In this document: positions 1 through 47,819 of the stretch, one piece after another
Position numbering within the stretch: the first letter of the stretch is position 1
How the letters are laid out: each line of letters starts with the position of its first letter
Assembly (NCBI RefSeq): GCF_013004695.1
Contig: NZ_JABEMG010000021.1
Span: forward strand, 1-47,819
Direction of reading: 5' to 3'
From: Promicromonospora citrea
Lineage (GTDB): Bacteria; Actinomycetota; Actinomycetes; Actinomycetales; Cellulomonadaceae
DNA length: 47,819 nt
Notes under the pieces: generated by a model
Told to the model about the DNA's origin: nothing
Database searches by the model: none
The model's input: only the letters and a program-made list of their open reading frames with translations
Made by a program: the position numbers and the translations under genes

Positions 1-120
1 GCAGACGTCGCCCTGGTGATGAACGGACGACCCCGCAAGGTCCTGGACTGGCACACACCCTACGAAGCAATGAGCAAGCTACTCTCAGCCGACACAACCG
101 GTGTTGCAACCACCGATTGA
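1..120 (+). CDS. IS30-family transposase, C-terminal fragment
   Basis: The open frame runs in from the window edge and ends at TGA 118-120, giving 39 residues. It contains NGRPRKVLDWHTPYEAM, the characteristic C-terminal end of IS30-family DDE transposases (N-RPRK-L-TP-E pattern). The family mediates cut or copy transposition of the element. Codon use is clearly less GC-biased than in the neighbouring genes (AAG, ACA, GAA, CAA, ATG-rich), as expected of an acquired element. The DDE catalytic residues lie upstream of the window, so whether the element is intact cannot be judged. The presumed right end of the element lies within about 10 bp of the stop and abuts the 16-bp repeat array that begins near 126. 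Confidence 0.85.
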   Translation, partial: ADVALVMNGRPRKVLDWHTPYEAMSKLLSADTTGVATTD

Positions 121-125
121 ATCCG

Positions 126-157
126 CCCTACCTCGCCAGGTGACTACCTCGGCGACG
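126..157. repeat. 16-bp repeat array 1 (two units, first one damaged)
   Basis: Two units of the GACTACCTCGCCACGT-type repeat lie between the IS30 fragment and the 3' end of the lipoprotein gene. The first unit is truncated (CCTACCTCGCCAGGT, having lost the leading GA) and the second reads GACTACCTCGGCGACG. On the minus strand the array begins about 10 nt after the lipoprotein stop with CGCCGAGGTAGTC. The same gene-proximal junction is seen at the arrays near 7883-7973 and 9503-9582. The truncation of the first unit at the transposase side suggests that the IS element inserted into, or deleted part of, a longer array. Confidence 0.8.
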
Positions 158-167
158 AGGGGCGGGG

Positions 168-1517
168 TCAGCCGGCCGTGGCGGCCTCGACCTCCTGGAC
201 GAACTGGGCCGCGGCCTCCTCGGGCGTGACCCGCTCGAAGAGCACGTCCGTGTTGAGGCGCTCCATGATGTCGGCCAGCTCCGCGGAGCCGTGCGGCGGC
301 ACCGGCGGGGTGTCCACGATCTCGTCCTCGATGTCCGCCATGAAGTCGGCGACCTTCTGGTCGGTCGGCGACAGGTCGTCGAGGATCGCCTCACGCACCT
401 CGGTGTTGGCGGGCAGGCCGCGGTCGGTCAGCATGATCTCGGCGGCCTCCTGCGAGTTGAGCAGGAAGTCCACGAACTTCGCGGCGGCCTGCGGGTACTC
501 GGTGTCGGCCGAGACGGAGTAGAACATCGCGGGCTTGTAGTACATCCCGGTCCGCTCGCCCTCGGACTCGCCCGGCAGCCGCAGCAGCTCGAGCTCGTGG
601 CCGGAGGACTCGGACAGGGCGCCGAGCTGGTTCGTCCACCAGACGCCCATCGCACCCTGGTTCGTGCCGAGCAGGCCGCCCTCCGGGCCCGCCGCCTGGT
701 ACTCGACCGTGCGCGAGGCGTCCGGCTGCCCGCCGCCCGCCATGAGGTCGAGCGACACCTGGAAGAAGTCCGCGACCGTCTCCTCGGAGACGCCCAGCTC
801 GCCCTCGGGAGTGAACAGCGCCTCGCCGCGCTGCCGCGCCATGACGTTGAGGCCCGCCTCGTTGAAGCCGTAGTCCTGCGTGCCCCAGACGCCGTCGCCC
901 GCCCCCTTCGCGACGGCGTTCGCCGTGCTGACGTAGTCCTCCCAGGTCCAGCTCTCGTCGTCCGGCAGCTCGACGCCGGCGTCGGCGAAGATCTCCGGGT
1001 CCGCCACCATCGCGTACGCATTGATGCCCGTCGGGATGCCGTACTGCGCGCCGTCGATCTGGCCGCCCGCCAGCACCGCGTCGTCGACCTTCGTGGTGTC
1101 GATCTCGAGCTCGCTCATGTCCGCGAGCACGTTCTTCGTCGCGTAGTCGGAGATGTAGCGCTCCTCCTGGGTGATGACGTCGGGGGTGTCGCCGGCCGCG
1201 ACCGACGTCGCGAGCTTGTCCCAGTAGCCGTCCCAGTCGGTGAAGTCGGGGACCACGGTGATGTCGGGGTTCTCGGCCTCGAACGCGTCGATGATCTGCT
1301 GCGTGGACTCGTGGCGGGTGTCGGAGCCCCACCAGGCGAACCGGATCTCGCAGGGGCAGTCCTGCGCCTCCGGCGGCGCCACGTCACCGCCCCCGCCCAG
1401 GCCGGAGTCGCCCCCGCCGCAGGCCGCGAGGGTCAGGGCGAGCGCCGCGACGCCCGCCGCGGGGACGGCGCGCGTCCTGCCGCGCCGTGGGGACCGTGCC
1501 GTTCCGGTGATGCTCAT
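168..1517 (-). CDS. CUT1 sugar ABC transporter substrate-binding lipoprotein
   Basis: This is the extracellular sugar-capture subunit of an ABC importer. The 449-residue product begins with an Arg-rich n-region, a hydrophobic stretch and a lipobox (LTLAAC, lipidated Cys33), followed by a Gly-rich linker and a family-1 solute-binding fold (FAWWGSDTRHESTQQIIDAFEAENPDI near residues 60-84). Length is normal for the family. The start is set by AAGGAGAG five bases upstream of the ATG. It is the third gene of a minus-strand operon, 39 bp after the second permease gene. The divergent LacI-type regulator at 3670 and the operators around 3518-3604 point to substrate-induced expression. The substrate is not readable from sequence. 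Confidence 0.93.
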   Translation of the reverse strand: MSITGTARSPRRGRTRAVPAAGVAALALTLAACGGGDSGLGGGGDVAPPEAQDCPCEIRFAWWGSDTRHESTQQIIDAFEAENPDITVVPDFTDWDGYWDKLATSVAAGDTPDVITQEERYISDYATKNVLADMSELEIDTTKVDDAVLAGGQIDGAQYGIPTGINAYAMVADPEIFADAGVELPDDESWTWEDYVSTANAVAKGAGDGVWGTQDYGFNEAGLNVMARQRGEALFTPEGELGVSEETVADFFQVSLDLMAGGGQPDASRTVEYQAAGPEGGLLGTNQGAMGVWWTNQLGALSESSGHELELLRLPGESEGERTGMYYKPAMFYSVSADTEYPQAAAKFVDFLLNSQEAAEIMLTDRGLPANTEVREAILDDLSPTDQKVADFMADIEDEIVDTPPVPPHGSAELADIMERLNTDVLFERVTPEEAAAQFVQEVEAATAG

Positions 1518-1556
1518 GTGCTCTCTCCTTCGGTGACGTCGTCGTCTCGTCGGTGA

Positions 1557-2513
1557 CTACTTGATGCCGGTGGTCGCGATGCCCTTGACCAGGTACTTCT
1601 GCCCGAACAGGAAGGCGATGAAGACGGGGACCAGCGACACGATCGACATGGCGAACAGGGACCCCCACGAGCTCTCGCCCGTCGCGTCGACGAACGTGCG
1701 CAGAGCGATCGGCACCGTGTACATCTCGGGCCGCGTGAGGAAGATCAGCTGGCTGAAGAAGTCGTTCCAGGTCCAGATGAAGGTGAAGATCGCGGTGGTG
1801 GCCAGCGCGGGCACCGACAGCGGCAGCATGATCTGCAGGTAGATGCGCAGGTGGTTCGCACCGTCGAGCGTCGCGGCCTCGTCCAGCTCGCGCGGGATGC
1901 CACGGAAGAACTGGACCATGAGGAAGATGAAGAACGCGTCGGTGGCCAGCAGCTTGGGCACGATGAGCGGCAGGAACGTGTTGATCCACTCGAGCTGGGA
2001 GAACAGCACGTACTGCGGCACGATCACGACGTGGATCGGCAGCATGATCGACATGAGCATGATCGCGAACCACAGCCTGCGGCCCCGGAACTCCAGCCGC
2101 GCGAAGGCGTAGGCCGCCATCGAGCACGAGACGAGGTTGCCGAGCAGCGACCCCAGCACGACGAGCGCCGAGTTGACGAGGTAGTGGCTGAACGGGTGCA
2201 GCAGCGCGTTCCAGCCGTCGGTGTAGTTGGTCAGGTCGATCTCGGTCGGGATGAGGCCCGGCTCGCGGAAGATGAGCGCGTTCGGCTTGAACGAGCTGGC
2301 CACCATCCACAGCAGCGGGTACAGCATCACGAACCCGAAGGCGATGAGGCCCGCGTGCTTGAGCACGGCGCCCACCCGGGCCCGCAGGCGCGGGCCGCGC
2401 GGGCGGACGGCGGTGCCCCTCGCCGGCCCGGGCGCGGCACGCCCGGCGGACGACGACGGTGCCGCGGCGGCCGGTGCCGGGACGGTCTGTGCGGTGGTCG
2501 AGGCGTCAGTCAT
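1557..2513 (-). CDS. CUT1 sugar ABC transporter permease (MalG-type)
   Basis: Inner-membrane permease of the importer, 318 residues with about six membrane segments. The cytoplasmic ATPase-contact loop is clear (EAATLDGANHLRIYLQIMLP, the EAA motif) and the end, KGIATTGIK, is typical of MalG-type subunits. The first 50 or so residues are an Ala/Pro/Arg-rich tail ahead of the first membrane helix (AGLIAFGFVMLYPLLWMVASS), longer than usual. The gene overlaps the upstream permease by 8 bp, so the two are translationally coupled. No ATPase gene is in the operon; a shared MsiK-type ATPase encoded elsewhere is the likely energiser. Confidence 0.93.
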   Translation of the reverse strand: MTDASTTAQTVPAPAAAAPSSSAGRAAPGPARGTAVRPRGPRLRARVGAVLKHAGLIAFGFVMLYPLLWMVASSFKPNALIFREPGLIPTEIDLTNYTDGWNALLHPFSHYLVNSALVVLGSLLGNLVSCSMAAYAFARLEFRGRRLWFAIMLMSIMLPIHVVIVPQYVLFSQLEWINTFLPLIVPKLLATDAFFIFLMVQFFRGIPRELDEAATLDGANHLRIYLQIMLPLSVPALATTAIFTFIWTWNDFFSQLIFLTRPEMYTVPIALRTFVDATGESSWGSLFAMSIVSLVPVFIAFLFGQKYLVKGIATTGIK

Positions 2514-3429
2514 CGTAGAAGACCCAGTACTTGGAGGCGAGGAAGTTGACGACCGTCATGCCGCCGATGATCAGCAGCAGGAACCAGGCCATGGCCGAGG
2601 CGTAGCCCATGTCGAGCGAGCCGAACCCCTTGAGGTAGAGGTAGAGCGTGTACAGCAGCGTCGAGTCCGACGGGCCGCCGTTGCCGCCGCTGACGACGAA
2701 CGCCCGCGTGAACGACTGGAACGCCTCGATGAGCTGCAGCACGAGGTTGAAGAACACGATCGGCGTGAGCAGCGGCAGCGTGATGGAGCGGAACTGACGC
2801 CACCGGCCGGCGCCGTCGATGGCGGCGGCCTCGTAGTACATCTGCGGGATCTGCCGCAGGCCCGCGAGGAAGATGACCATCGGCGCGCCGAACGTCCAGA
2901 CGTTGAGCGCCATGAGCGTGCCGAGCGCGTAGTCGGGGTGGGACACCCAGCCGTGCCCCGACACCCCGAACAGGCCCAGCACCTGGTTGACCAGGCCGTC
3001 GGCGCCGAAGATCTGCCGCCACAGGATCGCGATGGCGACCGAGCCGCCCAGCAGCGAGGGCAGGTAGTAGACCGAGCGGTAGAGCGCCAGGCCGCGCAGC
3101 CCCTTGTCGAGCAGCAGCGCGAGGCCCAGCGCGGCGGCGAGCTGCAGCGGCACCGACACGAGCACGTAGGTGAACGTCACGCCGAGCGAGCTGAGGAACC
3201 GCGGGTCGGCGAACATCCGCGTGAAGTTGTCCAGGCCGACCCACTCCGGCGGCGAGAGCAGGTCGTAGTCGGTGAACGACAGGTAGAGCGACGCACCCAT
3301 CGGGCCTGCCGTGACGAGCACGAGCCCCACGAACCACGGCGCGAGGAAGAACAGCGCCCAGCGGCCGTCCCCCTTCCTGCGCGGACTGACCTCCTGCCGC
3401 GTGCGGGAGAGCGCCTGGATCACTGACAC
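2506..3429 (-). CDS. CUT1 sugar ABC transporter permease (MalF-type)
   Basis: First gene of the importer operon, encoding the second membrane subunit. It has six predicted membrane helices (first at WALFFLAPWFVGLVLVTAG) and an EAA loop (YEAAAIDGAGRWRQFRSITLP). I place the start at GTG 3429, giving 307 residues, because a GGGGGTGG ribosome-binding sequence precedes it. A second in-frame GTG two codons later (3423) is an alternative. The frame stays open for another 141 bp upstream, but that stretch holds the operators and is not membrane-protein-like, so I leave it out. The promoter region is shared with the divergent LacI-DUF6807 gene. Confidence 0.9.
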   Translation of the reverse strand: MSVIQALSRTRQEVSPRRKGDGRWALFFLAPWFVGLVLVTAGPMGASLYLSFTDYDLLSPPEWVGLDNFTRMFADPRFLSSLGVTFTYVLVSVPLQLAAALGLALLLDKGLRGLALYRSVYYLPSLLGGSVAIAILWRQIFGADGLVNQVLGLFGVSGHGWVSHPDYALGTLMALNVWTFGAPMVIFLAGLRQIPQMYYEAAAIDGAGRWRQFRSITLPLLTPIVFFNLVLQLIEAFQSFTRAFVVSGGNGGPSDSTLLYTLYLYLKGFGSLDMGYASAMAWFLLLIIGGMTVVNFLASKYWVFYDD

Positions 3430-3517
3430 GGGACCACCCCCGCGCGGGCAGGAGCACTGGTCGGATGGCGCATCGCGTAGTCCTCCGGATCGTCGTCGAC
3501 CCCCGGCCCTCCTCGGT

Positions 3518-3604
3518 GAGAAACCGGTCTCTGGTGGAGGAACGTACCACATGAGGAACCGGTTTCCCATGGTGTACCGTCACCTCGGGAAACCGGTACC
3601 GGCC
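3518..3604. promoter_or_regulatory. Divergent promoter region with three LacI-type operators
   Basis: Three copies of an AACCGGT-centred palindrome are evenly spaced. The centres are at about 3525 (GAGAAACCGGTCTC), 3560 (ATGAGGAACCGGTTTCCCAT) and 3594 (GGGAAACCGGTACCGG), that is 35 and 34 bp apart. A central CpG flanked by AAAC/GTTT is the usual design of LacI-family operators. A plausible minus-strand promoter (TGGGAA, 17 bp, TACGTT at 3569-3541) drives the importer operon and is straddled by the middle operator. Plus-strand initiation for the regulator is possible from TACCGT at 3575-3580. The regulator at 3670 is the obvious candidate ligand-controlled repressor. Confidence 0.75.
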
Positions 3605-3669
3605 CGCGCGACGCCAACGACGGCGCCACGCCCGCGCCGTCGGCCGGACACGTGACGGACGGAGTGCAG

Positions 3670-5700
3670 ATGGTCAGCCGCAGCCCACGGGACGCAGGTC
3701 AGCGCCCCGGTCAGCGCCGGGTCGCCACGATCGGCGACGTCGCGGCCGCCGCCGGGGTCTCCCGGGCGACCGTCTCGCGCGTCATGAACGGCCGCAGCAC
3801 GGTCGACGCCGCGATCGCCGAGCGCGTGCGCGACGCCGCCGCGGCCCTCAGCTACCGCCCCAGCAACGCCGCGCGCAGCCTCGCGCTCGGTCGCACCCAG
3901 ACCGTCGCGCTCGTGGTGCCCGACCTCGGCAACCCGGTGTTCCAGCAGATCCTGCGCGGCGTCATGGCTGGTGCGGCCGAGGACGGCTACCGCGTGCTCG
4001 TCGCGGACACCGCGGAGGACGACCAGCAGGAGGGCGCCATCGCGCTCGAGGCGCGGATGCGCTGCGACGCGCTCGTGCTCGTCTCGCCCCGCATCGGCGA
4101 CGCCGAGCTCGCCGCGCTGGTCGCCGACGTCGAGCCCGTCGTCCTGGTCAACCGCGACGCCGGCGGCGCGGCGCCGAGCCTCGTCGTCGACTACGAGGAC
4201 GCCGCGCTCCAGGTGGTCGAGCACCTCGTGGCCCTCGGGCACCGCCGCCTGGTCTACCTCGGTGGCCCCGTGCGCAGCGCGTCGGACGAGATGCGCCGGG
4301 CCGGGCTGGCCCGGGCCCGTGAGCAGCACACCGACCTCGAGATCGTCGACCTGCCCGCCGGGCCGGACATCCAGGCCGGCCACGCCGCGGCGCCCGCCGT
4401 GCTCGCCACGCGCGCCACGGCCGCCGTCGCCTTCAACGACCTCGTGGCGTTCGGCCTGCTCGCCGGACTCAACGAGGCGGGGGTCGCCGTCCCGGCCGAC
4501 ATCTCCGTCGCCGGGTTCGACGACATCGAGCTGTCCCGCTACGCCACGCCCGCCCTGACCACCGTCGCCGTGCCGCAGGCCGAGCTCGGCCGGCACGCCT
4601 GGAGGGAGCTGCACGCCGTGATCGACGACGACGCCCACCCCGCCCGCTCCGCCCGGTTCACGCCGAGCCTCGAGGTGCGCGGCAGCACCGGGCCCGTGCC
4701 GCAGGGCCCCGAGCGCGTGCACGTGACCGACGACGGCGTGCCCGCCGACCGCCCCGAGCCCGCCCGGACCGCACCGGCCGTCACGACGGCGCCCGTATGG
4801 CGCCTCCCGGCGGCCGACGGCGACGCGATCGTGCTGATCGGCGGCGACGACGTCGAGCTCGCGCGCCACGACCCCGGCGACCGCATGCCGCAGGTGCACG
4901 CGCGCCGCCCCTACCTGCACCCCGTGCACACCCTCGGGGGCGTTCCGCTCACCGACGTCAGCCCCGTGGACCACCGGCACCACTACGGCGTCGGCATCGC
5001 GGTGCCCGACGTGAACGGCACGAGCCACTGGGGCGGCCGCACGTTCATCGAGGACGTCGGCCCGACGCTGCTGAAGAACCACGGGCGGCAGGTCTCGCGC
5101 GGCGCGCGCGTGGAGGCCGACGCCGGGACCCTCGTCGAGGACGTGCTGTGGTCCGACGAGCACGGCGTCCCGCAGCTCCGCGAGGACCGCCTGTTGACCG
5201 CCCGCCTGCTGTCCGCGACCGCGGACGCCCCGGCCGGCTGGGTGCTCGACTGGCGCTCGACCCTGCACGCCGAGCACGACCCGCTCGAGATCCGCTCCCC
5301 CGCCACCAACGGCCGGCCGGGCGCCGGCTACGGCGGCCTGTTCTGGCGGCTGCCGATCGCCGAGAGCACCACCGTGCTCTCCGCCGCGGGCACCGGCGAG
5401 ACCCGTGCGCACGGCAGCACGTCGCCCTGGGTCGCGTTCGTGCAGCGCCAGGGCGGCCGGTCCACGACGCTGCTGCTCGTCCAGCCCGGGCAGGTGCGGC
5501 CGTGGTTCCTGCGGTCGGCCGAGTACCCGGGCGCGTGCCCGGCGCTCGCCTGGGACGCACCCCTGCTCGTGCCCGACGGCGGCACCGTGCGGCTCGACCT
5601 GTCGGCCGCGCTGCTCGACGCGGCGCTCACGGGCGAGCAGGCCGCCGCGCTGGCCGGGCGGCTCACGGGCGTCTCCGCCGTCGCGGGCGGCCGCCGGTGA
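3670..5700 (+). CDS. LacI-family regulator fused to a DUF6807/PmoA-like domain
   Basis: A 676-residue two-part protein. Residues about 18-70 are a LacI helix-turn-helix with hinge (ATIGDVAAAAGVSRATVSRVMNG). Residues about 76-340 are the periplasmic-binding-protein-like sensor (DISVAGFDDIELSRYATPALTTV near 277-299). After a Pro/Ala-rich linker, residues about 376-670 match the DUF6807 (PmoA) family: RRPYLHPVHTLGGVPLTD, then DHRHHYGVG and SHWGGRTFIEDVG. Ordinary LacI proteins end near residue 340, so the C-terminal half is a true fusion with no stop or frameshift between. DUF6807 proteins occur in sugar-catabolic loci but their chemistry is unsettled. ATG 3670 is chosen because GGAG lies five bases upstream; an in-frame GTG at 3652 is less likely. 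Confidence 0.88.
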   Translation: MVSRSPRDAGQRPGQRRVATIGDVAAAAGVSRATVSRVMNGRSTVDAAIAERVRDAAAALSYRPSNAARSLALGRTQTVALVVPDLGNPVFQQILRGVMAGAAEDGYRVLVADTAEDDQQEGAIALEARMRCDALVLVSPRIGDAELAALVADVEPVVLVNRDAGGAAPSLVVDYEDAALQVVEHLVALGHRRLVYLGGPVRSASDEMRRAGLARAREQHTDLEIVDLPAGPDIQAGHAAAPAVLATRATAAVAFNDLVAFGLLAGLNEAGVAVPADISVAGFDDIELSRYATPALTTVAVPQAELGRHAWRELHAVIDDDAHPARSARFTPSLEVRGSTGPVPQGPERVHVTDDGVPADRPEPARTAPAVTTAPVWRLPAADGDAIVLIGGDDVELARHDPGDRMPQVHARRPYLHPVHTLGGVPLTDVSPVDHRHHYGVGIAVPDVNGTSHWGGRTFIEDVGPTLLKNHGRQVSRGARVEADAGTLVEDVLWSDEHGVPQLREDRLLTARLLSATADAPAGWVLDWRSTLHAEHDPLEIRSPATNGRPGAGYGGLFWRLPIAESTTVLSAAGTGETRAHGSTSPWVAFVQRQGGRSTTLLLVQPGQVRPWFLRSAEYPGACPALAWDAPLLVPDGGTVRLDLSAALLDAALTGEQAAALAGRLTGVSAVAGGRR

Positions 5701-6866
5701 GCGCACCGCGGGTCGCCGTCGTCGGCATCCACGGGCACGGGGCCTCGCACCTGCGCACGCTGGCCGAGCTGGCGTCGCGGGGGCTGGCGCGGCTGAGCGC
5801 CGTCGTCGACCCGCGAGAGCCCGCGGCCGCGGACGTCCCGTGGTTCGCGACGCTCGGCGACCTGCTCTCGGCGGGACCGGCGGCCCTGCCCGACGTCGTC
5901 GTGCTGGCCACGCCGATCCACACGCACCTGCCGCTCGCGCGCGCCGCCATGGAGGCGGGCATCGACGTGCTGCTCGAGAAGCCGACCGCCGCGTCGCTGG
6001 CCGAGCACGGCGAGCTCGTCGCCGTCGCCGAGCGCACCGGGCGCCTGTGCCAGGTCGGGTTCCAGACCTTCGGCTCGCACGCGCTGCCCGCCGTCGCCGA
6101 CATGGTCGCGCGCGGCGAGATCGGCCGGGTCACCGGCGTCGGCGCGGTCGGCACGTGGGTCCGCACGGCGGCATACTGGGGGCGCTCGCCGTGGGCGGGC
6201 AGGCGGCGCCTCGGCGACCGCGCCGTCGTGGACGGCGTCGTGACCAACCCGCTCGCGCACGCCGTCGCCTCGGCGCTGTGGGTGGGCGGCGCGCGGGCCG
6301 CGACCGACGTCGCCTCGGTGCACACCGACCTGTGGCGCGCCAACCCGATCGAGGCCGACGACACGTCGTCGCTGCGCGTCGTCGGCACGGGCGGCACCCG
6401 CTACGGGTTCGGGCTGACGCTCTGCGCGGCGCGGCGCACGCCCGCGCGCGTGATCGTGCAGGGCACGGGCGGCGAGATCGAGCTCGAGTACGAGCACGAC
6501 CTCGTGCGGCTGCGCTCGGGGCGCGTGACGGCGGAGAAGCGGTACGGGCGCACGGGCCTCCTGGAGAACCTGCTGCGCGCCCGGTCCGGCGAGCCCCTGC
6601 TGTGCGACGTGCGGGACACCGGCGCGTTCATGCGCGTGCTCGACGCCGTCCGCGCGGCACCCGACCCCGCACCGGTCGCCGACGCCTTCGTCGACTGGGT
6701 GGACGAGGGCGCCGAGGCCGCCGGACCCGGCAACCCCGCCGGCGACACGCGGCATCCCGTGGTGCGCGACGTCGCCGCGTGGTGCGAGCGCGCGGCGCGC
6801 GAGCAGCGGACCTTCACGGAGCTCGGTGCCCCGTGGACGCTCGCCGCGCCCGCGCGCGGGACGTGA
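5697..6866 (+). CDS. Gfo/Idh/MocA-family NAD(P)-dependent oxidoreductase
   Basis: A 389-residue oxidoreductase starting at GTG 5697, which overlaps the stop of the LacI-DUF6807 gene (GTGA). The N-terminal Rossmann domain reads RVAVVGIHGHGASHLRTL, and the family signature LLEKPTAAS, carrying the catalytic Lys of the EKP motif, lies near residue 100. The C-terminal substrate domain has normal length. Members oxidise or reduce hydroxyls of sugars, inositols or sugar acids. Tight coupling to the DUF6807 fusion gene suggests that both act on the same imported carbohydrate. The glycine pattern at the nucleotide site (GIHGHG) is slightly unusual. Confidence 0.88.
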   Translation: MSAPRVAVVGIHGHGASHLRTLAELASRGLARLSAVVDPREPAAADVPWFATLGDLLSAGPAALPDVVVLATPIHTHLPLARAAMEAGIDVLLEKPTAASLAEHGELVAVAERTGRLCQVGFQTFGSHALPAVADMVARGEIGRVTGVGAVGTWVRTAAYWGRSPWAGRRRLGDRAVVDGVVTNPLAHAVASALWVGGARAATDVASVHTDLWRANPIEADDTSSLRVVGTGGTRYGFGLTLCAARRTPARVIVQGTGGEIELEYEHDLVRLRSGRVTAEKRYGRTGLLENLLRARSGEPLLCDVRDTGAFMRVLDAVRAAPDPAPVADAFVDWVDEGAEAAGPGNPAGDTRHPVVRDVAAWCERAAREQRTFTELGAPWTLAAPARGT

Positions 6867-6878
6867 CAGGGTGCGTGC

Positions 6879-7889
6879 GTGCTCCCCGTCCTGACCGCCA
6901 TCGGTGCGATGGCGTGCGTGGTCGCCCTCGGTGGGGTGGTCCAGCGCACGGGCCTGCTCGCGAGGCGCGGCCTGCCGGGCGGTGCCAACACCCCTGACGA
7001 CGGCGCGGGCGCCCGGCACGTGCTCGCCACGCTGTCCTTCACGATCTGCGCGCCCGCGCTGATGTTCTCGACGCTCGCCTCGACCGACCTCGCGCACGTG
7101 CTCTCGCGTGGCGCCGCCGTCACCTGGGCGACGACCGGCGCGCTCGGCCTCGTCACCGCGGTGGTGGCCCGGTGGCTCCTGCGCCTGCCCGCCGGCCCGG
7201 CCGCCGTCACCACGCTGGCCGCCGTGTACGTCAACGGCGGCAACATCGGCATCCCGCTCGCGGTCTACCTGTTCGACGACGCGCTCGCCGTCGTACCGAC
7301 CCTGCTGTTCCAGCTCCTCGTGCTCGCGCCGCTCGCGCTGTCGGTGCTCGACCGGGCCACGGGACGCGCGCCGGCGCCGTCGGGCGTGCGGTCGCTCGGG
7401 CACGTGCTGCTCGCCGCGTTCCGGAACCCGATCACGGTGGGTACGGTCGCCGGCCTGCTCGTGGCGGTGGGGAGCGAGCTGACGGGCGCGCACCTGCCCG
7501 ACGTCGTGCTGCTGCCGTTCGACCTGATCGGCGCCGCCGCGCCGCCGCTCGGCCTGCTGACGTTCGGCATGACGCTCGCCGTGCCGCTCCCGCCCGCCGA
7601 CCTCAGCGCGTCCGGTTCCCGGTGGCCGGTGAGCCGCGTGATCGTGCTCGCCGTCCTGGTGCGCAACCTGCTGCACCCGCTGGCGGCCTGGGCGCTGGGC
7701 TCGGCGCTGGGCCTGGACGGCACGGCGCTCGCCCTCGTGGTGACGATGGCGGCGCTGCCCACGGCGGTGAACGTCACGACGTACGCGACGCGCTACGGGG
7801 TGTTCGACGGTGTCGCGGCGCGCGCGACCGTCTGGACGACGGCGCTGTGCGTCCCGGTGCTGATCACCATCGGCGCCCTGCCGAGGTAG
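6879..7889 (+). CDS. AEC-family transporter (auxin efflux carrier-like permease)
   Basis: A hydrophobic 336-residue membrane protein with about ten predicted helices in two halves. It contains the small-residue motif VNGGNIGIPLAVYLF near residue 110, typical of the AEC family, whose bacterial members export or import small organic acids and other metabolites. It starts at GTG 6879, 12 bp after the oxidoreductase gene, with an AGGG sequence upstream, and probably belongs to the same transcript. It may move a product of the oxidoreductase or DUF6807 step. The last codons and the TAG stop (7887-7889) are supplied by the first 16-bp unit of the repeat array, so the C-terminus may have been altered by arrival of that array. 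Confidence 0.85.
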   Translation: MLPVLTAIGAMACVVALGGVVQRTGLLARRGLPGGANTPDDGAGARHVLATLSFTICAPALMFSTLASTDLAHVLSRGAAVTWATTGALGLVTAVVARWLLRLPAGPAAVTTLAAVYVNGGNIGIPLAVYLFDDALAVVPTLLFQLLVLAPLALSVLDRATGRAPAPSGVRSLGHVLLAAFRNPITVGTVAGLLVAVGSELTGAHLPDVVLLPFDLIGAAAPPLGLLTFGMTLAVPLPPADLSASGSRWPVSRVIVLAVLVRNLLHPLAAWALGSALGLDGTALALVVTMAALPTAVNVTTYATRYGVFDGVAARATVWTTALCVPVLITIGALPR

Positions 7890-7973
7890 TCACGTGGCGA
7901 GGTAGTCACGTGGCGAGGTAGTCACGGGGCGAGGTAGTCGTGACTACCTCGCCAGGTGACTACCTCGGCACCG
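7883..7973. repeat. 16-bp repeat array 2, head-to-head at a convergent gene pair
   Basis: Units of GAGGTAGTCACGTGGC occupy 7883-7898, 7899-7914 and 7915-7930 (the last with one change), followed by GAGGTAGTC at 7931. The array then flips: GACTACCTCGCCAGGT at 7942-7957 and GACTACCTCGGCACCG at 7958-7973. The centre, GAGGTAGTCGTGACTACCTC, is almost a perfect 20-bp palindrome, and transcripts from either side can fold extensively. Each array end facing a gene starts GCCGAGGTAGTC, which here is true for both the AEC gene and the opposing oxidoreductase gene. A bidirectional transcription terminator or 3'-end stabiliser is the simplest reading. It is not a CRISPR array because there are no unique spacers. 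Confidence 0.85.
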
Positions 7974-7978
7974 CGAGG

Positions 7979-9403
7979 TCAGATGCCCAGGGACAGATCG
8001 GCGATACGGACCGGGGCGCCGGTCTCCAGCGAGCGGTTGCCCGCGTAGCCCACCGACGACGCGCGGACGCCGTCGACGTAGCCGGCCGCGCGGGCCAGCG
8101 GGTCGCGCTCGGCGGACGGCGCGAAGACGTCGGCCAGCAGGAGGGCGTCGCCGCCTCCGTGACCGCCGCCGCCGCGCACGATCGGCCGCTCCTCGGCGCG
8201 CTCCCAGTGCCGCTGGACGACGAGCCGCTCGCCCGTCGGCCGCACGGGATCGTGCTCGAACACCTCCGTGAGACTGGGGTCGAGGATCGCGACGCCGTCC
8301 TCGCCGAACTCGACCGAGCCACGCTCGACGACCTCGAGCTCCGCCCGTCCACGCGTCCCGTTGACCACCACGCGGTACCCCTCCCACGGCGAGTGCGCCG
8401 TGAGCGAGTACGTCATGAGGGCGCCGCCCGCGTACTCGACCACGAGCCCGAGCGTGTCCTCCGTGGTGATGCCCGGGTCGAACACGGACCGGTTCCGCAC
8501 GTAGCCGTCCACGGCCTGGGCCTCGGAACCGTACAGCGTGGACAGCCACTCGTTCTTCTCGACCGACAGCGACCACGGGTCGATGCCGCGCTCGGTCAGC
8601 GCGCGTTCGGCGTCGGTGGGCTCGTAGCCGGTCTCGTGCGCGCCGTCGTCGCCGTAGAAGCGCCGCCCGCCCGACGCGAAGACCCGCTCCGGCACGCCGT
8701 CGATCCACCAGTTGACGAGGTCGAAGTGGTGGCTCGACTTGTGCACGAGCAAGCCGCCGTTGTTGACCTTCTCGCGGTGCCAGCGGCGGAAGTAGTCGGC
8801 GCCGTGCACGGTGTCGAGGGCCCAGTCGAAGTGGACCGACAGCACGCGGCCGATCTCACCGCTCGCGACGACCTCGCGCAGCGCGCTGTTGCGCGGCGAG
8901 TAGCGGTAGTTGAACGTCGTGACGAGGTCACGGCCGGTCTCGGCGACGGCGTCGACGATCTGCCGGGCCTGCTCCGGGTGCGCCGCGATCGGCTTCTCGA
9001 CGACGACGTCGGCGCCCGCGCGCAGGGCACGGGTGACCAGGTCGGCGTGCGTCCGGTCGACGGACGTGACAATCACCCGGTCGACCGCCTGCTCGTCGAG
9101 CGCCTTCTCGAGGTCGTCAGGGTGGTAGACGGGCCGGGTCCCGCCGAGCACCGCGGCGACACGGGCCTCGTAGGCGGCCGCACGCACGGGGTTGGGCTCG
9201 ACCCAGGCGACGATCTCGCCGTCGGGCGCGTGTGTCCCGATCAGCGCGTCGACGTACATCGAGGCGCGGTGCCCGGTGCCGACGACGGCGTACCGGCGAC
9301 GCTGCTCGGGGAGCGGGCCCGATGGCGGCACGGGTGCCGAGGTGGGACCGGTGATCGGCTCGGTGGTGGGGCCGGGGGTCGGCGCGGGGGTCGGCTCGGG
9401 CAT
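7979..9403 (-). CDS. Gfo/Idh/MocA-family oxidoreductase
   Basis: A 474-residue NAD(P)-dependent oxidoreductase. A low-complexity Pro/Thr-rich leader (about 35 residues, PEPTPAPTPGPTTEP) precedes the Rossmann fold (RYAVVGTGHRASMYVDALIG). The EKPIAAHPEQ motif carries the family lysine, and the C-terminal domain contains a W-W-D stretch and HHFDLVNWWIDG. Total length suits the longer secondary-metabolism or sugar subgroup. The chosen ATG at 9403 follows GGAG at a slightly long distance (10 nt). The frame could be extended to 9472, but that would translate the promoter and operator. It is monocistronic, with its own promoter upstream, and converges on the AEC gene. Confidence 0.86.
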   Translation of the reverse strand: MPEPTPAPTPGPTTEPITGPTSAPVPPSGPLPEQRRRYAVVGTGHRASMYVDALIGTHAPDGEIVAWVEPNPVRAAAYEARVAAVLGGTRPVYHPDDLEKALDEQAVDRVIVTSVDRTHADLVTRALRAGADVVVEKPIAAHPEQARQIVDAVAETGRDLVTTFNYRYSPRNSALREVVASGEIGRVLSVHFDWALDTVHGADYFRRWHREKVNNGGLLVHKSSHHFDLVNWWIDGVPERVFASGGRRFYGDDGAHETGYEPTDAERALTERGIDPWSLSVEKNEWLSTLYGSEAQAVDGYVRNRSVFDPGITTEDTLGLVVEYAGGALMTYSLTAHSPWEGYRVVVNGTRGRAELEVVERGSVEFGEDGVAILDPSLTEVFEHDPVRPTGERLVVQRHWERAEERPIVRGGGGHGGGDALLLADVFAPSAERDPLARAAGYVDGVRASSVGYAGNRSLETGAPVRIADLSLGI

Positions 9404-9442
9404 CGGTGGTGAGCTCCTTCGGTCGTCGTCGACGTCGCCGCA

Positions 9443-9471
9443 ACGATACGACGCCCGGAAAGCGCTGTCCA
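9443..9471 (-). promoter_or_regulatory. Promoter with overlapping LacI-type operator
   Basis: On the minus strand TGGACA (9471-9466) and TATCGT (9448-9443) are separated by 17 bp and precede the oxidoreductase gene. The palindrome GGAAAGCGCTGTCC at 9457-9470, with 6 of 7 paired positions around a central GC, overlaps the -35 element and spacer. This is the arrangement of a LacI-family repressor site. It resembles the 22508-22523 site (GGGAAAGCGCATTCCC) more than the AACCGGT sites at 3518-3604, so a different LacI regulator, possibly that at 21395, may control this gene. Confidence 0.65.
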
Positions 9472-9502
9472 TGAGCCGGCACGCCGGAGTCGCCAGCCGG
9501 AC

Positions 9503-9582
9503 GACTACCTCGTCACGTGACTACCTGGCCACGTGACTACCTCGCCACATGACTACCTCGCCACATGACTACCTCGGCGAGA
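9503..9582. repeat. 16-bp repeat array 3 (five tandem units)
   Basis: Five contiguous 16-bp units start at 9503, 9519, 9535, 9551 and 9567: GACTACCTCGTCACGT, GACTACCTGGCCACGT, GACTACCTCGCCACAT twice, and GACTACCTCGGCGAGA. The array lies 11 bp beyond the stop of the fabH-type gene (minus strand) and upstream of the oxidoreductase promoter at 9471. All units share one orientation, matching the single gene that ends here. The exact tandem duplication of the third and fourth units shows recent expansion or contraction by slippage or recombination. Confidence 0.88.
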
Positions 9583-9593
9583 GGGCGGGCGGG

Positions 9594-10634
9594 TCAGCGT
9601 TCCGGGGTCAGGGCCACCTGGCCCGCCCAGGCGAAGCCGCCGCCGAAGCCGAAGAGCAGCGCGGGCACGCCCGCGGGGATCTTGCCCGCGTGCCACCACT
9701 TGGACAGCCCCAGCGGGATCGATGCGGCGGACGTGTTGCCCGACTCCGTGATGTCTGTGACCACGACCTTGCCCTCGAGACCGAGCGCCTTGGCGAGCGG
9801 CTCGATGATCCGCAGGTTGGCCTGGTGGGCGACGAGCACCTCGATGTCGTCGAGGCTCAGGCCCGAGCGGTCCACGATGTCCCGCGCGCGGTCGGCGGCC
9901 CGGGTGATCGCCCACTTGAACACGGCACGGCCGTCCTGCTGGAACTTCACCTCCGGCACCTCGATCCGCACGGCGGGCGTCAGCTCCGGCTCGGTGCCCC
10001 ACGTGACCGGTCCGACGCCCGGGGTGTCGGCGGCCTGGAGCACCGCGGCGCCCGCGCCGTCGGCGGTCAGGATGCACGTCGAGCGGTCCGTCCAGTCGGT
10101 GTACGCCGTGAGCTTCTCGGCGCCGATCACCACGGCCGTGCGCGCGGAGCCGGCGCGGATCGCCTGGTCGGCCAGGCCGACGGCGTGCGCGAACCCCGAG
10201 CACGCGGTGTTGACGTCCAGCGCGGCGGGCCCGACGAGCCCCCGCAGGTCCGGCGCCTCCTCGCCCTCGGGCGTGGAGGCGCCGGGCTGCACGCCCGTGC
10301 GCAGCGCGTACGCGACCCGGCCCGCCGTGTTCGGCGACCGGTCCTCCGCCGTGGTGGTCGCGACGACCACGAGGTCGACCGTGTCGGCCGCCACGCCGGC
10401 GTCCGCGAGCGCGTGCTCGGCCGCCGCGGTGGCCATGTCGGCGACCGTGACGTCGTCGGCGGCCACGTGCCGCGTGACGATGCCGGTGCGGGACCGGATC
10501 CACTCGTCGTTGGTCTCGACCAGCCGGGCGATGTCCTCGTTGGTGAGGGTCTTCGCCGGCTGGTGGTGTCCCAGGCCGACGATGCGGGAGCCGGCGGCAC
10601 CGGCGGGGTGGGTCAGTACGGGCGACGTAACCAT
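9594..10634 (-). CDS. fabH: 3-oxoacyl-ACP synthase III (FabH-type)
   Basis: A 346-residue thiolase-fold condensing enzyme that would join an acyl-CoA to malonyl-ACP. The catalytic triad is complete: Cys145 (VNTACSGFAHAVG), His270 (VAHQAN) and Asn300 (ESGNTSAASIP). The C-terminal glycine-rich loop (FGFGGGFAWAG) is present. Compared with E. coli FabH there is an insertion of roughly 20 residues just before the active-site cysteine (about 112-136, charged and Pro/Glu-rich). No acpP, fabD or fabF is adjacent, so this is a stand-alone copy, either housekeeping or dedicated. The ATG at 10634 lies four bases after the upstream SprT-like stop with no strong ribosome-binding site of its own, implying translational coupling. 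Confidence 0.9.
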   Translation of the reverse strand: MVTSPVLTHPAGAAGSRIVGLGHHQPAKTLTNEDIARLVETNDEWIRSRTGIVTRHVAADDVTVADMATAAAEHALADAGVAADTVDLVVVATTTAEDRSPNTAGRVAYALRTGVQPGASTPEGEEAPDLRGLVGPAALDVNTACSGFAHAVGLADQAIRAGSARTAVVIGAEKLTAYTDWTDRSTCILTADGAGAAVLQAADTPGVGPVTWGTEPELTPAVRIEVPEVKFQQDGRAVFKWAITRAADRARDIVDRSGLSLDDIEVLVAHQANLRIIEPLAKALGLEGKVVVTDITESGNTSAASIPLGLSKWWHAGKIPAGVPALLFGFGGGFAWAGQVALTPER

Positions 10635-10638
10635 GAGG

Positions 10639-11253
10639 TCAACGTAGCGCTCCCAGGTCGAAGGGTTCGACGGTGAGACCAGGAACACGTTCGCGCGCGG
10701 CCCGCGCGATCCGCTCCTCGGCACCTGGACCGGTGCGCGGGACGGCACCGACCTCGCGGGCCGCGCCGCGCAGCTGCGCGTCGTACCGCTCCCCCATCGC
10801 GGCGTTGCGGCCCTTGTAGGTCCACGCGACGAGGTGCGCGAGCGCGAACCGCGGCGCGCAGCGGCGGCAGGACATGAGGCCGGAGGGCCGGCGGAACCGC
10901 GTCGTGCGGTGCCCCGCGGGGCAGGCGCCGACCCACGGCCCGTCGATGGTCGGCGCCGACGGGTCGACGCACCGCCGCCCCGAGCTGCCGATGCGGACCG
11001 CCACCTCGCGCCACACCGGTCCGTGCTTGGCGGCCGGCCCCGCGAGCGCGTGCGCGACCTCGTGCAGGATCGTCTCCCGCACCTCCTGCTCGTCGTGGAT
11101 GCGGGTCAGCGGCGCCGACAGGCTGATCTGCTGCGCGCGGTAATTGCACATCCCGGCGCGCCGCACGGCGTCGTCGAACTCGAAGGTCCAGGCCTTCAGG
11201 CCGTGCTGGTCCATGAGCTCGCGCGCCAGGCGCGAGGCGGCGACAAGGTTCAT
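10639..11253 (-). CDS. SprT-like zinc metalloprotein
   Basis: A 204-residue protein with the zinc-protease motif HEVAHAL at residues 64-70, preceded by TIL and followed by a third histidine (KHGPVW, His77). It then carries a C-terminal zinc-ribbon-like part (GACPAGH near 109-115, SCRRC at 128-132). This is the SprT/SPRTN-like fold, and eukaryotic relatives cleave DNA-protein crosslinks. Bacterial SprT proteins are poorly characterised. The ATG at 11253 is preceded by GGGGG; the open frame continues 28 codons upstream without a good start. It is the first gene of a two-gene unit with the FabH-type gene. Confidence 0.85.
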   Translation of the reverse strand: MNLVAASRLARELMDQHGLKAWTFEFDDAVRRAGMCNYRAQQISLSAPLTRIHDEQEVRETILHEVAHALAGPAAKHGPVWREVAVRIGSSGRRCVDPSAPTIDGPWVGACPAGHRTTRFRRPSGLMSCRRCAPRFALAHLVAWTYKGRNAAMGERYDAQLRGAAREVGAVPRTGPGAEERIARAARERVPGLTVEPFDLGALR

Positions 11254-11352
11254 GCGTCCCCCTGCTGTGTCGTGACTGTCCGGTGCGAACGCGTCGAACC
11301 TACGGACCGTCACCGACACCGCCGGGGAGTTTTCCACAGGTCCGGCCGACGC

Positions 11353-13632
11353 TCAGCCCTCCGCCGGCGGGATCGGGAAGTTCGTCCGGAACACGTTCGA
11401 CGGATCGTACGTGGCCTTCACGGCCCGCAGCCGCGAGAGCGTCGGCTCGGGGAACGCCTCGAGCAGCCGTTCGGGCCGGTCGTCGGTGTCGAACGAGAGG
11501 TAGGAGCCGTCCATCACGGGGCCGATCTCGGCGTCCCACACCTCGTTGAGCCGCCCCTGGTCCGCCCCGAGCGCGGACAGCGCGAAGCTCTGGTGCCGGT
11601 GCGCGTAGGCCGTGGCGTCGGGCGCGACGTCGTGCGCGGCGCCGCCCGTGGCCCGGATCCCCGTGAAGTACGACTCGCCCGAGGCGAGCAGCCGCTCGAC
11701 CGCGCGGCTCGTGCCCTGGTCGAGGTGCGTGAGCAGGCCGGACCGGGCCGACGGGTCGCCACCGCCCGAGTGGTGCGCCTCCTCACGACGTACCACGGCC
11801 GAGTAGGGCACGAGCTGGGCCTGGTGACCGAGCAGCGGACCCGCGTCGGCGAGCCGCTCGAGCTGCGTGATCGCGTCGTCCGGGTCGGCGTCGCCGCCCT
11901 CGGCGGCGATCATCGTGAGCAGCTGCGCCACGGGCGGCTGCCCGCCGCGCCCCCGGCCCAGGATCATGAACGACGTGAGACCACGCGGCGCCGCCTCGAC
12001 CGCCGAGCCCCAGGACTCCAGCAGCCCCGCCGTGTCGGTCGCGTCGAGGGTCATCTGCGAGAAGACGACGTCGCCCACGGCGCCCGCCTCGATCTCGAGC
12101 CAGGTGACGACGCCCATGTTCCCGCCCGCGCCCCGCAGCGCCCAGAACAGGTCGGGGTGCTCGTCACGCGAGGCGTGGAGCACCCGCCCGTCGGCCGTGA
12201 CCATCTCCGCTGCGACCACGCGGTCGATGGTCAGGCCCTGGAGGCGGCCGAGGAACCCGATGCCGCCCGTCGTGCCGAGCCCGCCCACGCCCACGCCGCC
12301 GTGGTCGCCCGAGGTGATCGCCCAGCCGCGCGGTGCGAGCGCCGCCGCCACCTCGCCCCACGTGGCGCCCGCGCCGATGCGCACGCGGCGCGTGGCCTCG
12401 TCGACCACCTCGACGGAGCGCAGCCCGCGCAGGCTGAGCACCACGCCGCCGTCGTTGGTCGAACGGCCCGAGATACCGTGCCCGGCGGAGCGGACGGCGA
12501 GCTCGACGTCCTGCTGCTGCGCCCAGGCGAGGCCGGAGACGACCTCGTCGACGCCGCGCGGGCGCAGCACGAGGCCCGGCGCACCCGACCGCAGGTAGGT
12601 GTGCCGCACGGCGCCGTACCCACTGTCGCCCGGTTCGACGGCGCCCGCGGCCAGCTCGGGCGGCAACGAGCCGTAGTCGATGCCGGGGCGTCGTGCCGCG
12701 AGCGCGGCGGTGCCCCTCCGGGCCGCGGCGGGCACGGTGCCGGCGGACCGCCGCTCGGCGCCGACCGCCTCGCGCACCGCGGGCGCGACCTCGAGCGCGA
12801 ACGCCCGCATCTGGTCGGGGTCGTCGCTCGTGGCGACGAACCCGCTGACGCCGTCCTCGAGCGCCAGGCGGGTCAGCTCCTCGACCCACTGGCTCACGGG
12901 GCCCTGCATCGGGCCCGACGACCGGTCGGTGATGGCACCGCCGAGGTTGAGCAGGCGGCGCACCGCGCTCGGCGAGCGCCCGGCCTCCGCCGCCGCCTCG
13001 TCGATGATCGCGTTGCCGCGCGCGAGCCCGCCGTCGAGGTAGGACAGCGAGGGCAGCCAGCCGTCGGCCTTCGCCCCGGTGATCCGCAGCATGCGCGGCT
13101 TGTAGGCGCCGAGCCAGATCGGCATGTCGTGCGCGGGTGCCGGGCCGCGCTTGGCGCCGTCGACCTGGTGGAACTGCCCGTGCACCCGCAGCGGGGTGCG
13201 GTCGGCGGTGTCCCAGACGCCGCGGATGATCTCGAGGGCCTCCTCGAGGGCCGTGACGCTCTCGGCCGCGGTGCGGCGCTGGGCGCCCATGGCGACGGCC
13301 GCCTCGTTGAACCCGCCGGACCCGAGCCCGAGCTCGAACCGGCCGCCGCTGAGCAGGTCCAGGGACGCCGCGGAGCGTGCCACGTGCGCGGGCATGCGGA
13401 CGCCCATGTTGAGCACGTTGGCCGACAGGTGGATGCGCTCGGTCTGCGCGGCCACCCAGGTCATGAGGGTCCACGTGTCCAGGAACGCCGGTTGGTACGG
13501 GTGGTCCTGGAACGTCACCAGGTCGAGGCCGAGCTCCTCGGAGAGCCGGGCCAGGGCGACCGTGCGCTGCGGGTCGCCGGCCGCCGGGGTGATGAAGGTG
13601 CCGAAGAGCAGGTCGTGCCCGTAGTCGGTCAT
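11353..13632 (-). CDS. Luciferase-like flavin monooxygenase fused to a berberine-bridge-type FAD oxidase
   Basis: A 759-residue fusion. Residues 1 to about 290 are an LLM-class TIM-barrel oxidoreductase (LLSGGRFELGLGSGGFNEAA at 94-113, WLGAYKPRMLRITGAKADGWLP at 173-194), a family using FMN or F420. After a basic, Ala-rich linker, residues about 335-759 are a PCMH-type FAD domain: RSAGHGISGRS with His385 as likely covalent flavin anchor, the pyrophosphate loop GVGGLGTTGGIGF, and the BBE C-terminus VKATYDPSNVFRTNFPIPP. The second flavin-linking Cys of bicovalent members is absent (SGDHGGVGVGG). ATG 13632 is used; upstream open frame covers the promoter. It is probably repressed by the divergent MarR protein. 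Confidence 0.88.
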   Translation of the reverse strand: MTDYGHDLLFGTFITPAAGDPQRTVALARLSEELGLDLVTFQDHPYQPAFLDTWTLMTWVAAQTERIHLSANVLNMGVRMPAHVARSAASLDLLSGGRFELGLGSGGFNEAAVAMGAQRRTAAESVTALEEALEIIRGVWDTADRTPLRVHGQFHQVDGAKRGPAPAHDMPIWLGAYKPRMLRITGAKADGWLPSLSYLDGGLARGNAIIDEAAAEAGRSPSAVRRLLNLGGAITDRSSGPMQGPVSQWVEELTRLALEDGVSGFVATSDDPDQMRAFALEVAPAVREAVGAERRSAGTVPAAARRGTAALAARRPGIDYGSLPPELAAGAVEPGDSGYGAVRHTYLRSGAPGLVLRPRGVDEVVSGLAWAQQQDVELAVRSAGHGISGRSTNDGGVVLSLRGLRSVEVVDEATRRVRIGAGATWGEVAAALAPRGWAITSGDHGGVGVGGLGTTGGIGFLGRLQGLTIDRVVAAEMVTADGRVLHASRDEHPDLFWALRGAGGNMGVVTWLEIEAGAVGDVVFSQMTLDATDTAGLLESWGSAVEAAPRGLTSFMILGRGRGGQPPVAQLLTMIAAEGGDADPDDAITQLERLADAGPLLGHQAQLVPYSAVVRREEAHHSGGGDPSARSGLLTHLDQGTSRAVERLLASGESYFTGIRATGGAAHDVAPDATAYAHRHQSFALSALGADQGRLNEVWDAEIGPVMDGSYLSFDTDDRPERLLEAFPEPTLSRLRAVKATYDPSNVFRTNFPIPPAEG

Positions 13633-13671
13633 GCGCCAGCCGTCCTCGCGTCGTGGGCTGCCTCGCGGCAG

Positions 13672-13696
13672 ATCGTCTGTCCAGCAGACGATATTA
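13672..13696. promoter_or_regulatory. MarR-type operator overlapping a minus-strand promoter
   Basis: A perfect inverted repeat, ATCGTCTG (13672-13679) and CAGACGAT (13685-13692) with a 5-bp spacer, lies between the LLM-BBE fusion gene and the divergent marR-type gene. It overlaps TAATAT, read on the minus strand at 13696-13691, which is a strong -10 element for the fusion gene. A dimeric MarR repressor bound here would block that promoter. The size and symmetry match MarR-family sites. The -35 element is not obvious. Confidence 0.72.
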
Positions 13697-13741
13697 CTCA
13701 CAACTCTTCTGCCATCCAGCACATTCCCGTAGGATGGGGCC

Positions 13742-14281
13742 ATGACGACGCCGCCCACCCCGTCGGGGACGGCCGAGCACTCGCGGTTCGGCTGGTCGCT
13801 CGCCACGCTGCTGCACGAGTGGAGCGAGCGGGTCGGCGCGGCGGCCGACGACCTGCCGCAGGGCACGCGCGGCTACCAGCTCCTCACCGCGGTGGTGCAC
13901 GGCGACCTGCCCAGCCAGGCCGCGCTCGCGAGCACGCTGCGCATCGACCGGACCGTGATGACGTACCTGCTCGACGCGTTCGAGGAGTGCGGGCTCGTCG
14001 AGCGCAGGCTCGACCCGGCCGACCGCCGTGCGCGCCGCGTCGTGGCCACCGAGCGCGGCCGCGAGGTGCTCGCCGCGACCGAGGCCCGGGTCGCCGCGGC
14101 GGAGGACGAGCTGCTGACCGGCCTCGAGCCCGCGCAGCGCGCCCAGCTGCGCACCCTGCTCGAGCAGGCCGCGCGCGGCACGGGCACGCAGGAGGACCCG
14201 TGCCGCACCGTCATCGAGGCGACCACCCGCGTGCAGGAGGACGGCGCGGGTCAGCGCCCGCCGAGCCCCGCCTCGCGGTAG
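13742..14281 (+). CDS. MarR-family transcriptional regulator
   Basis: A 179-residue winged-helix regulator with a helix-rich dimerisation domain. The recognition region is visible (LPSQAALASTLRIDRTVMTYLLDAFEECGLVERRLDPADRRARRVVATERG, residues about 57-107), ending in the wing motif DRRARR. It is divergent from the LLM-BBE fusion gene and most likely represses it in response to an aromatic or oxidative substrate. The sequence TAGGAT lies exactly six bases before the ATG and could serve either as AGGA ribosome-binding site or as the -10 of a leaderless transcript. The 3' end overlaps the convergent GntR-type gene by 31 bp. Confidence 0.9.
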   Translation: MTTPPTPSGTAEHSRFGWSLATLLHEWSERVGAAADDLPQGTRGYQLLTAVVHGDLPSQAALASTLRIDRTVMTYLLDAFEECGLVERRLDPADRRARRVVATERGREVLAATEARVAAAEDELLTGLEPAQRAQLRTLLEQAARGTGTQEDPCRTVIEATTRVQEDGAGQRPPSPASR

Positions 14282-14949
14282 AAGCCCTCGATGTGCTCGC
14301 GGGTCAGCCGGGCGGCCGTCTCGCCGTCGTGCCGCGCGACGGCGTCGACGATCCCCTCGTGCTCCGCGCAGAGGCGCGCCGCCGTCCGGGACCAGTCCGG
14401 CACAGCGCCCGCGCCCGCGGCCACGTAGGAGGCCACGGCCGAGCGCATGCCGCCGAGGATCGCCTCGACGAGCTGGTTGCCGCCCAGCCGTGCGAGGCCC
14501 AGGTGCAGGTCCTGGTCACGCTGCAGGAACTCGCCGACGCCGAGGCCCGGCCGGGCCATCGCCGCGAGGTGCCTGCGCAGCGGTCCCAGGGCGGCCTCGT
14601 CCGGGCGGGCGGACGCCGCGGCGCGCACGGCCCCCGTCTCGAGCAGCACGCGCGTGGCCACGACGTCGGCCACCGGGAGGGTGCCGGAGGCGACGTGCAG
14701 GCGCACCGCCGCCCCCAGACCGGCCGCGGGCCGGTCGATGACCGTCGCCCCGGCGGCGGGGCCCGAGCCGACCGCCGTGCGCACGATGCCCATGGCCTCG
14801 AGGATGCGGATCGCCTCGCGCACCGAGGGGCGGGAGACGCCGAGCTCCTCGGCCAGCGCGCGCTCCGGCGGCAGGCGGTCGCCGAGGGACCAGGTGCCCG
14901 CGGCGAGTCCCTGCTCGATGCGCTCCAGGACGCGCTCGTGGGTTCTCAC
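14251..14949 (-). CDS. lldR: GntR/FadR-subfamily regulator, probable lactate-operon repressor
   Basis: A 232-residue regulator with the GntR winged helix (RLPPERALAEELGVSRPSVREAIRILEAMGIV) at the N-terminus and an FCD-type all-helical effector domain after it (DLHLGLARLGGNQLVEAI; the metal-binding His pattern includes EHEGIVDAVARHD and REHIEGFY). It diverges from lutABC, and the shared region contains a TGGTCTG/CAGACCA operator typical of LldR-type proteins, so lactate-responsive repression is the likely role. GTG 14949 is chosen as start: TACGAT lies exactly six bases upstream, which suggests a leaderless mRNA. The symbol is given by context. Confidence 0.82.
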   Translation of the reverse strand: MRTHERVLERIEQGLAAGTWSLGDRLPPERALAEELGVSRPSVREAIRILEAMGIVRTAVGSGPAAGATVIDRPAAGLGAAVRLHVASGTLPVADVVATRVLLETGAVRAAASARPDEAALGPLRRHLAAMARPGLGVGEFLQRDQDLHLGLARLGGNQLVEAILGGMRSAVASYVAAGAGAVPDWSRTAARLCAEHEGIVDAVARHDGETAARLTREHIEGFYREAGLGGR

Positions 14950-14955
14950 CGCGCC

Positions 14956-15005
14956 ATCGTACGGGTGTGGTCTGTCCACAGTGGGGTACTGTGAGGTCAG
15001 ACCAC
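14956..15005. promoter_or_regulatory. Divergent lldR-lutA promoter region with nested palindromes
   Basis: Two inverted repeats are almost concentric: GTGGTCTG (14967-14974) with CAGACCAC (14998-15005), and inside it CACAGT (14977-14982) with ACTGTG (14988-14993). TACTGT at 14987-14992 is a candidate -10 for lutA. TACGAT on the minus strand (14961-14956) is a candidate -10 for the regulator gene, whose GTG start follows after six bases. The outer arms match the TGGTCnGACCA-like half-sites known for FadR-family lactate regulators. A repressor bound to both outer arms would cover both promoters. Confidence 0.75.
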
Positions 15006-15037
15006 TCAGCCCCCGAATGCCTCGGAGGAGAGACCTC

Positions 15038-15832
15038 ATGCGGATCGCCCTCGCCGCCACCTGCATCGCCGACGCGATGTTCCCGCAGGCCCCCCGCGCC
15101 GTCGTCACGCTGCTCGAGCGGCTGGGCCACGAGGTCGTCTTCCCGCCGGGTCAGGCCTGCTGCGGCCAGATGCACGTGAACACCGGCTACCTCGCCGACG
15201 CCGTGCCCGTCGTCCGCAACCACGTGCGCACCTTCGCCCCGGTGGCCGACGGCGAGTGGGACGCCGTCGTGGTGCCGTCCGGCTCGTGCACGGGGTCGAT
15301 CCGGCACCAGCAGCGGATGGTGCTGGAGCGCGCGGGCCTCGACGCCGAGGCGCGCACCGCGAGCGCCGTCGCCGGGCGCACCTACGAGCTGTCGGAGCTG
15401 CTGGTCGACGTGCTCGGTGTGACCGACGTCGGCGCGTGGTTCCCGCACCGCGTCACCTACCACCCCACGTGCCACTCGCTGCGCATGCTCGGCGTGGGCG
15501 ACCGGCCCGAGCGGCTGCTGCGGGCGGTCGACGACCTGGAGCTCGTGCCGCTCGAGCAGGCCGAGGGGTGCTGCGGGTTCGGCGGCACGTTCTCGCTGAA
15601 GAACGCGGACACCTCGGCCGCGATGCTGCAGGACAAGGTGGGGCACGTGCTCGACACCGGGGCAGAGGTGCTCACGGCGGGCGACTGGTCCTGCCTCATG
15701 CACATCGGCGGCGGGCTCACGCGCACGGCTTCCGGGGTGCGGCCCATGCACCTCGCGGAGATCCTCGTCTCGACGCGTGAGGCGCCCGTCGTGCCCGGCG
15801 CGGCCGACGGCCGGCAGGAGGTGGCCCGATGA
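15038..15832 (+). CDS. lutA: L-lactate utilisation protein LutA (Fe-S oxidoreductase)
   Basis: A 264-residue protein with two CCG domains, CCGQMHVNTGY from residue 41 and CCGFGGTFS from residue 178. These ligate an iron-sulfur or heterodisulfide-reductase-like cofactor. LutA acts with LutB and LutC in oxidation of L-lactate to pyruvate. GGAGGAGA precedes the ATG at 15038. It is the first gene of the operon; its stop overlaps the lutB start (ATGA at 15829). Length and motifs are normal. Confidence 0.95.
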   Translation: MRIALAATCIADAMFPQAPRAVVTLLERLGHEVVFPPGQACCGQMHVNTGYLADAVPVVRNHVRTFAPVADGEWDAVVVPSGSCTGSIRHQQRMVLERAGLDAEARTASAVAGRTYELSELLVDVLGVTDVGAWFPHRVTYHPTCHSLRMLGVGDRPERLLRAVDDLELVPLEQAEGCCGFGGTFSLKNADTSAAMLQDKVGHVLDTGAEVLTAGDWSCLMHIGGGLTRTASGVRPMHLAEILVSTREAPVVPGAADGRQEVAR

Positions 15833-17343
15833 GCACGTTCCTCGGCATGCCCGACGCCGGTGCGCCGGCGACCGTGTCCGGCGTCGGCCGCCCGGACGAC
15901 CCGCTGCACTGGGGCGCGACCTTTCCCGACGCCGCCCGCACCGCGCTCGCCGACGAGCAGCTGCGCCGCAACCTCGGCAACGCGACCTCGACGATCCGGG
16001 CCAAGCGCGCCCGCGTCGTCGGCGAGGTGCCGGACTGGGAAGCCCTGCGCGACGCCGGGTCGGCGCTCAAGACCGACGTCATGACCCGCCTGCCCGAGCT
16101 GCTCGAGGAGCTCGAGCGCAACGTCACCGCCCGCGGCGGCGTCGTGCACTGGGCGCGGGACGCGGCGGAGGCCAACCGGATCGTCGCCGGCATCGTGCGC
16201 GCCAAGGAGACCGACGAGGTCGTCAAGGTCAAGTCGATGGCGACCCAGGAGATCGGGCTCAACGAGGCGCTGGCCGAGGAGGGGGTCGCGGCCGTCGAGA
16301 CGGACCTCGCCGAGCTCATCGTGCAGCTCGCCGACGACATGCCGTCGCACATCCTCGTGCCCGCCATCCACCGCAACCGCACCGAGATCCGCGACATCTT
16401 CCTCGAGCGCATGGCCGACGCGCCGCCCGACCTCACCGACGTGCCGCGCGAGCTCGCGATGGCGGCACGTGCGCACCTGCGGCGCAAGTTCCTCTCGGCG
16501 AAGGTCGCGGTCAGCGGCGCCAACTTCGCCGTCGCCGACACCGGCACGCTGGCCGTCGTCGAGTCGGAGGGCAACGGCCGCATGTGCCTCACGCTGCCCG
16601 AGACGCTGGTCACCGTGATGGGGATCGAGAAGCTGGTGCCGACCTTCGACGACCTCGAGGTGTTCCTCCAGCTCCTGCCGCGCTCCTCGACGGGCGAGCG
16701 GATGAACCCGTACACGTCCCTGTGGACGGGCGTGACGCCGGGCGACGGCCCGCAGGAGTTCCACCTCGTGCTGCTCGACAACGGCCGCACGAAGGTCCTC
16801 GCCGACGAGGCCGGGCGATCCGCCCTGCACTGCATCCGCTGCTCGGCCTGCCTCAACGTGTGCCCCGTGTACGAGCGGGTGGGCGGGCACGCCTACGGCT
16901 CGGTCTACCCGGGCCCGATCGGCGCCATCCTCACGCCGCAGCTCACCGGCGAGAAGTCCGACCTGCCGTACGCCTCGACCCTGTGCGGCGCGTGCTACCA
17001 GGTGTGCCCGGTGAAGATCGACATCCCCTCGATCCTCGTGGAGCTGCGCGCCCGCGAGGTCGAGCTCTCCGGCGCCGCGCCCGACACGGCCGACCGGGTC
17101 TGGCAGGCCGCCATGAAGGCGGCCTCGTACGCGATGGCCGACGGCGGCCGGTTCCGTCGCGCTGCCCGGCTCCCCCGGGCGCTGCGCGCGATCGCGCGGC
17201 ACGGCGTGATCCGGCGGCTGCCGTTCCCGGGCTCGCTGTGGACGCGGTCCCGCGACCTGCCGGAGCCGCCGCGGCAGACGTTCCACGACTGGTGGGCGGC
17301 CAGGGAGCGCCGGGCCGGGACGCGGCAGGAGGGCGAGCGATGA
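15829..17343 (+). CDS. lutB: L-lactate utilisation protein LutB (ferredoxin-type)
   Basis: A 504-residue subunit with an N-terminal LUD domain (NFAVADTGTLAVVESEGNGR near 232-251) and a C-terminal 2x[4Fe-4S] module. The cysteines are C335, C338, C341 and C345 (CIRCSACLNVCP) plus C386, C389 and C393 (CGACYQVCP). It passes electrons in the LutABC lactate dehydrogenase complex. It overlaps lutA and lutC by four bases on each side, so the three are translated in a coupled way. All expected cysteines are present and there is no truncation. Confidence 0.95.
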   Translation: MSTFLGMPDAGAPATVSGVGRPDDPLHWGATFPDAARTALADEQLRRNLGNATSTIRAKRARVVGEVPDWEALRDAGSALKTDVMTRLPELLEELERNVTARGGVVHWARDAAEANRIVAGIVRAKETDEVVKVKSMATQEIGLNEALAEEGVAAVETDLAELIVQLADDMPSHILVPAIHRNRTEIRDIFLERMADAPPDLTDVPRELAMAARAHLRRKFLSAKVAVSGANFAVADTGTLAVVESEGNGRMCLTLPETLVTVMGIEKLVPTFDDLEVFLQLLPRSSTGERMNPYTSLWTGVTPGDGPQEFHLVLLDNGRTKVLADEAGRSALHCIRCSACLNVCPVYERVGGHAYGSVYPGPIGAILTPQLTGEKSDLPYASTLCGACYQVCPVKIDIPSILVELRAREVELSGAAPDTADRVWQAAMKAASYAMADGGRFRRAARLPRALRAIARHGVIRRLPFPGSLWTRSRDLPEPPRQTFHDWWAARERRAGTRQEGER

Positions 17344-18050
17344 GCGACGCACGGACCGAGGTCCTGGCCCGGGTGCGGGAGGCGCTCGGGCGCGGCACGG
17401 ACGCCGCCCCGGCGCCCGCCGTCGTGCCCCGCGGGTACCGGCCGGCCGGCGAGCACGCCCCGGGCTCGGAGCCGGTGCTGGAGCTGCTGGTCGACCGGCT
17501 CGTCGACTACCGGGCGCACGTGCACCGGGTCGCCGGCGCCGAGGTCGCGGACGTCGTCGCGCGGCTGGTCGAGGAGGTGCGCACGGTGGCCGCCGCCGAC
17601 GCCGACGACAGCCACCGGGCCGCCGCCCGCCCGGCGCCGGGGTCCGTCGTCGTGCCGGACGGCCTGGACCGCGCCTGGCTCGCGGGCCTGTCCGGCGACG
17701 ACGTCCGGGCCGACGCCCGCGACGAGCCCCTGACCGCCACCGAGCTCGACGGGGCGTGCGCCGTCGTCACGGCCGCGCGCGTGGCCGTGGCCGAGACCGG
17801 CACCATCGTGCTCGACGCGGAGCCGGACCAGGGACGCCGCGCGATCTCCCTGGTGCCCGACGTCCACGTGTGCGTCGTGCGGACCGACCAGGTGGTGCAG
17901 ACCGTGCCGGAGGCGGTCCGGCTGCTCGGCGAGCACCCCGGCAGGCCGCAGACGTGGATCAGCGGCCCGAGCGCGACGAGCGACATCGAGCTCGACCGCG
18001 TCGAGGGCGTGCACGGGCCGCGCACGCTGCACGTGCTGCTCGTGTCCTGA
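17340..18050 (+). CDS. lutC: L-lactate utilisation protein LutC (LUD domain)
   Basis: A 236-residue LUD-domain protein that completes the lactate oxidation complex. The conserved core reads ARVAVAETGTIVLDAEPDQGRRAISLVPDVHVCVV, and the end, WISGPSATSDIELDRVEGVHGPRTLHVLLV, is the diagnostic LutC C-terminus. The ATG at 17340 overlaps the lutB stop. The gene ends four bases before the convergent DUF2000 gene, leaving no room for a separate terminator between them. Confidence 0.94.
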   Translation: MSDARTEVLARVREALGRGTDAAPAPAVVPRGYRPAGEHAPGSEPVLELLVDRLVDYRAHVHRVAGAEVADVVARLVEEVRTVAAADADDSHRAAARPAPGSVVVPDGLDRAWLAGLSGDDVRADARDEPLTATELDGACAVVTAARVAVAETGTIVLDAEPDQGRRAISLVPDVHVCVVRTDQVVQTVPEAVRLLGEHPGRPQTWISGPSATSDIELDRVEGVHGPRTLHVLLVS

Positions 18051-18054
18051 ACCG

Positions 18055-18468
18055 TCAGGGGTGCAGACGTGCGCCCTTGACCACCTTGTCCACCACGCGT
18101 CGCTCGCCCGCGACGGCCACGCCGACCAGGTCGAGCTTCTCCGTGGGCACGCCCGCGACGGCGGCGCGGTTGTCGACGTCGTTGCCCGTCGCGAACAGGT
18201 CGGCCGTGTACACGCCGATGCGCAGGTTCCGCGTGGCGGCACGCTCCCGGATCGTGGCGAGCCGCGCGCCGTCCGCCACCATGACCATGACCGGCGTGCC
18301 GAGCATCGGGAGGTACTCCTGGCCGTCGGCGTCCCGGTAGGTGTCGCCCACGAGCTCGGGGTACGCGGCGGTCACGGCGCTGGACAGGAAGGCGGTGACG
18401 TTGTTCTCCTGCCAGCCGAGCAGGTCGTCACGGAGCACGATCACGATCTTGGCTTGTTCGAAGGTCAT
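18055..18468 (-). CDS. DUF2000-family protein
   Basis: A 137-residue protein (EQAKIVIVLRDDLLGWQENNVTAFLSSAVTAAYPELVG...) matching the DUF2000 family, which has a peptidyl-tRNA-hydrolase-II-like alpha/beta fold without known function. ATG 18468 is preceded by GGGCGG, a weak ribosome-binding site. It is divergent from the AraC-type gene 50 bp away, an arrangement suggesting that AraC controls it. No catalytic assignment is justified. Confidence 0.82.
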   Translation of the reverse strand: MTFEQAKIVIVLRDDLLGWQENNVTAFLSSAVTAAYPELVGDTYRDADGQEYLPMLGTPVMVMVADGARLATIRERAATRNLRIGVYTADLFATGNDVDNRAAVAGVPTEKLDLVGVAVAGERRVVDKVVKGARLHP

Positions 18469-18518
18469 GCCGCCCAGGGTGCGAGCACGCGGCGCCGCGG
18501 ATCTTGTACGTTCTTGAT

Positions 18519-19325
18519 GTGAGCTCTGACGTCGTGCGCGCCTGGCGCCCGGGGGTACCCGGCGTCGCCGAGGTGCTGCACGCCGCCTGGCACGAGCACG
18601 CCTACCCCTCCCACACGCACGACACCTGGACCGTGCTGATCGTGGACAGCGGCCTGATCGGCTACGGCCTGGGCGGCCACGAGCACGCGGCGGAGCACAC
18701 GGGCGTGACGGTGCTGCCGCCCGGCGTCGTGCACGACGGACGGTCGGTGACCGCGTCAGGCTTCCGCAAGCGGGTGGTCTACCTGGAGCCCACGGTGCTC
18801 GACCCCGCCCTGACCGGCCGCGCCGTCGACGCACCGCTCGTGCCCGACGACCGGCTGCGCGCCCGCTTCGCCGGGCTGGACCGCGCGCTGACCGTGCGCG
18901 AGGACGTCGCCGCCGAGGGGCTGCTCGCCCTGGTCACCGAGGGCCTGGCCTGGCACCTGTCCGGCCGCCCGACACCGCCGCGCGAGCCGGCCGCCGCGAC
19001 GACCGCCCGCCGCGCCCGCGAGCTGATCGACGCCGACCCGGCCCGGCCGGTCCGCCTCGCCGACGTCGCCGCCGAGCTCGACGTCACCGTGCCGCACCTC
19101 GTGCGCGCGTTCACCCGTGAGCTCGGCCTGCCGCCGCACCGGTACCTGGTCGGCCGCCGGCTCGACCTCGCCCGGCGCCGCCTTCTGGCGGGCGAGGCCG
19201 CCGCCGACGTCGCCGCCGCGACCGGCTTCCACGACCAGGCCCACCTGACCCGCCACTTCCGCCGGCTGCTGCGCACCACCCCGGGCCGCTACCAGCGGGG
19301 TGCCCGCTCGGCCGCGCCGGTGTGA
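18519..19325 (+). CDS. AraC-family transcriptional regulator
   Basis: A 268-residue regulator. The N-terminal half is a cupin ligand pocket (HEHAYPSHTHDTWTVLIVDSG, VTVLPPGVVHDG). The C-terminal half has two helix-turn-helix motifs (RLADVAAELDVTVPHLVRAFTRELGLPPHRYL and AADVAAATGFHDQAHLTRHFRRLLRTTPGRY). GTG 18519 is chosen because TACGTT, a -10-like hexamer, ends exactly six bases upstream, which fits a leaderless start. A TTG at 18504 in frame is less likely. The divergent DUF2000 gene is the probable target. Confidence 0.9.
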   Translation: MSSDVVRAWRPGVPGVAEVLHAAWHEHAYPSHTHDTWTVLIVDSGLIGYGLGGHEHAAEHTGVTVLPPGVVHDGRSVTASGFRKRVVYLEPTVLDPALTGRAVDAPLVPDDRLRARFAGLDRALTVREDVAAEGLLALVTEGLAWHLSGRPTPPREPAAATTARRARELIDADPARPVRLADVAAELDVTVPHLVRAFTRELGLPPHRYLVGRRLDLARRRLLAGEAAADVAAATGFHDQAHLTRHFRRLLRTTPGRYQRGARSAAPV

Positions 19326-19373
19326 CGACGTGACGCGGGCGACGCTCCCGGCGACGGCGGGCGCGCGCCGCGT

Positions 19374-19393
19374 ACGGGAGAATGGCCTCCCGT
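19374..19393 (+). promoter_or_regulatory. Hairpin enclosing the start of the uridine-kinase-like gene
   Basis: ACGGGAG (19374-19380) and CTCCCGT (19387-19393) form a perfect 7-bp inverted repeat with a 6-nt loop. It contains the only ribosome-binding-like sequence (GGGAG) and reaches into the GTG start codon at 19392. If transcribed from upstream, translation initiation would be occluded. Alternatively the symmetry is an operator, or the gene is leaderless with -10 near GAGAAT (19378-19383). Confidence 0.5.
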
Positions 19394-20036
19394 GACCGAA
19401 CCCGCGCTCTTCGAGCTGCCGCCGGGGGCCCGCCGCCCCCGCGCACGCGTCGTGCTCCTCACCGGGCCCTCGGGCTCCGGCAAGACGTCGCTCACCCGCC
19501 GGCTGGGCCTGCCGGTGGTGCAGCTCGACGACTTCTACCTGGACATCGACCATCCGGGGCTGCCGCAGCGGTTCGGCAGCGTGGACTGGGACAGCCCGGA
19601 GACGTGGGACGCCGAGGGCGCCCTCGCGGCCCTCGAGGAGCTCGCCACGCAGGGTCGCGCGGACGTGCCCGTGTACGACATCCCGACGTCGCGGCGCACG
19701 GGCGTGCGCCGCCTCGACATCGGCGACGCGCCGCTCGTGCTCGCCGAGGGCATCTTCGCGGCGCAGCTCGTCGACGCCTGCCGTGCCGAGGGCCTCCTGG
19801 CGGACGCGATCTGCCTCTCGCGGCCGCGCCTGGTCACGTTCTGGTTCCGCTTCCTCCGCGACGTCGCGGAGGCGCGCAAGCCGCTCGGCACGCTGCTGCG
19901 ACGCGGCACGGCGCTGCTGCGCGCCGAGCCCGGGATGATCCGGCGCTGGGTGGCGCTCGGCTGCCGTGAGGTCTCACCCGCCCAGGCCGAGAGGGACATC
20001 CGAAACCTCCTTGTGCAGAAGTCCTCGGATACGTAA
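19392..20036 (+). CDS. P-loop uridine-kinase-like NTPase
   Basis: A 214-residue protein with a Walker A loop GPSGSGKTS at residues 25-33, followed by the substrate segment VVQLDDFYLDIDHPGLPQRFGSVDWDSPETWD typical of uridine kinase and phosphoribulokinase-like proteins. The later part (LAEGIFAAQLVDACRAEGLL) fits the same fold. It would phosphorylate a nucleoside or small alcohol with ATP. Actinobacterial relatives are commonly annotated uridine kinase, but the pyrimidine-specific residues cannot be confirmed by eye. It lies 66 bp after the AraC gene, probably as its own unit. Confidence 0.82.
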   Translation: MTEPALFELPPGARRPRARVVLLTGPSGSGKTSLTRRLGLPVVQLDDFYLDIDHPGLPQRFGSVDWDSPETWDAEGALAALEELATQGRADVPVYDIPTSRRTGVRRLDIGDAPLVLAEGIFAAQLVDACRAEGLLADAICLSRPRLVTFWFRFLRDVAEARKPLGTLLRRGTALLRAEPGMIRRWVALGCREVSPAQAERDIRNLLVQKSSDT

Positions 20037-20106
20037 TCCTCGTGTAACCGCACTGCCATGTACCGCACATCCGTTGCCCTCACTCTGAGCGCAGGAGGTG
20101 GTGTCT

Positions 20107-21312
20107 GTGATCCAGCGCAACGGTTTGCGTGTGCTCTCGCTCTACGAGGGCTTCTTCAGCGGCGGGGCTCGTGTCCTGCACTCGACGGTGGTGGCCGGCC
20201 TGCACCAGGGCGGTCGCCAGCAGCATTCCGTGCTGAGCCTGCACCACGAGGTACGGCGTGAGGCCACCCTCCAGCGGATGGAGGACGACCCGCGCTACCG
20301 CGCGCTGCGTGCGGCGGGCGTGCGGATCGGGTCGCTGGGCCGCAGCACCGACGCGGGGCACGACCCCCGGGTCTTCACCCGCGCCGAGCTGAGGACGGCG
20401 GCACGCGAGGCGGGGGGCGCGCACGTGGTGCTGTCCCTCAAGGAGCAGCCGCTGCGGCTCGTCAACCAGGACGCGTTCCCCGACCGGCCCGTGATCGCAT
20501 GCCTGCACCGGTCCGACCCGGAGCACCAGGGCGACGCCCTCGGCGACCTGCTCACGGCGGCGGACAAGGGGCGGCTCGCCGCCGTCGTCTGCTGTGCCGA
20601 GTCGACGCGGGACGCCTACCGCGAGGCCGGCGTGCCCACGAGCCTGCTGCGTGTGGTGCCCAACGGCATCAACCTGGCCCGGTTCCGCCCGGTGCAGGGT
20701 GCGCGGCGGCTCGCGCTGCGCGGCGCCGCGGGCCTCCCCGCCGACGCGACCGTCGTCGTCTACGCCGCGCGGTACGACGAGATGAAGAACCCCGAGCTGT
20801 TCCTGCGCTCGGCGCGCGCGTTCCTCGCGCTCGAGCCGGACGGCCACGTGCTCCTGTGCGGCGCGGGCATGACCGCGGCGAACCCCGACCTCCAGGCCGA
20901 CCTCGCGCACATCTTCGCCGACCGGCCCGACCTCCTGGGCCGCCTGCAGCTCCTCGGCGTGCGGCACGACATGGAGCTCGTGTACGCGACGGCCGACGTC
21001 GTCGCGCTCACCTCGGCGTTCGGCGAGGCGGCGCCGCTGTGCCTCATCGAGGGCTCGATGTGCGGGGCGGTCCCGGTGACCACCCCGGTGGGCGACGCGC
21101 CGTCGATCGTCGAGCGCATCGGGTTCGTGACGTCGTACGACCCGGCCGAGATCGCCGCGACCTGGATCGAGGCCGCGGCGCGGCGCGAGGAGCTGGAGTC
21201 GGCGCGGACCGCCGTGCGGCCCCGGTTCAGCCACGTGCGGATGATCGCCGGGTACTCGAGCATCATCGAGCGCACCCACCGCGAGGCCGCCTCGGTGGCC
21301 GCGCGCGTCTGA
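20107..21312 (+). CDS. Glycosyltransferase family 4 protein
   Basis: A 401-residue GT-B glycosyltransferase. The C-terminal nucleotide-sugar domain shows VYAARYDEMKNPELFLRSARAFL, then the E-x7-E signature EAAPLCLIEG followed by MCGAVPVTTPVGDAPSIV. The N-terminal acceptor domain begins SLYEGFFSGGARVLHSTVVAGLHQGG. There is no signal peptide, so it acts in the cytoplasm, and the acceptor is unknown. GTG 20107 lies eight bases after AGGAGG (20093-20098). GTGs at 20098 and 20101 are too close to that site. No other cell-envelope gene is adjacent. Confidence 0.9.
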   Translation: MIQRNGLRVLSLYEGFFSGGARVLHSTVVAGLHQGGRQQHSVLSLHHEVRREATLQRMEDDPRYRALRAAGVRIGSLGRSTDAGHDPRVFTRAELRTAAREAGGAHVVLSLKEQPLRLVNQDAFPDRPVIACLHRSDPEHQGDALGDLLTAADKGRLAAVVCCAESTRDAYREAGVPTSLLRVVPNGINLARFRPVQGARRLALRGAAGLPADATVVVYAARYDEMKNPELFLRSARAFLALEPDGHVLLCGAGMTAANPDLQADLAHIFADRPDLLGRLQLLGVRHDMELVYATADVVALTSAFGEAAPLCLIEGSMCGAVPVTTPVGDAPSIVERIGFVTSYDPAEIAATWIEAAARREELESARTAVRPRFSHVRMIAGYSSIIERTHREAASVAARV

Positions 21313-21336
21313 CCGCCCGGTCCGCGTGATCGGGTT

Positions 21337-21385
21337 CTGCCGTGTCCTGACCGTCCGGTGACCGCCGACGGCCAGGACACGGCAG
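21337..21385 (+). terminator. Long inverted repeat after the glycosyltransferase gene
   Basis: CTGCCGTGTCCTG (21337-21349) and CAGGACACGGCAG (21373-21385) are perfect 13-bp complements. The stem continues inward with CCGTC/GACGG after one mismatch. It sits 24 bp after the glycosyltransferase stop and fits a rho-independent-like terminator of the U-less actinobacterial type. Its right arm contains the AGGA ahead of the next ATG (21395), so it could also affect translation or binding at the LacI gene. Confidence 0.7.
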
Positions 21386-21394
21386 GATGACCTC

Positions 21395-22441
21395 ATGCCC
21401 GACGCCCCCGTCACCCTGAGCCACGTCGCCCGCGAGGCCGGTGTCTCGCTCGCGACCGCGTCCCGCGCCATCAACGGGAGCGCGACCCGCAGCGTCCGTG
21501 AGGACCTGCGCGAGCGCGTCCTGGAGACCGCGCGCCGCCTCGGCTACTCCCCCGACCCCAGCGCACAGGCGATGGCGCGCGGCCGGACCACGGCGCTCGG
21601 GCTCGTGGTGCACGACATCGCCGACCCGTACTTCTCGACCATCGCGGCGGGCGTGGCCGACGCCGCCGAGCGGGAGGGCCTCATCGTCACGCTGGCCTCG
21701 ACGCAGCACCGCCCCGACCGCGAGCTGGCGTTCGTCGAGCTCGCCCGCAGGCAGCGGTCGCGCGCCATCATCCTGGCCGGCAGCCGGCTGGTCCCCGGCG
21801 AGGAGGTGGGCACGGCGCCGGCAGGGCACGACGCGGCGCTCCGCGACTCCCTCACGGCGTTCCGGGACGCCGGGGGCGGCGTCGCCACGGTCGGCCAGGC
21901 GCTGGGCGACCTGCCGGTGGTCGAGATCGACAACGCCGGCGGCGCGAGCGCGCTCGCGCGAGCGCTCCACGACGCCGGGTACCGCCGGTTCGGCGTCCTC
22001 GCGGGACCCGCCCGCCTGCGGACGGCCGCCGACCGCACCGCGGGGTTCCGCGACGCGCTCGCCGCGCTGGGCTGCGCGGCGGGCGACGACGACGTCGTCC
22101 CCGGCGAGTTCACGCGCGACGGAGGCTACAACGCCATGTCGGCGCTGCTGGACCGCGCGGGCGGGCCGCCGGAGGTCGTGTTCGCCGTGAACGACGTCAT
22201 GGCGGTCGGCGCGATGGCGGCCGTGCGGGACGCGGGCCTGAGCGTGCCCGGCGACGTCGCCGTGGCCGGGTTCGACGACATCCACACGCTGCGCGACGTG
22301 TCGCCGCGGCTCACGACCGTGCGCATCCCGCTCGACGAGATCGGCGCGCTGGCCACCCGCCTGGCGCTGGGCCGCACGGGCGACGACGTGGCGCCGGTGC
22401 GCGGCGAGGTCGTGCTGCGGGACTCGACACCCCTGCGCTGA
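21395..22441 (+). CDS. LacI-family transcriptional regulator
   Basis: A 348-residue regulator with an N-terminal LacI HTH and hinge (TLSHVAREAGVSLATASRAINGSATRSV, then RLGYSPDPSAQAMARGRT) and a sugar-sensing periplasmic-binding-like domain (GDVAVAGFDDIHTLRDVSPRLTTVRIPLDEIG). It lies 101 bp upstream of, and codirectional with, the oxidoreductase-DUF993-isomerase operon. The promoter of that operon holds two LacI-type palindromes, so it is the likely local repressor. Its start is ATG 21395 with AGGA at -10 to -7. Confidence 0.92.
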   Translation: MPDAPVTLSHVAREAGVSLATASRAINGSATRSVREDLRERVLETARRLGYSPDPSAQAMARGRTTALGLVVHDIADPYFSTIAAGVADAAEREGLIVTLASTQHRPDRELAFVELARRQRSRAIILAGSRLVPGEEVGTAPAGHDAALRDSLTAFRDAGGGVATVGQALGDLPVVEIDNAGGASALARALHDAGYRRFGVLAGPARLRTAADRTAGFRDALAALGCAAGDDDVVPGEFTRDGGYNAMSALLDRAGGPPEVVFAVNDVMAVGAMAAVRDAGLSVPGDVAVAGFDDIHTLRDVSPRLTTVRIPLDEIGALATRLALGRTGDDVAPVRGEVVLRDSTPLR

Positions 22442-22446
22442 GGCCC

Positions 22447-22523
22447 GGGAGCGATCACTCCCGCTCGCGACCGTTCCCCGACCGGCGTCCGGTGCGCTAG
22501 GCTCTCCGGGAAAGCGCATTCCC
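22447..22523 (+). promoter_or_regulatory. Promoter with paired 16-bp LacI-type operators
   Basis: Two 16-bp palindromes with GGGA/TCCC arms lie 61 bp apart centre to centre: GGGAGCGATCACTCCC (22447-22462) and GGGAAAGCGCATTCCC (22508-22523). Between them is a -10 element TAGGCT at 22498-22503, with a weak TTCCCC 18 bp upstream. The second palindrome covers the expected transcription start. The first lies six bases after the LacI gene stop and could alternatively be a short terminator hairpin. The layout suits LacI-type repression of the following operon. Confidence 0.7.
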
Positions 22524-22542
22524 ACGACGATGGAGTCCCGCC

Positions 22543-23694
22543 GTGACCACACTTCGCATCGCCATGAACGGCGTCACCGGCCGCATGGGTTACCGCCAGC
22601 ACCTCGTGCGCTCGATCCTGCCGATCCGCGACCAGGGCGGCGTCACGCTGCCCGACGGCTCGCGGCTCCAGGTCGAGCCCGTGCTGGTGGGCCGCAACGC
22701 CGACAAGCTCAAGGAGCTGGCCGAGCGCCACGAGGTCGAGCACTGGACGACCGACCTGGAGGCCGCGGTCGCCGACGCCGACGTCGTCTTCGACGCCGCC
22801 ATGACCTCGCTGCGCGCCGCGACGCTGACCAAGGCCATGAAGCAGGGCAAGCATGTCTTCACCGAGAAGCCGACGGCCGAGACGCTCGCCGAGGCGATCG
22901 AGCTCGCCCGGCTCCAGGCCGACACCGGGGTGACCGTCGGCGTCGTGCACGACAAGCTGTACCTGCCCGGCCTGGTCAAGCTGCGCCGCCTCGTGGACGA
23001 GGGCTTCTTCGGCCGCATCCTGTCGCTGCGCGGCGAGTTCGGCTACTGGGTGTTCGAGGGCGACACGCAGCCGGCCCAGCGCCCGTCGTGGAACTACCGC
23101 GCCGAGGACGGCGGCGGCATCACCACCGACATGTTCTGCCACTGGAACTACGTGCTCGAGGGCATCCTCGGCCAGGTCAGGACGGTCACGGCGAAGACGG
23201 CCACGCACATCCCGACCCGCTGGGACGAGCAGGGCGCCGAGTACGCCGCCACGGCGGACGACGCCGCGTACGGCATCTTCGACGTCGTCACCCCGCAGGG
23301 CGACGAGGTCGTCGCGCAGATCAACTCCTCGTGGGCCACGCGCGTGTTCCGTGACGAGCTCGTCGAGTTCCAGGTGGACGGCACGCACGGGTCGGCGGTC
23401 GCGGGCCTGCGCCGGTGCCGCGCGCAGCACCGGTCGCACACGCCCAAGCCCGTGTGGAACCCGGACCTGCCCGTCACCGAGCCGTTCCGCGAGCAGTGGC
23501 TCGACGTGCCCGCGAACGCCGACCTCGACAACGGCTTCAAGCTGCAGTGGGAGGAGTTCCTGCGCGACGTCGCCGCCGGGCGCCCGCACCGGTACGACCT
23601 GCTCTCGGCGGCCCGCGGCGTCCAGCTCGCCGAGCTGGGCCTGCGCTCCTCGGCGGAGGGCCGGCGGCTCGACATCCCGGAGATCACGCTGTGA
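22543..23694 (+). CDS. Gfo/Idh/MocA-family oxidoreductase
   Basis: A 383-residue dehydrogenase and first gene of a three-gene operon. The N-terminus is IAMNGVTGRMGYRQHLVRSIL, a variant dinucleotide loop (GVTGRMG), followed by VFTEKPTAETLAEA with the family Lys. The substrate domain includes WNYRAEDGGGITTDMFCHWNYVLEG with candidate active-site Asp and His residues. GGAG stands upstream of the GTG at 22543. Together with the DUF993 protein and the isomerase it probably oxidises a sugar or sugar derivative in a short catabolic path. Confidence 0.88.
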   Translation: MTTLRIAMNGVTGRMGYRQHLVRSILPIRDQGGVTLPDGSRLQVEPVLVGRNADKLKELAERHEVEHWTTDLEAAVADADVVFDAAMTSLRAATLTKAMKQGKHVFTEKPTAETLAEAIELARLQADTGVTVGVVHDKLYLPGLVKLRRLVDEGFFGRILSLRGEFGYWVFEGDTQPAQRPSWNYRAEDGGGITTDMFCHWNYVLEGILGQVRTVTAKTATHIPTRWDEQGAEYAATADDAAYGIFDVVTPQGDEVVAQINSSWATRVFRDELVEFQVDGTHGSAVAGLRRCRAQHRSHTPKPVWNPDLPVTEPFREQWLDVPANADLDNGFKLQWEEFLRDVAAGRPHRYDLLSAARGVQLAELGLRSSAEGRRLDIPEITL

Positions 23695-24914
23695 GCGGCA
23701 CGTCCGTCGACCTGCCGGTGTTCGACGCCGAGGGTCGCGTCACCGGCACCGAGACGCTGGCGCTCGGTGCCCCCGGCGCCTGGACGAGGCCGGCGGGGCC
23801 GATCACCTCGCGCGTGGCGTTCGCGGCCGCGCACGTGGTGCCGCACGTCGGCGCCGAGAACGTGCCGGGCGCGCCCGCCGTCGTCGACTGGGACGCCACG
23901 CTCGCCTACCGGCACCGCATCTGGGAGCACGGGCTGGGCGTGGCCGACGCGATGGACACCGCACAGCGGGGCATGGGCCTCGACTGGGCGGCCACGCAGG
24001 AGCTGGTGCGGCGCTCGGCCGCCGAGGCCGCCTCGGTCGGCGCCCGCGTCGCGTGCGGTGCCGGCACCGACCAGCTCGGCCTCAAGGACGTCGCGACGCT
24101 CGAGCCGGGCGACGCCGGGCTCCAGGCCGTCACCGACGCGTACCGCGAGCAGGTGCACGTCGTGCAGGACGCCGGCGCCCAGGTCATCGTCATGGCCTCG
24201 CGCGCGCTGGCCCGTGTGGCCCGCGGACCCGAGGACTACGCGCGGGTGTACGACGCCGTGCTCGCCGAAGCTGACCAGCCGGTCATCCTGCACTGGCTCG
24301 GGACGATGTTCGACCCGGCCCTCGCGGGCTACTGGGGCTCGGACGCGGTGGACGAGGCGACGGCGACGTTCCTCGACCTGATCCGTGCGCACCAGGCGCG
24401 GGTCGACGGCGTCAAGGTGTCGCTGCTCGACGCCGCGCACGAGATCGGCCTGCGCCGCGCGCTGGCGGCCCTGCCGCCGGACGGTGGCGCGGTGCGGCTC
24501 TACACCGGGGACGACTTCAACTACCCGGAGCTCGTCGCCGGTGACGAGCAGGGCCACTCGGACGCTCTGCTCGGCATCTTCGCCGCGATCTACCCGGCGG
24601 CCTCGACGGCGCTCCAGGCCCTCGACGCCGGCGACGCCACGCGCGGACACGAGATCCTGGCCTCGACGGAGGCGCTGGGGCGGCACATCTTCGCCGCGCC
24701 GACGTACTACTACAAGACCGGCATCGCCTTCCTCTCCTGGCTCAACGGCTTCCAGCCCGGGTTCGCGCTGGTGGGCGGCCTGCACTCCGGCCGGTCGCTG
24801 CGGCACCTCGTCGAGCTCGCGCGCCTGGCCGACGGCTGCGGGCTGCTGCTCGACCCGCCGCTCGCCGCCGTCCGGCTGCGGGCCTTCCTCACGACGCACG
24901 GGGTGGTCGCATGA
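23691..24914 (+). CDS. DUF993-family aldolase-like protein
   Basis: A 407-residue protein starting at GTG 23691, which overlaps the oxidoreductase stop. It resembles the DUF993 family, related to dihydrodipicolinate synthase-type TIM-barrel aldolases: VHVVQDAGAQVIVMASRALAR, then PVILHWLGTMFDPALAGYWGS, HQARVDGVKVSLLD with a possible Schiff-base Lys in GVKVSLLD, and LYTGDDFNYPELV. If this lysine is catalytic, it would cleave or dehydrate a keto-sugar acid made by the neighbouring enzymes. The reaction has not been established for the family. Confidence 0.85.
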   Translation: MSGTSVDLPVFDAEGRVTGTETLALGAPGAWTRPAGPITSRVAFAAAHVVPHVGAENVPGAPAVVDWDATLAYRHRIWEHGLGVADAMDTAQRGMGLDWAATQELVRRSAAEAASVGARVACGAGTDQLGLKDVATLEPGDAGLQAVTDAYREQVHVVQDAGAQVIVMASRALARVARGPEDYARVYDAVLAEADQPVILHWLGTMFDPALAGYWGSDAVDEATATFLDLIRAHQARVDGVKVSLLDAAHEIGLRRALAALPPDGGAVRLYTGDDFNYPELVAGDEQGHSDALLGIFAAIYPAASTALQALDAGDATRGHEILASTEALGRHIFAAPTYYYKTGIAFLSWLNGFQPGFALVGGLHSGRSLRHLVELARLADGCGLLLDPPLAAVRLRAFLTTHGVVA

Positions 24915-25771
24915 GCAGGGCGTCGCTGAACACCGCGACGGTGAAGCACGCCTCCCTGGCCGAGGCGTGCGAGGTGGCGGCGGAGGCCGGGTTCGGCGCC
25001 GTCGGGCCGTGGCGCGACGTCGTCCAGGCCGTCGGCGCGCCGCAGGCGGCGACGATCATCGCCGACGCCGGGCTCCGCGCCTCGTCCCTGTGCCGCGGCG
25101 GTTTCCTCACCGCGGCCGACGACGCCGGCGTCCGCGCCGCGCTGGACGACAACCGCCGCGCCATCGAGGAGGCCGCGACGATCGGCACCTCCGAGCTGGT
25201 CTTCGTCGTCGGCGGCCTGCCGGGGTCGACGCCGGGCGGCGCGCCGTCGCCGGACGTCGACAGGGACCTCGTGGCGACGCGGGGCCGGGTGGCCGACCGG
25301 ATCGCCGACCTGGTGCCGTTCGCGGCCGAGCACGGCGTCCGGATCGTCCTCGAGCCGCTGCACCCGATCTTCGCCGCCGACCGGGCCGTGATCTCGACGC
25401 TCGCGCAGGCGATCGACCTCGCGGCGCCGTTCGCGCCGACCGAGGTGGGCGTCGTCGTCGACACGTACCACGTGTGGTGGGACCCGGCGCTGCGCTCGTC
25501 GATCGCACGGGCCGGCCGCGAGGACCGCATCGCGTCGTACCAGGTGTGTGACTGGGCGTTGCCGCTGGCGGCCGAGCCGCTCAACTCGCGCGGGCACGTG
25601 GGCGACGGCTACGTCGACTTCGCGACCATCACCGGCTGGGTCCGCGACGCCGGCTACGTGGGCGACGTCGAGACCGAGATCTTCAACGAGCAGATCTGGG
25701 CGCGGCCGCCGGCCGAGACGGCGGCCACGGTGCTGGCGCGGTACGAGGAGCACGTGGCGCCGCACCTGTGA
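24911..25771 (+). CDS. Sugar phosphate isomerase/epimerase-like TIM-barrel protein
   Basis: A 286-residue AP-endonuclease-2-type TIM barrel, like xylose isomerase-related sugar epimerases. Metal-site segments are visible: RIVLEPLHPIF (Glu), GVVVDTYHVWWDP (Asp, His), SYQVCDW and YVGDVETEIFNE (Glu). The ATG at 24911 overlaps the DUF993 stop. It is the last gene of the operon and is followed by a strong hairpin at 25827. The gene set suggests oxidation, isomerisation and retro-aldol cleavage of one sugar-like substrate. Confidence 0.87.
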   Translation: MSRASLNTATVKHASLAEACEVAAEAGFGAVGPWRDVVQAVGAPQAATIIADAGLRASSLCRGGFLTAADDAGVRAALDDNRRAIEEAATIGTSELVFVVGGLPGSTPGGAPSPDVDRDLVATRGRVADRIADLVPFAAEHGVRIVLEPLHPIFAADRAVISTLAQAIDLAAPFAPTEVGVVVDTYHVWWDPALRSSIARAGREDRIASYQVCDWALPLAAEPLNSRGHVGDGYVDFATITGWVRDAGYVGDVETEIFNEQIWARPPAETAATVLARYEEHVAPHL

Positions 25772-25826
25772 GCGGGGCCGGTGCGGCCGGGGCGGCGCTC
25801 CGGCCGCGCGGCGCCTGATGGTCTTC

Positions 25827-25880
25827 GAGACCGACGGTTCTCGGCTCTGAGCGGTCGCAGAGCCGAGAACCGTCGGTCTC
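25827..25880. terminator. Perfect 23-bp hairpin between convergent operons
   Basis: Positions 25827-25849 and 25858-25880 are exact 23-bp reverse complements (arm begins GAGACCGACGGTTCTCGG) around an 8-nt loop. It lies between the convergent isomerase (stop 25771) and DUF624 (stop 25899) genes and is symmetric, so it can terminate transcription from both sides. There is no T tract, as is common in high-GC actinomycetes. The perfection and length exceed those of the other hairpins in the window. Confidence 0.88.
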
Positions 25881-25898
25881 AGGGGCGATCGGTCGGCG

Positions 25899-26594
25899 TC
25901 AGACGCGGGGCGACGGGCGGAGGGCGAAGCGGCAGGCGCCCCAGACCGCGAACAGCAGCGGCGCGGCCGCGAAGCCCAGGCCGACGGCGGGCCGGACGAC
26001 CACCACCGACACGAGCAGGCCGAGCACAGCCAGCACGCCGGCCGAGACGTACCAGCGCCGGGCCCCGAGCACGAGCGCGGCGAGCAGGACGTCGCGCAGG
26101 CGCGCATCGCCCGTCTCCGGCACGGCCGCGAGCGCCAGCACGGCGGTGACGACGGCCCCGGCGGCCAGGGTGACGAGCACCGGGATCACCGCGGCGCCCG
26201 CCGTCCGGCCCCAGAAGAAGAGCACGTCGACGGCGAGCACGACGACGACCGCCGTCGCGAGCGCCCCGATCGCCAGCCCGCGCCGCAGGTGCCGCCGCCA
26301 GGCCCGGGCGAAGGTGCGCACGACGGTCGTCGACCCGTCCGCGCTGAAGGCGGCGAACACCGCGAAGGCCGCGGCGAGCGCGGGGCCGAGCAGGGGCGCC
26401 GCGAGCGCGACGAGCGGCCAGGTCGAGGAGACCCGGGTCGCCGCCACCAGCGCGACGAGCGGCAGACACGCGACGACGAGCAGCAGGTTGGTCATCAGCC
26501 CCGTGTAGACGGTGCCGAACACGAGCTCGTACGTCTCGGGCCCGAGGAGGGTGCGGCGCCGGCGGGCCGGGGCGGCGGCTCCCACGGCACTCAT
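25899..26594 (-). CDS. DUF624 (YesL-like) membrane protein
   Basis: A 231-residue protein with five to six membrane helices (LLLVVACLPLVALVAATRV, then ALAAPLLGPALAAAFAVFAAF, and others), matching the DUF624/YesL family. These genes accompany CUT1 oligosaccharide importers, as in the Bacillus yes rhamnogalacturonan cluster, but their role in transport or sensing is not defined. The ATG at 26594 overlaps the upstream permease stop. It is the last gene of the six-gene minus-strand operon. Confidence 0.85.
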   Translation of the reverse strand: MSAVGAAAPARRRRTLLGPETYELVFGTVYTGLMTNLLLVVACLPLVALVAATRVSSTWPLVALAAPLLGPALAAAFAVFAAFSADGSTTVVRTFARAWRRHLRRGLAIGALATAVVVVLAVDVLFFWGRTAGAAVIPVLVTLAAGAVVTAVLALAAVPETGDARLRDVLLAALVLGARRWYVSAGVLAVLGLLVSVVVVRPAVGLGFAAAPLLFAVWGACRFALRPSPRV

Positions 26595-27430
26595 CCCTTC
26601 ACGCCCGTCGTCGCGATGCCCTCGACGAAGTACCGCTGGCCGAGCAGGAAGATCAGCGCGATCGGCAGGACCGAGAGCACGGAGCCGGTCATGATGAGCG
26701 CGTGCTCGGCGTTGTACTCGCCGATGAAGGACTGCAGGCCGAGCTGGATCGTCCACAGCGAGCGGTCGCGCAGGTAGATCAGCGGGCCGAGGTAGTCGTT
26801 CCAGGTCGAGACGAACGTGATGATCGTCAGCGACGCGAGGGCGGGCACGGACAGCGGCATGATGATGCGCCACCAGATGCCGTACTCGCTGAGGCCGTCG
26901 ATGCGGGCGGCCTCGGACAGCGAGTCGGGGATCGACTCGTAGTACTGCTTCATGAGGAACACGCCGAAGGCCCCGAAGGCCTGCAGCAGCATGATCGCCC
27001 ACAGGGTGTTGTTGAGGCCCCAGCTCGAGATCATCTGGAACTGCGGGATCATGTACGACTGCCACGGCACGGCGATGGTGCCGATGTACAGCAGGAACAG
27101 CGCGTCGCGGCCGGGGAAGCGCATCTTGGCGAACCCGTACGCGGCGAAGCTGCCGGTGAGCACCTGCAGCGCCGTCACGGCGACGGACAGCACGAGGGTG
27201 TTGCGCACCCAGGTGACCATGTCGGCCCGGACCCAGATGTCGAGGTAGTTGCGCCAGACCACGGGGTCGGGGATCCACTCGACCGGGGCGGTGAACACCT
27301 GGTTGTTCTGCTTCAGCGACGAGATGACCATCCACGCGAAGGGCAGCATGATGCCTGCCGCCGCCGCCATCATCACGACGTAGAGCAGCACGCGGCCGGA
27401 CCGCTGGAGGGCCGACGGGCGGGCGGTCAT
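26591..27430 (-). CDS. CUT1 oligosaccharide ABC transporter permease (MalG-type)
   Basis: A 279-residue membrane subunit with six helices. The EAA loop reads SEAARIDGLSEYGIWWRIIMPLS, and the C-terminus GQRYFVEGIATTGVKG is typical of MalG-type subunits. It overlaps the upstream permease by one base (TGATG) and the downstream DUF624 gene by four. With the lipoprotein and the second permease it forms one importer. As with the importer at 168-3429, no ATPase gene is present, implying a shared ATPase. Confidence 0.93.
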   Translation of the reverse strand: MTARPSALQRSGRVLLYVVMMAAAAGIMLPFAWMVISSLKQNNQVFTAPVEWIPDPVVWRNYLDIWVRADMVTWVRNTLVLSVAVTALQVLTGSFAAYGFAKMRFPGRDALFLLYIGTIAVPWQSYMIPQFQMISSWGLNNTLWAIMLLQAFGAFGVFLMKQYYESIPDSLSEAARIDGLSEYGIWWRIIMPLSVPALASLTIITFVSTWNDYLGPLIYLRDRSLWTIQLGLQSFIGEYNAEHALIMTGSVLSVLPIALIFLLGQRYFVEGIATTGVKG

Positions 27431-28380
27431 CACGCCTCCTTCCGCTTGTTGTACAGGAACTGCACGACGGTCACGAGGATGCAGATGAGGAACAGGACGA
27501 CGGCGACGGCCGAGGCGTACCCGAACTCGAACTGCTCGAAGCCCTTCTGGTAGATGTACTGGCTCAGCACGAGGGTCGCCTGCCCCGGTCCGCCGTCGGT
27601 CATGACGAGGATGAGGTCGAAGACCTTGAAGCTCTGGATGGTGACCATGACGGTCACGAAGAACATCGTGGGGCGCAGGCACGGCAGGGTGACGTTCCAG
27701 AACCGCTGCCACGTGTTCGCCCCGTCGATCCGCGCGGCCTCGTGCAGCTCGCCGGGCACGGTCTGCAGGCCGGCCAGGAACAGGAGCATGTAGTAGCCCA
27801 TGTCCTTCCACGTGCCGACGATGATGACGGCGGGCATGGCCCAGTCCTTGGAGACGGTCCAGCCGGGCAGGTCGCCCTCGACCAACAGGCTCAGGAACTG
27901 GTTGATCGGCCCGTACTCCGGGCTGAACAGCATGTTCCACACCACGGCGACCGCGACGATCGACGTGATGTACGGGAAGAACGCGACGGTGCGGAAGAAC
28001 GCCGCGCCGCGCAGCTTCTGGTTGAGCAGCAGCGCCAGGCCGAGCGAGACGACGATGGTGACGGGGATGTGCACCACCGCGTAGTAGAAGGTGTTGCCGA
28101 GCGCGGTGTGGAAGCTCTTGTCCCCGATCAGCCGCGCGAAGTTGTCCAGGCCCACCCACTGGGCGGCACCGAAGATGTTCCAGCTGGTCAGCGAGATGTA
28201 GAACAGCGTGATCACCGGCGTGAGGGTGAGCACGGCGAAGCCGAGGAAGTTCGGCAGGATGAAGGTCCAGCCGATCAGCGCGTTGCGCAGCTTGAGCGAC
28301 GTGCGCGGTGCCCGGAGGGGCGGACGCCCGGGCTCGGTGAGCCCGAGCGTCCGCTGCTCCTGGGCGACAGGAGTCGCCAT
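27430..28380 (-). CDS. CUT1 oligosaccharide ABC transporter permease (MalF-type)
   Basis: A 316-residue membrane subunit with six helices (first at WTFILPNFLGFAVLTLTPVIT) and an EAA loop (HEAARIDGANTWQRFWNVTLP). The ATG at 28380 overlaps the lipoprotein gene stop. The conserved spacing and overlaps make it part of one transcript with the surrounding genes. Length is normal. Substrate specificity is not visible in permeases of this type. Confidence 0.93.
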   Translation of the reverse strand: MATPVAQEQRTLGLTEPGRPPLRAPRTSLKLRNALIGWTFILPNFLGFAVLTLTPVITLFYISLTSWNIFGAAQWVGLDNFARLIGDKSFHTALGNTFYYAVVHIPVTIVVSLGLALLLNQKLRGAAFFRTVAFFPYITSIVAVAVVWNMLFSPEYGPINQFLSLLVEGDLPGWTVSKDWAMPAVIIVGTWKDMGYYMLLFLAGLQTVPGELHEAARIDGANTWQRFWNVTLPCLRPTMFFVTVMVTIQSFKVFDLILVMTDGGPGQATLVLSQYIYQKGFEQFEFGYASAVAVVLFLICILVTVVQFLYNKRKEA

Positions 28381-29672
28381 CAGCCGACCTCGTTGACGAC
28401 GCGCTCCTCGGCCTCGGCGAGCGCCTCGTCCACGGGCGTGGACTCGGACATGATCGCCGAGTGCGCCTCGCCCAGGATCGTCTGGATCGCGGCCGTGGTG
28501 GGACCGACCGGGTTCTCCGGGAGCGTCTCGTGCGTGGTGTAGGCGAAGCGGGACAGGTCGTCCTGCGGCACGCCGTCCAGACCGAAGACCGTGTCGGCGA
28601 CGGCGTCGTCGATGAGAGCGGGCGTGATGCCGATGCCGGCCAGCGCCGCGGCACCCTCGGGGCCCGCGGCGAACGCCAGGAAGTCCTTGGCGGTCTCGAT
28701 CTTCGACTCGTCGATGCCCGAGTTGATGCCCATGGTCGTCGGGTCGCCGAACGTCACCGGCGTGGCGTCGGTGCCGGTGGTCGACTCGTCGGCCTGCGGG
28801 ATGGGCGCGATGCCCCACTCGAACGTGTCGGCGGCGCCGGACTCCTGCTCCGCGACGAGCGTGCCGATGTACCACGAGCCCATGGGGAGCATCGCGGCCT
28901 TCTGGGTACCGAACTGCGCCTGGTAGGCGAGCTCGTTCGTCGTGACCGTGGCGTACGACGGCTGCGAGCCCTCGTCCTGCATCGCGAGAGCGCGCTCGTA
29001 GTACGGGGCGAGGAACGAGAAGTCGCCGCCGTCCAGCGGGGCACCGCTCTGCGCGAGCGCGAAGCCCTGCACCGTGGACTGCCAGCTGTGCAGGTAGGTG
29101 CCGGTGACCTGCTTCTCCCCGATGCCCTCGGTGAGCTCGGCGGCCGCCTCCGCGTAGTCGTCCCAGGTCCAGGAACCGTCCGGCAGGTCGACGCCCGCCT
29201 TCTCGAACAGCTCCTTGTTGTAGTACAGCAGCCACGAGTCCTGGCGGTACGGGACGGCGTAGGTCGCGCCGTCGACCTCCATGGGCGCGAGGCCACCCGT
29301 CGCGGGGTCGAGCTCCGCCGCCACGTCCGAGATGTCGAGCAGCGTGCCGCCCTCGGTGAACGTGACGTAGTTCTTGAGGTTCTTCACGATGAAGACGTCC
29401 GGCGCGGCGCCGGCCGCCAGGTCGGCGGTGAGGGCCGTGTCGTAGTCGTCGCCCGCCGGGTACTCCTTGAGCTCGACGGTGACGTCGGGGTTGGCCTCGT
29501 GGTAGGCGTCGGCCAGGGTCTGGAACTCCGGCGTGGACGCGAAGTCCCAGCCGGCCAGGGTCAGCGTGACCGGGCCGTCGACGGCCGCGGGCTCGTCCTG
29601 GCCGCCGCACCCCGTGAGGGCCAGCGACGCGACGGCGGCGAGGCCGACGCCGCTCATGATCTTGCGGTTCAT
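28380..29672 (-). CDS. CUT1 oligosaccharide-binding lipoprotein
   Basis: A 430-residue extracellular solute-binding protein. Its signal peptide ends in the lipobox LALTGC (Cys22). The mature part starts VTLTLAGWDFASTPEFQTLADAYHEANPDVTVEL, as in family-1 binding proteins. Start ATG 29672 is preceded by AAGGAGAG. It is separated from the DUF2264 gene by 56 bp that contain a 7-bp hairpin (29699-29718), which may set a higher level for the binding protein than for upstream genes. Context suggests a rhamnose- or uronate-containing oligosaccharide as ligand. Confidence 0.92.
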   Translation of the reverse strand: MNRKIMSGVGLAAVASLALTGCGGQDEPAAVDGPVTLTLAGWDFASTPEFQTLADAYHEANPDVTVELKEYPAGDDYDTALTADLAAGAAPDVFIVKNLKNYVTFTEGGTLLDISDVAAELDPATGGLAPMEVDGATYAVPYRQDSWLLYYNKELFEKAGVDLPDGSWTWDDYAEAAAELTEGIGEKQVTGTYLHSWQSTVQGFALAQSGAPLDGGDFSFLAPYYERALAMQDEGSQPSYATVTTNELAYQAQFGTQKAAMLPMGSWYIGTLVAEQESGAADTFEWGIAPIPQADESTTGTDATPVTFGDPTTMGINSGIDESKIETAKDFLAFAAGPEGAAALAGIGITPALIDDAVADTVFGLDGVPQDDLSRFAYTTHETLPENPVGPTTAAIQTILGEAHSAIMSESTPVDEALAEAEERVVNEVG

Positions 29673-29698
29673 TCCTACTCTCCTTCGAGTAACCCGGT

Positions 29699-29718
29699 CC
29701 GCGACGACGCGGTCGCGG
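29699..29718 (-). other. Short hairpin upstream of the binding-protein gene
   Basis: CCGCGAC (29699-29705) and GTCGCGG (29712-29718) are perfect complements with a 6-nt loop, lying between the DUF2264 stop and the lipoprotein start. Such a structure could protect the 5' end of a processed downstream mRNA or attenuate upstream transcription. At this GC content a 7-bp stem can also arise by chance. Confidence 0.4.
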
Positions 29719-29728
29719 CGGTGGTGGG

Positions 29729-31609
29729 TCAGGGCAGGGTTGCCGTGGTCTGTTCTCCGTCCGGCCAGGTCACGACGGCCTGGTCGATGGTGAGGTCGGT
29801 GGTGAGGTCGAGCCGCGGGCGAGGCAGGTCCGCCGACTCGGGTGCGCGGCCGAGGTGCACGCCGACGCCGACCCAGCCGGCCGGCACCGGGGCGTACCGC
29901 AGCCACGGCGTGGTGGTCGGTCCGGCCAGCGGCGTCGCGTCGTCGTGGACGGCCTCACCGCGCACCGGGGCGACGTCGCCCAGCAGCGGCACGAGCGTCG
30001 AGGCGTGACCGGGTCCGGCTGCCCAGCCGCCGACACGGAGCGCGGCCGCGGCGTCGGCCGGGTGCTCGACGCGCACGAGGCGGACCTCCCAGGCCCCGCG
30101 GACGACCGAGACGGTGGTGACCCGCCCGGCCGGCGTGGCGACGCCGGGGCGTCCGGAGCCGTGGTCGGGCGCCGCGGCGTCCTCCTCGAGCCAGTGGGCG
30201 TCGGCGACCGAGCCCAGCACGACGCCGGTGGCCGGCTCGGCGGGCGCGAGCTCGAGCGGCTCGAACCCCGCGCGGTGCGTCGCGGCGCCGGCCGCGTCGA
30301 GCAGGACCACCGACTGGTCGACCGGCGAGACCCACGCCTCGCGGTCCAGCAGCGGGGACGTGGCGGTCGAGTAGCCGAGCCGCGCGTACAGCGGCGAGTC
30401 ACCCACGGCGTCGCCGGGCACGGCGTGGTCGGTGCCGTGGTTGACCACGCGCACGATGCCGTCGTCCCGGGTGGCGCTGACCGCCCAGCCGGGCGCCGCC
30501 GCGACGGTCAGGACGTCGCCGCGCTCGACCGGCAGGGGCTCGGCCGGAGCCGTCCACACCTCGTGCGTGGCGGGCAGCGCCAGGCCGAGCAGCCCCTTGC
30601 TCGCCCAGTAGGGGGACCCGGTGCCGCTGTACCGCTGCGCGATCGGCCGCCACGGGTGGTGCCAGCCCAGGGTCAGCAGGCCGTCGTCGCCCGGCACGCC
30701 ACGCTCGGCGAAGTGCCGCACGATGCGGGTGGCCGCCTCCCGCAGCAGGCCCGGCCGTCCGACGCCCGCGACGGCGCCCGCCCAGAACGGTGCGGCGGCA
30801 GCGAACCGGTAGGTGAGGCTGCGACCCTGCAGCAGCGGGGACCCGTCGGCGCCCACCAGGGCGAGCGCGTCGTCCAGGTAGCGGGCCAGATGCTTCCGGT
30901 CGGCCGCGGAGCGCACGGCCAGGTCGTCGCCGGCCGCCGCCGCGACGTCCGCCGCGCCCGCCATCCGCGCCCAGAGCACCGGGTACAGGTGCAGGGCCCA
31001 CCCCGCGTAGTGGTCGAAGCTGCGCTCGGGGCCGTCGGCGAACCAGCCGCCGGGACGCCGGAAGCGGTCGTGCGCGGCGAGGTCACGTGCGACGTCGTCG
31101 GCCGAGAACGGGCCGCCGACCGAGCGCAGGAACGTCTCGACGACGATGCGGAACCAGACCCAGTTGTTGTCGGGGTAGCCGTCGTCCCCCACGACCGAGC
31201 CCAGGTACTCGACGGTCTGCTCCTGGGTGGACGGCGCGAGCCGGTCCCAGACCCACGGCCGCGTGAGGTCGAGGATCAGGGCGAGCGACGCGGCCTCGAC
31301 CTTGGCCTGGCCGTGCTCCTCGGGCCGGGTCCAGCGTTCGGGGTGCCCGGGGTCCACGCCGGCGGCCAGCCCCGCGGCGTAGCGCTCGGCCAGCCCCGCG
31401 GGGTCCTCGCCGTCCTCGCCCGCGAGCCGGAAGCCCGCGAGCAGGAACGTGCGCGCGAAGCCCTCCAGCCCGTCGACGGCGGTGCCGTACCCCCCGGGCG
31501 TGCCCGGCAGCGTGACCAGCGAACCGCTCGGCGAGGCGTAGGGGCGCACGGCGTCGAGGAGGCGGTCGGCGTAGGCGGCCAGCCACGCGCGGTCCTGGAG
31601 GCCGGTCAT
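29729..31609 (-). CDS. DUF2264-domain protein
   Basis: A 626-residue protein without signal peptide. The first 390 or so residues form an alpha/alpha-barrel-like region matching DUF2264 (DGLEGFARTFLLAGFRLAGE, then DNNWVWFRIVVETFLRSVG, RSFDHYAGWALHLYPVLWAR, and YWASKGLLGLALP). A beta-rich second half follows. DUF2264 genes are found in polysaccharide utilisation loci next to rhamnogalacturonan- or uronate-processing enzymes, and a cytoplasmic glycoside-processing role is plausible but unproven. The ATG at 31609 overlaps the upstream dehydrogenase stop. Confidence 0.85.
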   Translation of the reverse strand: MTGLQDRAWLAAYADRLLDAVRPYASPSGSLVTLPGTPGGYGTAVDGLEGFARTFLLAGFRLAGEDGEDPAGLAERYAAGLAAGVDPGHPERWTRPEEHGQAKVEAASLALILDLTRPWVWDRLAPSTQEQTVEYLGSVVGDDGYPDNNWVWFRIVVETFLRSVGGPFSADDVARDLAAHDRFRRPGGWFADGPERSFDHYAGWALHLYPVLWARMAGAADVAAAAGDDLAVRSAADRKHLARYLDDALALVGADGSPLLQGRSLTYRFAAAAPFWAGAVAGVGRPGLLREAATRIVRHFAERGVPGDDGLLTLGWHHPWRPIAQRYSGTGSPYWASKGLLGLALPATHEVWTAPAEPLPVERGDVLTVAAAPGWAVSATRDDGIVRVVNHGTDHAVPGDAVGDSPLYARLGYSTATSPLLDREAWVSPVDQSVVLLDAAGAATHRAGFEPLELAPAEPATGVVLGSVADAHWLEEDAAAPDHGSGRPGVATPAGRVTTVSVVRGAWEVRLVRVEHPADAAAALRVGGWAAGPGHASTLVPLLGDVAPVRGEAVHDDATPLAGPTTTPWLRYAPVPAGWVGVGVHLGRAPESADLPRPRLDLTTDLTIDQAVVTWPDGEQTTATLP

Positions 31610-32634
31610 GCGACGAACTCCATGTCCGCGCGGGTGACCGTGCTCCGGAGGGACTCGCCCCGTGCGTAGCGCTCGAGCTCGTCGAGCGCGGCACCCGTCA
31701 TGCGGCGCGCCTCCGTGCCGAGCGAGCCCGCGACGTGCGGCGTGATCATGACGTTCGGCAGGTCGTAGAGCACCGAGGACGACGGCAGCGGCTCGGGGTC
31801 CGTGACGTCGAGCATCGCGTACAGCCTGCCGGAGGCGCACTCGCGCTCGAGGGCCGCGGTGTCCACCACGGCGCCGCGGGCCGTGTTGATCAGGGTCGCG
31901 CCGTCCGGCATGAGGGCGAGCTCGCGCGCGCCGATCAGCTTGCGCGTCGAGGGCAGCTCCGGCGCGTGCAGCGTCACGATGCCCGACGCCGCGAGGAGCT
32001 CGTCGAGCGGCACCAGCCGCGCACCGGCGGCGGCGACGGCCGCCGGGTCGGCGAGCGGGTCCGCCACGAGGATCTCCCGGCTCTCCGGACCCGCGCCCGG
32101 CGCGGTCAGCCGTGCCACGACCTGGCGCCCGGTCCGCGAGAAGCCCACGACACCGATCGTGCGGTCCCGGTTGGACAGCACGCCGTGCTCGTCCACGAAC
32201 GACCAGTCCGACCGCCGTGTCCGGGCCACGCTCGCGAGGAACGGCGCCTTCTTGCCTGCCATGAAGATGGCGGCGACCGTGAACTCGGCGACGGGCAGCG
32301 CGTTCTCAGCCACCGCGTTGGTGACGAGCAGGTCCCGGTCCCACACGGCGTCGGACACGAGGGGGCGCACCGAGCCGGCGCAGTGCAGGACGGCGCGCAG
32401 GCGGGGCGCCAGCTCGAGCACCTCCGCCGTGATCCGCGGCGCGCCCCACGAGGTGACCAGGACCTCGACGTCCGCGAGGCGCTCCTTGGCCGCGGGCGTG
32501 TCGAAGGCCGTGACGTGCACGGGGTCGCCGAGCGTCGCGAGCGCGCGCAGCCGGGCGTCCTCCTCGGGACCGAACTGCATACGCCGCGCCCGGTCGTCCA
32601 TGACGAGCAGGGCCTCAGGTCGCCGCACCACCAC
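31606..32634 (-). CDS. D-isomer-specific 2-hydroxyacid dehydrogenase family protein
   Basis: A 342-residue NAD-dependent dehydrogenase. The Rossmann segment is IGVVGFSRTGRQVVARL, and the catalytic set is visible: Arg in LINTARGAVVDTAAL, the acidic residue in DVTDPEPLPSSS, and His in NVMITPHVAGS. It is the first gene of the six-gene operon that continues to the DUF624 gene. GTG 32634 is chosen because GGAG lies six bases upstream; translation from 32712 would include an inverted repeat in the leader. It may reduce or oxidise a keto-acid released from the polysaccharide. Confidence 0.87.
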   Translation of the reverse strand: MVVRRPEALLVMDDRARRMQFGPEEDARLRALATLGDPVHVTAFDTPAAKERLADVEVLVTSWGAPRITAEVLELAPRLRAVLHCAGSVRPLVSDAVWDRDLLVTNAVAENALPVAEFTVAAIFMAGKKAPFLASVARTRRSDWSFVDEHGVLSNRDRTIGVVGFSRTGRQVVARLTAPGAGPESREILVADPLADPAAVAAAGARLVPLDELLAASGIVTLHAPELPSTRKLIGARELALMPDGATLINTARGAVVDTAALERECASGRLYAMLDVTDPEPLPSSSVLYDLPNVMITPHVAGSLGTEARRMTGAALDELERYARGESLRSTVTRADMEFVA

Positions 32635-32655
32635 GTTCCTCTCCGTCGAGTCGCC

Positions 32656-32775
32656 GTTCGGCTGATCATCCAGCCGAACATTTACGATCAACTCCGATCG
32701 ACTGGCGCCCATTGAAGCCCACCGGATGTGACCTTGGCAACCCCTGGTCGTGTCCGATCGTGTGCGCTACGATCA
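32656..32775. promoter_or_regulatory. Divergent control region with inverted and direct repeats
   Basis: This 188-bp intergenic region holds a perfect 9-bp inverted repeat, GTTCGGCTG (32656-32664) and CAGCCGAAC (32671-32679). It also holds four CGATC boxes arranged as a mirror pair: TACGATCA (32683-32690) and TCCGATCG (32693-32700), then TCCGATCG (32753-32760) and TACGATCA (32768-32775). TACGAT at 32768-32773 is a good -10 for the heparinase-like gene, with TGGTCG 17 bp upstream. The DeoR/LacI hybrid regulator encoded at 34760 is the likely binder of one of these repeat types. Confidence 0.65.
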
Positions 32776-32822
32776 TTTTCGAACAGCGCCGACGGGGGCG
32801 CTGACCGAGCGTGGAGGTGCGC

Positions 32823-34763
32823 ATGACAGCGGCGTCGCTGCCCGGCCCCGACGTGACCGACCGACGGTTCTGGACCTCCGGCCGGGTGACCGAGGCCCTG
32901 GCACCCACGCTCGCGACGGCGGCCGCGGAGCGCGGCACGCCGTGGCCCCAGGTCCTCGCGTCCCAGTACGCCCGCTTCTTCCGCGACGGCGACCGCACGG
33001 CCTACGAGTCGCGCGTCGCGGAGCGTCACGCGCGGCTCACCCGCGCCACCCTCGCCGCCCTCCTGGACCCCCGCGACGAGCAGGTGGACGAGGTGGTCGA
33101 CGGCGTGCTGCTGCTGTGCGAGCAGTCCACGTGGTGCTGGGCCGCGCACGACGACGCCTACGAGCGCCTGGGCCGTGTCACGCCCGCCGTGACCGAGCCG
33201 TACCTCGACCTGGGCGCCGGCGAGGTCGCCGCGCAGCTCGCGTGGATCGACCACCTGCTCGGCCCGGTGCTCGACGAGCGCGCGCCCGGCACCCGCGAGC
33301 GCGTGCGCCACGAGGTGCGCGGGCGCGTGCTGCGGCCGTTCACCGAGCGCCGGGACTGGTGGTGGCTGGGCGTCGGGCAGCCGCTCATGAACTGGAGCCC
33401 GTGGATCCAGGGCAACGTGCTCGCGGCCAACCTCGCGCTCGAGGACGACCCGGTGCGCCGCTGGGCGACGACGGCGCTCGTCGCCGACGGCATCGCCGCG
33501 TACTGGGCGTCGCTGCCCGCCGACGGCGGGGTCGACGAGGGGTACCACTACTGGTGGCAGGGTGCTGCGCGCGCCCTCGAGGCGCAGGACCTGCTCGCGT
33601 TCGCCGGCGTCGGCCCGGCGCCGGAGGCGCTGGAGCGGATCCGCTCGACCGTCGCGTTCCCCCACTCGATGCACCTGGGCGGAGACTGGTACGTGAACGT
33701 CGCGGACGGGCCCGCCCGGCCGCCCGCGACGTGGCCGTGGAACGTCGTGCACGCCTGGGCGGTGCGTACCGGCGACGCCGCCGCCGCGCAGCACGCCGCC
33801 TCCTACCGCGGCAGGCCCGGCGGGCTGTTCGACGAGCGCGCCTCGTTGCCCCGCGCCGTCGGCCTGCTGGCCGCCCCGTGGACCGACGCGCCCGCCGGCG
33901 AGCCGCCGCTGGTCGGGCGCGCGACGTTCCCCGCCACCGGCGTCGCCGTCGCACGCTCGGCGCCCGGCTCGACCAGCGGGATAGCCGTCACGCTCAAGGG
34001 CGGGCACAACGCGGAGAACCACAACCACGTCGACGTCGGCTCGGTCGTCGTGGCGCTCGACGGCGTGCCCCTGGTCGTCGACGCGGGCAAGCCCACCTAC
34101 CGCGCGGGGACGTTCGGGCCGGGCCGGTACGACCTCTGGACGCTGCGGGGCGACTGGCACAACGTCCCCCGGGTGCGAGGCGTGGAGCAGCCGCCCGGCC
34201 CCGAGTACGCGGCCCGCGGGTTCGCGGTGACGAGCCCGGAGGGTGGCGTGGAGCCGTGGCACGCGCGTGTCGACCTGGCCGGCGCGTACCGCGTGGCAGG
34301 CCTGGAGCACTGGTGGCGCGACGTCGAGCTGGACGCCGGGACGGAGACGGCGGTCGTCGAGGACTCCTGGTCCTTCGCACCCGGCGACACCGGGGCCCCC
34401 GCAGGCCCGACGACGTGGCACTGGCTGCTGGCCGGCGACGTCACGCTGACGCCGGGCGAGGCCCGCGCCCGGTTCGTCCCCGACGACCACCGGACGCACC
34501 CGCCCCGCACGCTGTCCCTCACGTGGGACCCCGACGTCGTGCACGCCGCGCTCGACCTGCGCGAGCTCGACGACCCCGAGCTGGTCGCGGTGTGGGGCCG
34601 GCGGCTGACCCGGTTGCGGCTCACGGCGCGTGCGGAGCCCCGGACGGGCACGTTCTCCGTCACCATGAGACCCACGCCGCGACCGGCACGACGCACGGCA
34701 CCGCGACCGGCCGACCGACCCACCGACCGCCCCACCGAGCCACGACCGCAGGAGGTCGCATGA
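32823..34763 (+). CDS. Heparinase II/III-like protein
   Basis: A 646-residue protein without a signal peptide. The N-terminal 380 or so residues form an alpha-helical toroid (WWWLGVGQPLMNWSPWIQGN, GYHYWWQGAARALEA). The C-terminal beta-sandwich has the family signature GGHNAENHNHVDVGSVVVALDGVP, followed by VVDAGKPTY and GRYDLWTLRGDWHNVP. Members are polysaccharide lyases or related enzymes acting on uronate-containing glycans. The lack of an export signal suggests action on imported oligosaccharides. GGAGG lies five bases before ATG 32823. The C-terminal 25 residues are a Pro/Arg/Thr-rich tail (PRPADRPTDRPTEPRP) that looks dispensable. Confidence 0.84.
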   Translation: MTAASLPGPDVTDRRFWTSGRVTEALAPTLATAAAERGTPWPQVLASQYARFFRDGDRTAYESRVAERHARLTRATLAALLDPRDEQVDEVVDGVLLLCEQSTWCWAAHDDAYERLGRVTPAVTEPYLDLGAGEVAAQLAWIDHLLGPVLDERAPGTRERVRHEVRGRVLRPFTERRDWWWLGVGQPLMNWSPWIQGNVLAANLALEDDPVRRWATTALVADGIAAYWASLPADGGVDEGYHYWWQGAARALEAQDLLAFAGVGPAPEALERIRSTVAFPHSMHLGGDWYVNVADGPARPPATWPWNVVHAWAVRTGDAAAAQHAASYRGRPGGLFDERASLPRAVGLLAAPWTDAPAGEPPLVGRATFPATGVAVARSAPGSTSGIAVTLKGGHNAENHNHVDVGSVVVALDGVPLVVDAGKPTYRAGTFGPGRYDLWTLRGDWHNVPRVRGVEQPPGPEYAARGFAVTSPEGGVEPWHARVDLAGAYRVAGLEHWWRDVELDAGTETAVVEDSWSFAPGDTGAPAGPTTWHWLLAGDVTLTPGEARARFVPDDHRTHPPRTLSLTWDPDVVHAALDLRELDDPELVAVWGRRLTRLRLTARAEPRTGTFSVTMRPTPRPARRTAPRPADRPTDRPTEPRPQEVA

Positions 34764-35983
34764 CGCAGGAAGCCCCGCTCCCGAGCGAACGCAGGGCGCA
34801 GCTCATCGCGCGTGTGCGCGAGACGGGGTCGGCCCGCGTGAGCGAACTGTCGCGCTGGCTCGGTGTGACGCCCGTGACGGTGCGGCGCGACCTGGCGGTG
34901 CTCGTCGCCGACGGCGCCCTGGAGAAGGTGCACGGCGGTGCCCGCGTCCCGGCCGCCGCGACGAGCGACGGCGCCACGACGGGTGTCGGCGCCGCGGGCG
35001 TCGCGGCCACGACGACCTCCGGCGCCACGGCGCCGGCGGGGCGCACGGCCGCCGGCCTGCCGGCCGGACGGGGCGCGCACGCCCCCGCCGCGACAGGCGT
35101 CCCGGCGCCCGAGGGCCGGTTCCCCGACCGCGACGAGCGGCCGACGATCGGCATGGTCGTGCCGTCGCTCGACTACTACTGGCCCGAGGTCATCCGCGGG
35201 GCGCGCGCCGCCACGCACGACACGGCACGTCTGATCCTGCGGGGCGGCTCGTACGACGTCGACCACATCCGGCACCAGCTCGCGTCGCTGGTCGGCGACC
35301 GCGGGGACGGTACGGGCGTCGACGGCCTGCTCGTGGCCCCGCCGGCCGGCGGCCCCGAGTCCACGGAGCTCGCCGACTGGCTCGCGGGCCTCGACCTGCC
35401 CGTCGTGCTCATGGAGCGCCGGCTGGCGGCGGGCCCGTACCGCGAGCCACTGGAGTCGGTCGCCACCGACCACGCGCTCGGCGCGGGCACGGCCGTGCGG
35501 CACCTCGCCGAGCGTGGGCACCGGAAGATCGGCCTGGTGACGTCCCGGACCAGCCCGCACACGTCCGCCGTCGAGCGGGGGTTCCGCGCCGCGGTCGAGG
35601 AGCTCGGCCTCGACGCGGTGCTCGACGTCGAGACCGTGCCCCAGTCGGACCCCGCCTGGTCCGACGACGTCGCGGCGGTGCTCGACCGGTGCGCCGACGC
35701 GGAAGCCACCGCGCTGCTGGTGCACTCCGACCGGGAGGCGATCTCCCTCGTCGAGCACGCGCAGGAGCGCGGCATCCGGGTCCCGGCCGACCTCGCGGTG
35801 GTCGCCTACGACGACGAGGTCGCCGCGCTCGCCGACCCTCCGCTCACCGCCGTCCGGCCGCCGAAGGCCGCGATCGGCGCGGCCGCGGTCGAGCTGGTGC
35901 GCCGGCGTCTCGCGGACGGGGACGACCGCCCGGTGCACCGCATCGAGCTGAGCCCCCGGCTCCTGGTCCGCTCCTCGACCTGA
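34760..35983 (+). CDS. DeoR-type HTH / LacI-type sensor hybrid regulator
   Basis: A 407-residue regulator. Residues about 10-60 are a DeoR-family HTH (RRAQLIARVRETGSARVSELSRWLGVTPVTVRRDLAVLVADGALEKVHGGA). A low-complexity Ala/Thr/Gly linker of about 60 residues follows. From about residue 130 the protein is a LacI/GalR periplasmic-binding-like sensor (IGMVVPSLDYYWPEVIRGAR, HRKIGLVTSRTSPHTSAVERGF, PADLAVVAYDDEVAALADPPLTAVRPPK). It overlaps the heparinase-like stop (ATGA), so it is coexpressed and probably autoregulated from the region at 32656-32775. It would control both arms of the locus. Confidence 0.88.
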   Translation: MTQEAPLPSERRAQLIARVRETGSARVSELSRWLGVTPVTVRRDLAVLVADGALEKVHGGARVPAAATSDGATTGVGAAGVAATTTSGATAPAGRTAAGLPAGRGAHAPAATGVPAPEGRFPDRDERPTIGMVVPSLDYYWPEVIRGARAATHDTARLILRGGSYDVDHIRHQLASLVGDRGDGTGVDGLLVAPPAGGPESTELADWLAGLDLPVVLMERRLAAGPYREPLESVATDHALGAGTAVRHLAERGHRKIGLVTSRTSPHTSAVERGFRAAVEELGLDAVLDVETVPQSDPAWSDDVAAVLDRCADAEATALLVHSDREAISLVEHAQERGIRVPADLAVVAYDDEVAALADPPLTAVRPPKAAIGAAAVELVRRRLADGDDRPVHRIELSPRLLVRSST

Positions 35984-36098
35984 CGCGTTGGCAGCGGTCG
36001 AGCTCGGTCCCTTGCAGCGTCAACCTACCGGCCGTGCCGGGCGAGCTCGCACCAGGTGCCGATCTCGTCCCGTCCCGACCAGCGCCGCCCCGACCAGC

Positions 36099-36124
36099 CA
36101 CAGCCCACAGCCCACAGCCCAGCC
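36099..36124. repeat. Short CACAGCC tandem repeat
   Basis: Three copies of CACAGCC and a partial fourth occupy the gap between the convergent regulator (stop 35983) and rhaB (stop 36132). The 148-bp gap otherwise shows no gene and no strong hairpin. It is a simple slippage-type repeat, without an obvious function. Confidence 0.7.
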
Positions 36125-36131
36125 AGTCCCC

Positions 36132-37604
36132 TCAGAACACCCGCGTCTCCGTGCTGGCGCGGACGATCGCGCGCAGCCCCGCGAGCGTGCGCGGCCCGGC
36201 TCCGGAGGCGCGGGCCTGCACCAGGACGTTGCCGAGCGCCGTCGCCTCGCTGGGACCCGCGACGACCGGGAGCCCCGACGCCTCGGCCGTGAGCCGGTCG
36301 AGGAGCGTGTTCCGGGAGCCGCCGCCCACCACGTGCACCGCGGAGATCTCGACACCGGCGAGCTCGCCGGCCTGCCGGACGACACGCGCGTAGGCGTCGG
36401 CGAGGCTGTCGAGCACCACGCGGGCCAGCGCGGCGCGGGTGTCGGGCACGTCGGCGCCCGTGCGTCGGATCGCGGCGCGCACTCGGCCGGGCATACCACC
36501 GGGAGCCAGGAACTCGTCGCCGTCGACGGCCAGGAGGCACCGGCCGCCGGGCTCGTCGGCGGCCTGCGTCAAGAGGGTGCCGAGGTCGACGGGCGGGCCG
36601 TCGCCGCGGGCGGCGTCCGCCGCCCACTCGCGCACGCACTCGTCGAGGATCCACAGGCCCATGACGTTGCGCAGGTAGCGGACCGTGCCGTCGATGCCGA
36701 GCTCGTTGGTGAAGTTCGCCGCGCGGCTCTCGGCCGTGAGCACCGGGCCCGGCAGCTCGACGCCGACGAGCGACCAGGTGCCGGACGAGATGTAGGCGGC
36801 GACGCCGTCGTCGGGCAGGGGCGTCCCGACCACCGCGGACGCCGTGTCGTGCGACGCCACGGCGTAGACGGGCACGGGACCGAGGCCCGTCGCCTCGCGC
36901 ACGGCCTCAGTCAGCGGGCCGAGCGCGGTGCCGGGCTCGACGAGGTCGGGCAGCAGGTCGCGCACCCCGGCCACCGCGGGGTGGGCGGCGGCCAGCCGGT
37001 CCAGCAGCCCCGTGGCCCAGGTACGGGTCCGCACGTCGAGCAGACCGGTGGTGGACGCGTTCGTCACCTCGGCGACCTGCCGGCCGGTGAGCCGGTAGGC
37101 GACGAGGTCGGGCACGAGCAGGAGCCGCGCGGCGCGGGACCACTCGGCGGCACCCGGCCCGCCCTCCGCGGCGGCGACGAGCTGGAACTCGGTGGTGAAC
37201 GGCAGGTGCTGCAGGCCGTTGACCGCGTAGTGGTCGGCGAAGGGGACCCGCTCGTACACCCGCTCGGCGACGCCGTCGGTCCGCGCGTCGCGGTAGCACC
37301 AGGGGTCGCCCAGGGGCCCGCCGTCGGCGCCCAGCAGGGCGTGGTCGACCGCCCACGAGTCCACGCCGACGCCGAGGATCTCGACGTGCGCCTGCGCGGC
37401 GCGGGTCCCGGCAGCCCGCAGGCCGTCGAGGATCCCCGCCCACAGCGCCTCGACGTCCCAGCGCAGGCCGTCGCCGGCGTCGACGGGGCCGTTGCCGAAC
37501 CGGCCGCACTCGACCAGCTCGACCCGGCCGCCGTCGAGCACGCCGAGCATGACGCGGCCCGACGTCGCCCCGAGGTCGACCGCGACGAACCCCGGCGTGC
37601 TCAT
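36132..37604 (-). CDS. rhaB: Rhamnulokinase
   Basis: A 490-residue FGGY-family sugar kinase that phosphorylates L-rhamnulose to rhamnulose-1-phosphate. The phosphate-binding N-terminus is FVAVDLGATSGRVMLG, SSGTWSLVGVELPGPVLTAESRAANFTNE is typical of RhaB, and the adenosine loop is VHVVGGGSRNTLLDRLTAEASGLPV. The ATG at 37604 overlaps the rhaEW stop. It is the last gene of the rhaI-hydrolase-rhaEW-rhaB operon. Length and motifs are normal. Confidence 0.94.
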   Translation of the reverse strand: MSTPGFVAVDLGATSGRVMLGVLDGGRVELVECGRFGNGPVDAGDGLRWDVEALWAGILDGLRAAGTRAAQAHVEILGVGVDSWAVDHALLGADGGPLGDPWCYRDARTDGVAERVYERVPFADHYAVNGLQHLPFTTEFQLVAAAEGGPGAAEWSRAARLLLVPDLVAYRLTGRQVAEVTNASTTGLLDVRTRTWATGLLDRLAAAHPAVAGVRDLLPDLVEPGTALGPLTEAVREATGLGPVPVYAVASHDTASAVVGTPLPDDGVAAYISSGTWSLVGVELPGPVLTAESRAANFTNELGIDGTVRYLRNVMGLWILDECVREWAADAARGDGPPVDLGTLLTQAADEPGGRCLLAVDGDEFLAPGGMPGRVRAAIRRTGADVPDTRAALARVVLDSLADAYARVVRQAGELAGVEISAVHVVGGGSRNTLLDRLTAEASGLPVVAGPSEATALGNVLVQARASGAGPRTLAGLRAIVRASTETRVF

Positions 37605-39697
37605 CGCAGGAACGCGGCCGCCACGCCCGCGTCGACCGGCACGTGCAGGCCGGTCGTGTGCGAGAAGTCGGCCGTGCACAGCGCGAAGACGGCGGCCGCC
37701 ACGTGCTCCGGCAGCACCTCGCGCTTGAGCAGCGTGCGCTGGGCGTAGAACTCGCCCAGCTTCTCCTCCGGCACGCCGTAGACGGCGGCCCGGTTGGCGC
37801 CCCAGCCCGACGCGAAGATGCCCGACCCGCGCACCACGCCGTCCGGGTTCACGCCGTTCACGCGGATGCCGTGCGGGCCGAGCTCGGCCGCGAGCAGCCG
37901 CACCTGGTGCGCCTGGTCGGCCTTGGTCGCGGAGTAGGCGATGTTGTTCGGTCCGGCGAAGACGGAGTTCTTCGAGGAGATGTAGACGATGTCGCCGCCC
38001 ATCCCCTGGTCCACGAGCACGCGCCCGGCCTCGCGCGAGACGAGGAACGAGCCCTTGGCCATGACGTCGTGCTGCAGGTCCCAGTCGGCCTCGGTCGTCT
38101 CGAACAGCGACTTGGACAGCGACAGGCCCGCGTTGTTGACCACGAGGTCCACGCCCCCGAAGGCGAGCACGGCCTCCTGCACGCCCGCGCGCACGGCCGC
38201 CTCGGACGACACGTCCATCGCGACGCCCACCGCGACGTCGGCCGAGCCCAGCTCGGCGGCGACGGCGGCGGCCTTCTCGCGGTCGAGGTCCGCGACGACG
38301 ACGCACGCCCCCTCGGCCGCGAGCCGCGTCGCGATCGCGCGGCCGATGCCCGACGCCGCCCCGGTGACCAGGGCGACCCGGGTCGCCAGCGGCTGGGGTG
38401 CGGGCATGCGGCGCAGCTTCGCCTCCTCCAGCGCCCAGTACTCGATGCGGAACTTCTCGTCCTCGGCGATGGGCGCGTACGTCGAGACCGCCTCGGCGCC
38501 CCGCATGACGTTGATCGCGTTCACGTAGAACTCGCCGGCCACGCGCGCCGTCTGCTTGTTCCGGCCGTAGGAGAACATGCCGACGCCCGGCACGAGCACG
38601 ATCGCCGGGTCGGCGCCGCGCATCGCCGGCGGCTCCTCGCCGCGTGCCCGGGCGGCGGCCGCGCCGCGCTCGTAGTACCCGGTGTAGTCGGCGCGGTACG
38701 CCTCGTGCGCGGTGTGCAGCGCCGCGATCGTCTCTTCGACGGTCGCCGTGGCGGGGATGTCGACGACCAGGGGCTTCACCTTGGTCCGCAGGAAGTGGTC
38801 GGGGCACGACGTGCCGAGCTCGGCGAGCGGTGCCAGCCGCTCGCGCGACAGCAGGTCGAGCACGACGTCGCTGTCCGTGAAGTGCCCCACCTGGGGCGCG
38901 TCCGTCGAGGCGACGCCGCGGACCGCCGGTGCCAGGGCCGCCGCGCGGGCCCGCCGCTCGGCCTCGGGCAGCGGCTCGTACCCCGGCCGTACCGCGCCGA
39001 ACGGGTGCTCGCCCCGCTCCGCGAGCTCGGTGGTGCGCCGTGCGATGAACTCCTCGGCACGCCGGATGATGCCGAGCGACCGCTCCTCGGCCTCGGCGGA
39101 GGTGTCGCCCCAGGCGGTGATCCCGTGGCCGCCCAGGATGCAGCCGACCGCCTGCGGGTTCGCCGCCTTGATCGCCGCGATGTCGAGGCCGAGCTGGAAG
39201 CCCGGCCGCCGCCACGGCACCCACACGACCTCGTCGCCGAAGATCTCGCGCGTCAGCGCCTCGCCGTCGGCGGCCGCGGCGATCGCGATGCCGGCGTCCG
39301 GGTGGAGGTGGTCGACGTGCGCGGCGTCGACGAGGCCGTGCATCGCGGTGTCGATCGACGGGGCCGCGCCGCCCGTGCCGTGCAGGCAGTAGTCGAACGC
39401 GGCAACCATCTCGTCCTCGCGCTCGACGCCCGGGTACACGTCCGCCAGGGCGCGCATCCGGTCGAGCCGGAGCACGGCGAGGCCGGCAGGCGTCAGCGTG
39501 CCGAGGTCTCCGCCCGAGCCCTTGACCCAGAGCAGGTCGACGGGCTCGCCCGTGACCGGGTCGGTCGCCGAGCCCTTGGCGGAGGTGTTGCCGCCCGCGT
39601 AGTTGGTCACCCGGGGGTCCGAGCCCAGCCGGTTGGAGCGGGCCACGAGGGCGGCGACCGTCGCGTCGTCCGTCGTGCCGGCAGTCTGGTTCGTCAT
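37601..39697 (-). CDS. rhaEW: Bifunctional rhamnulose-1-phosphate aldolase / lactaldehyde dehydrogenase
   Basis: A 698-residue fusion. Residues 1 to about 420 are a class II aldolase domain with metal-ligand histidines (HVDHLH at 127-132, GGHG at 189-192). Residues about 438-698 are a short-chain dehydrogenase (TGAASGIG 445-452, NNAG 521-524, Tyr588-x3-Lys592). The aldolase splits rhamnulose-1-phosphate to dihydroxyacetone phosphate and L-lactaldehyde, and the SDR domain oxidises lactaldehyde to L-lactate. This two-domain RhaEW form is known from Bacillus and actinobacteria. It overlaps the neighbouring genes by four bases at both ends. Confidence 0.94.
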   Translation of the reverse strand: MTNQTAGTTDDATVAALVARSNRLGSDPRVTNYAGGNTSAKGSATDPVTGEPVDLLWVKGSGGDLGTLTPAGLAVLRLDRMRALADVYPGVEREDEMVAAFDYCLHGTGGAAPSIDTAMHGLVDAAHVDHLHPDAGIAIAAAADGEALTREIFGDEVVWVPWRRPGFQLGLDIAAIKAANPQAVGCILGGHGITAWGDTSAEAEERSLGIIRRAEEFIARRTTELAERGEHPFGAVRPGYEPLPEAERRARAAALAPAVRGVASTDAPQVGHFTDSDVVLDLLSRERLAPLAELGTSCPDHFLRTKVKPLVVDIPATATVEETIAALHTAHEAYRADYTGYYERGAAAARARGEEPPAMRGADPAIVLVPGVGMFSYGRNKQTARVAGEFYVNAINVMRGAEAVSTYAPIAEDEKFRIEYWALEEAKLRRMPAPQPLATRVALVTGAASGIGRAIATRLAAEGACVVVADLDREKAAAVAAELGSADVAVGVAMDVSSEAAVRAGVQEAVLAFGGVDLVVNNAGLSLSKSLFETTEADWDLQHDVMAKGSFLVSREAGRVLVDQGMGGDIVYISSKNSVFAGPNNIAYSATKADQAHQVRLLAAELGPHGIRVNGVNPDGVVRGSGIFASGWGANRAAVYGVPEEKLGEFYAQRTLLKREVLPEHVAAAVFALCTADFSHTTGLHVPVDAGVAAAFLR

Positions 39698-40668
39698 CGG
39701 GCTGCTGCTCCCGTCTCGGTCGTGTCGTCACTGGTGGCCGCGGTCGGTCCCGCGGTGTCGGCCAGGTCGGCGGGCGGCGGCGTCAGGCCGTCCCCGCGTG
39801 GCGGCTCGTGGCGCGTGCCGACGAGGCCGTCGACGGTCAGCCACGCCCGCAGCCGGCGCATGCTGCGCGCCGCGCCGTCGCTCGCGGGCTCGTCGAGGTG
39901 GCCGTGGTACGTGCTGTCCTCGCGCACGAGCGTCACGTCGACGCCCGCCGCGGCGAGCTCGGCGCAGTACGCCTCGCCCGAGGAGCGCAGGGTGTCGTGG
40001 TCGGACGTGACGACGAACGTGGGCGGCAGCCCGCGCAGGTCCTGCCCGCCGGGGAAGGCGTACGGCGGTGTCTCCGGGCCGTCGTGCCCCAGGTAGTTCG
40101 CGTTCAGCGCGCGGACCGACGCCGGCGGGAAGTCCCGCTCCGACGGGAGGGCCGCGATCTTGGCGGCCAGCTCGGGGCTCGGCGCGGGCAGCTCCCGGTG
40201 CAGCACGGGGTAGGCGAGCACCACGCTGTACGGCTGCGGGCCGCCGGCGTCGCGCAGCCGGAGCGACACGCCCGCCGCCAGGTTGCCGCCCGCGCTCGCG
40301 CCCCCGAGGGACCAGCGCTCGGCGGCGACGCCGAGGTCGGCGTCGCGCGCCCACTCCCAGGCGAACCGCACCTCCTCGGAGGCGACGGGGTACCGGGCCC
40401 CGCCGGGCGAACGGGACGCCCCCGGGTCGCGGAAGTCGAAGACGGGCGCGAGGCGGTAGTCGACGCTCACGACCACGACGCCGGCGGCGGCGAGGCCGCG
40501 CGCCACCCGGTCGGCCTCCGGCATGTCCAGCCCGCCGTACATGAATGCGCCGCCGTGGGCCCACACCAGGCCCGCCACGCGGGCGGCGCCGTCGGCGGGC
40601 TCGTAGACCCGTACCGGCAGGCCGCCGTGCGGACCGTCGAGCACCTGGTCGGTGACCACCACGCTCAT
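39694..40668 (-). CDS. HSL-type alpha/beta hydrolase (putative esterase)
   Basis: A 324-residue cytoplasmic hydrolase of the hormone-sensitive-lipase family. It has the oxyanion motif HGGAF (38-42), nucleophile Ser125 in GGASAGG, Asp225 in TSDHDTLRSSG and His255 in YHGHLD. The C-terminal 30 residues are a Pro/Thr/Ala-rich tail. It is embedded between rhaI and rhaEW with ATGA overlaps at both ends, so it is part of the rhamnose pathway's transcript. Removing acetyl or other ester groups from rhamnose or rhamno-oligosaccharides is the likely job, by inference from context. Confidence 0.86.
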   Translation of the reverse strand: MSVVVTDQVLDGPHGGLPVRVYEPADGAARVAGLVWAHGGAFMYGGLDMPEADRVARGLAAAGVVVVSVDYRLAPVFDFRDPGASRSPGGARYPVASEEVRFAWEWARDADLGVAAERWSLGGASAGGNLAAGVSLRLRDAGGPQPYSVVLAYPVLHRELPAPSPELAAKIAALPSERDFPPASVRALNANYLGHDGPETPPYAFPGGQDLRGLPPTFVVTSDHDTLRSSGEAYCAELAAAGVDVTLVREDSTYHGHLDEPASDGAARSMRRLRAWLTVDGLVGTRHEPPRGDGLTPPPADLADTAGPTAATSDDTTETGAAAR

Positions 40669-41840
40669 GCGCCCCAGCCCGCCTGCGCACCGCCGACGCG
40701 CTCGGCCACGATCTTCTCCGCGTAGCCCGACGCCGCGAAGGCGGCGACCGGGTCGGGGTCGAGCCCCATGTCCTGCCGCACCTGGGCGACGAGCGGCCGC
40801 ACGTCCGTGTCGTAGGCGTCCATGAGCACGGCGTGCGCGCCGAGCACGTCACCGGCCCGCTGGGCCGCGGCGAGGGCGTCGGCGTCGACCAGCAGCGCCT
40901 TGGCCGTGGCCTCCTGCACGTTCATCACCGACCGGATCTGGGCCGGGATCTTCGGCTCGATGTTGTGGCACTGGTCGAGCATGAAGTTCACGCCGCTGTC
41001 GGGCGCGTGCGCCCCCGACTGCACGATCTCGTGCATGATGCGGAAGAGCTGGAACGGGTCGGCGGCACCGACCATGAGGTCGTCGTCGGCGTAGAAGCGG
41101 CTGTTGAAGTCGAACGCGCCGAGGCGCCCCTGGCGCAGCAGCTGGGCGACGATGAACTCGATGTTGGTGCCGGGCGCGTGGTGGCCGGTGTCGAGCACGA
41201 CCTTGGCGCGGTCGCCGAGCGCCATGACGTGCAGCAGGGACGTGCCCCAGTCCGGCACGTCGGTGACGTAGAAGGCGGGCTCGAAGAACTTGTACTCGAG
41301 CACGAGGTGCTGGTCGTCGTCGAGAGCGGCGTAGATCTCGGCGAGGGACTCGGCGATGCGGTCCTGCCGCGCCCTGATCGAGTCCTGGCCGGGGTAGTTG
41401 AGGCCGTCGGAGAGCCAGATCTTGAGGTCCTTGGACCCCGTGGCCCGCATGACGTCGATGCACTGCTTGTGGTGGTCGACGGCCTTGGCGCGCACCCGCG
41501 GGTCGGGGTGGGCCAGGGACCCGAGCATGAAGTCGTCGTCCTGGAAGACGTTCGAGTTGATCATGCCGATCCGCACGCCCAGGTCCTCGGCGTGCCGCGC
41601 CAGCGCCCCGAAGTCGTCCACGAGGTCCCACGGGATGTGCAGGCTCACGCGCGGGGCGACGCCCGTGTACCGGTGGACCTGCGCCGCGTCGGCGATCTTC
41701 TCGAACGGGTCCCGTGGCACACCCGCCTGGGCGAACACCTTGAACCTCGTGCCGGAGTTGCCGAAGGCCCAGGACGGGAGCTCGATGGTCTGCTGCCGGA
41801 GCGCCGCGCCCGCCACCTCCGCGCGTGTGGATGCCGCCAT
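40665..41840 (-). CDS. rhaI: L-rhamnose isomerase (RhaI type)
   Basis: A 391-residue TIM-barrel isomerase converting L-rhamnose to L-rhamnulose. It resembles the Pseudomonas stutzeri/RhaI class rather than E. coli RhaA. Metal-site segments are LEYKFFEPAFY (Glu), VVLDTGHHAPGTN (Asp, His) and GAFDFNSRFYADDDLMVG (Asp cluster). ATG 41840 is preceded by AGGAAGGA; the frame opens further upstream but would include the promoter. It is the first gene of the operon, under the promoter and operator at 41891-41936. Confidence 0.94.
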   Translation of the reverse strand: MAASTRAEVAGAALRQQTIELPSWAFGNSGTRFKVFAQAGVPRDPFEKIADAAQVHRYTGVAPRVSLHIPWDLVDDFGALARHAEDLGVRIGMINSNVFQDDDFMLGSLAHPDPRVRAKAVDHHKQCIDVMRATGSKDLKIWLSDGLNYPGQDSIRARQDRIAESLAEIYAALDDDQHLVLEYKFFEPAFYVTDVPDWGTSLLHVMALGDRAKVVLDTGHHAPGTNIEFIVAQLLRQGRLGAFDFNSRFYADDDLMVGAADPFQLFRIMHEIVQSGAHAPDSGVNFMLDQCHNIEPKIPAQIRSVMNVQEATAKALLVDADALAAAQRAGDVLGAHAVLMDAYDTDVRPLVAQVRQDMGLDPDPVAAFAASGYAEKIVAERVGGAQAGWGA

Positions 41841-41879
41841 GGCGTCCTTCCTCTCCGCGCACTCCCTCGTGCGCACCTC

Positions 41880-41936
41880 GAAACGATCCTTGAAACGATT
41901 CAGCCGGAGCCTATGCCGCGGACGGCGGTCGGTCAA
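41880..41936 (-). promoter_or_regulatory. rhaI promoter with LacI-type operator
   Basis: On the minus strand TTGACC (41936-41931), a 17-bp spacer and TAGGCT (41913-41908) form a well-built promoter for rhaI. The palindrome TGAAACGATTCA (41891-41902), five of six positions paired with central CG, lies at the expected start site. A second GAAACGAT copy at 41880-41887 follows 12 bp away. This suits a LacI-family rhamnose repressor, which is not encoded in this window unless the DeoR/LacI hybrid does the job. Confidence 0.75.
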
Positions 41937-41940
41937 GGCA

Positions 41941-41973
41941 ACGGCCGGCACCGGGGAGCCCGGTGCCGGCCGT
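41941..41973. terminator. Strong hairpin terminator after the amidase gene
   Basis: A perfect 15-bp stem, arms 41941-41955 (ACGGCCGGCACCGGG) and 41959-41973, closes a 3-nt loop. It lies 29 bp beyond the stop of the amidase gene (minus strand) and just upstream of the rhaI promoter, insulating the rhamnose operon from it. Confidence 0.9.
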
Positions 41974-42001
41974 ACGAGAGGTCAGGGGGTGACGGTCGTC
42001 G

Positions 42002-44059
42002 TCAGTACCGCCGGTCGGCCGCGGCCGTGTACTTCGACGTCACGACGATGGCCCGGCGGAGCGTGGCCTCGTCCTCGCCCTTTCCTGCGGTCAGCCGGGC
42101 GACCCAGTGGTCGGACTGCGTCTTGGTCGGCGCGGTGCCCAGCAGATGCTGGTAGGTCGCCGCCACGCGGATGCGGACGGACTGCGGGTTGTTCCACAGC
42201 GCCTCCACCACGCCCGCGCGGCCCAGGGTCTTGAGCCGCGGCTTCCAGTGGTTGAGCTGGTCCGCGGTCGGCGTCCGCTGCAGCATGTGCCGGTACAGCG
42301 CGGTGATGTACTTCGTGTCCGTGCCGCCCACGTGCTTGTAGTAGGTCGACGTGCCCATGAGGAACGGCTCGATCTGGTCGATCGTCCGCGTCTTCTTCTT
42401 CACCTGCGAGAGGTAGTTGGCCGTCTGCGTGGCCGACGGGGTGTAGCCGAGGGTGGCCTGGAACGCCTGGGTGATGCGCACCTTGCGGTAGTTGTCCGAC
42501 TTCGACATGCCGTCGGCCAGCACACCCGCGCCGCCCACCGAGACGCGGTAGGACCAGCTCTCGATGTCGGCCTCGGTCGCGGGCCGGCCCAGGAAGTCCT
42601 GGTAGATCGCCTGGACGATGTTCCGGTCCTGCTCGGCCACCTCGGCGTACTGCCGGGCGTACGTCGCCGCGGCGTCCTGGATGCCCGACAGCAACGGGTA
42701 GGCGAGCTCGCCGGGGCACTCGGTGGCGTGGGTGTCCCGGTGGCCGAACACGCGGGGCAGGGTCACCCGGTCACCCGTCTGGTAGCGGCCGCCGTCGGTG
42801 TGCGCCGCCGCCGTGAGCACCGTCGACTCGTCCGGGTTCACCTGGTACCGCGCGAGGCGGCTGCCGATGATCTTCGCGACGCCGTCACGCTGGGCGGTCG
42901 AGGGCCTGACGCCCGCCTGGGTCGTGTACGTGCCGAGCATCGCGACGCCGACCGTGCCGGTGTTGAAGCCACCCGTGTGGGCACCGATGATCGGTTCCTC
43001 GATACTGCCGTCCGCACCCTCGTAGATGTTTCCCCACTTGTCGACGAGGAAGTTGTAGCCGATGTCGCACCAGCCGTGCGTCTGCTGGTGGTACGCCTGG
43101 TCGTTGCGGATGGCCTGCATCGCCTCGGCCACGGTGGCGTAGTCGTTCGGGTTGACCGTGTGGTGCACGGCGGCGGCCTTGAGGCCGCCCTCGGCCGGGA
43201 ACCACGTGGGGCCGGTGCCCGGCTCGAGGCAGCGCGGCGCGGCGCCCCACTCCTCGCGCGTGATGACGGTCGGCCCGACCGTGGTGGCCGACGGCGCGAC
43301 CGTGCCCGCCGTGCTCGCCGCCGCCGTGGCGACCTTCGCCGACGAGACGAGGCTCAGCTCGACGCCCGCGGGGAACGTCGCCGCCTCGTCCACCGTGGCG
43401 AGCTGCACGGCGTCCGACTCCCCCACGTAGACCGGGGCGGAGGTGCGGACGGCGGAGCCGCCGTCGACGTCGTCGGTCGACCTCTCCAGGTGGCTCCAGT
43501 CGCTCCACGTACCGTCGACGGCGCGCGTGCGCACCTGCATCTCCGGCACGGCGTGGTCGATCTCCGCCGGCCACGACAGCCCGACCGTCTGGAACCCGTC
43601 CGGCACCTCGAGCTCGCCGGCGAGCCGGCCGTCGGACCCCGCGGTGTCGAGCACGACGGCGTCGCCGTCGGCCGCCGCGTCGGGCGCCGGCGCGCCGGTC
43701 TCCTCGCCGTCCGGGACCACCTCGCCCGCCGCCGCGGGCTCGGCCTCCGGCGCCGCGGTGACCTCGACGGTCTCGACCTGCGCCTGCGTGGTGCCCGCGT
43801 CGGGCAGCGCCGAGTCGGCGGGGACGGCGGGCGCCGCCGTGCCCTCGGGCTCGAGCGACGGCTCGGTCGTCAGCGCACCGGCAGACGGCGCGAGCGCCGC
43901 GCCGAGCAGCATCGCGGGCGTCACGCCGAGCACGACCGCCCGGCCCACCACCCCGGCTGCCGACGAGGTCCGCGCCGCTCCGTGACGCGGACCCTGCTTC
44001 GACGCCGGCGGAGCCGCCGCTCGGGACGCCTGTCGGGGTGCCGCCGCATGCCTGGCCAC
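42002..44059 (-). CDS. Secreted peptidoglycan amidase with C-terminal DUF4214-like repeats
   Basis: A 685-residue exported protein. A basic N-terminus and hydrophobic stretch (VVLGVTPAMLLGAALAPSAGA) form the signal. An Ala/Glu/Pro-rich linker and a beta-rich region follow to about residue 265. A PGRP/Amidase_2 domain comes next (TREEWGAAPRC, AAAVHHTVNPNDY, CDIGYNFLVDKWGNIYEG, VFGHRDTHATECPG) with zinc ligands His, His and Cys. From about residue 470 to the end are DUF4214-like helical repeats (VQAIYQDFLGRPATEADIESW, ITALYRHMLQRTPTADQLNHW, VAATYQHLLGTAPTKTQSDHW). It would cleave the peptide from N-acetylmuramic acid in the cell wall. It is monocistronic. Confidence 0.91.
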   Translation of the reverse strand: MARHAAAPRQASRAAAPPASKQGPRHGAARTSSAAGVVGRAVVLGVTPAMLLGAALAPSAGALTTEPSLEPEGTAAPAVPADSALPDAGTTQAQVETVEVTAAPEAEPAAAGEVVPDGEETGAPAPDAAADGDAVVLDTAGSDGRLAGELEVPDGFQTVGLSWPAEIDHAVPEMQVRTRAVDGTWSDWSHLERSTDDVDGGSAVRTSAPVYVGESDAVQLATVDEAATFPAGVELSLVSSAKVATAAASTAGTVAPSATTVGPTVITREEWGAAPRCLEPGTGPTWFPAEGGLKAAAVHHTVNPNDYATVAEAMQAIRNDQAYHQQTHGWCDIGYNFLVDKWGNIYEGADGSIEEPIIGAHTGGFNTGTVGVAMLGTYTTQAGVRPSTAQRDGVAKIIGSRLARYQVNPDESTVLTAAAHTDGGRYQTGDRVTLPRVFGHRDTHATECPGELAYPLLSGIQDAAATYARQYAEVAEQDRNIVQAIYQDFLGRPATEADIESWSYRVSVGGAGVLADGMSKSDNYRKVRITQAFQATLGYTPSATQTANYLSQVKKKTRTIDQIEPFLMGTSTYYKHVGGTDTKYITALYRHMLQRTPTADQLNHWKPRLKTLGRAGVVEALWNNPQSVRIRVAATYQHLLGTAPTKTQSDHWVARLTAGKGEDEATLRRAIVVTSKYTAAADRRY

Positions 44060-44160
44060 GTGGTTCCTTCCTGCTGCACGACTGCGCCGTGCCCGCCACG
44101 AGCGCGGACACGGTGCAGAGAACAGACGGACGGTAGCGGCCCGAGGGCCGGTCGCGACCG

Positions 44161-44190
44161 GGTTTCACCCCTGCGAGAGGGGGTGAATCC
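44161..44190. terminator. Hairpin between rhaS and the amidase gene
   Basis: GGTTTCACCCC (44161-44171) pairs with GGGGTGAATCC (44180-44190) with one mismatch, around an 8-nt loop. It lies 52 bp beyond the rhaS stop and upstream of the amidase start on the same strand, and probably ends the importer transcript. The remaining gap (44060-44160) would hold the amidase promoter; I see no convincing -35/-10 pair. Confidence 0.75.
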
Positions 44191-44242
44191 CGGCCGGGCC
44201 GGCGACCGGCCCAGAACCCGGCAGGCCCAGAACTCGGCCGGC

Positions 44243-45256
44243 TCAGAAGTCGAAGTCGGCGATGTTGCTCGCGTCGTAGACGAAGGGCTCGCCCAGCAGC
44301 ACCTCGCCGTCGGCCCCGACCGTGTACTCGCCCAGGCGGCCCGCCTCGAAGGTCTCGCCCTCCTCGCCGGTGATGTCGCCCGCCACGAGAGCGGCGGCGG
44401 CCTGCGTCGCGAGGTACCCGAGGTCGGTCGGGTTCCACAGCGCGAACGCCTCCACCGTGCCGTCCTCGACGTACTCGCGCATCTGGTTGGGCGTGCCCAG
44501 GCCGGTCACGGCCACCTCGCCCTGGTACTCGGACGTCGACACGTACCGCGCAGCGGCCGCGATGCCGACGGTCGTGGGCGAGACGATGCCCTTGAGGTCG
44601 GGGTGGGACTGCAGCAGCGCCGCCGTCTTGTCGAACGAGGTCTGGTCGTCGTCGTCGCCGTAGACCACCTCGACGAGCTCGATCTCCGGGTAGTCGGACG
44701 CGAGCTTCTCCTCCATGAGCGCGATCCACGCGTTCTGGTTGGTCGCGTTGGCCGACGCCGAGAGGATCGCGATCTCGCCCTCGCCGCCGATCTGCTCGGA
44801 GATCAGCTCGAGCTGCTTGTCCGCGATGCCCTCGGCCGAGGCCTGGTTGACGAACAGGTCGCGGAACTGCGGCTCGGTGTCCGAGTCGAACGTGACGACC
44901 TTGGTGCCCGCCGAGCGCGCCTCCTCGAGCGCGTCGCCGATGGCCGTCGGGTCGTTGGCCGACACGACGAGCGCGTTCACGCCCTGCTGGGCCGCCGTGT
45001 TGATGAACGGCACCTGGGCGTCGGGCGAGGCGGCGTCGGGGCCGACCTCCTCGACCGCGACGCCCAGCTCGTCCGCTGCCTCCTGAGCGCCCGCCGTCGA
45101 CGCCTCGAAGTACGGGTTGCCCAGGTTCTTCGGCAGCATGGTGACGACCACGTCGTCGTCGCCCCCGCCGCCCTCGTCCCCGCCGCCGGAGCATGCCGCG
45201 AGCGCCAGCGACAGCACCACGGCCGTGCCGGCCGCGACCACAGATGTGAACTTCAT
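44243..45256 (-). CDS. rhaS: Rhamnose ABC transporter substrate-binding lipoprotein
   Basis: A 337-residue CUT2-type binding protein with lipobox LALAAC (Cys22) and a Gly/Asp-rich linker. The mature start is VVVTMLPKNLGNPYFEASTAGAQEAADELG, followed by FINTAAQQGVNALVVSANDPTAI and NPTDLGYLATQAAAALVAG, matching the RhaS family. It captures L-rhamnose outside the cell for RhaPQT. The ATG at 45256 overlaps the rhaQ stop. LsrB (AI-2 binding) is the nearest alternative, but the flanking rhamnose operon argues for rhamnose. Confidence 0.9.
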   Translation of the reverse strand: MKFTSVVAAGTAVVLSLALAACSGGGDEGGGGDDDVVVTMLPKNLGNPYFEASTAGAQEAADELGVAVEEVGPDAASPDAQVPFINTAAQQGVNALVVSANDPTAIGDALEEARSAGTKVVTFDSDTEPQFRDLFVNQASAEGIADKQLELISEQIGGEGEIAILSASANATNQNAWIALMEEKLASDYPEIELVEVVYGDDDDQTSFDKTAALLQSHPDLKGIVSPTTVGIAAAARYVSTSEYQGEVAVTGLGTPNQMREYVEDGTVEAFALWNPTDLGYLATQAAAALVAGDITGEEGETFEAGRLGEYTVGADGEVLLGEPFVYDASNIADFDF

Positions 45257-46311
45257 CGTCCGTCTCCCTCGGTTCGTCGCCCGGCGGCGGGCCCGCCGCC
45301 GGCTGGTGCCGCGGCACGGCGCCGCACCCTGAGGCCGCCCGCGACGCGCGGGGCGACCACCGACACGACGAGCGCCGTGCCGATCACGATGTTGATGACG
45401 TTGACCGTCACGCCCTCGAGGCGCAGGGCGCTGCCGAGCACGCCGATGAGCAGCACGCCGCCCACGACGCCGTGCAGCGCACCGCGCCCGCCGAAGATGG
45501 ACACGCCGCCGAGCAGCACGGCCGCCACGACCTGCAGCTCGAGACCCGTCGCGTTGTCGCCGCGCGCGCTGCCGTAGCGGAGCGTGTAGTAGACGCCCGC
45601 GAGCGCCGACACCGCGCCGGACAGCACGAACAGGACCAGCAGCGTCCGCCGCACGTCGACGCCGGAGAACCGCGCCGCCTCGCGGCTGCGGCCGATGTCG
45701 AGCACGTCCCGCCCGAACGGCGTCGCGTGCAGGAGCAGCGCGAAGACGGCGACCAGCGCCGCGAGGACGAGGGTGATGACCGGCCAGGGCGACCCGCCGA
45801 GGTTGGCCGTGGCGCCGTCGGTCCAGGCGTCGGGGAACCCGGTGACCGCCGTCGTGCCCAGGAGGCCGACCGCGAGACCACGGTAGAGCGCGAGCGAGCC
45901 GATGGTGACGGCGAGCGAGGGCAGCCCGGCGTAGGCGACGAGCGCGCCGTTGACCGCGCCGCACACCGCGCCGAGCAGCACCGAGACGAGCGCCGCCTGC
46001 CACGGTCCCGCACCGGCCTGGAAGAGCAGGCCGAACGTCACGCTGGACAGGCCGACGACCGATGCGACCGAGAGGTCGATCTCGCCCGTCGCGACGACGA
46101 GCGTCATCGGCAGGGCGATGAGCAGCACGGGCGCGATGTCGAGCACGAGGTAGGTGATGGTGAGCGGGCCGTCGAACCCGCGCACGGTTGCGGAGGCGAC
46201 CACCCAGGCCACGGCCAGGATCGCGAGGGTGAGCATCTCGCGCGTGAGCAGCGCGCGCTGCCACCAGGGGCGGGCGTGCGTCGGCACGGGCCGGTTCGTG
46301 GGTGCGCTCAC
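45253..46311 (-). CDS. rhaQ: Rhamnose ABC transporter permease RhaQ
   Basis: A 352-residue CUT2 permease with 8-10 helices. It has the conserved TGEIDLSVASVVGLSSV segment near residue 93 and the loop GRSREAARFSGVDVRRTLLVLFVLSGAVSALAGV that contacts the ATPase. It starts at GTG 46311, overlapping the rhaP stop (GTGA), and its own stop overlaps rhaS. The Arg-rich C-terminal tail (RVRRRAAAPAGGGPAAGRR) is cytoplasmic and unremarkable. Confidence 0.9.
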   Translation of the reverse strand: MSAPTNRPVPTHARPWWQRALLTREMLTLAILAVAWVVASATVRGFDGPLTITYLVLDIAPVLLIALPMTLVVATGEIDLSVASVVGLSSVTFGLLFQAGAGPWQAALVSVLLGAVCGAVNGALVAYAGLPSLAVTIGSLALYRGLAVGLLGTTAVTGFPDAWTDGATANLGGSPWPVITLVLAALVAVFALLLHATPFGRDVLDIGRSREAARFSGVDVRRTLLVLFVLSGAVSALAGVYYTLRYGSARGDNATGLELQVVAAVLLGGVSIFGGRGALHGVVGGVLLIGVLGSALRLEGVTVNVINIVIGTALVVSVVAPRVAGGLRVRRRAAAPAGGGPAAGRRTEGDGR

Positions 46312-47333
46312 GGGGTCGCCTCCTTCGTGCGCTGTCCGACGGCGGGGCCGTCCGGCGGGTCGGCGTCCCGGGCGGCCGCCAGGCGCCGTGAGCGGCGGGC
46401 GGCGAGCACGCGGTCGAGCGCGATGGCACCGATGATGAGCGCGCCGACGACGGCCCGCTGCCAGAAGTCGGGGATGCCGACGACGGGCAGGGCCCGGTTG
46501 ATGGTGAGCAGCAGCATCGCCCCGAGCGCCGCACCGGCCACGGTGCCGCTGCCGCCGAAGATCGCGACGCCGCCGACCACGACGGCGCCCACGACCTGGA
46601 GCTCCATGCCCGTGCCTGCGCCGGAGGACACGGTGCCGTACCGCGCGGCGAACATGACCCCGGCGAGCCCGGCGAGCGCCCCGCCGAGCGCGAACGCACC
46701 GAGCAGGCGGCGCCGGACGGGCAGGCCGGCGAGGGCGGCGGCGTCGGGGTCGGAGCCGATGGCGTAGAGCTGCCTGCCGCCGCGCGCGGTGTGCAGGTAG
46801 TGCGCGACGGCGGCGAGCACGACGACGGCGACGATCGTGAGCACCGGCACCCCCAGCACCTGCTGGGTGCCGAGGCGGAGGAAGGTGCGCGGCATGTCGC
46901 CCGCGTCGATCCGGTCGCTGCCGGCCCAGGTCAGGGTGATGCCGCGGTAGACGTACAGGGTGCCGAGCGTGATGACGAGGGCCGGGACCCGCGCGAACGC
47001 CACGACGACGCCGTTGACCAGACCGAGCGCCGTGCCCGCCGCCACGGCGACCAGGGCGACGACGGCGATCGGCAGGTCGGGCGCGTCGAGGAACAGGCGT
47101 CCGGTGAGGTAGGCGGTCAGGCCGAGCACCGAGCCCACCGAGAGGTCGACGTTGCGCGTGATGACGACGACCGCCTGCCCGACGGCGAGCACCACGAGGA
47201 TCGCGGGCGTGAGCAGCAGGTCGCGCCAGCCGCCCGCGCTGAGCAGGAAGCCGGGCTGGACGAGGGTGGTCACGCCGATGACGGCGAGGAGCGCGAGGGC
47301 GATGCCGGCCTCGCGGCGGCGCAGGAGGCTCAT
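46308..47333 (-). CDS. rhaP: Rhamnose ABC transporter permease RhaP
   Basis: A 341-residue CUT2 permease related to RhaQ. Landmarks are [20 protein letters not shown] and the loop [38 protein letters not shown] 47333 overlaps the upstream ATPase stop, and AGGAGG is absent because the coupled overlap provides initiation. Together with RhaQ it forms the membrane channel of the rhamnose importer. Confidence 0.9.
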
Positions 47334-47819
47334 GCCGCCCCTCCGTCCGCGGAGGCGTCGGCCGCGCCCGGTGTGGCCGCGCGCATGACGGTCTCCGGGG
47401 TGGCGTCGGCGCGGTCCAGCGCGGCGGCGATGCGCCCCTCCCGCACCACCAGCACGCGGTCGGCCATACCCAGCACCTCCGGCAGCTCGGACGAGATCAT
47501 GAGGACGGCGAGCCCCTCGGCGGCCAGCGTCGACAGCAGGCGGTGCACCTCGGCCTTGGTGCCGACGTCGATGCCGCGCGTCGGCTCGTCGACCACGAGC
47601 ACCCGGGGACCGGTGGCCAGCCACTTGGCCAGCACGACCTTCTGCTGGTTGCCGCCGCTCATGGTCGTGGCGTCGGCGTCGAGCGCTGCCGCCTTGACGG
47701 CGAGGCGGCCCGCCCAGTCCCGTGCGAGGTCCGCCTCGGCGCCGGGCAGCAGCACGCCGAGGCGCGCGAGGCCGCGGCGGACGGTGCCGTCGTGCCCGCC
47801 GGCGCCGTCGTCCCGCCGG
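47330..47819 (-). CDS. rhaT: Rhamnose ABC transporter ATPase RhaT, C-terminal part
   Basis: This is the last 162 codons of a sugar ABC ATPase; the gene enters from beyond the window edge. The second nucleotide-binding domain is visible: signature [16 protein letters not shown], Walker [13 protein letters not shown] and the H-loop region [22 protein letters not shown]. The GGNQQK form is typical of tandem CUT2 ATPases such as RhaT, RbsA and XylG. It overlaps rhaP by four bases. Unlike the two CUT1 systems here, this importer has its own ATPase. Confidence 0.9.

What the first reader, a model, noticed from the sequence alone, without database searches (positions are those of the whole stretch)
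126..9582. A 16-bp repeat (GAGGTAGTCACGTGGC) forms tandem arrays tied to gene 3' ends
Three arrays (126-157, 7883-7973, 9503-9582) use the same 16-bp unit. Every array end that faces a gene lies within about 11 bp of the stop codon, or contains it, and starts with the same junction GCCGAGGTAGTC reading away from the gene. At the convergent pair the array is inverted in the middle so that both genes get the same orientation. Orientation tied to transcription direction argues for an RNA-level role such as termination, 3'-end protection or a protein-binding tag. I do not recognise it as a described element. All copies I found are in the first 10 kb, so it may be a local, mobile or clade-specific family.
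Basis: partly seen in the sequence, partly recalled or inferred. Interest (0 to 1): 0.82.

Follow-up and report, generated by a model that had tools for sequence, protein, structure and literature searches.

The report
Modular palindromes at bacterial gene ends
Dozens of genes of this bacterium end in a palindrome built from copies of a 16-letter repeat, which probably folds into a hairpin that ends transcription, and whose core word differs between related species at the same gene ends.

Summary
The arrays are real, genome-wide and placed at gene ends, but they are palindromes, not direction tags. The host genome has 125 exact GAGGTAGTCACSTGGC copies against 0 for the reversed control. Of 74 multi-unit arrays examined, 45 run forward-then-reverse (F..R), 29 are one-armed, none runs R..F. 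Flanking 3' ends lie within 30 bp in 87 of 103 cases, gene starts in 2 of 35. Two-arm gaps fold at z below -3 in 41 of 41, one-arm gaps in 5 of 19.

Relatives carry the same 16-nt architecture in another dialect (GARRTAGAAC), beyond chance at the same gene pairs, including window array 7883-7973. At two gene pairs followed across the genus, 25 of 25 measured gaps hold a strong hairpin, only 6 of them as arrays of two or more units. Loop covariation is clear in G011, weaker in G000 and G004, absent in G008. An IS30-like element inserts into the unit.

Best reading: modular terminator or 3'-end hairpins, homogenised genome-wide. RNA ends untested.

The parts
1..127 (+). End of an IS30-like insertion sequence (transposase C-terminus, stop at 118-120; terminal motif TTGAATCCGCC at 117-127) inserted into array 1
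   Evidence: tblastn of the 39-aa tail: 3 of the 5 listed plasmid records are annotated IS30 family there, 1 IS3, 1 none; Pfam gave no match
128..153 (-). Array 1: one full R unit and part of another, truncated by the IS; faces the stop of the gene 168-1517(-)
6879..7889 (+). Mem_trans transporter gene; its TAG stop lies inside the first F unit
7880..7969 (.). Array 2: two-arm palindrome, 4 F units then 2 R units, filling almost the whole gap between convergent genes; the orthologous gap of G011 holds an array in the AAC dialect
   Evidence: MFE -70.4 kcal/mol (+) and -61 (-), z -10.6 and -9.5 against dinucleotide shuffles
7979..9403 (-). GFO/IDH/MocA oxidoreductase gene ending 12 bp from the last R core of array 2
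9503..9578 (-). Array 3: one-arm array of five R units (one with a mismatch in the core), 3' of the gene 9594-10688(-), upstream of the start of 7979-9403(-)
   Evidence: absent from the orthologous gap of G004, which has no hairpin either
9594..10688 (-). 3-oxoacyl-ACP synthase III-like gene whose 3' end carries array 3
25772..25898 (.). Ordinary long hairpin between convergent genes in this window (z -7.4), at the gap where G011 has an AAC-dialect array

Best explanation
The arrays are modular gene-end hairpins: palindromes made of n forward and m reverse copies of a 16-nt unit (core GAGGTAG plus TCA or AAC, then a variable 6-nt linker) around a small central stem-loop. Transcribed from either side of a convergent gene pair, the F arm pairs with the R arm into a long stem just after the stop codon, and acts as a mostly bidirectional intrinsic terminator and/or a block to 3' exonucleases. 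Shown: anatomy, position, predicted fold, loop covariation in part of the genomes, and interchange with ordinary hairpins at orthologous gene pairs. Inferred: that RNA ends there. Arms grow and shrink by unit duplication, and units are homogenised across the genome, which yields a species dialect. One-arm arrays would be decayed or half elements.
For: Order is F..R in 45 of 45 two-arm arrays in G000, 35 of 35 arrays in G004 and 27 of 30 in G008, the other 3 one-armed. In stretches chosen around arrays, 39 of 143 convergent, 20 of 537 tandem and 6 of 141 divergent gaps carry one. Flanking 3' ends lie within 30 bp in 87 of 103 (G000), 49 of 56 (G004), 45 of 50 (G008) and 7 of 10 (G012); starts in 2 of 35, 1 of 14, 2 of 10 and 0 of 2. 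Two-arm gaps have z below -3 in 41 of 41 (mononucleotide shuffles). At the C26 and C255 gene pairs all 25 measured gaps (13 and 12 genomes) have z of -3.7 or lower, 6 as arrays of two or more units and 19 mainly as other hairpins. Of 12 measured array-less gaps orthologous to an array gap, 8 have z below -3, one of them a degenerate array. First-four-base loop pairs against between-array shuffles: G011 98/124 vs 52.5, G004 89/112 vs 70.2, G000 84/156 vs 64.6, at most 1 of 5000 shuffles reaching each; ten bases, G011 160/180 vs 96.4. Adjacent linkers are identical in 40 of 151 vs 15.8 shuffled. Streptomyces Term-seq terminators have the most stable and longest hairpins, few U, and significant covariation (PMC12207403, passages).
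Against: No RNA data. No U-tract: 0 to 2 T in the 10 nt after the last R core in 56 of 56 arrays that have an R unit. 29 of 74 G000 arrays are one-armed; 5 of 19 of their gaps fold at z below -3, and two of those five rows are the two halves of one L148 gap. Loop covariation is mixed: G008 47/104 vs 42.9, not significant; over ten bases G000 95/160 vs 84.4 (118 of 5000), G004 31/60 vs 30.4 and G008 84/180 vs 94.2; an earlier G000 count over five pairs with other loop limits gave 92/170 vs 86.1 (276 of 2000). Mirrored units are not more alike in register than within-array shuffles. Complementarity alone does not explain one core word per genome. Six of 66 placed arrays lie in divergent gaps, without a tRNA in those five loci. 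Four of the 12 measured array-less gaps have no strong fold, among them G004 at the array 3 site, z 0.1.
Confidence: 0.5

Rival explanations
1. REP/BIME-like nomadic repeats with no host role: they spread by copying or recombination and survive at gene 3' ends, above all between convergent genes, because nothing there is damaged.
For: High copy number, intergenic bias and presence/absence differences at orthologous gaps (4 of 12 G000 array gaps lack one in G004 by the strict criterion). Other repeat families occupy the same gene end in relatives. One-arm arrays exist.
Against: No RAYT-type transposase (PF01797) in 20 of 20 genomes searched, while the control search rang in 5 of 14. No target duplication or clean empty site seen by eye in the sites printed. 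Positions are conserved beyond the class background: 8 of 12 (expected 2.25, P 1e-4) and 5 of 6 (expected 1.14, P 2e-4). A hairpin is present at both followed gene pairs in all 25 measured gaps, with or without an array.
Confidence: 0.27
2. Binding array for a DNA- or RNA-binding protein that reads the GAGGTAG core at gene ends (termination roadblock, nucleoid or supercoiling factor); the TCA/AAC dialects track a change in its specificity.
For: Core nearly constant against a linker of 45 forms in 264 (the cores counted were chosen with at most one mismatch, so their constancy is partly by construction). Fixed 16-nt spacing, 264 of 269. One-arm arrays keep the core. Units are almost purely one dialect per genome in the stretches read: G000 364:0, G004 139:1, G008 2:151.
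Against: No candidate protein was sought or found. Palindromic order and loop covariation are not needed for simple binding. G005 holds both dialects in different arrays.
Confidence: 0.17
3. One reading: an oriented RNA tag whose direction follows transcription.
For: Outer units at convergent pairs read away from both genes.
Against: One-arm arrays in tandem gaps split 3 to 3; 14 of 20 tandem-gap arrays carry both orientations.
Confidence: 0.04

Closest known systems
Intrinsic terminators of GC-rich Actinobacteria (long stable hairpins, few U), incl. bidirectional ones between convergent genes
   Same: Position after the stop codon, stable hairpin, interchange with plain hairpins at orthologous gene pairs, low U, loop covariation in some genomes
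   Different: Stem built from several copies of one 16-nt unit shared across the genome, in species dialects; some arrays have one arm only
REP / BIME elements, incl. GTAG-tagged REPs with RAYT transposases (PMC3733652, passages incl. part of the abstract; PMC12306157, one passage)
   Same: High-copy extragenic repeats, mostly between unidirectional and convergent genes; GTAG occurs in the core; REPs are targets of IS elements (PMC1525189, abstract)
   Different: The unit itself is not a hairpin, GTAG lies in the paired stem rather than unpaired at one end, arrays are block-inverted rather than alternating, no RAYT found
Foldback-type elements with inverted repeats made of subrepeats (recalled, not looked up)
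   Same: Inverted arms composed of tandem subrepeats
   Different: Bacterial, roughly 30-210 bp in the arrays printed, no coding partner seen, placed at stop codons

Membership tests
Intrinsic transcription terminator | GC-rich stem-loop directly 3' of a gene | tested here: met
   Met for two-arm arrays (z below -3 in 41 of 41 gaps) and by position (87 of 103); not met by most one-arm arrays (5 of 19)
Intrinsic transcription terminator | U-tract after the stem | tested here: not met
   0-2 T in 10 nt after the last R core, 56 of 56 arrays. U is already low (3-4 in 10) in Streptomyces terminators
Intrinsic transcription terminator | RNA 3' ends at the element | not testable with these tools
   no RNA data
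Intrinsic transcription terminator | Compensatory changes in the stem-loop | tested here: inconclusive
   Clear in G011; on four pairs also G000 and G004; not over ten bases in G004, weak in G000; not in G008; not in an earlier G000 count. Paralogous copies, so not independent events
REP / BIME | 20-40 bp palindromic unit | tested here: not met
   The 16-nt unit is not a hairpin; the palindrome spans two blocks
REP / BIME | Unpaired GTAG at one end of the hairpin and a RAYT in the genome | tested here: not met
   GTAG is inside the paired core in array 2; PF01797 absent in 20 of 20 genomes
REP / BIME | High copy number, extragenic, biased to 3' ends | tested here: met
Rfam RNA family | match above gathering score | tested here: not met
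   0 matches in window 1-11000
Transposable element (MITE-like) | target-site duplication and clean empty site | tested here: inconclusive
   none seen by eye in the arrays and the orthologous pairs; no systematic count

The most novel reading that the evidence does not exclude
A genome-wide gene-end code: one trans-acting factor reads the GAGGTAG core at the 3' ends of dozens of genes, and its specificity has flipped between TCA and AAC at least twice within one genus, so that the arrays were rewritten while staying at the same gene ends, even between the sister genomes G000 and G011.
Probability: 0.17. Interest if true: 0.85.

Novelty: new variant of a known kind. Interest (0 to 1): 0.62.

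Why it matters
If the hairpin reading is right, a bacterial genus builds part of its gene-end hairpins from interchangeable 16-nt modules, and the same sites can swap between a module array and a plain hairpin. That gives a natural series for asking how many stem modules termination needs. The genome-wide dialects, differing between sister genomes at orthologous sites, pose a sharp question on concerted evolution in bacteria: whether recombination or a co-evolving factor rewrites many loci together.

Tried and rejected
RAYT/REP origin: PF01797 absent in 20 genomes. Rfam family: none in window 1-11000. Viral origin: the TC tandem pattern (the only one scanned) has 0 exact matches in viral contigs. 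tRNA 3' ends as an explanation of divergent-gap arrays: no tRNA in the five such loci, L131, L134, L144, L158, L170; of two more loci scanned, L132 has three tRNAs, the nearest about 235 bp from its array, and L136 none. Oriented tag: rejected. Register-specific pairing of mirrored units: linkers in mirror position are identical in 14 of 71 cases vs 6.1 shuffled, but not more than within-array shuffles, so not supported. A ribosome-binding or minigene reading of the unit (GAGG...GTG) was considered and dropped because many linkers lack GTG. Literature: exact 16-mer in 0 papers; 12-mer fragments in 27 papers, of which 10 were listed and by title concern unrelated subjects; topic searches (listings and abstract starts only) showed no title describing such arrays in Promicromonospora or relatives. 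The raw tallies count some gaps twice; one search is the recount used here.
Full report
Observation. The three arrays exist where stated. With up to 3 mismatches the 16-mer has 9 places in the window against 0.70 expected. They are samples of a genome-wide family: GAGGTAGTCACSTGGC has 125 exact copies in the 4.96-Mb host genome and the junction GCCGAGGTAGTC 110, against 0 and 1 for the reversed patterns.

Material. I fetched 60 stretches of the host genome around listed copies, which with the window make 0.998 Mb. Ten of the 110 junction places were not listed and not pursued. Genes were called by a codon-usage script of my own. One hundred and seven clusters with at least one exact GAGGTAGTC were found. 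Seventy-four have two or more exact cores and are the arrays counted below; of the other 33, 25 are inside called genes and look like chance copies.

Anatomy. Same-strand neighbours are 16 bp apart in 264 of 269 cases. Forty-five arrays run F..R, 18 are F only, 11 R only, none R..F. Each core position is constant in 97% or more of 390 cores except position 3 (366 of 390), but these cores were chosen with at most one mismatch, so part of that is by construction; the 7-nt linker, not so chosen, shows 45 forms in 264, ACGTGGC (63) and ACCTGGC (48) the commonest. Adjacent linkers are identical in 40 of 151 cases against 15.8 in shuffles, a sign of local unit duplication. The window's array 2 folds at -70.4 (+) and -61 (-) kcal/mol, z -10.6 and -9.5; its one-arm array 3, folded alone, reaches z -4.0 through its self-complementary linkers, but the whole gap that holds it does not stand out (z 0.1).

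Position. Sixty-six of 74 arrays were placed between two called genes; the other 8 lie at contig ends or inside a called gene. In these array-centred stretches 39 of 143 convergent, 20 of 537 tandem and 6 of 141 divergent gaps carry an array. Flanking 3' ends are within 30 bp in 87 of 103 cases, flanking starts in 2 of 35; G004 gives 49 of 56 and 1 of 14, G008 45 of 50 and 2 of 10, G012 7 of 10 and 0 of 2.

Dialects. In the 13 genomes of the genus a sister unit, GARRTAGAAC plus a similar linker and the same 16-nt period, is found: tandem matches G008 139, G011 110, G006 43, G005 31, G010 20, G003 5, one each in G004, G012 and G009, none in G000, G001, G002, G007. The word GAGGTAGTCAC has 242 matches in G000, 67 in G004, 14 in G012, 11 in G005, 7 in G011 and 4 in G008. 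In the stretches read, unit counts TC:AAC are G000 364:0, G004 139:1, G008 2:151; these stretches were chosen by one or the other word, so the whole-genome counts are the fairer evidence. G005 has arrays of both kinds. On a two-gene tree of the 13 genomes G000 (TC) is sister to G011 (AAC), support 1.000, and G004 with G012 (TC) falls elsewhere; counted by hand, parsimony needs at least two dialect changes.

Same sites, different sequence. Of 12 G000 array gaps whose orthologous gap was in hand in G004, 8 carry an array there (expected 2.25, P 1e-4); the four without are L144, L145, L118 (whose G004 gap by eye holds a degenerate array) and window 9503. For G008 it is 5 of 6 (expected 1.14, P 2e-4), in the other dialect; the six other comparisons made give 2 of 2, 4 of 5, 4 of 4, 7 of 9, 4 of 5 and 4 of 6 (background taken per gap class from array-rich stretches). 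Of 11 G011 array loci examined, 7 had their G000 gene pair in hand: 4 hold arrays in G000, among them window 7883-7973, and 3 do not. All seven G011 arrays lie between convergent genes, and against the G000 convergent background (39 of 143) 4 of 7 is only weak evidence by itself.

Hairpins with or without arrays. At the C26 gene pair 13 of 13 genomes, and at the C255 pair 12 of 12 measured (the G008 gap could not be measured), have a gap that folds at z -3.7 or lower; 6 of these 25 are arrays of two or more units (2 TC, 4 AAC), one holds a single AAC unit and 18 have other hairpins. At C255 the host itself has a plain terminator-like hairpin as well as the array. Of 12 measured array-less gaps orthologous to an array gap, 8 have z below -3, one of them the degenerate array; window 25772-25898 is one (z -7.4). 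The four weak ones are G004 L246 (-1.5), G008 L290 (-2.2), G000 L136 (-2.3, where another called gene lies between the two genes and a 16-pair stem is predicted near the right gene) and G004 at the array 3 site (0.1); one more gap was too short to measure.

Fold and covariation. Two-arm gaps have z below -3 in 41 of 41 cases, one-arm gaps in 5 of 19, with the two halves of one L148 gap counted among those five (mononucleotide shuffles, as). Among convergent gaps of 30-300 bp, 54% of 52 without arrays reach z below -3 against 80% of the 35 with arrays, one-arm ones included. First-four-base loop pairs exceed between-array shuffles in G011 (98/124 vs 52.5; 31 of 34 loops usable), G004 (89/112 vs 70.2; 28 of 31) and G000 (84/156 vs 64.6; 39 of 41), not in G008 (47/104 vs 42.9; 26 of 26). 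Over ten bases only G011 is clear (160/180 vs 96.4); G000 gives 95/160 vs 84.4 (118 of 5000), G004 31/60 vs 30.4, G008 84/180 vs 94.2. An earlier G000 count with other loop limits was not significant (92/170 vs 86.1). Mirrored units are not more alike in register than within-array shuffles. After the last R core there are 0-2 T in 10 nt (56 of 56), so no classical U-tract; Streptomyces terminators are also U-poor, long and stable (PMC12207403, passages), and in Bacillus cereus terminators shared by convergent genes are more conserved than those of co-oriented genes (PMC5381666, passages).

Beyond the genus. The TC tandem pattern is in 1 of 396 genomes of the order, G000 itself; no other genome of the genus was in that draw. 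The inverted pattern is in 5 of 396. Nine loci (8 from those genomes other than G000, 1 from G014) were read: of the 8 with called genes on both sides, all have a left gene ending 13-98 bp upstream and 6 are convergent; several show GGTAGTC units about 19-20 nt apart (genes called with the host's codon table). Whether these are relatives or look-alikes is open.

IS target. The IS-end motif TTGAATCCGCC occurs 9 times in the host genome; 8 lie within about 130 bp of a contig end and abut an array unit at the same point, GAGG^TAG, implying a 3-bp duplication, and the ninth is elsewhere. The two sides of single insertions were not paired. The window's own first 127 bases are such an end. The 39-aa tail matches 2066 plasmid records; of the 5 listed 3 are annotated IS30 family, 1 IS3, 1 none. 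REP elements are known IS targets (PMC1525189, abstract).

Judgement. Modular gene-end hairpins, most likely bidirectional terminators or 3'-end protectors, at 0.5. The strongest points against are the 29 one-arm arrays, the missing U-tract, the uneven covariation and the absence of any RNA data. What complementarity alone cannot explain is the single core word per genome and its switch between sister genomes; homogenising recombination or a co-evolving reader protein would each do, and I cannot tell them apart here. The host assembly has 290 contigs, so array lengths may be affected by assembly.

Noticed in passing
window 1-127; L323-L330: An IS30-like element inserts at one exact point of the repeat unit (GAGG^TAG) in 8 of 9 places of its end motif; these junctions lie at contig ends of the assembly, including the start of this window.
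   Followed up: partly
L114 5416 region and L144 2023 region; G011 L305, L309: A shared type of array centre (GGCCGGAGCGCTGATCAGCGCTCCGGCC-like, TGATCA or TGGTCA in the middle) recurs in G000 and G011, with compensatory variants in G011.
   Followed up: partly
L194, L197, L203, L205: Another repeat (GCCTGAGCCTGCGGTTCCGC...CACCCTGCGCTGCACCTCCGGC type) sits at the same gene end in other species of the genus, suggesting several gene-end repeat families.
   Followed up: no
L182 1501-1522: In G119 a canonical A-tract/T-tract terminator just after a tRNA-like sequence has GAGGTAGTC/GACTACCTC in its stem; possibly chance.
   Followed up: no
L186, L189, L190, L192: Palindromes with repeated GGTAGTC units about 19-20 nt apart at gene ends in two genomes outside the genus.
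   Followed up: partly
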